Source: Microcaldota archaeon (GTDB lineage: Archaea; Micrarchaeota; Micrarchaeia; Micrarchaeales; Micrarchaeaceae). From it: a DNA stretch of 64,000 bases. Location: contig JAJZBL010000003.1 of the NCBI GenBank assembly GCA_021798935.1, positions 62,001 to 126,000 on the forward strand, in the 5' to 3' direction. The translations under genes and the position numbers were made by a program. Shown here one piece after another: positions 1 to 64,000 of the stretch. The notes under the pieces are model-generated. The model did not search any database, was not told where the DNA came from, and worked only from the letters and a program-made list of their open reading frames with translations. The stretch's first letter is position 1, and every line of letters starts with the position of its first letter.

Positions 1-169
1 GGGTAAACAACCCCATTGGCGCATCAGGGTCATTCATTATGAGCATGTAGTATTTGCCTTCTGCCACCCCACTTACGCTTATTTCAGGTGAAGTATCCTC
101 ACCTTCACAACTATATACCTTTGGTATATAACCTCCATTTTTAAAAGACCTTATAGTTATTTTTTCCAT
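1..169 (-). CDS. PEBP / YbhB-YbcL (Raf kinase inhibitor-like) family protein, partial (C-terminus beyond window)
   Basis: Not in ORF track. Reverse-strand translation MEKITIRSFKNGGYIPKVYSCEGEDTSPEISVSGVAEGKYYMLIMNDPDAPMGLFT shows the family pattern (GEDTSPE...DPDAP). Confidence 0.85.
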   Translation of the reverse strand, partial: MEKITIRSFKNGGYIPKVYSCEGEDTSPEISVSGVAEGKYYMLIMNDPDAPMGLFT

Positions 170-190
170 CCATATCACTCAATAATTTTG

Positions 191-952
191 TCATTCGGGC
201 TTGTTGGTCAAGTTGTTTATTATATTGACAGCGACCAAAGAGCTAGGATTTATTATCGTACAGTTGGCAGGAAGATTAAGATCAGCTAAACGCTTTTCTG
301 CTTCTTGTGAATGTATTATTATTATCTTGTCTGATTCTTTTGATATCGAATTTACAACTAAGAACGTGTAAAGGAGCATTGAACTATTTGCCATATCTAT
401 TATTATTTCAAAAGCTTTTTCCAAAGTAAATTTCTTAAGTTCTGCTTCTGAAGTTACATCTACCATAAATGCCTTATATCCGAGATTTTTAAGCTTGTCG
501 ACTTCATCGCTATCAGAACTTAATATGATAAAATTTTTGTTCAGTTTTTTAAGGTTTTCTGCCAATACTAAATTGACAGAATCTGTTCCTATTAAGACTA
601 TATGATTTTTAAAAAATCTCTTTTGAATTCCTGCTATGCTTCCTGTAAGTTTATCCATTCTATCTTCCATTACCTCACCTGCTATCAAGCTAAGTGCACC
701 CAAAAATACACCTAGACCTGATATTATAAGTAGCGTCTCAAATATCATTCCTAAATTGGTATCTGGAATTATATTGCTTCCAACTGTTGAAAGTGTAGTT
801 ACTGTAAAATAAATAGCATCTATATAACTTAATCTTTTTAAATTGAAAACATGGTAGTAATTGCCTACCAGATAGGTGGCAACCGAACCTACAATTATTG
901 TCACTAAGATAAGAATTATATAAACAACCAATTTCAATGAGAATGAAGCCAC
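191..952 (-). CDS. Two-TM ion channel with RCK/TrkA-N-like cytosolic domain (MthK-like), unusual filter TVGSN
   Basis: TM1, pore helix plus 'TVTTLSTVGSN', TM2, then a Rossmann-like domain (NHIVLIGTDS...). Confidence 0.8.
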   Translation of the reverse strand: MASFSLKLVVYIILILVTIIVGSVATYLVGNYYHVFNLKRLSYIDAIYFTVTTLSTVGSNIIPDTNLGMIFETLLIISGLGVFLGALSLIAGEVMEDRMDKLTGSIAGIQKRFFKNHIVLIGTDSVNLVLAENLKKLNKNFIILSSDSDEVDKLKNLGYKAFMVDVTSEAELKKFTLEKAFEIIIDMANSSMLLYTFLVVNSISKESDKIIIIHSQEAEKRLADLNLPANCTIINPSSLVAVNIINNLTNKPE

Positions 953-1161
953 TTTTTCATCATCTTTTTTTTAAATCTATAATATTTTAGCATAAAAAGA
1001 CTTAAATTTACCGTTTGCTTGGCGTAAATATATGGATAGGAAATAGGAGTATTACACCACAAAAGGTTATTTGCTATATCTTAACGTCTATTAACGGATA
1101 TTTGTTACGTCAATAAACATTTTGTCGGGTAGTGCTTTTTATATTTAACGCATAAGTTATA

Positions 1162-2433
1162 ATGATTTCTATGGCAACTGAAAAAGATATATTAGATGCA
1201 CACAGCATTATGCATGGGAAGATAGAGATAATTCCTAAGGTTAAAATTGAATCAAACCAAGATCTTTCAATTCATTATACACCAGGAGTTGCGACTGTCT
1301 GCAATGCGATAAAGGACGACAAAGACTTGGCTTATGAATATACTAATAAAGGCAATATGGTAGCTGTAATATCAGACGGAACACGTATATTAGGGCTTGG
1401 CAATATAGGTCCCGAAGCAGGACTTCCGGTTATGGAGGGCAAGTCACTATTATTTAAGAGGTACGGAGGAGTAGATGCAATACCAATGTGCATTGGAACT
1501 ACAGATGAAGAGGAGATTATTAAATTTGCAAAGCAGATATCTCCTACATTAGGAGGCATAAATATAGAGGATATAGAGTCACCTAAGTCATTTAGGATAG
1601 TGGATAGGCTTTCAGAGGAATTAGACATACCTGTATTGCACGATGACCAGCAAGGCACAGCAATGGTAATACTTGCAGGCCTCCTAAATTCGCTTAAGTT
1701 AGCAGGAAAAGATTTGAACAATGCAAGGATAGTGGTAAATGGAGCAGGATCTGCAGGAATGGGTGTTGTAAGGCTACTAGCTTTAGCCAAAGTCAAGAAT
1801 GTTTATGTAGTTGATACACATGGCATAATATATGATGGCAGAAAGGAAGGCATGAATGAGTTCAAGGAAGAGATAGCCAGGTTAACAAACCCAGAAAAGA
1901 AGAAAGGAAGCTTGGCTGACGCGGCTAAAGATGCAGATGTCCTTATAGGCCTTTCCAAACCAAACATGTTCACGGCAGATATCATAAAAGCGATGAATGA
2001 TAAGGCAATAATCTTTGCCCTTGCTAATCCCGTGCCAGAAGTAGATTACGATGAAGCCAAAAAGCTAGGTGCATTTATAGTCGCAACTGGAAGAAGCGAC
2101 AAGCCGAATCAGGTGAACAACTTGCTTGGATTCCCAGGCATAATGAGAGGATTGCTTGATGCCAGAGCTAAAAAAGTGACATATAGCATGCTTTATAATG
2201 CAGCTATAGCATTAGCCGATTCAGTAGGGGACAAATTGTCAACAGATTACATACTTCCTTCGGTAGGTAGTCCAAATGAAAGCGTAGGCATATTCGAAAA
2301 GATAGCTTTTGCAGTTGCAGAAACCGCAGTTAAGGAGTCCAATTCCAAGATAACGGATTTAGATATTATAAAAAGTAATATCACGAAAAATCTCGAAAGA
2401 AACAGAAGCTTGCACGAAAAGCTATATACGTAA
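1162..2433 (+). CDS. NAD(P)-dependent malic enzyme (malate dehydrogenase, oxaloacetate-decarboxylating)
   Basis: Motifs YTPGVA, VISDGTRILGLGNIGPEAGLPVMEGKSLLFK, DDQQGTA, NGAGSAGMG. Confidence 0.95.
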   Translation: MISMATEKDILDAHSIMHGKIEIIPKVKIESNQDLSIHYTPGVATVCNAIKDDKDLAYEYTNKGNMVAVISDGTRILGLGNIGPEAGLPVMEGKSLLFKRYGGVDAIPMCIGTTDEEEIIKFAKQISPTLGGINIEDIESPKSFRIVDRLSEELDIPVLHDDQQGTAMVILAGLLNSLKLAGKDLNNARIVVNGAGSAGMGVVRLLALAKVKNVYVVDTHGIIYDGRKEGMNEFKEEIARLTNPEKKKGSLADAAKDADVLIGLSKPNMFTADIIKAMNDKAIIFALANPVPEVDYDEAKKLGAFIVATGRSDKPNQVNNLLGFPGIMRGLLDARAKKVTYSMLYNAAIALADSVGDKLSTDYILPSVGSPNESVGIFEKIAFAVAETAVKESNSKITDLDIIKSNITKNLERNRSLHEKLYT

Positions 2434-2446
2434 TTTAAAATATGAT

Positions 2447-2510
2447 CCCGCATGCATTTCTGCATGTGGGGTGGATATGGTGTGGTGTTTTGAAAAAAAC
2501 ACGCGCATAT
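2447..2510. other. Two consecutive hairpins downstream of the malic enzyme gene
   Basis: CCCGCATGCA-TTTC-TGCATGTGGG (10 bp with one G-T) at 2447-2470; GTGTTTT-GAAA-AAAACAC at 2485-2502 flanked by ATATG/CATAT. Confidence 0.5.
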
Positions 2511-2729
2511 CTACTTAATATTAACTTATATAAATACTTTTGCCTATTTTATTTTAAGAATTCTTAATAAAATTTAATGGTTTTTGCTAAATTTTGATTA
2601 ATTTTATTAATTTCTTGTTCAATTCTCTCGATAAATCAAAATATTATTTTATAATGGGATTTTGTTTGAATTTCCAGTAACCTAAATTTAAATATTTTAT
2701 ATTTAATTATTTCACTTGGTGGATTGTAA

Positions 2730-4319
2730 ATGCAATATATCGTAGTTACGGGTGGAGTGGTTTCAGGTTTAGGGAAAGGCACAATAGTATCCAGCTTATC
2801 TTACCTGCTAAAAAATAGCGGGTTGAATGTGACAGATATAAAGATAGATCCTTATTTAAACTTCGATGCTGGCACTATGAGCCCGTACCAGCATGGAGAG
2901 GTATTTGTGCTAGATGATGGAGGCGAAGTAGATCTTGACTTAGGCAATTACGAAAGGTTTTTGGATACTAATTTGACATTCAAAAATAGCATAACAACAG
3001 GAAAGGTATACAAAAGAGTTATAGAGAAGGAAAGGAAAGGGGATTACCTTGGAAGCACCGTACAGATAATACCCCATATTACCGATGAAATAAAGCATGA
3101 AATAGAGGATGCGGCAGATGGGTACGATATAGCACTTATAGAAGTTGGTGGTACGGTTGGCGATATAGAATCGATGCCATTCCTGGAGGCTTTAAGGCAG
3201 ATGAGATCAATGCCTAAAAATCAGATGATATTTGGGCATGTAACGCTTGTGCCTGAAATAGGAGATGAACAGAAAACCAAGCCCACACAGCATGGAATAC
3301 GAGATTTGAGGTCTATAGGCATACAGCCGGATATGCTTTTTTGCAGATCGACAAACCCTTTAAGCAAATCAGCAAAGGAGAAAATTTCACTATTCACTGA
3401 TGTAGCAGAATCTGAGATAATAAGCGCTTACGATGTGATGAATGCGTATTTTGTGCCTAAATTGCTCATGGATCAAGGAATTTTAGACTTTATAAAGGGT
3501 AGATTCTCCATAAAAGGCCATGAATTGAAGTACACGCTCGATGAATTTACTAAGAATCTAGAAAATCCAAAGGAAAGGGTCAAGATAGCAATTGTGGGAA
3601 AATATATTGAGATGAAAGATGCTTATATAAGCCATAGGGAGGCTTTCTCTCATGTAACGGGCAATACTGGAATAGGTGTTGACATAAAATGGGTTGATTC
3701 AGATAAATTAAAAAATGGAACTGATTCTATTAAGGACGTTGATGGCATTCTTGTGCCTGGCGGATTTGGCTATAGGGGTGTTGAAGGGATGATAATTGCT
3801 GAGAGATATGCAAGGGAAAATAATGTTCCTTATCTTGGCATATGCTTAGGTTTCCAGGTTGCAGTTATAGAGATATCAAGAAACCTCCTGCATCTTGAAG
3901 GCGCAAACAGTACGGAATTTGACAAAAATACCAAATACCCTGTGATAGACCTTCTTCCTGAACAGGAAGGAATCAAAGATATGGGAGGCACTATGAGATT
4001 AGGATCTAAGGAGATAGATATCAAAGAGGGCACGTTCGCTCATGGATTATATGGAGCGGATAAAATTTACGAAAGGCATAGGCACAGGTATGAAGTAAAC
4101 CCTAAATACATAAGCAAGCTAAATGAAGCAGGTGTCGTATTTTCAGGAACAGATAAGGAAGGAGTAAGGATGGAGATAATGGAATTTCTAGGAAGAAAGG
4201 ATTACATTGCTACACAGTTTCATGCAGAGTTAAAATCAAGGCCTATGAATCCTTCCAAAGTTCATATTAATTTAGTAAAATCCGCACTAGAGTACCAAAA
4301 AGCGAAGCTTAAGCTTTGA
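2730..4319 (+). CDS. pyrG: CTP synthase
   Basis: [24 protein letters not shown]-terminal glutaminase motif LGICLGFQ. Confidence 0.98.
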
Positions 4320-4426
4320 TCTTTTTTAGTTTCTGAATTAAAAGGATAATGGAGTTTATAGTGCAACTATAGTATGCTCCGTGCTATTTGTGAGTTCAAT
4401 TATTAGGTAAAAATAAAAAAGAAAAG

Positions 4427-4511
4427 TGGACTCTGCGGGATTTTCATTATTATTTTGAACCCGCAACCTCCTGCATGCCATGCAGGCGCGCTACCGTTGT
4501 GCCAAGAGCCC
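4427..4511 (-). tRNA. tRNA-Ala (GGC) with 13-nt intron in the T-loop (sense intron ATAATAATGAAAA, 4441-4453)
   Basis: GGGCTCT/AGAGTCC acceptor with G3:U70, anticodon stem CCTGC-ATGGCAT-GCAGG, T stem GCGGG/CCCGC around a 20-nt loop; removing 13 nt restores TTCAAAT. Confidence 0.85.
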
Positions 4512-4527
4512 ACAAAATTTAATTAAG

Positions 4528-4776
4528 TTAAGTAGGAGAGACAAATATTATATTCCCTCCCCTAAGCAGTATTATGCCCAATTTGGCCTTAAGCTCCCCA
4601 TTAGAGTCAAGTTCTTCTGCACCGTCCATCACTATATTCATATGTGCATCAAACGATGTTATCTTTCCTCTTATGCTGAGATTATTCTTTAACCTTACCA
4701 GCACCTGCTTACCTATTGATTTGTTCAACAAGTCAAATGGCCTTTCCTGTGTAAAATTTACGTTTGCATTCATCAT
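4528..4776 (-). CDS. LSm/Sm-like RNA-binding protein
   Basis: FDLLNKSIGKQVLVRLKNNLSIRGKITSFDAHMNIVMDGAEE...LLRGGNIIFVSP: Sm1 and Sm2 motifs. Confidence 0.93.
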   Translation of the reverse strand: MMNANVNFTQERPFDLLNKSIGKQVLVRLKNNLSIRGKITSFDAHMNIVMDGAEELDSNGELKAKLGIILLRGGNIIFVSPT

Positions 4777-4838
4777 TTGCTCACTCTAATCTTTAAAACT
4801 TACTTAATTAAAAAACAAAGAATAAATATTTAAGCCTG

Positions 4839-5897
4839 TCACTCCTCCGCTTTTATTTTTTTCAAATCCTCTTTCTTGATTGCAAGCTTTACAAGCCCTG
4901 TCCCAACATGTATCTGCTTTCCTATAAGGACATTCTCAGATACACCTTTCAAAGGATCTGACTCGCCGAATATGCTTGCATTTACAAAGTGCTTTACAGT
5001 TTCCTCATAAGCAGCTCTTGCAAAAACTGATGCTTTGGTACCTGCCAATCCATGCCTGCCTACGCCTATTATCGTTCCGGTCAATGTCATCGAATCTGCT
5101 ATCAAGCCCATATGCCTGAAATCAACCTTCACACCTTCGTGCTGCATCGTATTTTTAAGCTCGTATGCAATCGCATTCCTAGCTGCCTCTACTCCATAGG
5201 ATTTAAGGACATCAAATGGATCTGTGCTGTATATGCTTTCTGAAAGGACACCCTCCAATTGCATCGCCTCCGATATGTTGCTGCCACTGGTAAATATGTA
5301 GAATGATTCATCATCATTCTGCATTATCACTGCTTTGTTTATGCCTTTTATCCCAGATAGCTGGAAATCCATTATATGTACGAAGGCTATACGTGTAGAA
5401 TGTATGTCCTTGGCTTTCTTCTGGCTTATTATCAGGTGGTTGCTTTTCTTTTCTATGCTTATTCCACTGAACTTTTTGGTCAGCTTTTCTATTATTTGGT
5501 CTTCTGTAAGCATATTGTCCTCCATCTTGGATTTGCTAAGGACTAGCTCAAGCTTTGATTCCTTTAGATTTTCAATATGCTTTAAGATAACATCTTTTAT
5601 GCGAACTTCCTGGAACTTTTTTGCAAGCTTCTTGACTGCATCATAATTCTTTTTTATCTTTGGATCCAGTGGAACAATCATAGTTGGAGAAGCTTGCTTC
5701 TTCCTTGCATCTACAAGCTCTATCACCCTCGGCAAACCAGAGGATATTGTAGTTGCTATACCTGCACTGTGGAATGTCCTGAGGACCATCTGTGTTGAAG
5801 GCTCTCCCATCGATTGCGCTGCGACAACTCCTACAGGCTCGCCATATTGCACATCAACATTTTTTATTGATATTTCATTTTCTTTCTTAGCTGCCAT
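4839..5897 (-). CDS. rpoA2: DNA-directed RNA polymerase subunit A''
   Basis: GEPVGVVAAQSMGEPSTQMVLRTFHSAGIA; HMGLIADSMTLTGTIIGVGRHGLAGTKASVFARAAYEET. Confidence 0.97.
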   Translation of the reverse strand: MAAKKENEISIKNVDVQYGEPVGVVAAQSMGEPSTQMVLRTFHSAGIATTISSGLPRVIELVDARKKQASPTMIVPLDPKIKKNYDAVKKLAKKFQEVRIKDVILKHIENLKESKLELVLSKSKMEDNMLTEDQIIEKLTKKFSGISIEKKSNHLIISQKKAKDIHSTRIAFVHIMDFQLSGIKGINKAVIMQNDDESFYIFTSGSNISEAMQLEGVLSESIYSTDPFDVLKSYGVEAARNAIAYELKNTMQHEGVKVDFRHMGLIADSMTLTGTIIGVGRHGLAGTKASVFARAAYEETVKHFVNASIFGESDPLKGVSENVLIGKQIHVGTGLVKLAIKKEDLKKIKAEE

Positions 5898-5907
5898 ATT
5901 AAATACC

Positions 5908-8445
5908 TCATTTGTCTGACTCTACGTTAACATACATAGGGTCTACTCCATCTCCTCCGTATATAGGCTGTATAAGTTCCATTCCAGATCCTCTTACACT
6001 CTTGTCATCGCTGATGTAGAAATCCATCATCGCGTTTACAAGCCTTCTGTACATGTAACCGCTGACTGCAGTTACCAATGATTTAGTAGCTGCGCTATCT
6101 CTTGCTCCCATAGCGTGCTCGAAAAAGTCTGTAGGTGTGAGCCCTTCGAAGAAGCATGATGTCACAAATCCTTTTGCACGAGGATCTTTGTCATTCTTGC
6201 GGAAGTAAGGCAATACCCTGCCTGAATAACCTCTCGATGGCCTCTTTCCTCTTACTGATTGCTGGCCAAGAAGCATGCTCATCTGTATCACGTTCATTAT
6301 CGAACCTCTTGCTCCTATTGATGCGAGGAGGAATGCGTTGTTAGTTGTGTTCATAGTCTTATTTAGATACTTCCCTGCTATATCTCTCGCTTCACTGAGC
6401 TGTGCGAACAGCAAAGTGGTCATCGTCTGCTTTCTCGTATAACCAGGCAACGCATCAAGAGTCCTGTCATTGTATCCCTCAATTATCTTGTTTGCCTTGT
6501 CTTCAACTTCCTTAATTATCCTTTCCCTCTCATTTATCATCTCGTTGGTTACAAGGTAATCTTTAACACTTACAGTCAAGCCTCTCTTGTATACTGCCCT
6601 CAATGACAGCTTCGTGAGATTCAAGATAAACCTCTCTATAAAGTCAGGGCCATAATCTATGAACAGCTTTGATATAAGAGTTGATCCCTTTTCCCCTATC
6701 ATCTTGGAATCCAATATCCCTTCTATGAGCTTGCCGTTCTTTATTACAACAGGGCCTTTTAGGTTGTTTCCTGTAAAATTGAAATCTTTTGGGAATAGCA
6801 TTGATATTATAGATTTTCCATTGTAAAGCCCATTCTCAGATTCTTCAGGAAGATCAAAGATGCCTATATAAGAGAGCATTAAAGCGGCTTCATCTTTCGT
6901 ATAATAGGTATCGCCTTTTGTTATGAAGTACAACCCTGCTATCTCATCTTCTTCAGCATAGAAGACAGGCTGCCCGTGCCTTGCACTTAGCATCAGGTTC
7001 TTCGGCTGCATCATATATATCGCTTCTGCCTGCGCTTCAAGTGTCTGTGGCACGTGAAGGTTCATCTCATCCCCATCGTAATCTGCGTTATAAGGGTATG
7101 CTGCAGAAACCTGTATCCTAAAGGTCTTTCCAGGCATCACTTTTACCCTGTGTGCCATTATGGATAATCTGTGCAGTGTAGGCTGCCTGTTAAATAGTAC
7201 TATATCATTATCCATAAGCTGCCTTTCAACTATGTCTCCAGGTTCTAGGCTTGCGACAAGGTCCTCACGGTTCGTCTCAGTTACCCTCTTCCTTATCCCG
7301 CTTTTTGATATCACATTGAGCGCTTTTGGATAATCCGGGTTCATTATGAATTTTTTGGCAGCCTCAATATTCCACTTCGTTACATAAAGAGGTATGGTCA
7401 TCACTGATGCTATCTTCATAGGTACTCCAACCTGGTTTATTGTAAGGCTTGCATCGGATGATATGACACTTCTTGCTGAAAAGTTAACTCTCTTTCCACT
7501 AAGGTTGTATCTGAGCCTTCCTTCTTTCCCTTTAAGCCTCTGCGCTAAAGTCTTCAGTGGCTTTGTGGACCTGTGCCTTGCTACTGGAACTCCAGGTGTT
7601 TCGTTATTGAAATATGTTGTAACGTGATATTGCAGAAGTTCCCAAAGGTCATCTATTATTATCTGCGGGGCTCCTGCGTCTATATCCTGGGAAAGCCTCT
7701 CGTTTATACGCATTATCTCCACAAGCTTGTGCGTCAGATCATCTTCGCTTCTCTCTCCTGATTCTAAGGTTATAGAAGGCCTTACATTGACAGGTGGAAC
7801 CAGCAGAACACTCAGTATGAGCCATTCTGGCCTTGTTGCTTTAGGATCTATTCCTATGCTGATTAAATCTTCATCAGGTATATTTTCAAGCCAGTCTCTT
7901 ATAGTATCCGGCTTAATAGTTTCCCCATTTAAATAGAAGAAAGTAGGTCTTTCAAACTTGCGCTTGTGCTGCTCCGTTCCGCAGTAAGGGCATTTTTTAA
8001 GTGTCTTTAGTTTCTTGACTATGTCGTTGAATAGAAGCTCCTCCTTCTGCTCGTCAGCATTCAAGTTTATCTCCTTTAATGCCAATTTCACATCATCAGC
8101 TAGTTCTTTGCTAAGCATTACTCTGTTGCATTTCTCGCATGTTGACTGAAGCAGCATATATATAAATCTTGCAAACTCAGGATGTATAACAGGCCTTACA
8201 AGCTCTATATGCCCAAAATGGCCCATGCAGCTCTTTGCCCTGCCTCCACAGGTCTTGCACTTCAGCCCAGGATCTATTACTCCAAGCCTCTGGTCCATAA
8301 GGCCTCCATCTATAGGATAACCATCTTCGTTGTAAGTATCAGCTACTATAAGCTTTGCTACACTCATCTTCTTTATTGTATCCGGACTTAAAGTTGTAAA
8401 TTTTATATTATCTATGATTTCAGCTTGCATGATAAACCCCCTCAA
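5908..8445 (-). CDS. rpoA1: DNA-directed RNA polymerase subunit A' (likely start MQAEIID at 8430)
   Basis: C-x2-C Zn motif, RFSGKRVNFSARSVIS-like segment, VLFNRQPTLHRLS, catalytic motif NADYDGDEMNLHVPQ. Confidence 0.97.
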   Translation of the reverse strand: MRGFIMQAEIIDNIKFTTLSPDTIKKMSVAKLIVADTYNEDGYPIDGGLMDQRLGVIDPGLKCKTCGGRAKSCMGHFGHIELVRPVIHPEFARFIYMLLQSTCEKCNRVMLSKELADDVKLALKEINLNADEQKEELLFNDIVKKLKTLKKCPYCGTEQHKRKFERPTFFYLNGETIKPDTIRDWLENIPDEDLISIGIDPKATRPEWLILSVLLVPPVNVRPSITLESGERSEDDLTHKLVEIMRINERLSQDIDAGAPQIIIDDLWELLQYHVTTYFNNETPGVPVARHRSTKPLKTLAQRLKGKEGRLRYNLSGKRVNFSARSVISSDASLTINQVGVPMKIASVMTIPLYVTKWNIEAAKKFIMNPDYPKALNVISKSGIRKRVTETNREDLVASLEPGDIVERQLMDNDIVLFNRQPTLHRLSIMAHRVKVMPGKTFRIQVSAAYPYNADYDGDEMNLHVPQTLEAQAEAIYMMQPKNLMLSARHGQPVFYAEEDEIAGLYFITKGDTYYTKDEAALMLSYIGIFDLPEESENGLYNGKSIISMLFPKDFNFTGNNLKGPVVIKNGKLIEGILDSKMIGEKGSTLISKLFIDYGPDFIERFILNLTKLSLRAVYKRGLTVSVKDYLVTNEMINERERIIKEVEDKANKIIEGYNDRTLDALPGYTRKQTMTTLLFAQLSEARDIAGKYLNKTMNTTNNAFLLASIGARGSIMNVIQMSMLLGQQSVRGKRPSRGYSGRVLPYFRKNDKDPRAKGFVTSCFFEGLTPTDFFEHAMGARDSAATKSLVTAVSGYMYRRLVNAMMDFYISDDKSVRGSGMELIQPIYGGDGVDPMYVNVESDK

Positions 8446-10283
8446 CCTTTCAATTTTATCCTTGGCAGTATATGCATCGACTTAAGCTCATCTATAAGCA
8501 GCTTGAATGCATAGCTTATCTCCACTTCTTCAAGGTCGCTGCTGCCACATGTTGGGCATACTGCTGTATTCTTTATGTAATCAAAATAACCAAGATCCCC
8601 ACAGGTCTTGCATATCCATACAGGAGCTTTGTCGCTCTGGTCTAGCATCCTCTCCTTTAAGACTAAGCTAGCGCCATATCCTATAAGGGCTTCACGTTCC
8701 ATCTCTCCGAACTTCAATCCTCCCTTACGAGGCTTTCCTTCTGTAGGCTGCCTTGTCAATATCTGGACAGGTCCTCTGCTTCTCACCTGTATCTTCAGGC
8801 TTACCATATGCCATAGTCTCTGGAAGTATACAACCCCCGTAAACAGTTTTGCATCGAACTTCTTCCCTGTCCTTCCATCATAAAATTCTTCATCGCCGTA
8901 TTCTTCGAAACCGTGAGACTGCAATATGCGGCCATATTCCTTGACTGCATCAGATCCGTTGGTGCTGAATGCAGTGCCATCGAACTTCTTCCCTTCGATT
9001 GATCCTGCCTTTCCTGCAAGCATCTCCAACATATGCCCATAGGTCATCCTATTAGGCAAGCTGTTTGGGTTAAGGAGAAGGTCAGGTATTATTCCATCCT
9101 TTGTAAATGGCATATCTTCCTGTGGAACCAACAGTGCGGTTACTCCTTTCTGTGACTGCCTGCTTGCGAATTTGTCTCCTGCCTCAGGTACCTTTATGCT
9201 CCTTATCCTCACTTTCACTATTTTGGTAGCACCAGGGCTCTCGCTTAACAGTACACTGTCAACTACTCCTGATTCTCCTGATCTCAATTCTGCGGAATTG
9301 TCCCTGACTCTTTCTTCGCTGACACCATAACTTGTCTGCTCTTCTAAGAATCTAGGAGGAGATACTTTTCCTATTATAACATCTCCCTCCTCAGTATCGA
9401 CTTCTGGCTCGACTATTCCATCTTCTCCGAGCTTTGCATATACATGTTCTCCTCTATACCCTTCTGCTGTGGCTGGGGGTATCGTGAACTTGTCCTGCTG
9501 CCCTCCTGGATACCTTATCTCTTCATCTGAATATGTCCTAAAGAATACACTCCTTCCCAGTCCTCTATCAACTGAGGCTTTATTTAAGACCAATGCATCC
9601 TTTATGTTATAGCCGTAATATGTGCTCAATGCAACCACAAAATTTTGGCCTGCTGGATGCTTATTTAAATTTAACGTACGGTATGCAGAACTTGTTACCA
9701 AAGGCTCCTGTGGATAGTACATCAGAAATGCCCTTGCATCATATCTGTAATTGAAGTTAGTTGCATAAAAACCCTGCGACTGCTTCATGAAGTTCCATGC
9801 TATAGGGTGCCTTCCTACATTGTTGAATTCTGGAAAAACACTGCTGCTTACGGTAACCCCGAACATTATCGATGGCTCTATCTCCAAGTGCGTTGTTTCC
9901 TCTGTAATGTCCTTTTCAGAAAGGGCACAATATATGTTTTCCTCCTCCTCCGCATCCAAATACTCTATCACACCGTGGCGGACAAGATAATTAAAATCAA
10001 TTTCTCCTTTCTTTAGCTTTTCTTTCAGCTCAGGCGTATAAAGGCTTTTGCCATTCTCAACGATTATATAAGGTTTTCTGACTCTTCCGTTATCCGCATT
10101 CACGTGTACTTCGTTTATCTTGGCATCGTAGTAAACATTGACTTCATTAGATATCAATCCCACTCTTCTATTCTTCCTTATCTCTTTTACAAATTCGTTG
10201 CCGTCCTTTACATAAGAGATTAATTTGCCGTCTAGGTAAACCGGGCATTTTTCATTTATAGAGGCATTATTTTTACTTGGCAA
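8442..10283 (-). CDS. rpoB1: DNA-directed RNA polymerase subunit B' (C-terminal half of B)
   Basis: KASVDRGLGRSVFFRTY, GDKFASRQSQKGV, GGLKFGEMEREALIGYGAS, terminal C-x2-C zinc motif. Confidence 0.97.
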   Translation of the reverse strand: MPSKNNASINEKCPVYLDGKLISYVKDGNEFVKEIRKNRRVGLISNEVNVYYDAKINEVHVNADNGRVRKPYIIVENGKSLYTPELKEKLKKGEIDFNYLVRHGVIEYLDAEEEENIYCALSEKDITEETTHLEIEPSIMFGVTVSSSVFPEFNNVGRHPIAWNFMKQSQGFYATNFNYRYDARAFLMYYPQEPLVTSSAYRTLNLNKHPAGQNFVVALSTYYGYNIKDALVLNKASVDRGLGRSVFFRTYSDEEIRYPGGQQDKFTIPPATAEGYRGEHVYAKLGEDGIVEPEVDTEEGDVIIGKVSPPRFLEEQTSYGVSEERVRDNSAELRSGESGVVDSVLLSESPGATKIVKVRIRSIKVPEAGDKFASRQSQKGVTALLVPQEDMPFTKDGIIPDLLLNPNSLPNRMTYGHMLEMLAGKAGSIEGKKFDGTAFSTNGSDAVKEYGRILQSHGFEEYGDEEFYDGRTGKKFDAKLFTGVVYFQRLWHMVSLKIQVRSRGPVQILTRQPTEGKPRKGGLKFGEMEREALIGYGASLVLKERMLDQSDKAPVWICKTCGDLGYFDYIKNTAVCPTCGSSDLEEVEISYAFKLLIDELKSMHILPRIKLKG

Positions 10284-10293
10284 TATATCACCA

Positions 10294-11754
10294 TCAGATT
10301 AATTTAAGTTCTTTCAGCTTATTCTGCAAAAAGTTTTCGTCAGCACCTACTGTAACCTTTGACATTATAGCTAGGTATTTGGTAAGTCCGACCTCTCCTC
10401 CTTCAGGGCTTTCGCTGGGGCATATTTTTCCTATCGTTGTTCCATGCACATCTCTTGCTTTGAAATGTGGATGCTTCTTTGCCAATGGGGATTTTACTCT
10501 CCTTATATGTGCAAAGGTGCTCATTATGTTCATCCTATCAAGCACTTGCGATACTCCAGTTTGCCCTGCAGGCCAAGAGCCTGTGCTCATCGAGTAAAGT
10601 ATCTTGTCTGTCAAGCTATCAGGGTTTATGTTTGTTTTAACAGTCAACTTTCTTCCTCTTGCAGTCGTACGTTCTATATGGTACTTTACATCTTTGACAA
10701 AAGCCCTAAATGCAGTATTGAACAGTTCCTCCATCATATCTCCAGCAAGGCGTATTCTCTTGTTGGCATAATGATCCCTGTCATCCTGCTTTATATATTT
10801 ATAAGCAAGCAAAGAGGAGCGCTCTGCCATTTTAAGAAGGAATAACCCCTTTTCCTTTCTTGCTTCAGGAGCAGACCCCAAATGTGGAAGTATATAGGTA
10901 TCAAGCTGCATCTCTGCCCTTTTCTCCTGATAGGAGGATGCTTGGTTAGGTGCGGTATCCTTCCCTAATTTGACTATCGCCTCTTTCTGTGATAAATCCT
11001 TCGAATCGCTCACATCGATATTTACCATAAGGTCATTTTTGACATCTGCATTTGATACTGCTGCTAATATCTCCTCATTTGATAGTCCAAGTGCATGGAG
11101 TACCAAAATAAAGTCGATGCCCTTTGAAAGTGTAGGGAACAGGAGCGTGTATATACCATATTCATCTCTGTTAACAGTGCACTTTGAACGAAAACTTAAG
11201 GTTGTAGAGAATATTCTTGTTGAGTACATATCTTTTTCTTTGGAAGTGAACATCCTATTAGGTGCCAAATCCTCTATTCCTACAAGAACCCTCTCTGTGC
11301 CCTTTATTATAAAATAACCGCCAGGGTCATCCGGATCTTCATGATCCATTATCAGCTGGTTTCTGGACATGTTCTTAGTATAACATAGGTTGCTTTTTAC
11401 CATTATAGGCAACTCACCAACATATGCCTCATCCTGCGAATCGAGCTTCTCTATCCCACTTATCACTGGAACATATGTAAGGTACATTGGTGCTGAGTAA
11501 GTGAGGTTTCTTGCAAGTGCTTCGTGAGGGTAAATCTTTTTTATGGAGCTATCTGATTCTATTACCATTGGTGTTTCCAGGCGTATGCCTTTAAATTTTA
11601 TAGCAAAATCAGCAACATCCGGTTCAACCAACGAATTGGCTTCTATCACTTTGCCTATTCCTATGCTTATAAATCTATTATAGCTATCTATCTGTTGCTG
11701 TGCTATAGATGTAGACTTAAGGTAAGAATCGAGGATTTCGTGTTCATTATACAT
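10294..11754 (-). CDS. rpoB2: DNA-directed RNA polymerase subunit B'' (N-terminal half of B)
   Basis: GYFIIKGTERVLVGIEDLAPNRMF; HPHFKARDVHGTTIGKICPSESPEGGEVGLTKYLA; directly upstream of rpoB1. Confidence 0.97.
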   Translation of the reverse strand: MYNEHEILDSYLKSTSIAQQQIDSYNRFISIGIGKVIEANSLVEPDVADFAIKFKGIRLETPMVIESDSSIKKIYPHEALARNLTYSAPMYLTYVPVISGIEKLDSQDEAYVGELPIMVKSNLCYTKNMSRNQLIMDHEDPDDPGGYFIIKGTERVLVGIEDLAPNRMFTSKEKDMYSTRIFSTTLSFRSKCTVNRDEYGIYTLLFPTLSKGIDFILVLHALGLSNEEILAAVSNADVKNDLMVNIDVSDSKDLSQKEAIVKLGKDTAPNQASSYQEKRAEMQLDTYILPHLGSAPEARKEKGLFLLKMAERSSLLAYKYIKQDDRDHYANKRIRLAGDMMEELFNTAFRAFVKDVKYHIERTTARGRKLTVKTNINPDSLTDKILYSMSTGSWPAGQTGVSQVLDRMNIMSTFAHIRRVKSPLAKKHPHFKARDVHGTTIGKICPSESPEGGEVGLTKYLAIMSKVTVGADENFLQNKLKELKLI

Positions 11755-11782
11755 TGTACCAACCTACTTAAAAATACAGGAA

Positions 11783-12034
11783 TTATATACTGCCTTTCTT
11801 TATTATAAGCCTGTAATATGTATACTTTTTGCCATCATCATCTCTTTCAATGGCAACTATTTGCCCTGGTTTGCCTTTTATTTTAAGAATTTGTGGATCA
11901 TTATCGTAGATCTTTGGCAATTTATCTGGGGTAATCTTAAATTTTTTGAGCAACACATCAGCTTCACTATCGCTCAGTATCACATGTTTTTCAACTAAAA
12001 TTGGATTAGAAGACAAGTAGTTCACCGGCAGCAA
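11783..12034 (-). CDS. rpoH: DNA-directed RNA polymerase subunit H
   Basis: 83 aa, archaeal RpoH/Rpb5 C-terminal-like; first gene of the RNAP operon. Confidence 0.9.
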   Translation of the reverse strand: MLPVNYLSSNPILVEKHVILSDSEADVLLKKFKITPDKLPKIYDNDPQILKIKGKPGQIVAIERDDDGKKYTYYRLIIKKGSI

Positions 12035-12257
12035 TTATTTAATTTAAAACAAATAAATAAATAACTTTTGCATTAAATCATTTATTTTTATCCTTAAAAT
12101 ATAACTCCTTTTTGCTATAAGTTTATCTTCAATTATAATTTAATCGTTTTAGCATTAGCAGATAACATCCAATTAGCTATAGATTACAATAGCCCTGAAG
12201 TTCATGCCCAAGGAACCTGAATTGATGGCATAGTTCTTGTCCTATGCCATGCCTTAT

Positions 12258-14213
12258 TCATTTTAGGCGTATTGTATCTAGATTCATAGGTGCCCTTGCA
12301 TTTGCATGTAGTGTTCTTCCTAATGTATCTGCCAGGTCAACGCACTTTGATTCTTCTCCGTGCATTGTGAATATATTTTTAGGCTTTACTGTAAGGTGTT
12401 TTGCAAAATCTAAAAGCTGCCTCCTGTCGCTGTGCCCTGAGAATCCCTCTACTACATTTACACCCATTTTTACTTCAGTCGTCACGAATTTTCCATCTTC
12501 ATCAGGCAATGGAACCTCCTTAACTCCGTTCTGTATCTTCCTTCCTAAGGAATTTGCACTATTATACCCGACAAATATCAGGGAGTTCCTTTCATCACCC
12601 GCTAATCTCCTGAAATACTCTACGCTTGCACCTCCATTTAGCATTCCTCCGCTCGCAAGTATTATTGCAGGACCCTGCGAGTCTATCACATTTTCACGCT
12701 CTCCTTTTATAACTTCAAATATCTCACTTTCAAAAGGCGAATTGTTGTTCAGTATCTTCCTCCTTAGGCTTTCCTTAAGGTATTCAGGATAAGCTGTGTG
12801 TATAGCATTTGCCTCTATTATCATGCCATCAAGATAAACTGGCACATCTAGACCATAACTTTTGAAGTATGATTCGATTACAAGCTGTATCTCTTGGCTT
12901 CTTCCTACTGCAAAAAGCGGTATAAGCACCTTTCCGCCGTTATCTGTGGTCCTTTTTATTATGGACATCAGGTTTTTCTCCGAATCATGCCTGTCCTGTG
13001 TTATATCGTGTGGCCCTCCGTAAGTGCTTTCTGTGAAGAATGCATCTATCCTGGGGTAATCTGTAGCGGCAGGATCAAATAGCCTTGTAAATCCATATTT
13101 CATATCACCACTATGGACTATATTGTACATTCCTTCACCATAATGCAGATGCACTGTAGCACTTCCCAATATATGCCCTGCATTGTGATAGGTTAGCTTT
13201 AGCTCGTCTGTGACATTAGTGACCTCCTTGTAATCTCTCGTTATCATATGTGTAAGCATCTTCTTTATGTCCTTTTCATCGTATAAAGGTGTACCGCCGC
13301 TGTGGGCTACCAGCCTTGTATAATCGTTCAGAAGGAGTGCTGCCAGATCCCTTGTAGGTGGAGTGCAGTATACAGGCCCGTCATAGCCATACTTGAACAG
13401 GTATGGCACGAATCCAATGTGGTCCATGTGGCCGTGGGTAAGTATCACCGCATCTATATCATTCATAGTTATATTTGCACTGTCAAGATAGGGAAATGCC
13501 CTGTTCCCCTCAGCACCTGCATTTGCATCCAGTCCTTTTATCCCTGGTTCAGGGCTTATCCCGCAGTCTATTATCACTTTTGAATTAGGTGTTTCTAAGA
13601 GAAGGCTGCTCCTGCCTACTTCCCTAAACCCACCTAATGCGGTTGCCTTAAGCCACTCGCTCTTCATTATTACATTATTGATCTTCTTTCCTACGTTTAG
13701 CAGGAATTTCTTCCTAAATGCACTTTCATTGTAAAGTAATTGCCTCACACCCTTTATCGTATCGCTGTTCATAGTAGGCGATCTCAGTATCTTTGGAGAC
13801 CACTTTGTCTCGTTAACTATACTTTTTATCGTTGATCCTTCCTTCCCTATAACAAGACCTGGTTTTAGGGATTCTATGTATACTTCGGCAAACTCCGGAA
13901 CGAACTTTATGCTGGTAACTCCGGCTTCTTCAGGTATCAGCTCTTTTATCTTCTCTAATGCCTGTTCAGGATTCATAAGAACAGAGCTATCTGAGCGTAT
14001 AATCAGCTTCTTCTTTATCAATGATGCTATATTACGTACAGTTGATTCATCATTATAGACCGCCTTGATATTCTTAACTATTACAACTATATCAGGCCCT
14101 TCGAATTCTGCTTTTACATAATCAGCTGCTGATGGCAGCATGCTCTTTATCTGGTTGAAAATCTCTGCAGCTTTTACCTTTGATGGATCTTCTTTTTTGA
14201 CTTGATCTTCCAA
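12258..14213 (-). CDS. KH-domain beta-CASP ribonuclease aCPSF1 (FttA), archaeal transcription termination factor
   Basis: N-terminal KH-type region, metallo-beta-lactamase motifs LTHGHMDHIGFVPYL and HSGDMKYGFTRLFDPA, beta-CASP C-terminus FSGHSDRRQL. Confidence 0.95.
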   Translation of the reverse strand: MEDQVKKEDPSKVKAAEIFNQIKSMLPSAADYVKAEFEGPDIVVIVKNIKAVYNDESTVRNIASLIKKKLIIRSDSSVLMNPEQALEKIKELIPEEAGVTSIKFVPEFAEVYIESLKPGLVIGKEGSTIKSIVNETKWSPKILRSPTMNSDTIKGVRQLLYNESAFRKKFLLNVGKKINNVIMKSEWLKATALGGFREVGRSSLLLETPNSKVIIDCGISPEPGIKGLDANAGAEGNRAFPYLDSANITMNDIDAVILTHGHMDHIGFVPYLFKYGYDGPVYCTPPTRDLAALLLNDYTRLVAHSGGTPLYDEKDIKKMLTHMITRDYKEVTNVTDELKLTYHNAGHILGSATVHLHYGEGMYNIVHSGDMKYGFTRLFDPAATDYPRIDAFFTESTYGGPHDITQDRHDSEKNLMSIIKRTTDNGGKVLIPLFAVGRSQEIQLVIESYFKSYGLDVPVYLDGMIIEANAIHTAYPEYLKESLRRKILNNNSPFESEIFEVIKGERENVIDSQGPAIILASGGMLNGGASVEYFRRLAGDERNSLIFVGYNSANSLGRKIQNGVKEVPLPDEDGKFVTTEVKMGVNVVEGFSGHSDRRQLLDFAKHLTVKPKNIFTMHGEESKCVDLADTLGRTLHANARAPMNLDTIRLK

Positions 14214-14285
14214 AAAATCACTACTTTATTAATTCATTTAATCTGATATTTATAAAAAAAGAATATTACAAAATAAAAAGAAAAA

Positions 14286-14930
14286 TTACTTTGATGCAGA
14301 AGCTTCTTTCTCAAGCTCCTTGCCACTGTATTCCTTGTACCCGCTCTTTGTAATAGCGGCTATTGTTATATTATTACCTGTAGCTGAATCCCTGCTCATA
14401 GCTATCGAGACAGCTCTTCTTGCAATTTTAATTCCGTCTTTGACTGAAAGATTGTCTTTGTAAGCTTCTTCTAAATAACCCAAAGCTTCAAGCGATCCAC
14501 TTCCAGTAGATGTGAATTTCGATTCATCTGTGTACCCTCCGACAGGATCAAGGTTGAACAATTGAGGCTGGCCTTCACTATCTACACCACCTACAATAAG
14601 TTGTACCATAAAAGGCATCATCTTGTTCTGCTGCAATATTATGGAAAGCAAATTAGTTACAATCTTAGGGGACATCATCTTGTTCTCATTCATCTTGTAA
14701 ATCTCATTCTGTATCTTTATTACCCTTATTATTTCTTCGGCATCTCCGACGCCTCCAGCTATAGTCATTCCTATGTTCTCATCTATCTGCCATACTTTCC
14801 TTGCTTCCTTGCTGGCTATAAATGTATCCATAGTAGCCCTAGAATCAGCGCCAAGCACTACTCCATCCTTGCATATAATTCCAACTGTCGTTGTTCCCTT
14901 CATGTATTTGATTAACGCTTTTTCGTCCAT
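14286..14930 (-). CDS. psmB: Proteasome subunit beta
   Basis: Propeptide MDEKALIKYMKG followed by TTTVGIICKDGVVLGADSRAT (N-terminal catalytic Thr), SGSGSLEALGYLEE-like segment. Confidence 0.95.
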   Translation of the reverse strand: MDEKALIKYMKGTTTVGIICKDGVVLGADSRATMDTFIASKEARKVWQIDENIGMTIAGGVGDAEEIIRVIKIQNEIYKMNENKMMSPKIVTNLLSIILQQNKMMPFMVQLIVGGVDSEGQPQLFNLDPVGGYTDESKFTSTGSGSLEALGYLEEAYKDNLSVKDGIKIARRAVSIAMSRDSATGNNITIAAITKSGYKEYSGKELEKEASASK

Positions 14931-15059
14931 ATATATACCTCCACTTTAGATTAAAATAGCTTTCAAAATAAAAAAATCTTATAAGATAACATAAATAAAA
15001 TATAAAAATTATGCTTAAAAATTCAGGTAATTAAAGTTTAAAGATTAAATAAAAAAAAT

Positions 15060-15305
15060 TTACAATTCCAGCAAGCTTCCATTGCCAAAGAACTGTTTGT
15101 CATTATCTACAAGCTGTGCGTATCCAAAGGTCCGGTTAACTTTTATGACCTTTACCTTGTAGCTGGCTCCGACACGAGTTTTTGCGTTCTTTATAAAAAT
15201 TACAAAATCGCCTACTCTGCCTATGCCTTCTCCTCTTGGATCCTTTGCGTTTACTTTAAGGTCCAACTCCATTCCTTCTTCCACTCTATCCTTCAAGTAT
15301 TTCAT
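15060..15305 (-). CDS. TRAM-domain protein
   Basis: KVNAKDPRGEGIGRVGDFVIFIKNAKTRVGASYKVKVIKVNRTFGYAQLV. Confidence 0.85.
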   Translation of the reverse strand: MKYLKDRVEEGMELDLKVNAKDPRGEGIGRVGDFVIFIKNAKTRVGASYKVKVIKVNRTFGYAQLVDNDKQFFGNGSLLEL

Positions 15306-15412
15306 CTACACCACTCCATATCCATAGTATATTAACTTAACAAAGATATTTAAGCTTATTATGCAAAAATTTGGATTTTTCGTTAAAAAACGTAATGGTA
15401 GAAAAATGACAT

Positions 15413-15985
15413 TTATTTTTGTTGCTTTGCAGACTTTTTATTGCGGGCTTTAGTGCTCTTTGCAGTATTTTTACTGTGCATTGCTGCTTTCTTTGGCTTT
15501 GCATTTGCCGCTTTCTTGCCATTCCTGCGCAGCTTTTCATCGGGCTTTAGCTTTACTGGCTCCATAAGATGATATAGGTACAATGAGCTCAATATTGTCA
15601 AAACTATTAATATTATAAGTGTTGGCAGGCGGTACTTGCTTATCTTCTTAAGCTGCACACTTGCTGAATGATATGAATTTTCCAGAAGGCTGTATGCTTC
15701 TGCAGGATTTTCCTTTGAAAGGTTTTTTGCCTTTGAAAGGTTTACATATGCACCTTTAAGATTGGGATAAAATACTATGTAGCTGCTTTTATTTACCAAG
15801 TTTACGTATTTCAAAGTTGTATTATAAACTTCACTGAAGTTGCTTAGATTCTTTACAGAATATATGCTCGTATTTATCGATGGCCCATTATAGAGCTTCG
15901 CAGCTCCATACGCATACGCCAAGAATATTACAATCAAAAGCAATATAGCTGCAAAAGCAGCTTTTGATGTATTGGATTTAAGCAT
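15413..15985 (-). CDS. Hypothetical two-TM protein with lysine/alanine-rich basic C-terminal tail
   Basis: N-terminal TM, ~100-aa loop, second TM, then KLRRNGKKAANAKPKKAAMHSKNTAKSTKARNKKSAKQQK. Confidence 0.65.
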   Translation of the reverse strand: MLKSNTSKAAFAAILLLIVIFLAYAYGAAKLYNGPSINTSIYSVKNLSNFSEVYNTTLKYVNLVNKSSYIVFYPNLKGAYVNLSKAKNLSKENPAEAYSLLENSYHSASVQLKKISKYRLPTLIILIVLTILSSLYLYHLMEPVKLKPDEKLRRNGKKAANAKPKKAAMHSKNTAKSTKARNKKSAKQQK

Positions 15986-16063
15986 GAAACACCACTAGCT
16001 ATTTATTAAAATTACTTGCCTTTTCCTGCACCAATTGGTGCATCGAAAAGGGAAGATGTAAAA

Positions 16064-17092
16064 TCAAAGATTTACATCTATATTTAGCTGCTCCTTCAAT
16101 TCTCTGTACCTGTTCCTTATAGTCACTTCTGTGACTCCTGCAACATCTGCTACCTCCTTCTGGGTCCTGCGCTCTCCTGCAAGGGCACCTGCTATGTACA
16201 CGGCTGCTGCACTGACTCCAGTCGGGCTTCTTCCTGATACAAGCCCTTTCTTCATCGCTTCCTTCAGCAACTCTATAGCCTTTTCCTGCGCTTCTCCGCT
16301 AAGTTTTAAGGAATTTATATACCTAGGTACATAGCTTATAGGATCGGTAAGAGGTATCTTAAGGTTTAGCTCATGGGATATTGCCCTGTATGCCCTGCCT
16401 ATCTCCTTTTTAGGCAATCCTGATATATTTGCTATTTCATCCAAGGTCCTTGGCATTCCAGCTTTCCTGCATGATGCATATATAACAGCCTGCACTACTG
16501 TTTCTATAGGCCTTCCCCTTATGAGGTTGTTCTGCACACATTTCCTGTACATCAATGCTGCCTGTTCTCTTATATTTTCAGGCAATCCAAGATAACTTGA
16601 TACTCTCGTGAGCTCAGGAAGTGCTATAAGGTAGTTCCTTTCACTTGAACTTGCAATACTTGCCCTCTTATGCCATTTTCTCATCCTGTAAAGCTGTGCC
16701 TGCCTCTTTGAAGGTATTCTTACCCCTCTTATGTCTTTATTGTAAAGATCTATCTCTGTAACTAAGCCCTTGTTTGGCCTTGTGTACTTCATAGGTGCTC
16801 CTGTCCTTGACCTTGAATTCCTTTGATCTGAATCAAAAGCTCTCCATTCTGGGCCTGTATCCGTTATTTCATCTTCTATGACTAAACCACAATTGTTGCA
16901 CACAAGCTCTCCACGCTCACTATCATATACTATATCGGTACTGCCACAACTTGGACAAACCTTTATTGGGCCAGCGGTCACTGCCTCTTCATCAGACAGC
17001 TCTTTTGCTGTAAGCGAGTGGCTACCCTTAGGCCTTCCCCTCTTCTTAGATATCTTTTCGCTATTCTCATTTTTATTTATTTCATTGGCCAT
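16064..17092 (-). CDS. tfb: Transcription initiation factor B (start revised to MANEINK)
   Basis: Zn ribbon CPSCGSTDIVYDSERGELVCNNCGLV, B-reader EWRAFDS, two cyclin folds. Confidence 0.96.
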   Translation of the reverse strand: MANEINKNENSEKISKKRGRPKGSHSLTAKELSDEEAVTAGPIKVCPSCGSTDIVYDSERGELVCNNCGLVIEDEITDTGPEWRAFDSDQRNSRSRTGAPMKYTRPNKGLVTEIDLYNKDIRGVRIPSKRQAQLYRMRKWHKRASIASSSERNYLIALPELTRVSSYLGLPENIREQAALMYRKCVQNNLIRGRPIETVVQAVIYASCRKAGMPRTLDEIANISGLPKKEIGRAYRAISHELNLKIPLTDPISYVPRYINSLKLSGEAQEKAIELLKEAMKKGLVSGRSPTGVSAAAVYIAGALAGERRTQKEVADVAGVTEVTIRNRYRELKEQLNIDVNL

Positions 17093-17373
17093 ATTGCATC
17101 CCTTTAATTCTCTTAGAAAGCAGAAACACGAAACCCGAATTTTACAAAACATTTATAAACTTTTCTGCATATTATGGATAATAACAAATAGATATTTAAA
17201 GCTTTCGGTCAATTTCCTTTAGGCAAAGAAATTATTTTATATCTTAAATTATTCATATAACCTTACTTCCTATAATAAAATTTAAAAGTTATTTAGATAA
17301 AAACATTTGTGTTATTGCCAAGAATATAACAAAACATTTAAACTTATTTAACATAAATCTTATCTGTGGTACA

Positions 17374-17655
17374 ATGAAGCTTTCTGATGTATACGAAATG
17401 GATGTCTATAGCGATGGTGGGCAGTTCTTGGGAAACGTTAAGGATGCAATAGTAGATTTAGAGCATGGAGAGATAGGAAGGCTGCTTATGATAGGGTGGT
17501 CGAATGTCTCAGAGGATAATATACAATCTGTATTGAAGGATAAGAGTGTATTGTTCAAAAACATAAAAAATATAGGAGACGTAGTTCTTGTATCTACTTC
17601 GAAAAAGGATAATGAAGAGGCATCTGCTGAACCTCCTGATTTATCTTTCAAATGA
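17374..17655 (+). CDS. PRC-barrel domain protein
   Basis: KLSDVYEMDVYSDGGQFLGNVKDAIVDLEHGEIGRLLM. Confidence 0.8.
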   Translation: MKLSDVYEMDVYSDGGQFLGNVKDAIVDLEHGEIGRLLMIGWSNVSEDNIQSVLKDKSVLFKNIKNIGDVVLVSTSKKDNEEASAEPPDLSFK

Positions 17656-17720
17656 TAAGCTGAATTAAATTTTTGGCCCTTTTTGGGCTTTCGTAAGTTT
17701 TATGTTATTGAGGTCATATT

Positions 17721-18689
17721 ATGGATAATTTAGATTTACCGTGGACTGAAAAATACAGGCCCAAGTCGCTTAACGACGTCATAGGCCAGAATGAGATAGT
17801 CAAAAGACTGAAGAGCTTTGTAAAAACAGGCAACTTCCCTAATATGATATTTGCTGGTCCTGCAGGAATAGGAAAAACTACATGCGCCATAGCTATAGCT
17901 AATGACCTTTATAAAGACAGGATTGGGGGGGCATTCAAGGAGTTGAATGCAAGCGATGCCAGAGGCATAGATGTTATAAGAGGAGAAGTTAAGGAATTTG
18001 CAAGGACCATTTCATTGGCAGATGTTCCAATAAAGATAATATTTTTAGATGAAGCAGATGCATTGACAACAGATGCACAGCATGCTCTGAGAAGAACAAT
18101 GGAAAAGTTTTCTTCAGAAACAAGATTCATACTGAGTGCAAACTATGCAAGCAAGATAATAGATCCTATCCAAAGCAGGTGTGTTGTATTCAGATTTAAG
18201 CCTTTGAATGAGAAAGATATGAGAGAGTACATAGACCGGATAATAAAAGGTGAAAGCTTGGACATATCAGACAGTGCAATAGAGGCTCTGATATACATAA
18301 GCGAAGGGGATCTTAGAAAGCTTACAAATACCCTCCAGAGTGCAGCTATGCGCAGCAAGAAGATAGAGGAATCTGATATATATGAGATAGCAGCAAGAGC
18401 AAGGCCAAAAGAGATAGTTAATATGCTTAAATTTGCCCTTAATGGTGAATTTGAGAAGTCTAATGAAGAACTAGACAAGCTTATGATACAATATGGATTG
18501 AGTGCAGAGGACATACTTCTTCAATGCTACAAGGAGATACCTAACATGAATATAAATGAAAAAGACAAGCTTCGCCTAATGGTTGATATAGCTAATTATA
18601 ATTTCAGGATTGTAGAAGGTGCGAATGAAAGGATACAGCTTGAAGCTATGCTGGCACATATAGCCATGACAGGAATCCAAAAAACCTAA
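17721..18689 (+). CDS. rfcS: Replication factor C small subunit
   Basis: PWTEKYRPKSLNDVIGQ, AGPAGIGKTT, FLDEADALT, RFILSANY. Confidence 0.97.
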   Translation: MDNLDLPWTEKYRPKSLNDVIGQNEIVKRLKSFVKTGNFPNMIFAGPAGIGKTTCAIAIANDLYKDRIGGAFKELNASDARGIDVIRGEVKEFARTISLADVPIKIIFLDEADALTTDAQHALRRTMEKFSSETRFILSANYASKIIDPIQSRCVVFRFKPLNEKDMREYIDRIIKGESLDISDSAIEALIYISEGDLRKLTNTLQSAAMRSKKIEESDIYEIAARARPKEIVNMLKFALNGEFEKSNEELDKLMIQYGLSAEDILLQCYKEIPNMNINEKDKLRLMVDIANYNFRIVEGANERIQLEAMLAHIAMTGIQKT

Positions 18690-18879
18690 TTGCTGATCAA
18701 TAGTAGGAATGTTCTCTTTGTAATTGGTTTTGCTTTTTTGTTTTAAAGGTTGCTGATTTTAAACTTTATATTTTTATGCTTCTGGACCTGCAGTACAGAA
18801 TTGTAAAAATTTTATTTTTGTCTCTTATTAATAGGGTATATAATTAAAGTATTTTCTACCAAATATGAGTGGTGAAAAT

Positions 18880-19527
18880 ATGGAAGAAGAAAACTTACCT
18901 AAAGAATTATTGAAAAAATACGAATTGCCGCAGTTGCCATACAAGCTAGATGCTTTGGAACCGTATATAAGCAAGGATATAATGGATTTGCATTACAATG
19001 CGCATCACAAAGGCTATGTGAATAGCAGCAATACTTTTGTTGATAGATTCAATAAAGTGATAAAAGGAGATTTGCCTGCGGGAGATTATGATATGCAAGG
19101 GCTTATGAGAGGGCTTGTATTCAACATAAATGGACACAAGCTTCACTCATTATATTGGAATAATATGGGAGAGCCTGGAAAGAAGGGCGGAGGCACACCA
19201 GGAGGAGAGCTAGCAGATATGATAAACAAGCAGTATGGAAGCTTTGAAAAGTTCAAAGGCCTATTCAATGAAGCTGCAAATTCTCTTCCAGGAACAGGGT
19301 GGACTGTCCTTTATTATGAAACTGAAAACAGCAATTTGCAGATAATGACCTTTGAAAACCATTTCCAGAACCACATTGCGGAATTGCCTGTACTCATGAT
19401 AATGGATGAATTTGAGCATGCATATTACCTTCAGTACAAGAACAAAAGGGCAGACTATGTAAACGCATGGTGGAATATAGTCAACTGGGAAGAAGTTGAT
19501 AAAAAGCTTAGGAAGGTAAAGGAGTAA
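18880..19527 (+). CDS. sod: Superoxide dismutase (Fe/Mn) (start revised to MEEENLP, after GGTG)
   Basis: [56 protein letters not shown]. Confidence 0.96.
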
Positions 19528-19571
19528 ACTATTTTTTATTGTTTCTGTTTTTCTTTAATTTTGGTGTTTAA

Positions 19572-19862
19572 TTGATTACTAAAAAAGAAGTTTTAGATGC
19601 GTTATCGCAATGCAAGGATCCTGAGATAGATGCAGATATAGTTAACCTTGGGTTGATATATGGTATAAAGATAAATGGAAACGACGTAGATTTAAAACTA
19701 ACTATGACTTCTCCTATGTGCCCTGTAACTTCTTTGATACTAGCAGATGCACAGATGCATTTGGAGAGTATAAATGGCATAGGCCAAGTAAATATTGAAC
19801 TTGTATGGGATCCTATATGGACGCCAGAAATGATGAGCGATGAACTCAAATATAGGGAGTAA
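19572..19862 (+). CDS. MIP18/PaaD-like (DUF59) Fe-S assembly protein, TTG start
   Basis: ALSQCKDPEIDADIVNLGLIYGI...LTMTSPMCPVTSLI...VELVWDPIWTPEMMS-like pattern. Confidence 0.93.
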   Translation: MITKKEVLDALSQCKDPEIDADIVNLGLIYGIKINGNDVDLKLTMTSPMCPVTSLILADAQMHLESINGIGQVNIELVWDPIWTPEMMSDELKYRE

Positions 19863-20036
19863 TATTTTCATTTCATCTTGCTATTCTCGTGTTTCTGTTG
19901 AAATTTATGCTAATTGACACGATATATACTCACTGATAAATCTAGTTTTGTTATAGCCTGCATTGTTAAATAAAATTTAGTTTATCCTTTGCCATAGGTT
20001 TATATAATTTTAATTTAATATAACTCTGTGGTAAAA

Positions 20037-20213
20037 ATGACAAAAACATTTGCATGCAGAGATATAGGAATGGACTGCGACTTTAAAGCAGAAAGTGATT
20101 CTGAAGCAGAGCTTTTAGGAAAAATAGCAATGCACGCTAAGAATGTTCATCATATGAACAATATCGATGAAGGTACGATGAAGAAGATCAAAGGAGCAAT
20201 AAAGGAAAAGTGA
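20037..20213 (+). CDS. DUF1059-like small protein
   Basis: MTKTFACRDIGMDCDFKAESDSEAELLGKIAMHAKNVHHM. Confidence 0.8.
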   Translation: MTKTFACRDIGMDCDFKAESDSEAELLGKIAMHAKNVHHMNNIDEGTMKKIKGAIKEK

Positions 20214-20330
20214 AAATTTCAAAATAATTGCTTTATTTGATTTTGAATTTTACTTTTTATATAAATTTAACTAATTTTGAAAATCGAAATTATAAAAATA
20301 GCGAGATTAAGCTGAAAAACCTAAAAACAA

Positions 20331-20648
20331 TCAACTTAAGCTTATCTCTATTTGTACAGTATCTGGAACAGTTATCCTAAGTATCTGATGCAATGCCTGA
20401 TCGCTTGCAAAGACTTTAATCATTCTCTTGTGTACACGCAGTTCCCATCTCTCAAATGTATGGCTTCCATCTGCTGCAGGGGTTTTCCTTGTTGTTTGTA
20501 CTATGTGCTTTGTAGGCAAGGGTATTGGCCCTTTTACTTTTATGTTCAGCTGCTGAGCTATGGATTTTATCTGGTTCATTATGCTATCTGCATCTGAATC
20601 TGATATACTTGATAACTTTATTACTGCAACTCCTGCCATCAAGATCAC
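20331..20648 (-). CDS. rps10: 30S ribosomal protein S10
   Basis: GPIPLPTKHIVQTTRKTPAADGSHTFERWELRVHKRMI; follows EF-1alpha as in other archaea. Confidence 0.95.
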   Translation of the reverse strand: MILMAGVAVIKLSSISDSDADSIMNQIKSIAQQLNIKVKGPIPLPTKHIVQTTRKTPAADGSHTFERWELRVHKRMIKVFASDQALHQILRITVPDTVQIEISLS

Positions 20649-21925
20649 TTTTTAGGTGCTGCAGGTGTTATATCCAGTATTTTTCCTGCTCCTACTGTTT
20701 CTCCCATATCTCTTATGGCAAACCTTCCAAGAGGGGCAAAATCGCTGAATTTCTCTGCAGACAAAGGCTTTGTTGGCTTTATCTTCACTATGGCGATGTC
20801 TCCCTGCTTTATTGTTGTTGGATTCTTCTCCAATGTTTCGCCAGTTTTAGGATCCTTTTTCTCCAGTAATTCTACAAATGTGCATGCTACCTGCGCAGTG
20901 TGTATATGGAATACTGGTGTATATCCTTTGGTTATCACATTAGGGTGGTGAAGTATTGTAACCAACGCTGTAAAGTCTCCTACTACTACAGGTGGGTTGC
21001 TTGCTGGTCCAACTACATCTCCTCTGTGTATATCTTTCCTGTCTACACCTTTTATGTTGAATCCTACATTGTCTCCAGGTTCTGCCTTTGGCAAATCGAC
21101 ATAGTGTTCTTGAATACTCTTTACATCTGTCTTTACTCCAGATGGCATGATTACTATCTGGTCACCAGGCTTCATTACACCTGTTTCTACCCTTCCTACA
21201 GGGACTGTTCCAAATCCAGGTATATTGTAAACATCCTGTATAGGCAGCCTAAGTGGTTTGTCAATAGGCTTTGATGGGACTACAAGGTTGTCCAAGCTCT
21301 GAAGAAGTGTTGGACCATTGTACCAAGGTAATTTATCGGATTTTGCTGCTACATTATCTCCTGTTAATGCAGAATATGGTACTACTTGTATCTTGTCCAA
21401 ATTCTGGTATCCGAGAGATTTTAGCATATCAAGTACTGCTTTCTTTGTCTCTTCATACTTTGCCTGCTCAAAGTTAGCAGCATCCATCTTGTTTACTCCT
21501 ATTATCATTTGGCCGATACCTAATACACTTGCTAGTATTGCGTGTTCTCTTGTCTGAGGCTGAATTCCGTTTACAGCGCTTACAACAAGGACTGCAGCAT
21601 CTGCTTGGCTTGCACCTGTTATCATGTTCTTTACAAAGTCCTTGTGCCCAGGTGCATCAATTATAGTGAAGTAATACTTATCGGTATTGAAATCCTTATG
21701 CATTATATCTATTGTTATACCTCTTTCTCTTTCTTCCTTGAGCTGGTCCATAACAAAAGCAAACTCGAAAGTTGGTTTGTTAAGCTGCTGCGTAAGCTCT
21801 TTATAACGTGCGATATCTCTATCTGTTATTACGTGTGTTTCGTAAAGCAGCCTTCCTACTGTCGTTGACTTACCGTGGTCAACGTGACCTATAAAGATAA
21901 GATTCAAGTGTGGTTTATCTGACAT
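20645..21925 (-). CDS. tuf: Translation elongation factor 1-alpha
   Basis: IGHVDHGKSTTVGRLLYE, DAPGHKDFVKNMITGASQADAAVLVV, GVNKMD. Confidence 0.98.
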   Translation of the reverse strand: MSDKPHLNLIFIGHVDHGKSTTVGRLLYETHVITDRDIARYKELTQQLNKPTFEFAFVMDQLKEERERGITIDIMHKDFNTDKYYFTIIDAPGHKDFVKNMITGASQADAAVLVVSAVNGIQPQTREHAILASVLGIGQMIIGVNKMDAANFEQAKYEETKKAVLDMLKSLGYQNLDKIQVVPYSALTGDNVAAKSDKLPWYNGPTLLQSLDNLVVPSKPIDKPLRLPIQDVYNIPGFGTVPVGRVETGVMKPGDQIVIMPSGVKTDVKSIQEHYVDLPKAEPGDNVGFNIKGVDRKDIHRGDVVGPASNPPVVVGDFTALVTILHHPNVITKGYTPVFHIHTAQVACTFVELLEKKDPKTGETLEKNPTTIKQGDIAIVKIKPTKPLSAEKFSDFAPLGRFAIRDMGETVGAGKILDITPAAPKK

Positions 21926-22131
21926 CTATTTCACCTTATATTTTTATTATTTTTTGCTAATCTATATTTAAGCCTTTTTGTTTCCTCTATATGCACAAGT
22001 CAATAAACTAAAAACCTACGAATAAAAATTTACAGAGAATCCAATAAAACCTAAATATTTCAAGCAATTTTTATTTAACATTAAACTATAAATACTTTTC
22101 GCTAAGTCCTCTCATTTTGCTCTTTCTTTAG

Positions 22132-23895
22132 TTATTTGCTTGGATTATTTTTATTCATAATCCTTATTATTTCATTGAGCGTTGCTTTATCTTCATCACT
22201 TAACAAATATGAGAAATCATTTTGCAGCAGATATTGCATTTCCTTTGTGACTTTTGTATAAAGGATCTGATTCTCCTGTATCTGCCTGCCATAGGTAGGC
22301 TCTTCCATCGATATTGCAACTTCGTCTCCTTTTTTAGCTTCTTGGAGCGGCTGCTTCTCATTTTGTATACCCTTAATCTTCCCTACTGCTACACCTGAAT
22401 CGTTTATCATTATATATCCTGGCTTAATTCTTCCTGCTATCACGCTAACCCCAAATATAGCTGGATGGGAGACTCTGAAACAGTCTCCTGCTATAAGCTC
22501 TATTTTGGATGGGAAGGTAATCCTATCTTCGGCTTCCTTTTTCTTTGCGCTGGTTTTGAGATTTACAAACTCCTTATAGGAATCTATAAGCTTGTATATC
22601 ACATTTTCGCTTATTATCTTTACGCCACTTGTCTTAGCTTCCTCTTCAGCGTCATTATCTATGGATACATTAAATGCCAATATCACAGCATACAGTGAAT
22701 CTGTGCTGTACATTGAGAATGCATCCATGATGTCTCTCTTAGTTACATTTCCTATACCCTTCTTGCTTATCTTAAAATTCTCAGACGACATAAGCTTGGA
22801 GATCGCTTCCAAGCTGCCAATTGAATCTGCTTTTAATATTACACCCGCATTGTCCGTTTTAAAGACGTCTGCCATTTCTGATTTTATTATATTCTTATAA
22901 TCTTCGTCTCCCGTAACTGCAATTATTGGAGAGCCAGGCATAGCATCCTCTATCCCTACCGCTGCTATCTTTATTCCAGAAGCCGCACTTACAGAATCTA
23001 CGTAATAGAATTTATTTGCAGATGTTCCAATTTCGTGCATTGGCTTAGGCTTTAAAAGTGCTTTTACCTTTGTAATTTTTACTTCGTTGTTTGAATCTGC
23101 AAATGCAACTTGATCATTGATATGCAGAGTGCCATCATATATTATTACATCCAATGTGGTCCCCAGACCTTTAATTTCCTTCTTCTCAAGTATGCTTCCT
23201 TTAGCAGGTCCATTTACCTCTATGTTAAGTTTTAGCTCTAAAAATCTTTGCGACAATCCAGATACCACCATAAGTAGCTCTGCTATCCCCTCCCCGGTCT
23301 TTGCGCTGACCGGTATTATAGCAAGTTCATTCTGAAAATTAGACACTCTGCTATACAATTCGCTGTTGAACCCTAACTCGCTGAACCTTCCGATCAATTC
23401 ATAAATTTTATTGTCAAGTAAATCCTGTACCGATTTGCTCTGCTTTCCATAAGATACTTGGAAACTATTAGTCTTATTTACCATCCATCCTGTAAGAAGG
23501 TCTATTTTGTTTGCAGCTACCACAAACGGTGTTTTATACTCCTTCAATATATTTATCGCTTCTATAGTTTGTGGCTGAAAACCTTGGGTTATGTCCACAA
23601 CCACTATTGCCATATCTGCAATGCTTCCGCCTCTTCTCCTTAAATTTGTAAATGCTTCGTGCCCTGGTGTATCTATGAAAAGGAGCCCAGGTATCTTCAT
23701 GTTTGAGGAAGAAAAATTTGGAATATCCTTGCATATATCGGTTATAACTGAAAGCGGCACTTCGCTAGCACCTATATGCTGCGTTATCCTGCCTGCTTCT
23801 TTGGAAGCAATTGCACTGCTACGGATTTTATCTAAGAGGGTTGTTTTTCCATGGTCTACGTGACCCATAACGGTTATAATAGGCTGCCTTATCAT
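22132..23895 (-). CDS. infB: Translation initiation factor aIF5B (IF-2)
   Basis: ITVMGHVDHGKTTLLDKIR, FIDTPGHEAFTNLRRRG, AANKIDLL. Confidence 0.97.
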   Translation of the reverse strand: MIRQPIITVMGHVDHGKTTLLDKIRSSAIASKEAGRITQHIGASEVPLSVITDICKDIPNFSSSNMKIPGLLFIDTPGHEAFTNLRRRGGSIADMAIVVVDITQGFQPQTIEAINILKEYKTPFVVAANKIDLLTGWMVNKTNSFQVSYGKQSKSVQDLLDNKIYELIGRFSELGFNSELYSRVSNFQNELAIIPVSAKTGEGIAELLMVVSGLSQRFLELKLNIEVNGPAKGSILEKKEIKGLGTTLDVIIYDGTLHINDQVAFADSNNEVKITKVKALLKPKPMHEIGTSANKFYYVDSVSAASGIKIAAVGIEDAMPGSPIIAVTGDEDYKNIIKSEMADVFKTDNAGVILKADSIGSLEAISKLMSSENFKISKKGIGNVTKRDIMDAFSMYSTDSLYAVILAFNVSIDNDAEEEAKTSGVKIISENVIYKLIDSYKEFVNLKTSAKKKEAEDRITFPSKIELIAGDCFRVSHPAIFGVSVIAGRIKPGYIMINDSGVAVGKIKGIQNEKQPLQEAKKGDEVAISMEEPTYGRQIQENQILYTKVTKEMQYLLQNDFSYLLSDEDKATLNEIIRIMNKNNPSK

Positions 23896-24012
23896 AGTGA
23901 CACTTAAAAATGTTTACATACAAAAAGTAATTAGTATATTTTTATTTGATAAACTATATAAATAATACCTAAATAGTTATACTTAAGGGATTTTTGATTA
24001 ATTGGTGTAAAA

Positions 24013-24573
24013 ATGATAGAAAGAACTCTAGTACTTATAAAACCAGATGGAGTGCAAAGGCAAATGATAGGAAAGTTGCTCAATATATTTGAGGATTCCG
24101 GGCTTAAGGTGGTCGGGTTAAAATTGGTAAAACCAAAGAAAGAAACCGTTGAGAAGCATTATGCAGCAGATGAAAAATGGATGGTTAGCGTTGGTACAAA
24201 GACAAAGGCTTCATATGCCGAAAAAGGAGTAAAATTGGACAAAACTGAATTGGAGATAGGCCAAGAGGTAAGGAACAAACTTCTGTCATATCTAGTAGGT
24301 AAGCCTACAGTTGCAATTGTATTAGAGGGTAATGAAGCTATCTATGCAGTGAGGAAAATTATAGGCTCTACAGAACCAAAAAAGGCAGATCCTGGATCTA
24401 TAAGAGGAAAATTTGGGACTGATTCTTATGCAAAAGCGGATTCTGAAGACAGAGCGGTAAGAAACTTGGTGCATGCATCTGAAGATAAAGAGAACGCCGA
24501 TAGGGAAATCTATATATGGTTTGATAAGGATGAACTTTTGTCTTATCCATCTGCAAATGAGCCTTATCTATAA
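24013..24573 (+). CDS. ndk: Nucleoside diphosphate kinase
   Basis: IERTLVLIKPDGVQRQMIGKLL; GSIRGKFGTDSY...NLVHASED with the catalytic His. Confidence 0.95.
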   Translation: MIERTLVLIKPDGVQRQMIGKLLNIFEDSGLKVVGLKLVKPKKETVEKHYAADEKWMVSVGTKTKASYAEKGVKLDKTELEIGQEVRNKLLSYLVGKPTVAIVLEGNEAIYAVRKIIGSTEPKKADPGSIRGKFGTDSYAKADSEDRAVRNLVHASEDKENADREIYIWFDKDELLSYPSANEPYL

Positions 24574-24624
24574 TAAGGCTTAAAAATAAATTGATACTTA
24601 GAATTTAGGATATATCATTTATCC

Positions 24625-24933
24625 TCAGTTATATTCACCATAATAACTTATGGTGCTCATATATAGTTCGGATAGACTTGTATCCTGATTTATTACATTT
24701 ATGTAATTCGGTTTGTATTTCAATATTTCGGAATTTACTGATTCCTCTGTTATGAAATCTACGTTTTCAGGTATTTTTCTAAAAGGTATCTTTACCTGCT
24801 TACCAAATAATATTAGCACTTTATATTTGCTTAAGGATACTTCTGAAAGTTCCATAAGCGATTTTATAGTAAGATAATTTTCAGAATTAACCACAAATAG
24901 GATATCAACTTCTTCGGGATGCATATTATTCAA
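24625..24933 (-). CDS. Hypothetical protein (Rossmann-like pattern)
   Basis: 102-aa ORF alone on this strand; pattern VDILFVVNSENY...KVLILFGKQ. Confidence 0.5.
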   Translation of the reverse strand: MNNMHPEEVDILFVVNSENYLTIKSLMELSEVSLSKYKVLILFGKQVKIPFRKIPENVDFITEESVNSEILKYKPNYINVINQDTSLSELYMSTISYYGEYN

Positions 24934-25162
24934 GTTTGGGATCTTAACACCTATAGCAAATCATTAAACTTGAATGTATATAATGCATAAAAGATATAAA
25001 AGCTTTTGGTAACCGTTTACATTGTTTATAAATTCAAACCAAAATAACAATAAACCAAATTGGCTATTTACTGTATCAGGCTATTGCTATTTCAGGATTG
25101 GGGCTTTTTATTTTAAAAAATGCACTTTTATATATTTTTATTGCCATTTTAATTTGGTAATA

Positions 25163-26827
25163 ATGTTTGATTCCATAAAATTTGAGGACATCTTGGAGGA
25201 TCTGAAAACTTTAAGATTCGACAAAGCTCTTAAGGACTGCCAAAAATATGAGAGGGGGTTTGCTTCAGATTCTGCACTTAATAAATATATTACAGAATTT
25301 ATAGCAGCTGGGATAGGAATCAATAAGTTTAATTCATCATTAGCAAGAGATTATGCATTTAAGCTTATTAAAATGGATCCAAATGACATATCAAAGATTA
25401 TGCTATCCGCTTCATATCTTATTGAAAGTGATTATGAAAACTCTATAAAATCGATAACTGACATAATACAGAATAACTCATCTGATAGCTATCTGCAGCT
25501 GTCTTATATCAATGAAAGGCCTGCAATTTATATAATGGCAAGCCTTATCATGTTTGGCTCGGGTGACCTCCCTGATTCACTTTCTATGATAAAATATGCT
25601 ATATCAGATGATTCAAGAGGTCGTTTTCTTGGCAATGAGCTGCTAATAGAAGCAATGATATACATATCCAAAAGTGATAATGTAAAGGCTATGGCAGATC
25701 TTACCAATGCTCTACAGCTTGGATATAAATCTAATCAGGATATTATAGACAAATTGCTAAAATTTGCCAGGGGGAACAACAATGAATACAGCAAGCTTAT
25801 GCCAATTTTCTATAACATAAGGACAGATTTTATAAAGGATCTGTCATATGACATGATTTATAATGTTGTTTTCAAGAGCACTAAAAATGATTATTATTCG
25901 GGTGAAATGAACACTAATAGCACTGGTGTTACCTCTTTCGCTTCTGCAGAAAAGCCAAAAGAGAGATACTCGGACCTCGTTGATATGGAGGAACAGAAAG
26001 ATGAACTTAGCAAGTATATAATATACCCCCTTAAATACTCAGATAACCTGTCCAGCTACGGAATAAAGGTTGGTGGGGGTGTACTCCTTTATGGCCCTCC
26101 GGGATGCGGAAAGACCTATGTTGTGATGGCAACCGCAGGAGAAGCCGAAGTAAAATTCATAGATGTGAAGATACCTGATGTAATCGATGCTTTGGTAGGC
26201 AACACTGAAAAAAATATACATAACTTATTTGAATATGCAAGGGAAAATTCGCCATCAATACTGTTCTTTGATGAACTGGATGCTTTAGGTGTAAGCAGGG
26301 ACGAAACTGGAAATGCACCTTGGATGAGACAGGCAGTCAACACGATGCTGAGCGAGATGAATAACCTTTATGATAAAGGATATAAGGTACTCGTTGTTGG
26401 AGCAACCAATGAACCATGGCTTATAGATCCTGCGCTTAGGAGATCAGGAAGATTCGGAAATATAATGTACATTCCTCCTCCTACAAAACCTATCAGGATA
26501 AAGCTTTTCCAAAGTTATCTAAAGGGCAAGCCAATCTCAAATGATATAGATTTCGATAAACTGGGAGATTTGACTAAGGGTGCATCTCACTCTGATATAA
26601 AGTCAATCTGTGAAGATTCTAGTAGGGAGGTATGGGCTAAATCTATAAAAACAAATGTTCAAAACCTGCCTATAAGTATGAATGATCTTTTAACTTCTTT
26701 ATCTAAGATAAAGTTTGTTGTCCCTGAATGGTATAGGTCCGCAGTAAACTACCTGGGAGATGGCTTAAATGATTACCCAGAGTTAAAGGAGGATATGCTA
26801 AGATTTTTCAACAAAGGGCAGAATTAA
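25163..26827 (+). CDS. AAA ATPase with helical-repeat N-terminal domain (start revised to MFDSIKFED)
   Basis: LLYGPPGCGKT, ILFFDELDAL, second region of homology GATNEPWLIDPALRRSGRFG; ~270-aa helical N-terminus. Confidence 0.9.
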   Translation: MFDSIKFEDILEDLKTLRFDKALKDCQKYERGFASDSALNKYITEFIAAGIGINKFNSSLARDYAFKLIKMDPNDISKIMLSASYLIESDYENSIKSITDIIQNNSSDSYLQLSYINERPAIYIMASLIMFGSGDLPDSLSMIKYAISDDSRGRFLGNELLIEAMIYISKSDNVKAMADLTNALQLGYKSNQDIIDKLLKFARGNNNEYSKLMPIFYNIRTDFIKDLSYDMIYNVVFKSTKNDYYSGEMNTNSTGVTSFASAEKPKERYSDLVDMEEQKDELSKYIIYPLKYSDNLSSYGIKVGGGVLLYGPPGCGKTYVVMATAGEAEVKFIDVKIPDVIDALVGNTEKNIHNLFEYARENSPSILFFDELDALGVSRDETGNAPWMRQAVNTMLSEMNNLYDKGYKVLVVGATNEPWLIDPALRRSGRFGNIMYIPPPTKPIRIKLFQSYLKGKPISNDIDFDKLGDLTKGASHSDIKSICEDSSREVWAKSIKTNVQNLPISMNDLLTSLSKIKFVVPEWYRSAVNYLGDGLNDYPELKEDMLRFFNKGQN

Positions 26828-26828
26828 T

Positions 26829-27995
26829 CTAAATAATTTGTGCAGGCAGTCGGCTTTTAGCTCTGCTGCTTGATAACAGCAGTGGCATTATCAATGACAT
26901 TATTATTGTGCCTACCAGTATTATTGCATAAATTTGGCTATTTATTATGTTATTTTGGAATGCTATAGAAGCGATAACTATTCCTACTGCACCCCTGCTT
27001 CCTAAAATTCCCACAACCTCTCTTTGAGGTATATTTCTGATATGCCTTTTGGCATTGAAGTAATTCATAATGCCTCCAACTAAAAGGCTTATTCCTACCA
27101 ATATTACCAAAAGAACTATGTACTTTGAGCTTGGTATCTTAAACTCTAATCCTGCAATGCTGAAGAATACAGGTATAAAGAAGCTGTCATTTAGCCTTCT
27201 GAAGGTATCTTTAAGCATCCTTGTAGTACGTGTTCCAACTGTAGTTTTGTGTATGAGCATTCCTGCAAATACTGCTCCTAAAACATAGGTTATGCCTATT
27301 ATCTGCAGTATTGCGGACACTAGTAAGCTCATAATCAGCACTAAGGCAAATATAGTATCCTCTTTCCGGTTATCTAAGAGCTTCTTGAAGAATGATCTAA
27401 TAACCCTGCCATGATACCTCAATTCTCTATCTATGTAAAGGAGCATTAGCAAAAATATCAGTACACCCGCAACAGTCAAAATTAGATGCGAGGATTGCAT
27501 TACTGCTGCTAGTATTACAAATGCAATTATATCTGTAAAAATCACTGCAGATAATATCTTTAACCCTCCTTCAGTGTGAATCAATGAATAACGGTAGATC
27601 AGGACAGATATTATAGAGATTGAAGGAACTCCTATTGCAATAGACGCTATAATAGACTCTGATACAGGGATATTCAGTAGGTATATGCTTACAAAGCACA
27701 TCAGTATTACGGGTATTATAAAAGATGAAAGGGTAAACCTTATTGAACTTTTAATGTGATTGGTCAATGTTTCTGTTGTTATCTCTATTCCTATAAAAAG
27801 CAGTATGAAGAATATTGCAACCTCTGCTATTCCTGACAACAATGGAGATGGAGATATGATATTAAGCAGAGATGGGCCTAATATCATGCCCGCAATTATC
27901 TGCCCTACAATATCAGTTATACCAAATCTCTCCAGTAACTTGCCTAAAGATATTGACACTGCTAACAACAATAGGAGTGCTATTAAGATTTCCAT
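26829..27995 (-). CDS. Cation/proton antiporter (CPA2/KefB-like membrane domain)
   Basis: Multi-TM; GITDIVGQIIAGMILGPSLL, GSRGAVGIVIASIAF. Confidence 0.88.
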   Translation of the reverse strand: MEILIALLLLLAVSISLGKLLERFGITDIVGQIIAGMILGPSLLNIISPSPLLSGIAEVAIFFILLFIGIEITTETLTNHIKSSIRFTLSSFIIPVILMCFVSIYLLNIPVSESIIASIAIGVPSISIISVLIYRYSLIHTEGGLKILSAVIFTDIIAFVILAAVMQSSHLILTVAGVLIFLLMLLYIDRELRYHGRVIRSFFKKLLDNRKEDTIFALVLIMSLLVSAILQIIGITYVLGAVFAGMLIHKTTVGTRTTRMLKDTFRRLNDSFFIPVFFSIAGLEFKIPSSKYIVLLVILVGISLLVGGIMNYFNAKRHIRNIPQREVVGILGSRGAVGIVIASIAFQNNIINSQIYAIILVGTIIMSLIMPLLLSSSRAKSRLPAQII

Positions 27996-28182
27996 ATTTT
28001 TATTTTAGATTTCGTATTTATAAATAGTGATGTCTAACACACTTGAATTATTTAGATTTACACCACATTGGATTATATAAATAATTAGCATTAACTTTTG
28101 CAGATTTTGATGATGTGGTTTTAGATTTAGAAACGCAAGCAAGGAAATCTATGCTATTTGCATACGGGAGGACAACACTTAA

Positions 28183-28569
28183 TTAAGGTTTAGACGTATT
28201 AGAAAATCTAAGATCAATTTGTTCGTAAGCCTCCTCTACAGTCTCAAGCAGCCTAATGAGGTTATTGTATATTTCAGGTAAGGGCTCATTTTCTATACTC
28301 TCTGCAAATAAAAGCATTTCTTTAAGTTGTGGGTAAAGAGATGGGTCTATTAAATCTTTTTCTAAAAGGAGATTTGGTATTGAATTTAAATCTATAACAT
28401 TGCCAAATTCTTCAGATAATTTTTTGGCAAGTATGTTGCAGTAGTCCTTTATAATCGGCTTGATATTGTTATTTGAGCAATATTTCAAAAATTCACTCTC
28501 GCTAAGCTTGGATAAATACTCAATCTTGCGGTAGGGGGTTGTATTCGTTATAGATTCCATCTTTATCAT
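28183..28569 (-). CDS. Hypothetical helical protein
   Basis: 128-aa acidic helical ORF with no overlapping alternative. Confidence 0.5.
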   Translation of the reverse strand: MIKMESITNTTPYRKIEYLSKLSESEFLKYCSNNNIKPIIKDYCNILAKKLSEEFGNVIDLNSIPNLLLEKDLIDPSLYPQLKEMLLFAESIENEPLPEIYNNLIRLLETVEEAYEQIDLRFSNTSKP

Positions 28570-28636
28570 TTTATATTTTTTAATTGATAATTAATCTAAG
28601 TTTATTAATTTTTAGGTTTTATTATAATTGATTTGA

Positions 28637-29017
28637 ATGCAAAATATTTCTGTTTTATCATTAAAAAGCCTATTCGATAAGTTGAAATATGCATTTGATA
28701 ATTTTGGCCAAATCACAGATAAAATGAAATCCAATTACAATTCTATATCTAAAGATGAATTAGTTGAGCTAATAAAATTTACAAGTTCCAAATTGGATAA
28801 TGGAGAGGAGATCGTAGAGAACAAGAAGATATTAGATGCACTTGATGCTTTTTACAATAATGTTACTTTGATGAATCAGCTTGAAGAGAACAAAAAGGAT
28901 CTTGTTGAACTAATAAATTCAATAGAAAATTATTTAGAACAGAATAAAAGCAATGACGATGAATTAAATAGCAAAATATCTGATAAGTTAGATCAAATCA
29001 AAAAATTTGTTAGATAA
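28637..29017 (+). CDS. Hypothetical helical (coiled-coil-like) protein
   Basis: 126-aa ORF with heptad-like pattern. Confidence 0.5.
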   Translation: MQNISVLSLKSLFDKLKYAFDNFGQITDKMKSNYNSISKDELVELIKFTSSKLDNGEEIVENKKILDALDAFYNNVTLMNQLEENKKDLVELINSIENYLEQNKSNDDELNSKISDKLDQIKKFVR

Positions 29018-29073
29018 TAGTTTTCTGAAATTTGAAAGAAATATGATTTTCTAGGATATATTTTTAAATAAAT

Positions 29074-29922
29074 TCAATCAGGCCATAGTAAGCAAAATCT
29101 GGAATCTTTCTTTAATGATATATCTTTCCTATCAATCCAGTTAATATCCTTATATTTTGGCACTTTCTCGGACTTCATTTTATTTATCTCATTTAGTTCA
29201 TCTTTGCTTAGCTTTTTTACATTATCAAAACGGTTATTTATGTTGCTTATAATTTGCTTTATAAGCTCTGATTTATAGTAATCTATACTCTTTCCCTGCA
29301 CTTTATTTATGCTTTCTATACTTGGAAGATCTTTCAGTGCTTCATAATCTTTGCGTACTAGATTTAGGTAATTATTTATCTTGTCAGCGTTCCAATTCCC
29401 AACTGCTATTATGCCATGGTACAAAAATGAATGTGATAAGCTGATATGCTGACCGTTACCTACTATCGGTTTTTCCTCTAATTTTATGCTATAAGCTTTG
29501 CCTAGTTTTATATTTGGGATTAGGTTGTCTTTCGAAATTGATTTTATCGAATCCATTATTATAGTCCCAAAGAAATTGTGTATGCTTTCTCCATCCTTTA
29601 ATAGGTTATTGTCCTTCATCGGACCTATAAAGCTGTATGAAAGTACATTGTCATCTATGTATATAGGTTTTCCTGCACTCAACCTACGGGTTAACTCTAC
29701 ATTTTTGTCTAATGCCTTAACGTTTTCCATAGAATCCGAAAATGCAAGTATTATCGAGTCTTTGTCGAAATCGTATAACCTAAAAAAGAATTTATTTTCT
29801 TTATCAGCTAGCTCCATAAGGGCTTCATCAATCGCCATATTATCAAAAATATTGTTCTTTTGATAACCCAAGTAATAGATATCTGATTTTATTTTTTGTT
29901 TCACACTCAACGTATTTCCCAT
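29074..29922 (-). CDS. Lipoate-protein ligase A / BPL-LPL family protein, divergent
   Basis: NMAIDEALMELAD...FFFRLYDFDKDSIILAFS...TRRLSAGKPIYIDDNVLSYSFIGP...KPIVGNGQ. Confidence 0.8.
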   Translation of the reverse strand: MGNTLSVKQKIKSDIYYLGYQKNNIFDNMAIDEALMELADKENKFFFRLYDFDKDSIILAFSDSMENVKALDKNVELTRRLSAGKPIYIDDNVLSYSFIGPMKDNNLLKDGESIHNFFGTIIMDSIKSISKDNLIPNIKLGKAYSIKLEEKPIVGNGQHISLSHSFLYHGIIAVGNWNADKINNYLNLVRKDYEALKDLPSIESINKVQGKSIDYYKSELIKQIISNINNRFDNVKKLSKDELNEINKMKSEKVPKYKDINWIDRKDISLKKDSRFCLLWPD

Positions 29923-30280
29923 ATGACATTCCCCAATAAATGCAAGTAGATAGATTTTGTAATCTCTCTATTAATAGCTATTTCTATTATAACATTCAAA
30001 TTTATATGCATTTCATTATTTGTAAAACACTGCATTTTAAACAAAAATATATGAATAATTAACATAAATTAAACATAATAAAGATGGTTGAATAGTTTGC
30101 TTATTTACGCAAGGATAAATAGAAAGCCTTATATATTTAGATATAAAATTAGTTTATAGAAGTTAAGTTCAAAGTATTACAAAGTGTTATATCTTGATTT
30201 TTAGTCGATTTATATTAATGAAATGTAAACTTTATTGGGCTTATTCTATTAAATTTTAACAATTTAAAATTGGTGCATTT

Positions 30281-31606
30281 ATGACCTTATTTGAAGAATT
30301 AGGAATAGAAAAGACATTGGTAGATAAATTAAAGGCTATAGGAATAGTTGATGCAACGGAAGTACAGGAAGTATCCATACCTATTATATTAGCAGGCAAG
30401 GATGTTGTTGTACGCTCTAAGACAGGAAGTGGGAAAACTTATGCATTTGTACTTCCAATTCTAAGCAAACTATCGGAGATGGATTACAGGAATCCTATAG
30501 CGATAGTTCTTGCTCCAACAAGAGAGTTAGCCATGCAGACTTATAAAGCAATAGAAAACTTGAATGATCACAGGTTTAGGCCTGTAGTAGTATATGGCGG
30601 TGTGTCTATAAATCCACAGATAAATGGGATAAAGAACGGCTGCAATATAGTTATAGGAACACCCGGCAGGCTTCTAGATATTATGGACAGGGGTGTTCTT
30701 AAATTAGATAAAATCAAATATGCGGTTATAGATGAAGCAGATGACATGCTTAACATGGGTTTTATAGAAGATGTTAATAAAATATTAAGTGAAACAAAAA
30801 AGGAAAGGCAAACTATGCTTTTTTCTGCTACTATACCAAGGGAGTTAAATTCTACAATACACAACCACACAAGAGAACCTGAATTTATATCGATTGGGGG
30901 TACAGATGGCATAACAGTAAAAACTATAGATCACTCATTTTATTTGACTAGAAAAAATAAAAAGTTTCAAACGCTATTGACTTACCTTAAAGAAAATAAT
31001 CCAGGTAAGACTATAGTATTTAGCAAAACTAAATCTGGCGCAGATTTAGTCTGCCAAGCATTGAAGGAAGCAGGGATTAATTCTATGCTAATACATGGAG
31101 GATTGACACAGGATAGAAGGGAGAGAGTTTTAAACAATTTTAAGGTTAATGGCGAAGTTTTGGTAACCACAGATGTGCTGGCAAGAGGAATTGACATTAA
31201 GGATATACAGACTATAATAAATTATGACTTACCAGAGGACACCGATGTTTATGTCCATAGGGTAGGTAGATCTGCTAGGATGGGAAAAAGTGGGAAAGCT
31301 TTTAATATAGTAAGCGATTCTGAGGAGGAGTTAGTACAAGAGATAGAAAATAAGAATAAGATAAGGATGAATGAGATTGTATTGCATATAGACAAGTATG
31401 CAGCTCTTGCAAATGAATCTATAGAAAAAGCGCTAGCTAAGTCAAAAAGGAAGGTAGGATTCAGACCTAATTATAATTCATCAGGGAGATCAGAAGGAAG
31501 ATCTGGAAGATCTAACGGATATAGGAGAGATAATAGCAGACCTACATCTTACTCTAATAACAATAGAAGACATAGTAAAAACAGCAGATACGTATATGGA
31601 ACCTAA
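30281..31606 (+). CDS. DEAD-box ATP-dependent RNA helicase with R/G/S/N-rich tail
   Basis: Q motif, RSKTGSGKTYAF, APTRELAMQ, TPGRLLD, DEADDMLNMGF, SAT, HRVGRSARMG. Confidence 0.97.
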   Translation: MTLFEELGIEKTLVDKLKAIGIVDATEVQEVSIPIILAGKDVVVRSKTGSGKTYAFVLPILSKLSEMDYRNPIAIVLAPTRELAMQTYKAIENLNDHRFRPVVVYGGVSINPQINGIKNGCNIVIGTPGRLLDIMDRGVLKLDKIKYAVIDEADDMLNMGFIEDVNKILSETKKERQTMLFSATIPRELNSTIHNHTREPEFISIGGTDGITVKTIDHSFYLTRKNKKFQTLLTYLKENNPGKTIVFSKTKSGADLVCQALKEAGINSMLIHGGLTQDRRERVLNNFKVNGEVLVTTDVLARGIDIKDIQTIINYDLPEDTDVYVHRVGRSARMGKSGKAFNIVSDSEEELVQEIENKNKIRMNEIVLHIDKYAALANESIEKALAKSKRKVGFRPNYNSSGRSEGRSGRSNGYRRDNSRPTSYSNNNRRHSKNSRYVYGT

Positions 31607-31668
31607 ATACTCAAATAATAATCAACCTAATTAGATGACTTTGGCAATTTCCTGCGATGATATTTACA

Positions 31669-31725
31669 GGGTGGCGAATAATTAAACAAATAATTAAATT
31701 TACTTACTTATTTATGCTGCCACCC
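31669..31725. other. Long-range GC-rich inverted repeat in a convergent intergenic region
   Basis: GGGTGGC (31669-31675) and GCCACCC (31719-31725), 43-nt AT-rich loop. Confidence 0.45.
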
Positions 31726-31731
31726 ATATAA

Positions 31732-32016
31732 TTATTTGTTGAAGTCGTAAAGCATAGTCTTCGCTAATCTATGCCTCATATGGCTCCTCGCCTTGACAGA
31801 ACTGTTTAGATAAGAGTTAGATTTAGTTTTGTTTATTGCCTTTATATAGCAATCTACACAGAGCACGCGCTTGTCTAAAGGCATGCTATTTACGTTGAAA
31901 TTACTAGAAGCTAATACAAATTTAGTGTCGTTATTATTTAATTTTTTACCGCATAACGCACAAGGAACTACTCCCGCACGCATCTTATTTATCTTGTTCA
32001 TCATTACACCCACCAA
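31732..32016 (-). CDS. Small putative zinc-binding protein (C-x2-C ... C-x2-C)
   Basis: VVPCALCGKKLNNNDTKFV...DKRVLCVDCYIKAINK. Confidence 0.6.
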   Translation of the reverse strand: MVGVMMNKINKMRAGVVPCALCGKKLNNNDTKFVLASSNFNVNSMPLDKRVLCVDCYIKAINKTKSNSYLNSSVKARSHMRHRLAKTMLYDFNK

Positions 32017-32154
32017 TCCATACTTATTATTAATTTTGAGGTATTTATATGTTATTATTCCTTAAAAATAGGTATATTTCAATAAAATAGCCGGTATTAT
32101 ACTCATATTTTAAAGAATTTTATTAATGCAAAGGTTTTTAAATATTTTAACTAA

Positions 32155-33273
32155 TTATGTTTTTTTAAGCGCCTTTAGGATTGCTGACTTTAATTCAGAT
32201 ATGCCTGCATCGGTCTTTATTGATTCTTTGTTCATATGAGTTTTTGACACTGAGTACCCTTGAGATTGAAGTTCATCTTTTAGTTTATCGTAACTTACTG
32301 ATTCTACATTCATCATTTTAGTAAGAACTGGTATGCTATAGTAAAGGGGTGTGTCTATCTCGTTTGATAGATTAGATATAAAGGTTATTTCATCTTTTTT
32401 GACTTTATCATAAGACATAATTTCTTTAACGCCTTCAATTACCTTTTTATCCTGTATCCTTCCTACCCAAAGAGGTCCTGCAATAGAATATTCATGGCCA
32501 CAGATATTGCAGTTAAGAGAATGTGGAAGGGGGGAATTTAAAGTAAAATTCCCACAAGCTTTGCAGTACAATGCATAGCCAATATTTTCATAGTTTTTGA
32601 CAGCAAATGCTGCCCCATGATTTAGCTTTAGGAAAATTCTTATATAATGCAAGTATGAGATGCTTATCTCCGGCTCAATCCCAAAATTAAATAACGATGC
32701 AGTCCTTGCTATATAACCTAAAAGTATGCGTATGCCAACTTCATGGCAGAGCTCATTGTGCAGTGGTTGCGCAAAATAAGTTTTTAAGCATGCTTTGTAG
32801 TGGGCACCGCATAAAACGGCAACATCTGTTGCAGTTATCATAAGGTGAGATTTATCTTTGGATAACTTCATAATATCTGTTAAATTAGGTGCTGCACTGC
32901 CAAATGGGTCAAGATCTATCAAATCAAAGTTTTCACGCATACTAGAATTGGCAAATTCTTGAATACTTTGGTTATAGTACTTCACATTGCGGTCTTTATC
33001 CATCTTGTTGTAATGAAGATTGCCTTTTAGATCATTAAATGCTGATTGATTAATTTCCAGCATACATATCTCTTTGACCTCTCCCTCTTTGTAATACCTT
33101 ATTCCCCTTATACCTGTTGCTGAAGTTGTATCTATAGCTGTAGCATCTGGATTTACTTTGGTTATATACTTGACAAAGGCCACACTTAAATCTCGAGAAA
33201 GTTGTGCTTTTGGATTTAAGAATGACTTAGAGTTGAATTTGATCCTTGCCTTTCCCTCCTCATATATCTCCAT
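32155..33273 (-). CDS. trm1: tRNA (guanine(26)-N(2))-dimethyltransferase
   Basis: EGKARIKFNSKSFLNPKAQLSRDLSVAF, DTTSATGIRGIRY, DLIDLDPFGSAAPNL. Confidence 0.96.
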   Translation of the reverse strand: MEIYEEGKARIKFNSKSFLNPKAQLSRDLSVAFVKYITKVNPDATAIDTTSATGIRGIRYYKEGEVKEICMLEINQSAFNDLKGNLHYNKMDKDRNVKYYNQSIQEFANSSMRENFDLIDLDPFGSAAPNLTDIMKLSKDKSHLMITATDVAVLCGAHYKACLKTYFAQPLHNELCHEVGIRILLGYIARTASLFNFGIEPEISISYLHYIRIFLKLNHGAAFAVKNYENIGYALYCKACGNFTLNSPLPHSLNCNICGHEYSIAGPLWVGRIQDKKVIEGVKEIMSYDKVKKDEITFISNLSNEIDTPLYYSIPVLTKMMNVESVSYDKLKDELQSQGYSVSKTHMNKESIKTDAGISELKSAILKALKKT

Positions 33274-33526
33274 TCAATCCCTTTAAATATAATAAAGCAT
33301 CCAAAAGCCCATGTGCATAAGATATACATGAGAAAGAGGTATAAAAATCCTTCTTTTCTAGATAACTTCGAGCATCGGATGCATACATTCCAGACAACTC
33401 ATAAACATACTTTAAGTTTTTGTTTGATTTTAATTCTTCTTGCAAGTTTGAATTGTCAAATTTCTTAAGGTTCTTATAAAAATATTCGATATCTTTAGAT
33501 ATACGCAATTCAATATTCTCATCCAT
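33260..33526 (-). CDS. DUF357 domain protein
   Basis: YASDARSYLEKKDFYTSFSCISYAHGLLDALLYLKG; overlaps trm1 start by 14 nt. Confidence 0.85.
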   Translation of the reverse strand: MDENIELRISKDIEYFYKNLKKFDNSNLQEELKSNKNLKYVYELSGMYASDARSYLEKKDFYTSFSCISYAHGLLDALLYLKGLNGDI

Positions 33527-33591
33527 ACTGCATTACCTTTTTATACTTTGAATTTAGAATATTTATAAATTAGTAATAATTTGGTGAGTTT

Positions 33592-34353
33592 ATGGCAGAA
33601 AAATGGAGTGATTTTACCGATGGTATTTTAAATGATAGATCTGACGAGATAAACAAAAAATATGGATTAAATTTGATAGACCTTTTATCTAATCCTGGAA
33701 ATTACACTAACAATTTGGCAGCAAAGGCAAATTTTGACAAAATACGGAACGACATTTATGGATACCTGGATCAGATAGAGGATTCCATAAAAGATGAAAG
33801 AGATGATTTAAATAAAAATTTAAAAAACTGTGATGAGGTTACCTCAAAGATAACTAGTTTCTTGAATGACTTATCAAAAAAATCCAATGTCCCTATAATT
33901 TCACCTGCAAACATGAGATACAACAAAGATTCTGTTGATACTGTTTACATAAATGAGTTCAATGATAGTATATCATTATTATTAAACAAATTAGTTTCTT
34001 CATCCACCTTCATCTTAGATTCTACAGATAAATATGATGATTATTCAATAGGAGAGTGGATATTCTTTAGAGACCATAAGAACTATGATGTTAATTTGTT
34101 GTTGGAGGGCAATACTGCATTAGATCTGGATTCTAGCAGAAATGAGATAAATTACCTATTTGCAAATGCTGAATTTGTTATTGGAATAGAGGAACAGCCT
34201 GTACAAAATCAGAACACAGGTACAACGGATACTAAAACAGCAACTGAAAATAATACTGAATTAACTCCAAATAATACCAACAGCACAAATAATCCTAAGA
34301 ATGGTGTTAAAACCGGCAGCGATGGATCAGCAAAGCCAAGTGGAAATTCATAA
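33592..34353 (+). CDS. Hypothetical protein with T/N/S-rich C-terminal tail
   Basis: 253-aa ORF preceded by GGTG; no recognised domain. Confidence 0.6.
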   Translation: MAEKWSDFTDGILNDRSDEINKKYGLNLIDLLSNPGNYTNNLAAKANFDKIRNDIYGYLDQIEDSIKDERDDLNKNLKNCDEVTSKITSFLNDLSKKSNVPIISPANMRYNKDSVDTVYINEFNDSISLLLNKLVSSSTFILDSTDKYDDYSIGEWIFFRDHKNYDVNLLLEGNTALDLDSSRNEINYLFANAEFVIGIEEQPVQNQNTGTTDTKTATENNTELTPNNTNSTNNPKNGVKTGSDGSAKPSGNS

Positions 34354-34381
34354 TTATGCCAAATTTTCAAAGTGCCTTAAT

Positions 34382-35023
34382 ATGAAAAATCATAAAAGTA
34401 GGCGATTCTTAATCGCAATCACAGGCTCGCCTGCTGCTGGGAAATCTTATTTCTCAAATAAACTTTATTTACGTATTTTGGACACCTTTACATCTCTGGA
34501 TGTGAAACTGGTTGAAGTCAATGATTTAGTAAACAAGTACAATAGTTATGATGGTTTAGATGAGTTTGGATCAAAGTTAGTTGATATTAACAATCTAAAA
34601 AAGATTATAAAGCAGGTAATTGAGAATTTAGATGGTGTAGTTATACTAGTGGGGCATCTTTTAGCCGATATAAAATTGCCTTATGACATTGTAATAGTCA
34701 AAAGGGAACATCTCAATAAATTAGAGGCTAGGATGATTAAAAGGAAATATCAAAAAGGTAAGATTAAAGAAAATCTGATATCTGAAGCATTAGATTACTG
34801 CGGAGAAAATATAGAAAAAACAAACTGCCTTTTAGAGGTAAGATCTAATAAAGATATTGAGCAATCAATTGACTTTATAATATGCCAGATTTCAATAAAG
34901 TTTAAAATTAGTAGTGACATAGACTGCAGCAAGGTTTTAGAGTCATATAAAAATGCGTCAAAATTTGATGAGATGAATGAATTACAGGATATGATAACAT
35001 CAGGAAATCCGTATAAGTTTTAA
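34382..35023 (+). CDS. Adenylate kinase Fap7/hCINAP-like (start revised)
   Basis: FLIAITGSPAAGKSYFSNKL, VEVNDLVNKYNSYDGLDEFGSKLVD, KREHLNKLEARMIKRKY. Confidence 0.78.
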   Translation: MKNHKSRRFLIAITGSPAAGKSYFSNKLYLRILDTFTSLDVKLVEVNDLVNKYNSYDGLDEFGSKLVDINNLKKIIKQVIENLDGVVILVGHLLADIKLPYDIVIVKREHLNKLEARMIKRKYQKGKIKENLISEALDYCGENIEKTNCLLEVRSNKDIEQSIDFIICQISIKFKISSDIDCSKVLESYKNASKFDEMNELQDMITSGNPYKF

Positions 35024-35062
35024 TGGTTTTGAATTTATTGGATATCGAATTTATTGATATAT

Positions 35063-36481
35063 TTACAATGATGTTCTATCTACAAAATTTGCTAAAAGCA
35101 CTAAATCTAAGTTCTTTGGAATATCCTTTTCCGTAAATATCTTAATTTTACTGCCTTCTCTCATGTCTTTAATTTTAATTTTCCCTTTTTTATTTAATTC
35201 TTCTATGACTTCCCTAGGTGTATGAAGATTAGACTTTTCTATTGCATAAAGATTATAACCCTTGATAAATACCTCTCCAGATTCTTTGTGTTTCTCATAA
35301 AATTTCTCTGCCCCTCCACTTATGAATACTTCTGGTCCTTTTACTAAATTGATGCTTTTTGTAATTTTTTCGAATAGGAATGAAAGGTAAGCTTTATTTC
35401 CATCAATCCCCTCCAATGATAGTATAGGATTGAATTCGCGCTTTGAAAATTCGGAATATAACCAGTTTTTCAACTTTATTACCTGTGGCCATATAGTATC
35501 TTCGTGTATGCCATCTGACACTTCAATTGATATCGCATATATAGATAATTCATAGGTTTTAGCAACATCTTTTATAGACTTAAAACGACTCTTCTTATGT
35601 AAACCTAAAAAGTTGGATTTAGTTGGATTAAGTATTAGCTTTCTAGATATAAATATGATTTTTGATAGCGAATCAGGGCTTGTGCTAGCAGCAACATTTC
35701 TATTAGGATCTGTTGGGTCTATTATTATGAAATTTGAATTAAATCTCTTAAGGTACTCTGTTTTAGAATCATCTTCTATAAACTTTTTCTCTTTAATATC
35801 AATGATAACAGGCAATTTTATCTTAGATAATCCAAGCACAGTTTCTGGGAAGGAACCATAAAAGTACACAAGAATTTCGCATTCATATCCTGAAAAGCTG
35901 TGCACTCTTGATTCAGCACCATATATTTTATTCATTTTCAAAAAGTACTTAAATAACCTAACATCATCTTTAATTTTATCGTTTAAGTGTGATGTTATAA
36001 ACTTGTTATGTAAGGGTGTTCTGTCTACTGCGGTTATAAGTTCCTTGGCGTTGCTTATCTTAAATGCAGGTACTATGTCTGCAGTAATCTTTTTAGTTTC
36101 ACTTATAAGCTTCAAATATGGGTGTTCTGCATATTTTATTTCATATCTTTCTCCTTCTTCCTCTTTCACTATCTTTTTTGATAATTTGACTGCCTCCTCC
36201 TCCATTGCTCTTTCATCAGTTGAACGAGGAAAAAGAATAAATATATCTATATCTGAACTTCCCTTTACCTGAGTTCCGTGAGCTGTTGAACCTGCTAATG
36301 TTATAGATGCATTTTCAGGAAGGACTTTCTTAAGCCGGTTAATCAATTCTCTGGAATATTTATTTACTTTCTGGATTTCTTTTTTTGTCGGCTTAACCCT
36401 TTTTATAAATAGCTTTGATAATTTTGACAACTCCTTTAATTGCATTTTGTCTTCATCAGATATTTTTAGATTAAGCATCAA
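35063..36481 (-). CDS. cca: CCA tRNA nucleotidyltransferase (archaeal class I)
   Basis: ASITLAGSTAHGTQVKGSSDIDIFILFP; TADIVPAFKI; HNKFITSHL. Confidence 0.95.
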   Translation of the reverse strand: MMLNLKISDEDKMQLKELSKLSKLFIKRVKPTKKEIQKVNKYSRELINRLKKVLPENASITLAGSTAHGTQVKGSSDIDIFILFPRSTDERAMEEEAVKLSKKIVKEEEGERYEIKYAEHPYLKLISETKKITADIVPAFKISNAKELITAVDRTPLHNKFITSHLNDKIKDDVRLFKYFLKMNKIYGAESRVHSFSGYECEILVYFYGSFPETVLGLSKIKLPVIIDIKEKKFIEDDSKTEYLKRFNSNFIIIDPTDPNRNVAASTSPDSLSKIIFISRKLILNPTKSNFLGLHKKSRFKSIKDVAKTYELSIYAISIEVSDGIHEDTIWPQVIKLKNWLYSEFSKREFNPILSLEGIDGNKAYLSFLFEKITKSINLVKGPEVFISGGAEKFYEKHKESGEVFIKGYNLYAIEKSNLHTPREVIEELNKKGKIKIKDMREGSKIKIFTEKDIPKNLDLVLLANFVDRTSL

Positions 36482-36729
36482 ACCACTTATATTTAATTAG
36501 TGAAAGTATTTTGAACTTTCCATGAATCCCAACCAAACGCGAAATCTTCCTGCTACTTTAATCACAGGCTTTGCATAATATAGTATCTTTGTAGTTCCTC
36601 TTATCTTTAAAGGGGTTGGTTTTACATTCGCATTGGTAAAAGGGCTACAAAAGCATTTAGATTTTATTATCTTAAATACGATTGGAAACAGATAATCGCT
36701 ATTAGGTTAATTTTCTAAAGGTAATAATC

Positions 36730-37659
36730 ATGGATTATTCAAATTCAGACAATAATGTAGAAGAAGATGAAAGTTTGGCAGAGGAAGTATGTAAGATATC
36801 TTATGAAGCACTTTTAAAAGCAAGAGACATGATCAAGCCAGGTGTAAAATTTCTTGATGTGGCCGAAGCTACAGAGTCATATGTCAAAGATAAAGGGTAC
36901 GAGATAGCTTTTCCATTAAACCTATCGATTAATAATGAAGCTGCACATTATACCCCAAGTTACATGGATGATAAAGTTTTTGGTGAGAAAGATCTGATAA
37001 AAGTAGACTTTGGTGCAGCAAAAGACGGTTATCTTGGCGATTGTGCATTAACTGTTGATTTATCTGGAGAATATGGCAAGCTTGTAGATGCTACGAAGGA
37101 AGCATTGGAAAACGCGGTCAGTATTGTAAAAGCAGGAAGAAAAGTCCAAGATATAGGTAAGGTAATTAATGACACATTTGACAAATTAGGCTTTAGGCCA
37201 ATAGAAAATTTGGGGGGGCATGGAGTCAAACTGCACGAGCTGCATGCAGAACCTTTCATACCTAATTATGATAACGGAGATGATACATTACTTGAAGAGG
37301 GTACACGCATAGCTATAGAGCCATTTGCCACATTGAAGCAGAGTAGGGGGTTGGTTACCGAGACTGATGTAGCTGAGATTTATAGCTTCTCTGAAAATAT
37401 AGCACCTCGTCTGCCTGCGGCAAGGAATGTATTGAATAAAATAATCGATAAATACCCAAGCGAACCATTTGCAGTTAGGTGGCTCTCAGAAGGTATAAAA
37501 TCCAAATTTGAATTATATTCAGGGATAAGAGAACTTGAAAAGGTAGGCGCAATAGACTCTTATCCGGTACTTGCAGAGGTTAGCCATGGAATGGTAGCAC
37601 AGACCGAATTTGAGCTTTTGGTTGAAAAAGATAGCTGCAAAGTGCTAACTAAAGTTTAA
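36730..37659 (+). CDS. map: Methionine aminopeptidase type II
   Basis: AFPLNLSINNEAAHYTPSYMDD, VKVDFGA-like DFGAAKDGYLGDCALT, NLGGHGVKLHELHAEPFIPNYD. Confidence 0.96.
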   Translation: MDYSNSDNNVEEDESLAEEVCKISYEALLKARDMIKPGVKFLDVAEATESYVKDKGYEIAFPLNLSINNEAAHYTPSYMDDKVFGEKDLIKVDFGAAKDGYLGDCALTVDLSGEYGKLVDATKEALENAVSIVKAGRKVQDIGKVINDTFDKLGFRPIENLGGHGVKLHELHAEPFIPNYDNGDDTLLEEGTRIAIEPFATLKQSRGLVTETDVAEIYSFSENIAPRLPAARNVLNKIIDKYPSEPFAVRWLSEGIKSKFELYSGIRELEKVGAIDSYPVLAEVSHGMVAQTEFELLVEKDSCKVLTKV

Positions 37660-37675
37660 ATAATAGGCATTTATT

Positions 37676-38473
37676 ATGGACTCAGATGATTGGCTCGCAA
37701 CTTACATTACAAGGTATAAAGGAGTACTTGCAACTATCTTATATAACAAATACCATGGTAATGGGAAGCTTATTTTGCTCGCATATGGGATGCCTGGATT
37801 TCCTCCGAAAATATCTGATAGCTATATAATAAAATTAGTTAAATTGGGTTTTGCTGTTGGAATACCTGAATATCTTGGCACCTTTGACAGCTCTGGCAGA
37901 TTCAATTTTGAAAATGCTCCTGAAAGCTTGGTTATTATTACTTCTGGATTGAAGGAAAAAAGGTGCATTGACTTAATTTCCTCTAAGAAAATTTCCCTTA
38001 ATATAAAGCATATTGCGTTAATAGGGGCTAGCTTTGGCGGAAGTGCTGTATTAGTAGCTGGAGCCAAATGCAAATATGTGGATTCAGTGCTGTCAATCGC
38101 CCCGATTACAGATTATTCTAAAAAATTTATGGATTATTATAAGAACGAATCTATAAGCTCTACTATGGAGTTATTATCAAAATTGCAGAAGTTCACTTGG
38201 AAGTTTGACAAACGTGATATAAAACTTTTAAATGAAGGAAAGCTTGATATTAACCCCTTAAAGCATGTCCATGAACTTCATAATAAAAAAATAGCACTTT
38301 GGCATGGAAAATTAGATAAAAGTGTAAATTATTTAAGCTCGGTTGATTTATTTTATAGCTTGAAGTTCTGGGGCTCTAATGCTGAGTTGAGCTTATACCC
38401 AAGATATGGCCATATGGGGCTTAATATGCTAAATAACAAGAACCTTTTCAGTAAATTAACTAAGTGGCTATGA
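37676..38473 (+). CDS. Alpha/beta hydrolase (prolyl oligopeptidase-like)
   Basis: Nucleophile elbow GASFGGSA, later ALWHGKLDKSV and terminal YGHMG. Confidence 0.8.
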   Translation: MDSDDWLATYITRYKGVLATILYNKYHGNGKLILLAYGMPGFPPKISDSYIIKLVKLGFAVGIPEYLGTFDSSGRFNFENAPESLVIITSGLKEKRCIDLISSKKISLNIKHIALIGASFGGSAVLVAGAKCKYVDSVLSIAPITDYSKKFMDYYKNESISSTMELLSKLQKFTWKFDKRDIKLLNEGKLDINPLKHVHELHNKKIALWHGKLDKSVNYLSSVDLFYSLKFWGSNAELSLYPRYGHMGLNMLNNKNLFSKLTKWL

Positions 38474-38523
38474 TTTATTTACCCGGTAGTGTAACTCCTT
38501 CTCTCTTTATAAGTAATGGGATA

Positions 38524-39144
38524 TCAGATAGGGGTAGACGCTCTTATCTCTTTTATCGTTTCATCATCATGAGAATATATATATGGTGAAAGATCTAGAT
38601 TTGCGGGGCTATTCTTAAGCTTACATTTATAATTTTCCCTCAGTAATCTATCTACTTCTGTATTATAGCTATCCCATTTCACACCTAATGACTCTACATA
38701 TTCCCTCTCTATGCTAGTAGCTATTTCATGTGCATATGGGTACTCATAATCATCATCAAGAAGCCATTTTTCAGGAAGTTCGTGGTGTCTACCTATGCTC
38801 TCAAGCAAGCTTACCTTAATATTACCTATTACGATTTCAGAGGGCATATTCGCTGATATATAAATAGTTTTACCGTCTAGTGAATACCCTCCTGCATATT
38901 TTATGTCAAATTCATGGCTGATTGATATATCTATACCCGACTTATAAAGGAGAACATTTCCTACCTTTTTGCCATCTATATATACATCTTTGTTATCCGA
39001 TTCTATTATAGATCCGTCTTTAAGAGGCATTGGCAGAAGTAATTTTATATAAGAAGGCAATGCATAAGCAATTGCAGACATCACATAGTTATCTGATTTT
39101 TGAGAAATTCCCTTTTTATTCTCTATTATTTTATAAGATACCAT
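38524..39144 (-). CDS. Hypothetical protein, possible metal-binding/metalloprotease-like fold
   Basis: AGGYSLDGKTIYISANMPSEI...ESIGRHHELPEKWLLDDDYEYPYAHEIATSIEREYVESLGVKWDSYN. Confidence 0.6.
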   Translation of the reverse strand: MVSYKIIENKKGISQKSDNYVMSAIAYALPSYIKLLLPMPLKDGSIIESDNKDVYIDGKKVGNVLLYKSGIDISISHEFDIKYAGGYSLDGKTIYISANMPSEIVIGNIKVSLLESIGRHHELPEKWLLDDDYEYPYAHEIATSIEREYVESLGVKWDSYNTEVDRLLRENYKCKLKNSPANLDLSPYIYSHDDETIKEIRASTPI

Positions 39145-39281
39145 ACTTCATATTATGAATCATATAATATAAATTTTTCCTAAAACTTAGAGGTAACCTA
39201 TTCCTATTGCTGAAGGATTTGAGTTTCACGCCCACATAGATAATTATTTAAAAGTTAAACTTCATTATTATACTTGATTTT

Positions 39282-39782
39282 ATGAAACTTAACAATCTGA
39301 GTTATCCAGATTCCAAGATAAATTTCACAGTTAGGCATACTTTATCGCAGTTTAATGGCACTTTCTCTAAATTTGAATTAGATATGGAGGGGGATACAGA
39401 CAATATTGAATCATTGAAAGCTAATTTATCTGTAGATATTAGCAGCCTTGATGCAGGCATACCTTTACTTAATAAGCACCTTACAACAGAAGAGCAATTT
39501 TTCAACATGGCTAAGTATCCAAATGCAACATTTGTATCAACAGAGATAAAGAAGAAAGGTGAAAGTAAGCTTTATGTCAAAGGCAATATGACAATAAAAG
39601 GCATTACTAAGGAGATACATTTGGATGTTAATTATAAAGAGGATGAATCAGGAGTTGAAATAAATTTCAATACAGAACTTAAAAGGAGCGATTTTGGATT
39701 AAGGACAAAGGCTCTTTTAGATCGTTTTGGGATAATATCAAATACTGCAAAAGTATTTGGGGTCTTTAAGTTCCTTAAGTAA
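39282..39782 (+). CDS. YceI-like family protein
   Basis: KINFTVRHTLSQFNGTFSKFE...SLDAGIPLLNKHLTTEEQFFNMAKYPNATFVSTEI...KGNMTIKGITKEIHLDV. Confidence 0.93.
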   Translation: MKLNNLSYPDSKINFTVRHTLSQFNGTFSKFELDMEGDTDNIESLKANLSVDISSLDAGIPLLNKHLTTEEQFFNMAKYPNATFVSTEIKKKGESKLYVKGNMTIKGITKEIHLDVNYKEDESGVEINFNTELKRSDFGLRTKALLDRFGIISNTAKVFGVFKFLK

Positions 39783-39799
39783 TTTTTGATTGTGATCTT

Positions 39800-40474
39800 G
39801 TGGATTATTCAGATACTGCAATTATATTACCCGTAAAAAATGAGCCTTACGCAAAGAAAGTTCTAAGTGAAATAATAAGGTCTTTGCCACATTCTAAAAT
39901 AATAATTGCTTATTCAGGTAAGGTAGACGATTTGAAGCAGTTTTGCAGAAAAAAACCAAATATAGTATTCTTAAAGCAAAAAGGCAAAGGTAAGGGCAAT
40001 GCATGCATAGATGCATTCAAATTGATAAATACTAAATTTTTAGGGCTTATAGATGCAGATGGCACTTATGAAGTAAAAGATTTAAAGAGAGCAATTAATA
40101 GCTTAAGAAAAGGAGGAGATATGGTAATAGGACAAAGAATTGCTAACGATAATGAGGCTATGCCCCTTTATATAAAATTTGGGAATTGGGTTATTACAGA
40201 GGTAGCAAATCTTATTTATGGCATGCATCTAAAGGATTCCCAAACAGGACTCAGAGCTATAAGAACTGCTGCCTTAAAGACGCTAAACCTTTATGAGCAG
40301 GGATTTGGGATTGAAAGTGAGATAAACATTAAAATGCACAAAAAAGGGTATTCTATTAAAGAGATACACATAAGTTATCATAAAAGGAAAGGAGGGCGCT
40401 CCAACCAGTTCAAGCTTTTGGATGGATTAAAACTGCTTGCAATTGACTTTAAGTTTATATTAAATGATAAGTAA
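39800..40474 (+). CDS. Family 2 glycosyltransferase (GTG start)
   Basis: TAIILPVKNEPYAKKVLSEII, KGKGNACIDAFK, FLGLIDADGTYEV, DSQTGLRAIR. Confidence 0.92.
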   Translation: MDYSDTAIILPVKNEPYAKKVLSEIIRSLPHSKIIIAYSGKVDDLKQFCRKKPNIVFLKQKGKGKGNACIDAFKLINTKFLGLIDADGTYEVKDLKRAINSLRKGGDMVIGQRIANDNEAMPLYIKFGNWVITEVANLIYGMHLKDSQTGLRAIRTAALKTLNLYEQGFGIESEINIKMHKKGYSIKEIHISYHKRKGGRSNQFKLLDGLKLLAIDFKFILNDK

Positions 40475-40489
40475 GTTAAATTCTAAATA

Positions 40490-41779
40490 TTAAGGAGAAA
40501 TTCTCTTTCTGTCCCTTGGAAACATTGCACATTCCCTTATGTTCTTCATACCTGTTATCTGCATCGCCAATCTCTCCAGGCCTATGCTCCAACCGGCATG
40601 GGGTGGTGCTCCACATCTGAATGCATCAACATAGGATTTGAAATTGTTTGGATCCATTCCTCTCTCTTTTATAGCATCTACAAGCATATCTGCTATATGT
40701 ATCCTCTGCGCTCCACTTGATATCTCCATACCTTTATATATTAGGTCATAGCTGTGGCTTATCTCTTTATTATTCTCATTTGGCATTGAATAAAAGGCCC
40801 TTACCTTTGTTGGAAACTCTGTTACCAAAACAGATTCTCCAAAATATTTCTCTATTGCCTTTTCATGTTCCCTGGAGAAATCATCTCCAAACTCTATATT
40901 CTCGCCTTTCTCCTTCAGCTGTTTTATCACTTCTGCATATTCTACTATTTTTGTATTAGGTACGTTAAGTTCAATCCCTAATGTTTTGAGATCTTTTTCA
41001 TTCCTATTTATTACTTCACTGATTATGAATTTTAAAGTATCTGCTAGAAGCTTCTCTGCATCATTGTAATCAGAGAAACCAATCTCAACATCCATCTGTG
41101 TTATCTCATTAAGGTGGTATAGGTCGTTTGATTTCTCCGCTCTATAAACCGGCATTATCATAAATACCTTATCAAGCCCTCCAATAACTGCCATCTGCTT
41201 ATATAGCTGTGGCGATTGTGCTAAATATGCTTTTTCTTCAAAATACTGCAATGGGAATAAATCTGCACCACCCTCTGTGGCTTCAGCTACGATTGATGAT
41301 GTACGTATCTCATTAAAGCCCTGGTTATATAGAAAATTCCTGAATGAATTTAGTATCGTTGATTCTATTTTAAAAATTGCTTCTGTCTGGAGCCGTCTCA
41401 AGTCTATATATCTGTAATCCAACCTTGTATCAAGCTCTGCAGGCACTTTTCCTGTAGTCTCAAAGGGTATTACTTTACTTATCGGATTAAGGTTGGTTAT
41501 CTTCGTTGGTATTATCTCGAAGCCGATCTTTGCTTCTGGATTAATCTTGACGGTGCCTTCTACAGAGATTACACTTTCTTTTGGAATATCCATTCCTTCA
41601 ATTATGCTTTTATCGCAGACATCGTATTTTCCTGTAATCTGTATAATACCTGTTATATCGCGAAGAAGTAGGAATGTCACATTTTTTAATTTTCTTACCT
41701 CATGTACCCATCCAGCTAAAGTAACCTTTTGGTTGTCCATCTCAGGTTTTATCTCAGATATATAATTAGAACGAATCAA
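40490..41779 (-). CDS. aspS: Aspartyl-tRNA synthetase (archaeal type)
   Basis: VTLAGWVHEVRKLKNVTFLLLRD, LDYRYIDLRR, QSPQLYKQMA, GWSIGLERLAMQITG. Confidence 0.97.
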   Translation of the reverse strand: MIRSNYISEIKPEMDNQKVTLAGWVHEVRKLKNVTFLLLRDITGIIQITGKYDVCDKSIIEGMDIPKESVISVEGTVKINPEAKIGFEIIPTKITNLNPISKVIPFETTGKVPAELDTRLDYRYIDLRRLQTEAIFKIESTILNSFRNFLYNQGFNEIRTSSIVAEATEGGADLFPLQYFEEKAYLAQSPQLYKQMAVIGGLDKVFMIMPVYRAEKSNDLYHLNEITQMDVEIGFSDYNDAEKLLADTLKFIISEVINRNEKDLKTLGIELNVPNTKIVEYAEVIKQLKEKGENIEFGDDFSREHEKAIEKYFGESVLVTEFPTKVRAFYSMPNENNKEISHSYDLIYKGMEISSGAQRIHIADMLVDAIKERGMDPNNFKSYVDAFRCGAPPHAGWSIGLERLAMQITGMKNIRECAMFPRDRKRISP

Positions 41780-41842
41780 AAAACCACTAAATTTAATTTA
41801 AAATATTTACAAAATTATTTAAACAATACTTTGGCATTTGGG

Positions 41843-42175
41843 TTATCTCATAAGTGTTATGTTTATTGAACTTACTTTAGATTTGCTGCCATCTTCATTT
41901 GTCAGTTCTTCTGATGCTGTAGAAATGTCCTTTTGCTTTACGTCAGTCAAAAACTTATTTATGACTATTTCTTTTACATCGACGGCTTTTGATATTGAAT
42001 TTCCTCTTGCCTTTATGGAAACCTCATTCATCCCGTTATTGAACTGCGTAACTACAGCCAGTACATAGTTCATTGTAGGCTTCTTTCCTATATAGACAAT
42101 ATTTGTTTCATTTGTTTTTCTGCCTGTTCCTTCATTTCTTGTTTCATCGTTTGCTACGTTTATTTCGTCTGCCAT
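41843..42175 (-). CDS. alba: DNA/RNA-binding protein Alba
   Basis: NIVYIGKKPTMNYVLAVVTQFNNGMNEVSIKARGNSISKAVDVKEIVINKFL. Confidence 0.95.
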   Translation of the reverse strand: MADEINVANDETRNEGTGRKTNETNIVYIGKKPTMNYVLAVVTQFNNGMNEVSIKARGNSISKAVDVKEIVINKFLTDVKQKDISTASEELTNEDGSKSKVSSINITLMR

Positions 42176-42247
42176 TCTATCATCTCTTTGATGCTTATTA
42201 CTAATTTTAATAATAACCTATTTAAATTTTTTGTAGACATTTCAGCT

Positions 42248-43153
42248 TCAATTAGGTTCATCTTTTGGTTTAAGTAGATTATTTGAAAGCAGGTCTATCT
42301 TTGTTTCCTCATTTTTGATGTCTATATTTACACCTAAATCCTTTAATTCATGCAATGGATAAGCAATTGCAACCTTAAGCATTAGCCGTATCTCCTTCTC
42401 AACTTCTAAATCTTTTGTTATGGAAATTTCATATTTTACCGAAGCTTCAATCAGGCTTAACAGATCCTCGGATATCTTTAAAATCCTGTCATCGCTAATA
42501 TTTTTATTTTTTACCATATTGCGGGTTTCTTCCAACGCCCACCTCAAATCCCCATTTTCATCTATGTATACCTTGCCAAAAGATCTCATAAATTCCGGCA
42601 TTACAAAGTAGAATACCTTATAGAATACTTGGCCAAATATGGCACTGTAAGAATATCTCATTATAATATATAGCGCTACGAATCTCTCTTCCCAAGTGCC
42701 AAGATTCATTATATAAGAGAATACATCTTTTATAATCTGAGGTGATTCTTCGGGCTTTCTCATAAGCCCATCCATAAGGTTTTTTATTGCTCTTAAATGC
42801 CTTTTCTCTACCTTGCTTACGTTAAGGAAATGTTTTACATACTTTACATGTGCAGGATCTGGTTTAGATGACCAGCTTTCAGCCATCAATTCAACTTGCT
42901 TTTCACCATAATAAAATAAGCTCAATATCTTGGAAATATCAGACATGCTGAATTTGGTGCCATTTGGCAAAATTACGTATGTGCTTGTAACTGATCCCCT
43001 CTTGCGTTTTACATTTATGAAGCTAAGTGCCCTTTTCATTGAGTTTAATGGATCCTCCTTGATATATTCATCTACATAATCACTTATCCACATTGGCAGA
43101 TTGTAATTTTTCAATACTTCTTTTATACCATGTTGCATGACCATATTTTTCAC
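42248..43153 (-). CDS. Hypothetical all-helical protein
   Basis: 301 aa, predicted helical; LGTWEERFVALYIIMRYSYSAIFGQVFYKVFYFVMPEFMRSFG. Confidence 0.6.
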   Translation of the reverse strand: MKNMVMQHGIKEVLKNYNLPMWISDYVDEYIKEDPLNSMKRALSFINVKRKRGSVTSTYVILPNGTKFSMSDISKILSLFYYGEKQVELMAESWSSKPDPAHVKYVKHFLNVSKVEKRHLRAIKNLMDGLMRKPEESPQIIKDVFSYIMNLGTWEERFVALYIIMRYSYSAIFGQVFYKVFYFVMPEFMRSFGKVYIDENGDLRWALEETRNMVKNKNISDDRILKISEDLLSLIEASVKYEISITKDLEVEKEIRLMLKVAIAYPLHELKDLGVNIDIKNEETKIDLLSNNLLKPKDEPN

Positions 43154-43163
43154 CAGACTCAGG

Positions 43164-44759
43164 TTATTTTTTACCTTTACTGTTTACTCTCTTTGACAGT
43201 CTGAATATTATATAAATTACTATTATTATGATTATTAAATCGTATATGTAGTTTATAAAACTATTAGATGAACTTTTTTTACTGGAACTATATACTTCCA
43301 CGTAATAGTTATTTGTTCCAGAGAATTCCTGCGTTGGGCCTCCATTTGGCTGCAACCATTCCTCATATATTGTTATTGGATAAGATCCCGGATTCGCTTT
43401 AGAATCAACATTTACGTAGAAGGTAACATTCACAGATTGGCCAGGCTCTAGCTTATTTACATATGCATTAGAATCCACAGGCGTAATTGGGTATACAGAT
43501 TCGAAACTCAGAGTCATTTCCTGTGCTTCTTCATTGCCCGTATTCTTTATCCGCAATGTTACAGGAACATCAGTTCCACCTGGCAACAAAGTATCACTTA
43601 AGTTTCTTATATCAATTATTGCAGATTTCTGCACTGATATGTTTAGTGTCAAGTTCCTTGATGTTGAATTCTTCATATTAGAATTTGAATAGGTTAAGCT
43701 TAAAGGCAGGTAAGTGCTGTTGCCTTCAAATTCTCTCCCTAACTTTATATATACAGATTCGGTATCAGAGCTTCCAGGCTCAAGTGCTGGTATATAGAAT
43801 TTGCTTAGGCTCCCATATGTTATATTAGAGTTTGGAAGTAATGACAAGGTTAGATTTTTAGCTGAACCTAACCCTGTGTTACTTATCACTAAAGTTATCG
43901 TCTGATTTCCACCAGGGTATAGGGTTTCTGGAACTGAAGATCCTGTGCTTATTGATATATCAGGGTTATTGATCAATACATTGATTGGAATTGTTTCATT
44001 TTTCACTGTTTGATTTCCAAACATGTTTTCGTATATCAAAGTTGCATTTATATCTTGTACACCGGAAGTTATTCCTCTTGACACATAAGCTTGTGCGGAT
44101 AAATCTACAGATTGTGAATTTGGCAATTCTGATACACTGAATTCATTTTGCCCTATAAATTTCATATAAGTTGAATTATGCAATATCAATGTTACATTAT
44201 TGGCTACTCCATTTCCAAGATTTGTAAGGTCTACTTTTAAATTGCTATAGGATTCAGGAATGATAGGCTCAATCTGCTGTATACTAGCACTTAGAGTTGG
44301 TTTTCCATAGATATATATGTAGATAGGCATTTCTGATTCTCCTGGCTCTGAGGTTGTAAAGTCTGGGGTTTCTGCAAATTTTGACCTATAAGTTGCTACA
44401 GCATCGATTTCGTATTCACCTGCAGGTATATTTTTCGGAACTTTAAATGTAAAGTAAAATACCCCATCATTGTCTGTACCCTCTCCTATATTGTATATGA
44501 TATTACTATAGACAGGGGAGAAATTAAGCATAGGGTTTTGTGAAAGAAGCTGCAGATTTATATCATACAGCGAATGCGAATATGAGTTATACAGATTGAA
44601 TGATATAGTTGCATTCTCTCCAGGCACTAAAGGTGAAGGTGATATGTGCAAATTGGTTATTGACAATGCCCCACTTACCTGTGATAATCCCTGAGCAGAT
44701 GATATGCCTGCAAAACTCAAAATTATTATGCATATTGAAATCAAGCCTATTTTATACAT
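43164..44759 (-). CDS. Exported CARDB/S-layer-like (COG1361-type) protein with C-terminal TM
   Basis: Signal peptide, repeated N-rich beta domains (ITNLHISPSPLVPGENATISFNLYN; IKNTGNEEAQEMTLSFES), C-terminal TM. Confidence 0.85.
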   Translation of the reverse strand: MYKIGLISICIIILSFAGISSAQGLSQVSGALSITNLHISPSPLVPGENATISFNLYNSYSHSLYDINLQLLSQNPMLNFSPVYSNIIYNIGEGTDNDGVFYFTFKVPKNIPAGEYEIDAVATYRSKFAETPDFTTSEPGESEMPIYIYIYGKPTLSASIQQIEPIIPESYSNLKVDLTNLGNGVANNVTLILHNSTYMKFIGQNEFSVSELPNSQSVDLSAQAYVSRGITSGVQDINATLIYENMFGNQTVKNETIPINVLINNPDISISTGSSVPETLYPGGNQTITLVISNTGLGSAKNLTLSLLPNSNITYGSLSKFYIPALEPGSSDTESVYIKLGREFEGNSTYLPLSLTYSNSNMKNSTSRNLTLNISVQKSAIIDIRNLSDTLLPGGTDVPVTLRIKNTGNEEAQEMTLSFESVYPITPVDSNAYVNKLEPGQSVNVTFYVNVDSKANPGSYPITIYEEWLQPNGGPTQEFSGTNNYYVEVYSSSKKSSSNSFINYIYDLIIIIIVIYIIFRLSKRVNSKGKK

Positions 44760-44767
44760 CTTATCAC

Positions 44768-45892
44768 TTATTTTCCTATAGTGGTACTGAACAGCTTAAA
44801 GCTCAATAATAGCATTACCACTGAAAATGCTACCAGAATTGAAAAATCTAATATAGCGGAATTGATTGGATAATAACCATACATCATGATATATCTTATC
44901 CCACTTGCTGAATAAGTAAGGGGATCTATAACACTAAGAGGGTACAGCCATGAGGGCAATGATGATGTAGGGAAAAATGCACCAGATATAAACCAAAGAG
45001 GCAGCGTTATAGCGTTTGCAATTATTGAATAAACTTCTATCTTTGCAATCCTTGATGCTAATATTATTGTTATTGCAGAGAATGCCACCGCAGTTAATGC
45101 GATTAGTACCAATATTATAGCAGCACCTAAGATTCCCATAGCTATTGTAGCTCCATCTAACAGCCCTATCAAAATAGCTATTATGCCGTATATCAAAGCC
45201 TGGGTTGTCCCAGACATAACCTTGCCCAGTATAATTGACATTTTATTTATAGGGGTTATAAGAAATGATTTTAGGTTGCCCAATTGCCTATCTGTTATTA
45301 TAGACATTCCGCCCCCAAACATTGAACCGAAGACAGATACCATCACGATTACTCCCCCAACTAAGAAGGTCTTATAGCTAGCCCCTGCGGCGTAGGCTGG
45401 ATCTAAAACCACTTGATCCGAATTAACGGCTGATTGGTACTGTATGGGCTTGCCTATACTCGATTCATATTGCTGGGCTAATGACTCTATTATATTTACA
45501 GAGTTTCCCAAATCTGCAAAATTATTTGCATAGTATATGTATATTCCGGGATTTTTTGATTCCAGGCTAGGAAAACTTGGAGATATTACAACTACATCAG
45601 TAACCTGGCCTGCCTTCAATGCGGCTAATGCTGCTTGCTGATTTGTAAGCATCTCTACATTTAAATCCGTATTTGACTGCAATGATTGCACAAAGTTGTA
45701 AGCTGAGGGGTTTGAAGCATAATTTACTACACCAATATTGGTTATTATATCAGAATTTGCCCCTAAGTTACCCAACATCAATATAAGCACTAGCGGAAAT
45801 ATTAGTGACCTAAGTATATTTGTCCTAAGTTTGCTTTTGAATATGAGCATTTCCCTTTTATATATGATTAAAGAATCGCTTATTATACTCAT
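44768..45892 (-). CDS. ABC-2 type transporter permease
   Basis: Six-TM arrangement with large loop; follows and overlaps ABC ATPase by 4 nt. Confidence 0.92.
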   Translation of the reverse strand: MSIISDSLIIYKREMLIFKSKLRTNILRSLIFPLVLILMLGNLGANSDIITNIGVVNYASNPSAYNFVQSLQSNTDLNVEMLTNQQAALAALKAGQVTDVVVISPSFPSLESKNPGIYIYYANNFADLGNSVNIIESLAQQYESSIGKPIQYQSAVNSDQVVLDPAYAAGASYKTFLVGGVIVMVSVFGSMFGGGMSIITDRQLGNLKSFLITPINKMSIILGKVMSGTTQALIYGIIAILIGLLDGATIAMGILGAAIILVLIALTAVAFSAITIILASRIAKIEVYSIIANAITLPLWFISGAFFPTSSLPSWLYPLSVIDPLTYSASGIRYIMMYGYYPINSAILDFSILVAFSVVMLLLSFKLFSTTIGK

Positions 45893-46866
45893 TTTCTAGA
45901 CCTTATTTGAACTTGAGGCTTTCCTATGGCCGTATCCCTCAATCCTGTACCTGTAAGTTTTATGAATACATCATCTAGGGTTGGAAGATGCATGCTTATT
46001 CCAAGTATTGGTATATTTTTCTTTATCAACTCTTTAGTTATGTCAGAGAACTTTGCAATCTCTCCCTTTTCAATTGATGCAGTTACTACGTCTATTTTAA
46101 TGCTTGGAGACAGGCCAAAATCTTTTAGCACAGATGCAACTTTGCTTGTAGCATCAGATTGCGTCACTATCTCCACTATGTTCCCTGAACTCACCGATGC
46201 CTTAAGCTCTGATGCTGTGCCTATGGCCTTTATCTCCCCTTTATCTATTATTGCTATACGGTCACACAAAGCATCAGCTTCCTCAAGATATTGGGTTGTA
46301 AGCAGCACAGTAATGCCTTTTTTATTTAGACTGCGAATCTTTTCCCACAAAGCTGTCCTATTCTGGACATCAAGGCCTGTTGTTGGTTCATCTAAAATTA
46401 TTATCTTTGGATCTTGTATCATAGATCTTACCAATGCAAGCCTTCTCTGCATTCCACCTGATAATGCACCTGCTTTATAATCTGCAAAATCTGTTAATTC
46501 TGCATCTTTAAGGCTTTGTGCTATTTTATCTTTTATGTTTGCTATGTGGTATAGTTCACCAAATATCTCAAGATTTTGCCTTGGTGTCAAGTCCTGCTCT
46601 ATTACAGTCTCTTGGGTCATAAAGCCTATCATATTCTTTGCCCTCTGTACTTCCTTATGTATATCTATTCCGTAAAGCTCTATGGATCCAGAAGTTGGGG
46701 TAAGTAATGTAAGTATCATATTCAGAGTTGTGCTTTTGCCAGCTCCATTAGGCCCTAGAAGCCCGAAGATTTCACCTTCTTTCACATTGAATGATATATT
46801 TTTAACTGCGGTAAAATCCCCGAATTTCTCGACTAAGTTCTTTATTTCTAAAGCATTTTTAACCAT
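45889..46866 (-). CDS. ABC transporter ATP-binding protein (DrrA-like), start revised to MVKNALEI
   Basis: LLGPNGAGKSTTLNMIL, LSGGMQRRLALVRSMIQDPKIIILDEPTTGLD. Confidence 0.96.
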   Translation of the reverse strand: MVKNALEIKNLVEKFGDFTAVKNISFNVKEGEIFGLLGPNGAGKSTTLNMILTLLTPTSGSIELYGIDIHKEVQRAKNMIGFMTQETVIEQDLTPRQNLEIFGELYHIANIKDKIAQSLKDAELTDFADYKAGALSGGMQRRLALVRSMIQDPKIIILDEPTTGLDVQNRTALWEKIRSLNKKGITVLLTTQYLEEADALCDRIAIIDKGEIKAIGTASELKASVSSGNIVEIVTQSDATSKVASVLKDFGLSPSIKIDVVTASIEKGEIAKFSDITKELIKKNIPILGISMHLPTLDDVFIKLTGTGLRDTAIGKPQVQIRSRK

Positions 46867-46965
46867 AGAATGCATCCTATCTTTAATTCTAATCTTGCAA
46901 GTTAATTGAATACCCACTTACTTATAAATGTGCGATTTAAGGTGTATTATTAAATCCAATATAGA

Positions 46966-47322
46966 TTACTTTATGAGGCTTGCAACTGTCTTTACAAGTT
47001 TATGAAATTCTTTTTTTATTGCGTTTAATGCCTTTTTGCCATCAGGTGTAATATGGTAATATTTTTTTATTTTGCCATCCCTCTTTAGGGCTTCTGATTC
47101 TATATAACCTGCTTTCTCCAATACAGATATTATATTATAAACGTCATTTTTAATGGTCTCCTTATCAGTTAAATTTGATAAAATTGGAGATCTCTTTATC
47201 TTTTTTATAATATCATAGGGGTATACTTTTTTGTCATGGTCGATTTTTTTTAGGATAAATAGCTTTAGGAGTATATTGTGAAATTCTCTATACTGATATT
47301 TTTTAGTCTCCTTATTCTCCAT
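46966..47322 (-). CDS. PadR-like winged-helix transcriptional regulator
   Basis: LLKLFILKKIDHDKKVYPYDIIKKI...VYNIISVLEKAGYIESEALKRDGKIKKYYHITPDGKKAL. Confidence 0.85.
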   Translation of the reverse strand: MENKETKKYQYREFHNILLKLFILKKIDHDKKVYPYDIIKKIKRSPILSNLTDKETIKNDVYNIISVLEKAGYIESEALKRDGKIKKYYHITPDGKKALNAIKKEFHKLVKTVASLIK

Positions 47323-47478
47323 TAAATAACCATTAATAGTTTTTATTTAAACTAATTAATATTTAAAACAAAGTAATATTAAACTTTACTATTTTTCTGC
47401 TTTAAATTTTTAGTAAATCCGACTTTATTTTTAAATTTAAAAATTAGAAATATTTTAAAATAAAAACAAATACCCATT

Positions 47479-47501
47479 TACGTCAGATATCATCTGACGT
47501 A
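47479..47501. other. Perfect 10-bp inverted repeat spanning the dnaG stop codon
   Basis: TACGTCAGAT-ATC-ATCTGACGTA; dnaG stop at 47483-47485. Confidence 0.6.
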
Positions 47502-48991
47502 TAAAGTAGCATGGATCCGTATTTGCGTGCTATCTGGCTTGACCTAACTCCGTATATTGATTTAACATTCTTTTTGTTTGCCAGATCAACTAGCCTCTGC
47601 GTTATTATACCATCAAAGACTATAGACTCAATGTTGTCTATATCCTGTATTGACTGTATAAGTTCACGTATAGGTACTTCTGCAATTAACTTTTTATCGG
47701 GGCCATAAATCCTTCCCCTAAGGGTATTTTTCAATTCCGAAAGAGAAGCTATCATTCCATCATCAGGCTTTAGCTTGGTTTTCTCTATAGGCTCTACAGG
47801 TTTTTCTTTGTCCTCCTTTGCTACCTGCTTCCTCATTAATGGTTGTTTTTCAGATGCAAGCTTTGCTACCTCCTCCTCTACTTCTTTTTTGATTGGATTA
47901 GATTCTACCTCTTTATTGATTGAAAGCTGTTCTTTAGTTGTTTCTGCAGCAGTATTATTTTCTATAATAGATACCTGTTGTTCTGGCTCCTTAAATTGTC
48001 TCTTTTGCTCTTGCGGTTCTGCTGACTTTGTATATTGGGAATAGTGATTGCCCTTAAATTTCTGCTTGTCTCTGCTATAGTTGCCATTTGTACTTTCCTT
48101 TCCATTTCCCTTATTGACTGATTGGTTGCTGTCAGGCAGGCTGATCTTGTATATTACAGCTGCCTGCTCTATTGGTATCTTAGACCTCAGTGCTTTTATT
48201 ATCTCTTTCCTTGTAAGCTCTTCTACTTCTTTGCCATCTGGTGCCCTTGCTACATAATCCACATCAGCTACGCTTGCTATATTCTTTACTATCATTGTGC
48301 CGCCATGATCGCCATCTGTGAATACAGTAACCTCTTTTTCGGAAGCTAGTTTTATCAAGCTCTTCGGTATGTCTGTAGTAGCTCCGCCGACTGCAATTGC
48401 ATTAGCTATATCGCTGCGCAGCAAGTTAACCACATCTGCTCTTCCTTCGACTATTATTATGCTAGAGCTCTTGTCTATATCAGGGCCTGCAGGCAAATTC
48501 TCTGGTCCATAATTTATTACAGTGCTTGATTTTACTTCTGACTCTACCATGTCGCTTATTTCTTTGCTATCTGGTATGACATTCTCCATAAGAGATTTCA
48601 GAAGATCTTTTGCACGGTTTATCACATGTGCTCTCTTCTCATTTCTTGTGTCCTCTATTTTAAGGACTTTGAAATTCGTTTCATAAGGCCCTACCCTATC
48701 AACTGATTCTATTGCAGCACCAAGGATACATGTTTCCACCCTATCCAATGATGAAGGAAGTATAAGAGTCCCTGATGTCTTGCCAGAGTTTGATGAGCTC
48801 TCTATTTCTATCCTGCCTATCTTACCATTTTTCTGCAGGTCTCTTAGATCAAGATCTTCTCCTAGCAACCCTTCTGTTTGCCCAAAAATAGCGCCAATTA
48901 TATCAGGCTTCTCTACTGTTCCATCTATGTCAAATTTTGCTTCTATTACATACTTTACAATGTCTATATACGACTTTGCCATTAAATTCAC
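47483..48991 (-). CDS. dnaG: Archaeal DnaG primase-like protein
   Basis: YVIEAKFDIDGTVEKPDIIGAIFGQTEGLLGEDLDLRDLQKNGKIGRIE; TOPRIM IIVEGRADVVNLL...VFTDGDHGG. Confidence 0.96.
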   Translation of the reverse strand: MNLMAKSYIDIVKYVIEAKFDIDGTVEKPDIIGAIFGQTEGLLGEDLDLRDLQKNGKIGRIEIESSSNSGKTSGTLILPSSLDRVETCILGAAIESVDRVGPYETNFKVLKIEDTRNEKRAHVINRAKDLLKSLMENVIPDSKEISDMVESEVKSSTVINYGPENLPAGPDIDKSSSIIIVEGRADVVNLLRSDIANAIAVGGATTDIPKSLIKLASEKEVTVFTDGDHGGTMIVKNIASVADVDYVARAPDGKEVEELTRKEIIKALRSKIPIEQAAVIYKISLPDSNQSVNKGNGKESTNGNYSRDKQKFKGNHYSQYTKSAEPQEQKRQFKEPEQQVSIIENNTAAETTKEQLSINKEVESNPIKKEVEEEVAKLASEKQPLMRKQVAKEDKEKPVEPIEKTKLKPDDGMIASLSELKNTLRGRIYGPDKKLIAEVPIRELIQSIQDIDNIESIVFDGIITQRLVDLANKKNVKSIYGVRSSQIARKYGSMLLYTSDDI

Positions 48992-49227
48992 TTATCTTTT
49001 ACTTTAGAAATAGTCATTCGGCTTTACAGCATTACTCCTTGCTATGCACTAATATTCCTTGCAATTAAATCAACCTGTAGCACTAATTCTGCTACATATA
49101 ATGATTTAGTAATAATTGATAACATTGTAAACGCCATAAAGTTTTAAGTATGACTATTTTCAGTATTCATTAAGGACTAACAAATATAAAAAGGTTTGTC
49201 CAGTTGCAATAAATAAATACCTGTGAA

Positions 49228-50481
49228 TTACTTTGGCTGCCTTTCTAAACTGCCTATCCCCACATAAGGAATTGTACCTGAAGGAGGTAGGTTCCTTGCT
49301 AATATATAAAGCATAGTTGCACTGCTCCCACTTGGATAAATGACAATATAGCCATTAGTGTAGTTGAAATAGTAATCACCTATTTCAGTAAAGTTTTTCC
49401 AGCCATCAGCGGCTGGATATATGTATGCTTCCTTTACAATATAATTATTAAATTCTGGTATACTCTCTATGTACCCAGACCCTGCTGATGAAAAAACAAG
49501 CCCATTATTTACACTATAGACTGCATTTGGTGTTGTTTCCCATTCTGCATTATTTAGTATAACCCCTTTGAAATTGCTGTAAAAATCAAATACCTTTCCT
49601 CCGTTGTCATATTCTCCATAAGATGGGCTAAGTTCTGGGGCCTCCCCAGAATAAATACCGCTATAATTTACAGTTTTTGGCAGGAATTCCATTTGCAATG
49701 GGATTGATTCTCCTTGATATAAAGGTATTGGCAATTTTACCCAAAAGGTAGCTTGTGAATAAGATGAGCTGCAGTTATCCTGGCACCAGCTATACAGCTC
49801 TTTCCCATGGTAATAGAATCGTATGTTTCCTAAATTTTGGGTTTCTGCAATCTTAAAACTTTCAGGGTCTATAGTCACATTAGCTTGATAATCTGCAGGT
49901 ATCTTTCCCCCAGTATTTGTTATCGAGATATTAACATAGTAAGGTATATATGAGTAGTTTAAATCTACTGCCTGTACTCTAAATGCACCATCGAAAGTAA
50001 AATTTGAAGGTTTGCTTAAACAGTTCACATTTGAAAGATTCTGTGGAGGCGCTGAACAATAATTGGATTTAAGGATAAAAAGCCCATTATATTGATTGCC
50101 GATTACAGGAGTAAAGTTAGTGAAATAAGCGTAGCAATATATTTTCTGCCCTCCTTCGCTTACATTAGGTGTGCAGAAACCATAATTGCTTGTATATGTG
50201 CCTACTTTAGCTGAAAAATTTGTTATAGTTACAGATCCCGGCTCAGTATCAGAAGCTATCAGTGTAAATACACTCCCAATTTTTGAAGAGTAATTTACTG
50301 AATACCCAGAGCTAAGGCAATCAAATCCATTATAGAAATCACATTGTGATGGAATTATAGATTTTGGCAATGATATATATGCAAAGAGCAGAGATATCAC
50401 AATACCTATTATCAGAATTACAAATCCATAAGTAGATAAAAACTCAATGGCACTTTGTGATTTCAGCTGCTTAGATAGCAT
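49228..50481 (-). CDS. Secreted protein with class III (pilin-like) signal peptide and DUF2341-like domain
   Basis: LKSQSAIEFLSTYGFVILIIGIVISLLFAY; then VNISITNTGGKIPADYQANVTID...NIRFYYHGKELYSWCQD. Confidence 0.8.
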   Translation of the reverse strand: MLSKQLKSQSAIEFLSTYGFVILIIGIVISLLFAYISLPKSIIPSQCDFYNGFDCLSSGYSVNYSSKIGSVFTLIASDTEPGSVTITNFSAKVGTYTSNYGFCTPNVSEGGQKIYCYAYFTNFTPVIGNQYNGLFILKSNYCSAPPQNLSNVNCLSKPSNFTFDGAFRVQAVDLNYSYIPYYVNISITNTGGKIPADYQANVTIDPESFKIAETQNLGNIRFYYHGKELYSWCQDNCSSSYSQATFWVKLPIPLYQGESIPLQMEFLPKTVNYSGIYSGEAPELSPSYGEYDNGGKVFDFYSNFKGVILNNAEWETTPNAVYSVNNGLVFSSAGSGYIESIPEFNNYIVKEAYIYPAADGWKNFTEIGDYYFNYTNGYIVIYPSGSSATMLYILARNLPPSGTIPYVGIGSLERQPK

Positions 50482-50541
50482 ATTTTAATATTGATGTGCA
50501 ATTATATAAATGTTGATATAAAACCAAGATGGTAGATAATT

Positions 50542-51342
50542 TTGAATCCTGTACACATTAAAAAATCATTAGGCCAGAATTTCCTTAATAATAGAAATAT
50601 AGCAGCCATTGAATCAGAATATGGAATAGGAAGAAATGTGATAGAGATCGGCCCAGGTAGGGGAGTATTGACAGAGGAGCTTTGCAAAAGGGCAAGATCA
50701 GTGCTTGCTGTAGAGAAGGATTCATCGTTATATGAAGAATTGTTAAGTTCTTTTGGAAATAAGCCTAATCTTACCATTTTGAATGGAGATTTCTTTGAAC
50801 TTGATATAGATGCAAGCAAATATGAAATTGTTATATCTAATATACCTTACAATTTATCAAGTAAAACGTTGAAGTGGCTTGCGGACAAACATAAGGAAGC
50901 TTTATTGTGTGTACAAAAGGAATTTGCAGATAGGCTAACTGCAAAGCAAGGAGAAAAGAATTATTCAAAGTTAAGTGTGTTTGCACAATTAAATTTTTCA
51001 ATATATAAAATAATGAAGGTTAAAAGAGGATCTTTTTACCCTGTTCCAAAGGTTGATTCGGAGATAATTTATCTGAAGCCTATAAAAAATAGTGTTTCGG
51101 CAGCTGAATATAGGATATTAGACCTTATAATGGAGCACAAGAAAAAGATCCTTAAGAATGCTATCTTAGATTCTCAGAAAAACTTGGGATTGACTCAAGA
51201 AAAGGTTTCACAGATTATAGAAATTTTGAATAAGGATAAGAATTTTAAGAGCATAGATTTTTCAAAAACCAAGGTATTTAAGATAACTCCTGAAGCATTG
51301 ATTAAAATCTCTCACTATATCAATCAATATTTAACAACGTGA
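50542..51342 (+). CDS. rsmA: rRNA adenine dimethyltransferase KsgA/Dim1 (TTG start)
   Basis: KKSLGQNFLNNRNIAAI, VIEIGPGRGVLTEEL, VISNIPYNLSSKTLKWL. Confidence 0.95.
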   Translation: MNPVHIKKSLGQNFLNNRNIAAIESEYGIGRNVIEIGPGRGVLTEELCKRARSVLAVEKDSSLYEELLSSFGNKPNLTILNGDFFELDIDASKYEIVISNIPYNLSSKTLKWLADKHKEALLCVQKEFADRLTAKQGEKNYSKLSVFAQLNFSIYKIMKVKRGSFYPVPKVDSEIIYLKPIKNSVSAAEYRILDLIMEHKKKILKNAILDSQKNLGLTQEKVSQIIEILNKDKNFKSIDFSKTKVFKITPEALIKISHYINQYLTT

Positions 51343-51503
51343 GCGGGAAACTTTATGTTGCCATTATTTAGTGAGAAACTACAAATAGGTAATCCCTTAT
51401 ACTCAGTATAGTTAATAGAAACTGAATATTTAAGCAATATGTGATTTGTATAGCAAGTTTTTTAAAATTTTGGAAAAAAAGCATATAATAAAGGGGGTTT
51501 TAA

Positions 51504-52976
51504 TTGTCAACCTTGGAGAATAATAATGACGTTACAGGATCTGGGGTGTCAAGCTCAATAAAGTCCGAAATAAAATCTCTTTTAAAATTTTTTTACATAA
51601 ATGAAGTTCCTTCTTATGGAAATAATTTTTTCTTTACAATAGGTGTTTACTTATTAGAACTTTTTGGTATTCTTGCAATTACTGGGATAATAATGCTTAT
51701 ATTTGGCCCTTACTGGTGGGATCTTACTACCATAGGTACATTCATTAGAAGCATACATCTCTGGGCTGCAGAGGCATTTGTTACACTTATGTTCTTACAT
51801 TTCTTTGTGCAGCTTTCGACTTCTGCTTACAAGCAAAAAAAACTTGTATGGATGATAGGCGTAGTTCTACTACTTCTAGTTTTATTGGAATATGCCTTTG
51901 GCATAGGATTGGAAGGCGGTTTCGTATCACAGTGGAATGACAAGGCAGGCGCAGATTTATGGAATGGGTTGGGTTTTGGTTATTGGATAAATCCGCTGAA
52001 CAATGGAGCACTGCTTGGATGGCATGTTGCAATAGTGCCTATATTGCTGATATTCCTTATCTTTACCCATTTTATGCTTGTTAAAAATAAAGGATTGAAT
52101 AAACCATATAGAAAGGAGATTCCTTATACAATGGTTCCGGCTGATCACAGGTCAATGTACAAGCGCATGGTTTACATATTGGTAATTGTACTTGCCTTCT
52201 CAATACTCCTACGCGCCCCTTATATACCACCTTTGACTATACAAAGTGTCGCACAATCAAACCCAAATGTAATGGCAGTAACTTTACTAAGTGAGCTGAA
52301 TCAAAGTTCGCACACTGCAACGTATCTTGATACTATAGATCCATACACATTCAATACTTCATATGTATATGTGGTGTCTCCATACAGCATTTATGTAAAT
52401 TCTTCATACAATGCCAAAAATTACATTGCCGAATATCTATCTGAGAGCCCAAATGAACGCAACATAAGTTTTGCTGAGGCTAATTCATTCTTTAGCAAAA
52501 ATTGGTCGATGCAGGATGCTTCAAAATCTTCTAATCCCTTAATCGTTTCCATAGCAGAATTGGTTAAAATGGCACAGGCAGGTACTTATCAGGAGATACT
52601 TCAGAGTGAAGAGACAAGTGGACTAAATTATACTTATGTAGTAAGATTTCTATCTGATACTCGTGAGCTTCAGAGTACTGCAAGCAGCTATGGCTTAAGA
52701 ACTCAGCAGTGGGGCATGCTGAAGGCAGGTGGAATGTGGTGGCAAGTAGGAAGCTATTGGATGGCGCCTTACAATTATATGGAGATAATCACATCAGGAT
52801 TGCCATGGTGGAACGACTTGGAGAATGGTATTGTTGCAACCGTAGCTCTGCTGTTGCTTTTGCTACTTCCATATTTGCCATACTTAAGAGATATACCAGA
52901 TAAGCTAAAACTTTACAAGATATTTTGGAATAAATATACAATTCCTGAGATGAAGAAGATCAAAAGAAAGAAGTGA
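51504..52976 (+). CDS. Cytochrome b/b6-type protein with large soluble insertion (TTG start after GGGGG)
   Basis: Two pairs of haem-spaced His: HLWAAEAFVTLMFLH and HVAIVPILLIFLIFTH. Confidence 0.88.
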   Translation: MSTLENNNDVTGSGVSSSIKSEIKSLLKFFYINEVPSYGNNFFFTIGVYLLELFGILAITGIIMLIFGPYWWDLTTIGTFIRSIHLWAAEAFVTLMFLHFFVQLSTSAYKQKKLVWMIGVVLLLLVLLEYAFGIGLEGGFVSQWNDKAGADLWNGLGFGYWINPLNNGALLGWHVAIVPILLIFLIFTHFMLVKNKGLNKPYRKEIPYTMVPADHRSMYKRMVYILVIVLAFSILLRAPYIPPLTIQSVAQSNPNVMAVTLLSELNQSSHTATYLDTIDPYTFNTSYVYVVSPYSIYVNSSYNAKNYIAEYLSESPNERNISFAEANSFFSKNWSMQDASKSSNPLIVSIAELVKMAQAGTYQEILQSEETSGLNYTYVVRFLSDTRELQSTASSYGLRTQQWGMLKAGGMWWQVGSYWMAPYNYMEIITSGLPWWNDLENGIVATVALLLLLLLPYLPYLRDIPDKLKLYKIFWNKYTIPEMKKIKRKK

Positions 52977-53036
52977 ATATTTTTCAAAAGTTATTCACCT
53001 GCAATTATAAAGGAATACTTTTTGTAAAAAATAAAG

Positions 53037-53123
53037 TGCCGCTGGCAGGATTTGAACCTGCGACGTTCCGGTATCTGAATTGAATTACTTCAGCCGGACG
53101 CTCTCCCACTGAGCTACAGCAGC
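53037..53123 (-). tRNA. tRNA-Phe (GAA) with 15-nt intron at 37/38 (sense intron TAATTCAATTCAGAT, 53073-53087)
   Basis: Acceptor GCTGCTG/CAGCGGC, D arm GCTC-AGTGGGA-GAGC, anticodon stem TCCGG/CCGGA around a 22-nt loop; removing 15 nt gives CTGAAGA; T arm GCAGG-TTCAAAT-CCTGC. Confidence 0.93.
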
Positions 53124-53285
53124 AAATTTACAGCAACTTTGAATCGGCTATTGCTTCAATAAGTGATTAAGAATTGATGTGCAAAAAAAGTATATATACC
53201 TTTGTATCTTTCTCTTACTGATATAGAACTTATTTTGCCTCTTTTGGCATTACTAATATAAATTATAATTTGCAATTATAGGTAT

Positions 53286-54845
53286 ATGGAAAATGACTTT
53301 TCGTTTGTAGGCCCTTGCTCTAATCTTGTAAAATCAAATGGCCTTGAAGCTAGAGCTTACCAAATAAACATAATCAGGAGCATAATCGATAATGGCAATA
53401 CCTTGGTTGTGCTTCCTACAGGCCTTGGGAAAACCCTAATCGCAGTATTCTCGATCGCATGTGCTCTATACAATGGTAAGAAAGCATTGATGCTTGCACC
53501 AACGAAGCCTTTAAGCGAACAACATTTTAACTCCCTGCGCTCATTGCTCAATATAAATGATGGTGACATACTTCTTTTAACTGGAAAATTGCCCATTGCA
53601 AAAAGGAAGGCATTAGAAGAGAAAGCAAGGATCATAATAGCCACTCCACAGACAGTCGCAAATGACTTGAAATCCTCAAATTTTGAAATCAGCCAATTTG
53701 GAATTGCAATATTTGATGAGGTGCATAGAGCGGTTGGCAGGTATGCATATACTTACGTAGCTGACAAATGCAAGGAAAACAATATCAAAATGGTAGGGCT
53801 GACTGCATCCCCTGGAAATAGCAGAGACAAAGTCATGCAGCTAATTGATACCCTTGGAATAGACAATATAGAAGTGAGAACACCGGAAGACCCTGATGTA
53901 GCACCTTATGTCAAAGAGAAAAATGTATCCAAGATAGATGTTGAGAAAGGGGAAACAGTTGAAAGAATTTCCTTGCTCCTTAAGGGACTAATTGAAGAAC
54001 ACCTATATGCATTATTCCATATAGGCTTATGCCCTTTCAGGAAACTTGAATCGATTTCAAAAATGAGGATACTTGATATTGGTAAAAGCATAGACCAGCT
54101 CAAGAGCAGCAATTACAAATTTATAGCAATATTCCATTACATCTATGTACTGGACCTGCTGCATGCATATGACTTGGTAACTACCGAAGGCATTCAGCCT
54201 TTTGTGTCATATATAGATTCAATAAAGAACAAAGAGAAAAAGAGTAGAAGCGTGCAGAGCATGCTTAAAAACAAAGTATTTTTAAAGGCAATGGATATTG
54301 CAGAGAATGCACTTAAAAATGGAGAGGAGCACCCTAAGATGAAGGCGCTTGTAAAGCTTATAACTGATAAACACATCGATAACAAAATAATTATATTTGC
54401 ACAATATCGCTATACGATATCGAAGATTGTTGAGATCTTGGGCAATGCTGGCTTGAAAGCAAAGGCATTTGTAGGGAAAAAGGACGGAGTTACCCAGGAC
54501 CAACAGATGCAGGTTATAAAGGACTTCAGGGATGGAAAGTTCAATATACTTGTTGCTACATCAATTGGAGAGGAGGGCCTTGATATACCTAGTGTGGATA
54601 CCGTAATTTTTTATGAACCAATAACAAGTTCTATAAGAAGTATACAGAGGAAAGGCAGAACCGGCAGATTTAATGTAGGCAACATATATGTGCTTATAGC
54701 CAAAGGCACAAAGGATGAAACTTATTTTATGGTCTCCAGTTTTAGGGAGAAAAAAATGTATGATATGATACTTAGGATAAAACACAGCTTGGAGAAGATG
54801 CCAAAGCCTACCACATCAAAGGCAGGTCAAAAGCGGCTTTTCTGA
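53286..54845 (+). CDS. Hef/FANCM-like DEAD/DEAH helicase, no C-terminal nuclease domain
   Basis: EARAYQINIIRSIIDNGNTLVVLPTGLGKTLIA, IFDEVHRAVGRYAY, GLTASPGNSRDKV, ATSIGEEGLDIPSVDTVIFYEP, RKGRTGR. Confidence 0.92.
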   Translation: MENDFSFVGPCSNLVKSNGLEARAYQINIIRSIIDNGNTLVVLPTGLGKTLIAVFSIACALYNGKKALMLAPTKPLSEQHFNSLRSLLNINDGDILLLTGKLPIAKRKALEEKARIIIATPQTVANDLKSSNFEISQFGIAIFDEVHRAVGRYAYTYVADKCKENNIKMVGLTASPGNSRDKVMQLIDTLGIDNIEVRTPEDPDVAPYVKEKNVSKIDVEKGETVERISLLLKGLIEEHLYALFHIGLCPFRKLESISKMRILDIGKSIDQLKSSNYKFIAIFHYIYVLDLLHAYDLVTTEGIQPFVSYIDSIKNKEKKSRSVQSMLKNKVFLKAMDIAENALKNGEEHPKMKALVKLITDKHIDNKIIIFAQYRYTISKIVEILGNAGLKAKAFVGKKDGVTQDQQMQVIKDFRDGKFNILVATSIGEEGLDIPSVDTVIFYEPITSSIRSIQRKGRTGRFNVGNIYVLIAKGTKDETYFMVSSFREKKMYDMILRIKHSLEKMPKPTTSKAGQKRLF

Positions 54846-54961
54846 TTTTTTAACTACAAGAGGCTTTGGATATATTACTTGACTTACTATAAATTTAGTG
54901 AGTAAAGAATAAATTTATAAATTTGGCTGCTTAATTACTTATTGGCTTTCGGAGTGATCAT

Positions 54962-55345
54962 TTGCACAGATATATAAAAGGAGCTAGAAGTGAGAGAGAA
55001 TTGATAAATTTCTTCTACAAACTTAATTACTCTGTGATACGATCTGCAGGAAGTGGCGTTAACTCATTGAGCCCCGATATAATTGTTATAAAGAACAAAA
55101 AGGGGTTTGCATTCGAATGCAAAGCCTGGGACCGGTCAAGCCTGTCTATAGATAAGGACAGGTACAAAAGTCTTAAGGATTGGGAAAACAATACTGGTAT
55201 GAATACGTTCATCGCTTGGAGAATGAACATTAAAGGCTGGTACTTCATAAAACCTGAAGAGATGAACGAAACAGATAAGCATTACACAATAACCATGACA
55301 AATGCTCTGAAGATAGGAAGAAATTTAAACTCTATAATAATATGA
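54962..55345 (+). CDS. hjc: Holliday junction resolvase (TTG start)
   Basis: KGARSERELINFFYKLNYSVIRSAGSGVNSLSPDIIVIKNKKGFAFECKAWDRSSL. Confidence 0.93.
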   Translation: MHRYIKGARSERELINFFYKLNYSVIRSAGSGVNSLSPDIIVIKNKKGFAFECKAWDRSSLSIDKDRYKSLKDWENNTGMNTFIAWRMNIKGWYFIKPEEMNETDKHYTITMTNALKIGRNLNSIII

Positions 55346-55354
55346 ATTTTGTTC

Positions 55355-55426
55355 GCCTCAGTAGCTCAGTAGTAGAGCGTCTGCATGGTAAGCAGAAGGT
55401 CGCGGGTGCGATCCCCGTCTGAGGCT
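55355..55426 (+). tRNA. tRNA-Thr (GGT), intronless, with atypical elbow nucleotides
   Basis: GCCTCAG/CTGAGGC, D arm GCTC-AGTAGTA-GAGC, anticodon arm TCTGC-ATGGTAA-GCAGA, T arm GCGGG-TGCGATC-CCCGT, U73. Confidence 0.95.
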
Positions 55427-55488
55427 ATTGGTTTGCAATCGATTGTATATGCAAAGTTTCCTTGTAAGAATTTGCCTTTTCAGAAGCG

Positions 55489-56664
55489 TTACTTCTTCTT
55501 ATCTTTTATAAATATCTTATAGAATATTCCACTTGCACCTTGGAATAGCCCTCCTATTATTAGAGGTATAGGAAAGGATATAGCCATCAGGTACCCACTT
55601 AATCCGGAGCTTAATCTAGCTAACCCACTTGATACACTGTTGAAGCTAGTTGCCGAACCATAATCCTCTCTGTTTATCCCACGTACATTAAGTGCAGACC
55701 TATTTGGGCTTCCAAAACCTGCAAATATTGATCTTAATATGTATATCAATCCAGCTATCATTACAGTAGGAGATAGAGCCATAGCTATAAGTAAAATGCC
55801 ACTTGCTGTCCTAGTAATTGAAGATACATTGAGCACATTGAAACGCCCAAAGGATTTCGATGCTAGATAAGAGCCTAATGCAGTTGTAATGTATGAAACG
55901 CCAAATATTATACCTACTGTTGTAGCACCTGTATTATACATTAATTCTATCCATAAGGGAAGAAGAGGTAATGAAATTCCTACACCTATCCCTGAAACTA
56001 TGTTAATTATCATTATTTTAGATATATATCTGAAGCTCTCTTTCTTCATAATTTTTGATGTTTTCCTAGGTCTCTTGCTCTCTTTTACGAATATTATGCT
56101 TATGAAGGATATTAAAAGTAGTATATCGGCAAACAGGAAAAGATATCTGTAAGCCATCAACGTTCCGACGTAAATAGATATGAATGATTCCGAAGCGAGC
56201 ATAAGCGATCCAAAGATGGAAAAAAGGGAAGTTAACACAGTAAGTATACCAAGTTTCTTTACCCTAATCGATTCGTTTTCGTAGTTGCTTGCTACTAATG
56301 CTGTCAAGCCCGGTGAAAATAAACCTCTCATACCTCCAGCTCCTCCGCTTATCCCCGTAATTATCATAGCCAGTATTATGATATCTAAGCTGCTTGAGTA
56401 GAATAAAAGGAATGCTCCTATGACTGGAAGTATCTCTGCCATAAGCAAGCTGTATTTATAGCCATACCTATCTCCAAACATTCCAAGTGCCAAGGTTTCA
56501 ATAACCATTACAAGCATCATCGCTGCGATTATTATTCCTATAGTTACAAGCTTTAAGTGAAGAACTTTTAAGTATAAAGGAAAGGCGAGAACCAAAAATA
56601 TTATTCCAGCGCTCCTACTGGCTCTAGAGTACTGAAGAAACTTAAATGAATCATCTACATTCAC
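55489..56664 (-). CDS. Major facilitator superfamily transporter
   Basis: ~12 TM segments; GMFGDRYGYKYSLLMAEI motif A-like. Confidence 0.88.
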   Translation of the reverse strand: MNVDDSFKFLQYSRASRSAGIIFLVLAFPLYLKVLHLKLVTIGIIIAAMMLVMVIETLALGMFGDRYGYKYSLLMAEILPVIGAFLLFYSSSLDIIILAMIITGISGGAGGMRGLFSPGLTALVASNYENESIRVKKLGILTVLTSLFSIFGSLMLASESFISIYVGTLMAYRYLFLFADILLLISFISIIFVKESKRPRKTSKIMKKESFRYISKIMIINIVSGIGVGISLPLLPLWIELMYNTGATTVGIIFGVSYITTALGSYLASKSFGRFNVLNVSSITRTASGILLIAMALSPTVMIAGLIYILRSIFAGFGSPNRSALNVRGINREDYGSATSFNSVSSGLARLSSGLSGYLMAISFPIPLIIGGLFQGASGIFYKIFIKDKKK

Positions 56665-56815
56665 AGAAATCCCTACTCCTTTTGGGTCTTTAAATATTTT
56701 TCATATTACCTTTATTAATACAGCTGCTTTTAATGAATAAATTTTACATTGAATAAATTTTAGTAAATTAAAGAATAATTTAAATAGATTGAATTTCATA
56801 ACATAATAGATTGCA

Positions 56816-57547
56816 ATGAGAGATAGAGTTAAAACAGGTATAAAAAATTTTGATGCTATAATAGCAGGTGGTATACCAAGGGGCAATCAAGTTGCATTGG
56901 CAGGAGGACCAGGAGCAGGTAAGACTCTTTTTTCATTTGAGTATCTTTACAATAATGCAAAAGAAGGAAATGTAAGCTTGATGTTTTCATTAGAAGAAAC
57001 CTCAGATATGATAATTGAAAATGCAAAGGCAGCTTTTCCTGATTTCAATGATATAGATGATTTGATAAGTCAGAACAAACTGGTTATTTATGGATCGGAA
57101 AAAACCGGCCAGTACGTACAGAGGGATACAGATGGAGGGAGTTATTCGTTCAATGAGCTAGTATCAGGTATAGGTTCTCTTGTAAGCTCATATAATGCTA
57201 GCAATCTGGTGATTGACTCAATAACTGTAATCAAGCTTATGATAAAAGACAAATTATCTTATAGGCAACTGACGATGGACCTTATCAATAATCTGCGCTC
57301 ACAAAATGTAACATCTTTGATGACTATTGAATTGGACACTGCTACAAAAGAGGAGATACAATTTAAATCTGAATTCTTCATGTATGATGGCATAATTTCA
57401 CTTTATTTAGAAGGAGAAGGCAACAATAGAGTTCCTATATTGGAGGTTATTAAGATGAGAGGGAGCGACCACAGTTTCAGCACATACCCTTATGAAATAA
57501 AAAGCAATGGTATAAAGGTTTTATCATTACCACAGATGAATGATTGA
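56816..57547 (+). CDS. KaiC-like RecA-superfamily ATPase (paralog 1)
   Basis: RVKTGIKNFDAIIAGGIPRGNQVALAGGPGAGKTLFSFEYLYNNA; FSLEET; LVIDSIT. Confidence 0.92.
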   Translation: MRDRVKTGIKNFDAIIAGGIPRGNQVALAGGPGAGKTLFSFEYLYNNAKEGNVSLMFSLEETSDMIIENAKAAFPDFNDIDDLISQNKLVIYGSEKTGQYVQRDTDGGSYSFNELVSGIGSLVSSYNASNLVIDSITVIKLMIKDKLSYRQLTMDLINNLRSQNVTSLMTIELDTATKEEIQFKSEFFMYDGIISLYLEGEGNNRVPILEVIKMRGSDHSFSTYPYEIKSNGIKVLSLPQMND

Positions 57548-57561
57548 TAATTGGTGTGAAT

Positions 57562-58281
57562 ATGGATAGCGGGGTAATAAATAGGATAAAAACTGGCGTT
57601 AAAGGGCTGGATAGTATGGTTGGCGGAGGACTTCCCGAAGGATCGCAGATCTTATTCTTGGGATCTCCAGGGGCTGGAAAAACCCTTCTTTCGCTTGAAA
57701 TACTGTACCATAATGCGAGGCTTGAAGTCCCATCTACCTTCATAACTAGCGAAGAAAGAAAGGATGCCTTGATTAATAATATCAAAAATGCTTTCTACTC
57801 TTTTGATGATTATGAAGATTACATAAATAGCAAAATGATACAGATAAACCACAAAGCCTTGATAGAAGGATTCAAAAGCAGAGAGAACTTCGAAAAATTC
57901 ATAAGCGATTGCATATCGGATATTCAGGCTAACAAATCAAAGATCGCAGTCTTCGATTCTATAAGCAGCTTAAGGCCTATTATGGAGGATGATAGGACTT
58001 TTACAAGGTCAATAACCTATATGACAGAGGCACTTAGGGACATTGGGGTAACCTCAATATTAACGTATGAAATTAATCAGAGTATAAGCAACAGAGATCC
58101 ACTGAGCATCGGACTTTATAGCACATCTATGTTTGATGGGATAATAGTGCTAAGTATGAATCGCAATGAAGGTGCTACACAATATGCTATAGAAGTAACA
58201 AAGCTCAGAAATTCATCGCATAAATTATCAAGCTTGCCTTACCAGATAACAGATTCAGGCTTTGATGTATTATCAGATTGA
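57562..58281 (+). CDS. KaiC-like RecA-superfamily ATPase (paralog 2), start revised to MDSGVINR after GGTG
   Basis: RIKTGVKGLDSMVGGGLPEGSQILFLGSPGAGKTLLSLEIL; ITSEER; AVFDSIS. Confidence 0.93.
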   Translation: MDSGVINRIKTGVKGLDSMVGGGLPEGSQILFLGSPGAGKTLLSLEILYHNARLEVPSTFITSEERKDALINNIKNAFYSFDDYEDYINSKMIQINHKALIEGFKSRENFEKFISDCISDIQANKSKIAVFDSISSLRPIMEDDRTFTRSITYMTEALRDIGVTSILTYEINQSISNRDPLSIGLYSTSMFDGIIVLSMNRNEGATQYAIEVTKLRNSSHKLSSLPYQITDSGFDVLSD

Positions 58282-58772
58282 TGATTTTCATGGAAGAGGG
58301 AAAAAGTTTAACACAGATACTAAATGACGACATAGATTTTATTAAGAATTTGATTTCATTCTTATTAAGCACGCAGGTCAAAAGAGGATTATCAGAGATT
58401 AACAATTTCGTACCTGCAAACCTTGCAGGTAATGTACTTCCTTACTTCGTAGCTGCTGGAATTCTTGATATAACTGGAAAAGATATAAACAAAAACAATA
58501 TAGAACGTCTTTTCAATGCTGCAGGAATTACTGTAAATAGGGATATTCTAAATGGTATCGCAGGCATAAAGTTCAGGAACCATCTCGTATATGTAGTATC
58601 AATATTATTCATATTGACAAGCGGGCAAGAGGTCACAATGAATAAAATAATAAATATGGCTATAGCATTTGATATTGATCCCGATATTGCACTTGCCAGA
58701 GAATCTGTAGATATATTTAACCAAGTAGGAAAACAGTATGGATTCCCTACGATAAAACTCGATACTGCTTGA
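58278..58772 (+). CDS. Small helical protein resembling a tandem of P1/L12-type N-terminal domains
   Basis: YFVAAGILDITGKDINKNNIERLFNAAGITVNRDILNGIAGI and YVVSILFILTSGQEVTMNKIINMAIAFDIDPDIA; coupled to kaiC paralog 2. Confidence 0.65.
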   Translation: MMIFMEEGKSLTQILNDDIDFIKNLISFLLSTQVKRGLSEINNFVPANLAGNVLPYFVAAGILDITGKDINKNNIERLFNAAGITVNRDILNGIAGIKFRNHLVYVVSILFILTSGQEVTMNKIINMAIAFDIDPDIALARESVDIFNQVGKQYGFPTIKLDTA

Positions 58773-58783
58773 TTTTGTATATT

Positions 58784-60124
58784 TTATATCAATGCCAAGA
58801 ATAGGTAGTAAGGTATCTCAAACAGGCCATTTTCTTTCTTTAATTTATCGGAATTAAATACTACACGGTTCTTTGGGAATTTCATATGGTAAGAGTTATA
58901 GTTTGATCTTCCGCTTTTTACTTCTATGCCTAAATTTAGGGTTGGAAGGAAGAAATCTACCTCAACACCCTCCTTTAAAGTATATACCTGCCCAAATTTG
59001 CGGGTTAATTCTATACCCACAATATTTTCTATTATTGGTCCCTGAATCTGAATCTCTGTCTTACTGTAATTATTGTAAGAGTTAGAAAACGCAATATATG
59101 TTATAGGATCTGTAAGGTAAGTCTTTCTCAATAATTTGGTTTTTTTATGCTCCTTTATATCAAATTTTAATACTGATTTTATTATACCGAGGTCTGTAAG
59201 CAATCTATAATAATATAGTATTGATTCTTTTGAAATTCCTGTATCCTGTTTCATTGAATCAAGAGTATATATGCTTCCACAGGAATTTGTTATTGCTGAT
59301 AATATTTTCTCCATATCATAATTAGAAATTTTAAGGCTTTCAAATTCTCGCATAAGGGATAACTTGTAATTGTATATGGAATCATATAGGTTTCCTTTGT
59401 TGTTATATTCTGTTATGGAGCTTATGAATCCGCCTGATTTAGAGTAGGAATAGAACATTTCTTTGAATAAATGTTCATAACCTGAATCCTTAATTTTACA
59501 AGCTTGTGAGTACACCTTCTCTATATATTCTGAATCAGATTTTGCTATAATGGGAAGAGTAGCCAAGTAATTTTTCATATTGCGCTTGCCAAATATAGTT
59601 AAATATTCCTTAAAGGTAAGAGGATTAATAGTATAATGATTTGCTCCACCTGCTAGCTTGCTAAGGTGCCTGTTGCTTGCGCTATTAGGCAAAAATCTTG
59701 TCGAAATAAATAATCTCCTTATGCTCTTTGAGTTATTTATTATATTAAACAATGATTTTCCTTTATCTAATGAAAATTTTAGGTATGGATCTATTCCACT
59801 TACAAAGATATCCAACTTTGCTGGACTTTTCTGTATCTCATTGAATATACTAATCACATCTGAGTAGCCTAAATTCTCAAAAGGTATATATACGATGTTT
59901 TCCCTTGATTTTCTAGAATTTACATACTTGTATAGAATTTGCTTTACAGAGCATTCGTTGTAATCAGTATTTATAATTATGAATTTGCCTTTACTTTTAA
60001 GATTTGAAAACTTATAGAATTTGTTGTAATAAGCAGGGAATTTTGATTTATTTATACTGCTATAATTACTGCCCCACCAGGGATTATAAGCAGATAGCAT
60101 ATTATTGTTTAGTTGCTTCTCCAT
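58784..60124 (-). CDS. AAA_14/DUF4143-type protein with degenerate ATPase motifs (start revised to MEKQLNN)
   Basis: C-terminal GVEVDFFLPTLNLGIEVKSGRSN and winged-helix-like SKESILYYYRLLTDLGII; no P-loop in the expected N-terminal place. Confidence 0.75.
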   Translation of the reverse strand: MEKQLNNNMLSAYNPWWGSNYSSINKSKFPAYYNKFYKFSNLKSKGKFIIINTDYNECSVKQILYKYVNSRKSRENIVYIPFENLGYSDVISIFNEIQKSPAKLDIFVSGIDPYLKFSLDKGKSLFNIINNSKSIRRLFISTRFLPNSASNRHLSKLAGGANHYTINPLTFKEYLTIFGKRNMKNYLATLPIIAKSDSEYIEKVYSQACKIKDSGYEHLFKEMFYSYSKSGGFISSITEYNNKGNLYDSIYNYKLSLMREFESLKISNYDMEKILSAITNSCGSIYTLDSMKQDTGISKESILYYYRLLTDLGIIKSVLKFDIKEHKKTKLLRKTYLTDPITYIAFSNSYNNYSKTEIQIQGPIIENIVGIELTRKFGQVYTLKEGVEVDFFLPTLNLGIEVKSGRSNYNSYHMKFPKNRVVFNSDKLKKENGLFEIPYYLFLALI

Positions 60125-60128
60125 GCGA

Positions 60129-61241
60129 TTACTTAAACCAAGATTTTTTATTTTTGTCAAGATCCTTAAATTTCTCTATTAGTTCCTTTTGCTCAGATGT
60201 CAACTTCTTTGGAATATCGACTTTTACTTTTATTATGAGATCTCCATAGCCACTTCTATTGAAGTGGGGCATACCTTTTCCTCTTACCAATACTTGCTCT
60301 CCATCTTGGGTACCTGGCTCAACCTCAAATTCTACTTCCCCATCTATACCTTTAGCTTTTTCGATTCCTCCTGTTATAGCGGTATAAAATGGTACATGAG
60401 CTTCCATGTAAATATCATCCCCCTTCCTCACAAATCTCTTATCCTGAATTACATTTATTTCTATATAAAGATCTCCTTGCCCATTTTTTCCATAATCTCC
60501 CATGCCTTTGACTCTGAGCCTATTTCCTGTCGCAATTCCCTTTGGTATATCAACATCTATAGTTTCATTGGCATCTATCCTTCCAGTGCCATTGCACTTT
60601 GTACATTTTTTCTCTGGAATATTCCCTGTGCCACCGCAAGTAGGGCAAACACTTATGGTCTGCATCATACCGAATGGAGTCCTCCTTACATTCCTTACCT
60701 GCCCTGCACCGCCGCAAGTAGGGCATTTTTTAATCTTGTATCCAGGTTCTACCCCTGTTCCATTGCATCTATCGCATTCTTTAATATGAGAAATTTTTAT
60801 TCTTTTTGAGGTTCCGTGCAGTGCTTCTTCAATCGAAATATTTATCTTAGTAATTAAATCTTGGCCTAAATCTTCCCTTTGCCTGCTTCCTCTGCCGCCA
60901 CCAAATATCGTGTCAAAGAAATCGTCACTTTCTGAGAAATTACCTCCTACATTGAAGCCCATATCACGGAATATGTCTTCAAAATTGAAATTCCTGAATA
61001 TGTCATCTTGGCTGTACTGCCTGTTAAACCCTGCTGGACCATATGTATCGTACTGCTTCCTCTTCTCTGGATCACTTAGCACAGCATAAGCTTCATTTAT
61101 TTCCTTGAACTTCTCTTCGGCAGAAGGGTCCTTATTCCTATCAGGATGGTACTTTAGGGCCAGCTGCCTATAAGCATTCTTGATATCGTCTTGCGATGCA
61201 TTCTTGCTGACACCTAATATAGAATAGTAGTCTTTTGTCAT
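60129..61241 (-). CDS. dnaJ: Chaperone DnaJ
   Basis: [33 protein letters not shown]; four CxxCxGxG-type repeats. Confidence 0.98.
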
Positions 61242-61310
61242 CTATTTTACCTTTGCTATAATTTAAGATTAACGTAATTGATTATAAAAATAAAAAATCA
61301 AATATTTAAT

Positions 61311-63167
61311 TCAATTCTCTTTTTTAAAGTTTGCATCTGCTGTTCCATCTCCCTGACTGTCTCCTGCATTGCTGCTATCTCCTGGATTGCCACCAGAAGG
61401 CCCTTGGCTGTTTCCAGAGGCAGACTGGTACATATGGCTGCTTATATCAGCTAATGCATTTTGGAGCTCGCTAGTTGCTGCCTTTATCGCATCGTAATCA
61501 TCTTTACTTACCAAATCCTGCAGCTTGCTCTTCAGGTCATCTAGCTTTTTCTTGTCATCCTCGGATATCTTATCTTTAAGATCTTCCACTGTGTGCTCTG
61601 TTGTATAGATCATAGATTCTGCATTGTTCTTTATCTCTATCTGTTCTCTTATTTTCTTATCCTTTTCCTCATTTTCCTGTGCCTCCTTTATCTTCTTCTC
61701 TATGTCATCTTTGCTCATCTTGTTTGGCGCAACTATATCTATTGATTGGCTCTTTCCAGATGCTTTATCTTTTGCGGTTACATGCAGTATGCCATTTGAA
61801 TCTATATCAAAGGTTACTTCTATTTGTGGTACGCCGCGTTTAGCAGGTGGAATTCCTGTAAGGGTGAATCTTCCTAAATCTATATTGTCATTGAACATTG
61901 GGCGCTCTCCTTGGCATACATGTATGTCTACACTAGTCTGGAAATCTTCAGCGGTTGTAAACACTTGAGAATTTTTTACAGGTATTGTAGTATTCCTCTT
62001 TATTATCGGTGTAGCTACACCTCCTAGCGTCTCTATGCTAAGTGTAAGTGGCGTTACATCCAATAACAGTATATCCTTTACTTCTCCTGTAAGCACTCCT
62101 CCTTGTATTGCTGCACCAAGTGCTACAGCTTCCATGGGGTCTACGCCTCTCTCTATTTTTTTGCCGATTAGCTGCTCTACATATCTCTGTGTTATTGGCA
62201 TCCTTGTTGGACCTCCTATAAGTATTATCTTATCCAGCTGCTCAGGCTCTATCTTCGAATCTTCTAATGCCTGCCTTACGGGTTTTGCGGACCTCTCTAT
62301 TATAGGCAATACCAAACTCTCAAGCTTTGCCCTATCCAATTTATACGAGAAATTTATAGGCTGCCCTGCTTTTTGTGAAAGGAAAGGCAAGCTTATCTCA
62401 GTTGTAAGCACAGTAGAAAGCTCTATTTTAGCTTTTTCTGCTGCTTCTCTTAGCCTCTGCATTGCCTGCATATCTTTAGACACATCTATGCTATACTGCT
62501 TGTTGATTTCACTGACTAAGAAATCAACTATTGCTTTATCCATATCAGTACCGCCTAACTGTGTATCTCCGCTAGTTGATTTTACTTCAAATACACCTTT
62601 TCCAAATTCCATTATAGTTACATCTAATGTTCCTCCACCTAAATCATATACTAATATTTTCATTTCCTTATCGCTCTTGTCCAGCCCATATGCTAAACAA
62701 GCTGCAGTAGGTTCATTAACCAATCTTACCACATCAAGCCCTGCAATGGCTCCAGCATCTTTTGTTGCCTGCCTCTGGTTGTCATTGAAATATGCAGGTA
62801 CGGTTATTACTGCCTTTTTTACTGGCTCGCCTAAAAATGCTTCCGCATCCCTCTTTATCTTCTGCAGTATCATTGCTGAAAGCTCCTGAGGCTTGTAATC
62901 CTTGTTGTTTATATGGTAGATGTAATCTGTTCCCATTTTCCTTTTAAACCCTGTTATCGTACCTTCAGGGTTAGCTACTGCCTGCCTCTTTGCCGGCTCA
63001 CCAACCAAAATTTGGTTGTCTTTTGTAAACGCTACATAGCTCGGAAATGCTTTCCCATACAATGATGCACCTTCACTGCTCGGTATTATAGTAGGCCTGC
63101 CGCCTTCTAAAACTGCTGCAGCTGAATTTGAAGTTCCTAAATCAATTCCTATTATTTTTTCATTCAT
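61311..63167 (-). CDS. dnaK: Chaperone DnaK (Hsp70)
   Basis: [46 protein letters not shown]. Confidence 0.99.
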
Positions 63168-63204
63168 GTTTTCACCTTTTAATTAAGCATAATCAATTTT
63201 TACT

Positions 63205-63909
63205 TTAGTTCTGTTTTGTATTATCCTCAGAGTTTTTTCCATCTTCACTCTTTTCATCTTCTTTTTTATCTTCCTTTGAAATATTCTCTTTCTTTGATAT
63301 TATTACAGATGCAGGTCTTATGATGTTGTTATTAAACTTGTATCCTTTGGTTATAACCTGCAGAATATTCCCATCTGGTTCATCACTATCTTTTATGGCT
63401 GCAATATCGTGCATATATGGATCGTACTTGCCAGTTGATGCAATTTCCTGCAGTCCCTCTTTTCTAAGTGTGTCCATTATATTTTTATATACCATTTCTA
63501 TGCCTTCTTTTACTTCTTTATTATCTGATTTCTCAACAGCTTTTAAAGCCAATTCAAATTCATCTATTACTGGAAGCAATTTCTTAATTACCTCTTGCTT
63601 TCCTAAGCTATTTGCATTGCTTAAATCGACTTGAACACGCTTCTTGTAATTGTCGAACTCTGCAGCAATGCGCAACATCCGCTCCTTGTAGTCTTTTGCT
63701 TCTTCTGTTTTGGCTTTTAAATTTTTCTCCATCTCCATTAAATGATCAGAGATTTCTTTATTATTTTTAGATGCTTCTCCAGATTTACCTATCTTGCCTT
63801 TGGTCTCTTCTTCATCTTTGCTCTTCTCATTATTATTATTTGGTTTCTCCTGCTCTTCTTCATCTCCTTGGTTATCTTTTTTGTCTTCAGGCTCCCTCTT
63901 ATCTTCCAT
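63205..63909 (-). CDS. grpE: Nucleotide exchange factor GrpE (start revised to MEDKREPED after GGTG)
   Basis: AAEFDNYKKRVQVDLSNANSLGKQEVIKKLLPVIDEFELAL...MVYKNIMDTLRKEGLQEI...YDPYMHDIAAI. Confidence 0.95.
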   Translation of the reverse strand: MEDKREPEDKKDNQGDEEEQEKPNNNNEKSKDEEETKGKIGKSGEASKNNKEISDHLMEMEKNLKAKTEEAKDYKERMLRIAAEFDNYKKRVQVDLSNANSLGKQEVIKKLLPVIDEFELALKAVEKSDNKEVKEGIEMVYKNIMDTLRKEGLQEIASTGKYDPYMHDIAAIKDSDEPDGNILQVITKGYKFNNNIIRPASVIISKKENISKEDKKEDEKSEDGKNSEDNTKQN

Positions 63910-63921
63910 ACTTAACACCAC

Positions 63922-64000
63922 TTATTCGATTTTTACCTTTTTGAACCTCTTGGCCTCTGATTTGCCCTTTGATAGTTTATCAAATTGCCTGGCTATATCA
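63922..64000 (-). CDS. C-terminal fragment of an unidentified protein upstream of grpE (partial)
   Basis: Open frame to window edge: DIARQFDKLSKGKSEAKRFKKVKIE-stop, followed by the grpE SD and start. Confidence 0.6.
   Translation of the reverse strand, partial: DIARQFDKLSKGKSEAKRFKKVKIE

Follow-up and report, generated by a model that had tools for sequence, protein, structure and literature searches.

KaiC domains form rings that are driven by ATP. In archaea they occur as single-domain KaiC-like ATPases (PF06745/COG0467), of which we take PH0186, PH0284, SSO2452 and ArlH to be examples, and which are likewise found in operons with a lineage-specific partner. Most of these partners are, to our knowledge, unknown. 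The archaeal KaiC-like ATPases have reportedly been proposed as signalling hubs by Makarova et al. in 2017 (cited in PMC5847659), in what is said to be the main survey of such hubs. A second point of comparison is the ribosomal stalk protein P1 (TIGR03685, PDB 3A1Y; P1/P2, PF00428). Two P1 chains together clamp an amphipathic helix, that of the P0 spine, and the acidic tail of P1 recruits translation factors. The stalk dimers sit on this spine (PMC3794596). Here we describe a three-gene locus that encodes two KaiC-like ATPases, designated KaiC-A and KaiC-B, and a protein designated P1L, which carries two P1-like modules.

The two KaiC-type ATPases and their locus

The window, a stretch of 64 kb (G000:C6:62001-126000), comes from a genome of 857 kb in 10 contigs. 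In the list of its open reading frames, KaiC-A, KaiC-B and P1L lie in one direction, all on the + strand (Table 1). P1L is most likely 160 aa long, because the Met encoded by ATG 58290, which lies 8 nt past the KaiC-B stop, is conserved in 7/7 orthologues. The 4-nt overlap between KaiC-B and the third gene in the original prediction depends on the TTG at 58278 and is not conserved across orthologues; the gap between the two genes is 12-16 nt in G010 and G007. The TATA-like TTTAAATA is a possible promoter of a leaderless operon.

Table 1. Features of the KaiC-A, KaiC-B and P1L locus, in window positions
Feature	Position	Strand	Evidence or remark
TATA-like TTTAAATA	56779..56786	+	~30 nt 5' of first ATG; read from sequence
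KaiC-A, single-domain KaiC-like ATPase, 243 aa	56816..57547	+	ORF, PF06745, motifs
KaiC-B, the other single-domain KaiC-like ATPase, 245 aa if begun at TTG 57544 (ATG 57562 is an alternative start)	57544..58281	+	
P1L, tandem P1-module protein, 160 aa from conserved ATG	58290..58772	+	ORF opens TTG 58278
P1L N-terminal long helix, residues 7-40	58308..58409	+	AlphaFold; not P1-like by profile
P1L module 1, ~residues 49-98	58434..58583	+	P1 N-terminal domain helices 50-61, 68-77, 84-93
P1L module 2, ~residues 99-150	58584..58739	+	P1-like helices 99-110, 117-126, 133-150

A full PF06745 domain was matched above the cut-off in both KaiC-A (E 1e-51) and KaiC-B (E 6e-38), and the ATPase motifs are conserved in both types. 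KaiC-A carries Walker A GGPGAGKT, the EE pair, Walker B VIDS, SEFFMYDG and KMRGSDH, and KaiC-B carries Walker A GSPGAGKT, EE, Walker B VFDS, LYSTSMFDG and KLRNSSH. The original prediction of two tandem single-domain KaiC-like ATPases, each with the Walker A motif, the EE pair and the DSI of Walker B, was therefore borne out. The full KaiC domain, both Walker motifs, the EE pair and the K.R motif are features shared with the archaeal single-domain ATPases. By these motifs, KaiC-A and KaiC-B are two diverged RecA/KaiC ATPases predicted to be catalytically intact. The KaiC tree places the A-type (PEFFxYDG, KMRG) apart from the B-type (GLYGTxMFDG, KLRN or KMRR); its row OWN3, a membrane ORF picked in error, is left out of account. 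The Thr-Ser of LYSTSMFDG in KaiC-B (58114-58140) aligns with the S431/T432 phosphorylation sites of KaiC; the B-type genes linked to P1L retain the S431-aligned Thr, whereas one divergent B branch that is not linked to P1L lacks it. KaiC-A has no phospho-acceptors at the S431/T432-aligned positions. We considered and abandoned the idea that the KaiCs themselves present a helical tail resembling P0, as both KaiC-A and KaiC-B are without an extension.

One membrane-protein family adjoins A-type KaiC genes, and also P1L in G050 and G059. The third KaiC of the window's genome, an A-type gene at L069 (~G000:C5:81003-81701), adjoins a Cys-rich membrane protein. L069 also contains a second membrane protein, which is divergent, has an outside domain and is related to KaiC neighbours in L090 and L091; the locus resembles a unit of a KaiC and a membrane sensor. 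In L031 and L034, the membrane proteins that adjoin KaiC or P1L show relationship to the one in L091 or to each other.

Similarity of P1L to the ribosomal stalk protein P1

As a single sequence, P1L matched TIGR03685 at residues 56-88 of the 164-aa form (E 2e-4) and 3A1Y in the PDB at E 0.34; it had no match in a Pfam search or in a single-protein scan of wider genome contigs. A family profile was built from an alignment of 25 members (A1), 21 of which matched TIGR03685 (best E 4e-13). When 177,635 PDB sequences were searched with this profile, stalk proteins were the only matches at E<0.1; module 1 matched archaeal P1 (3A1Y, E 9.6e-9) and module 2 matched yeast and human P2 (E 0.0014-0.015). 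Authentic P1, recognized by length and sequence, was the secondary match of the profile throughout the set of 60 related genomes. Most of these matches had E-values between 1e-7 and 5e-11; they covered module 1 and, in a few genomes, module 2. Profile-profile comparison with hhalign aligned module 1 with P1 (P 3.7e-12), module 2 with P1 (P 6.2e-11), and the two modules with each other (P 3.4e-12); the N-terminal helix matched neither module. The original prediction had placed a P1-like stretch at residues ~56-98 and a second, more diverged copy at ~105-148. The first was recovered by TIGR03685 and, far more strongly, from the family profile, and the second stood at P 6e-11, its range about right (99-150 in 160-aa numbering). 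The profile comparison with ribosomal P1/P2 that had been suggested as a check revealed no better unrelated fold.

The AlphaFold model of P1L (pLDDT 92.3) consists of the long N-terminal helix, a short helix at residues 43-48 and two three-helix sets. Foldseek superimposed a stretch of 42 residues of the model on chain A of 3A1Y at 0.8 A; the probability of this match, 0.91, was the highest among the matches. The E-value of this match was poor (3.2), as expected because the stretch is short and helical. A test for amphipathicity of the N-terminal helix was borderline (p 0.055).

P1L keeps the three-helix P1 module Y..AA.LL...GK.I...N....L.AAGI, including the characteristic Gly and Tyr, and both of its modules match P1 profiles as N-terminal dimerisation modules. 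Unlike ribosomal P1, it has two fused copies of the module and an extra N-terminal helix, and it lacks both the acidic Ala/Lys/Glu hinge and the C-terminal GLASLFG/GFGLFD tail, each of which is present in the true P1 of the order. The absence of the acidic tail had been correctly predicted. TIGR03685 gave P1L 21.7 bits, against a cut-off of 100, and covered only profile positions 3-35; with this score and its two modules, P1L fails to qualify by sequence as a ribosomal P1. Since the genome's own tailed P1 is encoded elsewhere (C5:165061-165366), away from P1L, P1L is not the stalk protein. At the level of sequence, these comparisons indicate that P1L arose by duplication of the P1 N-terminal dimerisation domain and gained a new N-terminal helix.

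Neither Pfam nor NCBIfam includes P1L as an entry of its own, and this KaiC partner is apparently undescribed. No paper joining KaiC and ribosomal P1 was found in a literature search that excluded Makarova et al. 2017, where prior mention is possible. The diverse P1L alignment contained no stretch of sufficient conservation to yield a sequence pattern for scanning genome and viral contigs.

Distribution of P1L and its linkage to KaiC genes

With presence defined as E<=1e-12, P1L was found in 68 of the 301 genomes of the phylum that were searched, all within the two families of the window's own order of Micrarchaeota. Some genomes have expanded it to about 10-20 units (20 profile matches in G038 and 22 in G050, the ribosomal P1 of each included). 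In the expanded genomes, P1L often takes the form of ~320-aa proteins of two P1L units, with four P1 modules, in tandem arrays. Diverged arrays of this kind, often doubled, occur at L102:4946-11334 and L104:3354-6700 and in L034 and L036, and several have a gene for a sugar-nucleotide epimerase, a GHMP kinase or a glycosyltransferase-like protein nearby. No relatives of P1L were found in plasmids.

A tree of 98 P1L units separated class I from class II with support of 100/100; its alignment is short (160 columns), which limits finer claims. None of the 40 class I units is linked to KaiC, compared with 21 of the 58 in class II. The orthologues of the window's trio fall into a single seven-member clade (100/97). 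Class I P1L (e.g. L041:8739-9206) has an even clearer likeness to P1 and no conserved neighbours, and it is present in G019 and G049, genomes without KaiC beyond a RadA-like match.

Same-strand operons that combine class II P1L with KaiC were found in 14 genomes and show at least five arrangements; by locus, 14 of ~39 inspected class II loci are linked. The order A-B-P1L occurs in seven genomes (G000, G001, G002, G007, G010, G057 and G170), one of which is Ca. Mancarchaeum acidiphilum Mia14. P1L-A-B occurs in three (G205, G222 and G197, with identical P1L proteins in G205 and G222), P1L-B in two (G198 and G059) and P1L-B-A-B in G050, and the operon of G185 comprises four P1L genes, a GNAT acetyltransferase gene, B and A. 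A B-type KaiC is present in 14/14 of these operons, and the A-type is missing from two. The probability of such linkage by chance is ~1.5e-14 if a background of 2% is assumed and genomes are treated as independent, and ~1e-3 if only the five distinct arrangements are counted against the same assumed background. Conserved operon linkage with a partner family, the mark of an archaeal KaiC hub, is thus seen here; the P1L operons differ from such hubs in always having a B-type KaiC, usually together with an A-type.

An exclusive A+B+P1L unit was rejected, as P1L also occurs with B alone and A+B pairs also occur without P1L. Pairs without an adjacent P1L were found in G018, G020, G026 and G038, and the genomes G018 and G026 have no P1L. 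In G026, a thioredoxin gene (L073:5033-5395) occupies the third place after the pair. Comparison of neighbourhoods across the trio genomes revealed no common flanking genes except in the close pair G001/G002. Of the three-gene synteny across DPANN that had been put forward, the linkage held, within one order of Micrarchaeota. P1L also occurs outside the trio, as a solo class exists. Neither a better unrelated fold nor a lack of conserved linkage, the two outcomes named in advance as counting against the proposal, was encountered.

Possible roles of P1L

We consider it an even call that an A/B KaiC ATPase switch has P1L as its dedicated adaptor or effector, with the P1 fold as the docking module. 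Because the P1 dimer clamps an amphipathic helix, such a role is the most likely one for P1L; and since KaiC rings are ATP-driven and P1 modules form dimers that attach to the P0 spine, we infer a pseudo-dimer that acts as a helix-docking adaptor. The three genes would form the operon of a Micrarchaeota-specific KaiC-type signalling module. By analogy with their family, KaiC-A and KaiC-B most likely form a mixed or stacked ring whose shape is set by ATP binding and hydrolysis. Modules 1 and 2 of P1L probably pack against each other as the intramolecular equivalent of a P1 dimer. P1L would bind the KaiC ring, with KaiC-B above all as its likely direct partner, and would show or hide a helix-binding surface according to nucleotide state; its own N-terminal helix or a target protein would dock there. 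In some relatives, a membrane protein that has an outside domain and is encoded next to the operon probably provides the input. In favor of an adaptor, KaiC linkage is confined to class II and a B-type KaiC accompanies P1L in every operon; against it, class I exists without KaiC, and A+B pairs exist in genomes without P1L. Two roles had originally been proposed, a signalling adaptor and a link to translation or the stalk, and the former is the better supported.

The stalk alternative holds that P1L binds the P0 spine (or P1), displaces tailed P1 dimers and lowers factor recruitment, while the KaiCs time this displacement and so link a signal to translation or ribosome hibernation. As a reading of the sequence it appears coherent, since a dimerisation domain that is kept while the factor-recruiting tail is gone is the expected anatomy of a dominant-negative stalk subunit. 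We nevertheless regard it as unlikely: the modules are fused in tandem behind a long extra helix that could itself fill the P0 site, the sequences are far diverged from P1 (~25-35% in the module), about 10-20 units per genome are ill-suited to a single P0 target, and no linkage to ribosomal genes was seen in the neighbourhoods examined.

If anything slightly less probable is that P1L constitutes a regulatory or structural family of its own, specific to the lineage, for which the KaiC operons would reflect co-regulation rather than a shared complex. The 40/40 class I units without a KaiC neighbour and the occurrence of P1L in genomes without KaiC would fit this explanation, as would the many class II doubles that stand alone; indeed, most doubled P1L genes in expanded genomes are not adjacent to KaiC. 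Co-regulation does not readily explain why linkage to one KaiC type recurs in different gene orders, with at least five arrangements.

Expansions peculiar to single genomes, and diverged doubles arrayed in tandem, are also what might be expected if fast-expanding P1L arrays served to recognize or ward off a host or virus and KaiC were the ATPase that triggers them. This appears quite improbable, as no defence genes were present among the annotated neighbours, plasmids gave no match and the trio is single-copy in each genome.

A circadian-type KaiC oscillator, with P1L as a substitute for KaiA/KaiB, has very little to recommend it. Cyanobacterial KaiC has a homologous ATPase domain, and the Thr of KaiC-B at the S431-equivalent position would be consistent with a clock. 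A KaiABC clock comprises a two-domain KaiC plus KaiB, whereas KaiC-A and KaiC-B are two separate single-domain genes rather than a CI-CII fusion, and KaiC-A lacks the phospho-acceptors. The clock was rejected when a search of the genome returned no KaiB. Least probable of all, and rejected on the profile-profile and PDB profile results, is convergence of short helices in place of homology: the modules are short (~45 aa) and all-helical and the Foldseek E-value is weak, but both match P1 independently and significantly in sequence, no competing family was found, and P1 recurs as the profile's secondary match across the related genomes.

The adaptor reading has an evolutionary counterpart, to which we would likewise give about an even chance: a stalk domain was captured, duplicated and expanded into extra-ribosomal adaptors, one branch of which became the partner of the A/B KaiC switch. 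P1L would be a KaiC partner family, supported by recurrent operons, whose origin can be traced to the ribosome stalk, and the family reaches an organism obtained in co-culture, Mia14. That a ribosomal protein domain has multiplied outside the ribosome, to about 10-20 units in a single very small genome, is apparently unrecorded. If the adaptor role is true, these archaea would have built a signalling system from a part of the ribosome.
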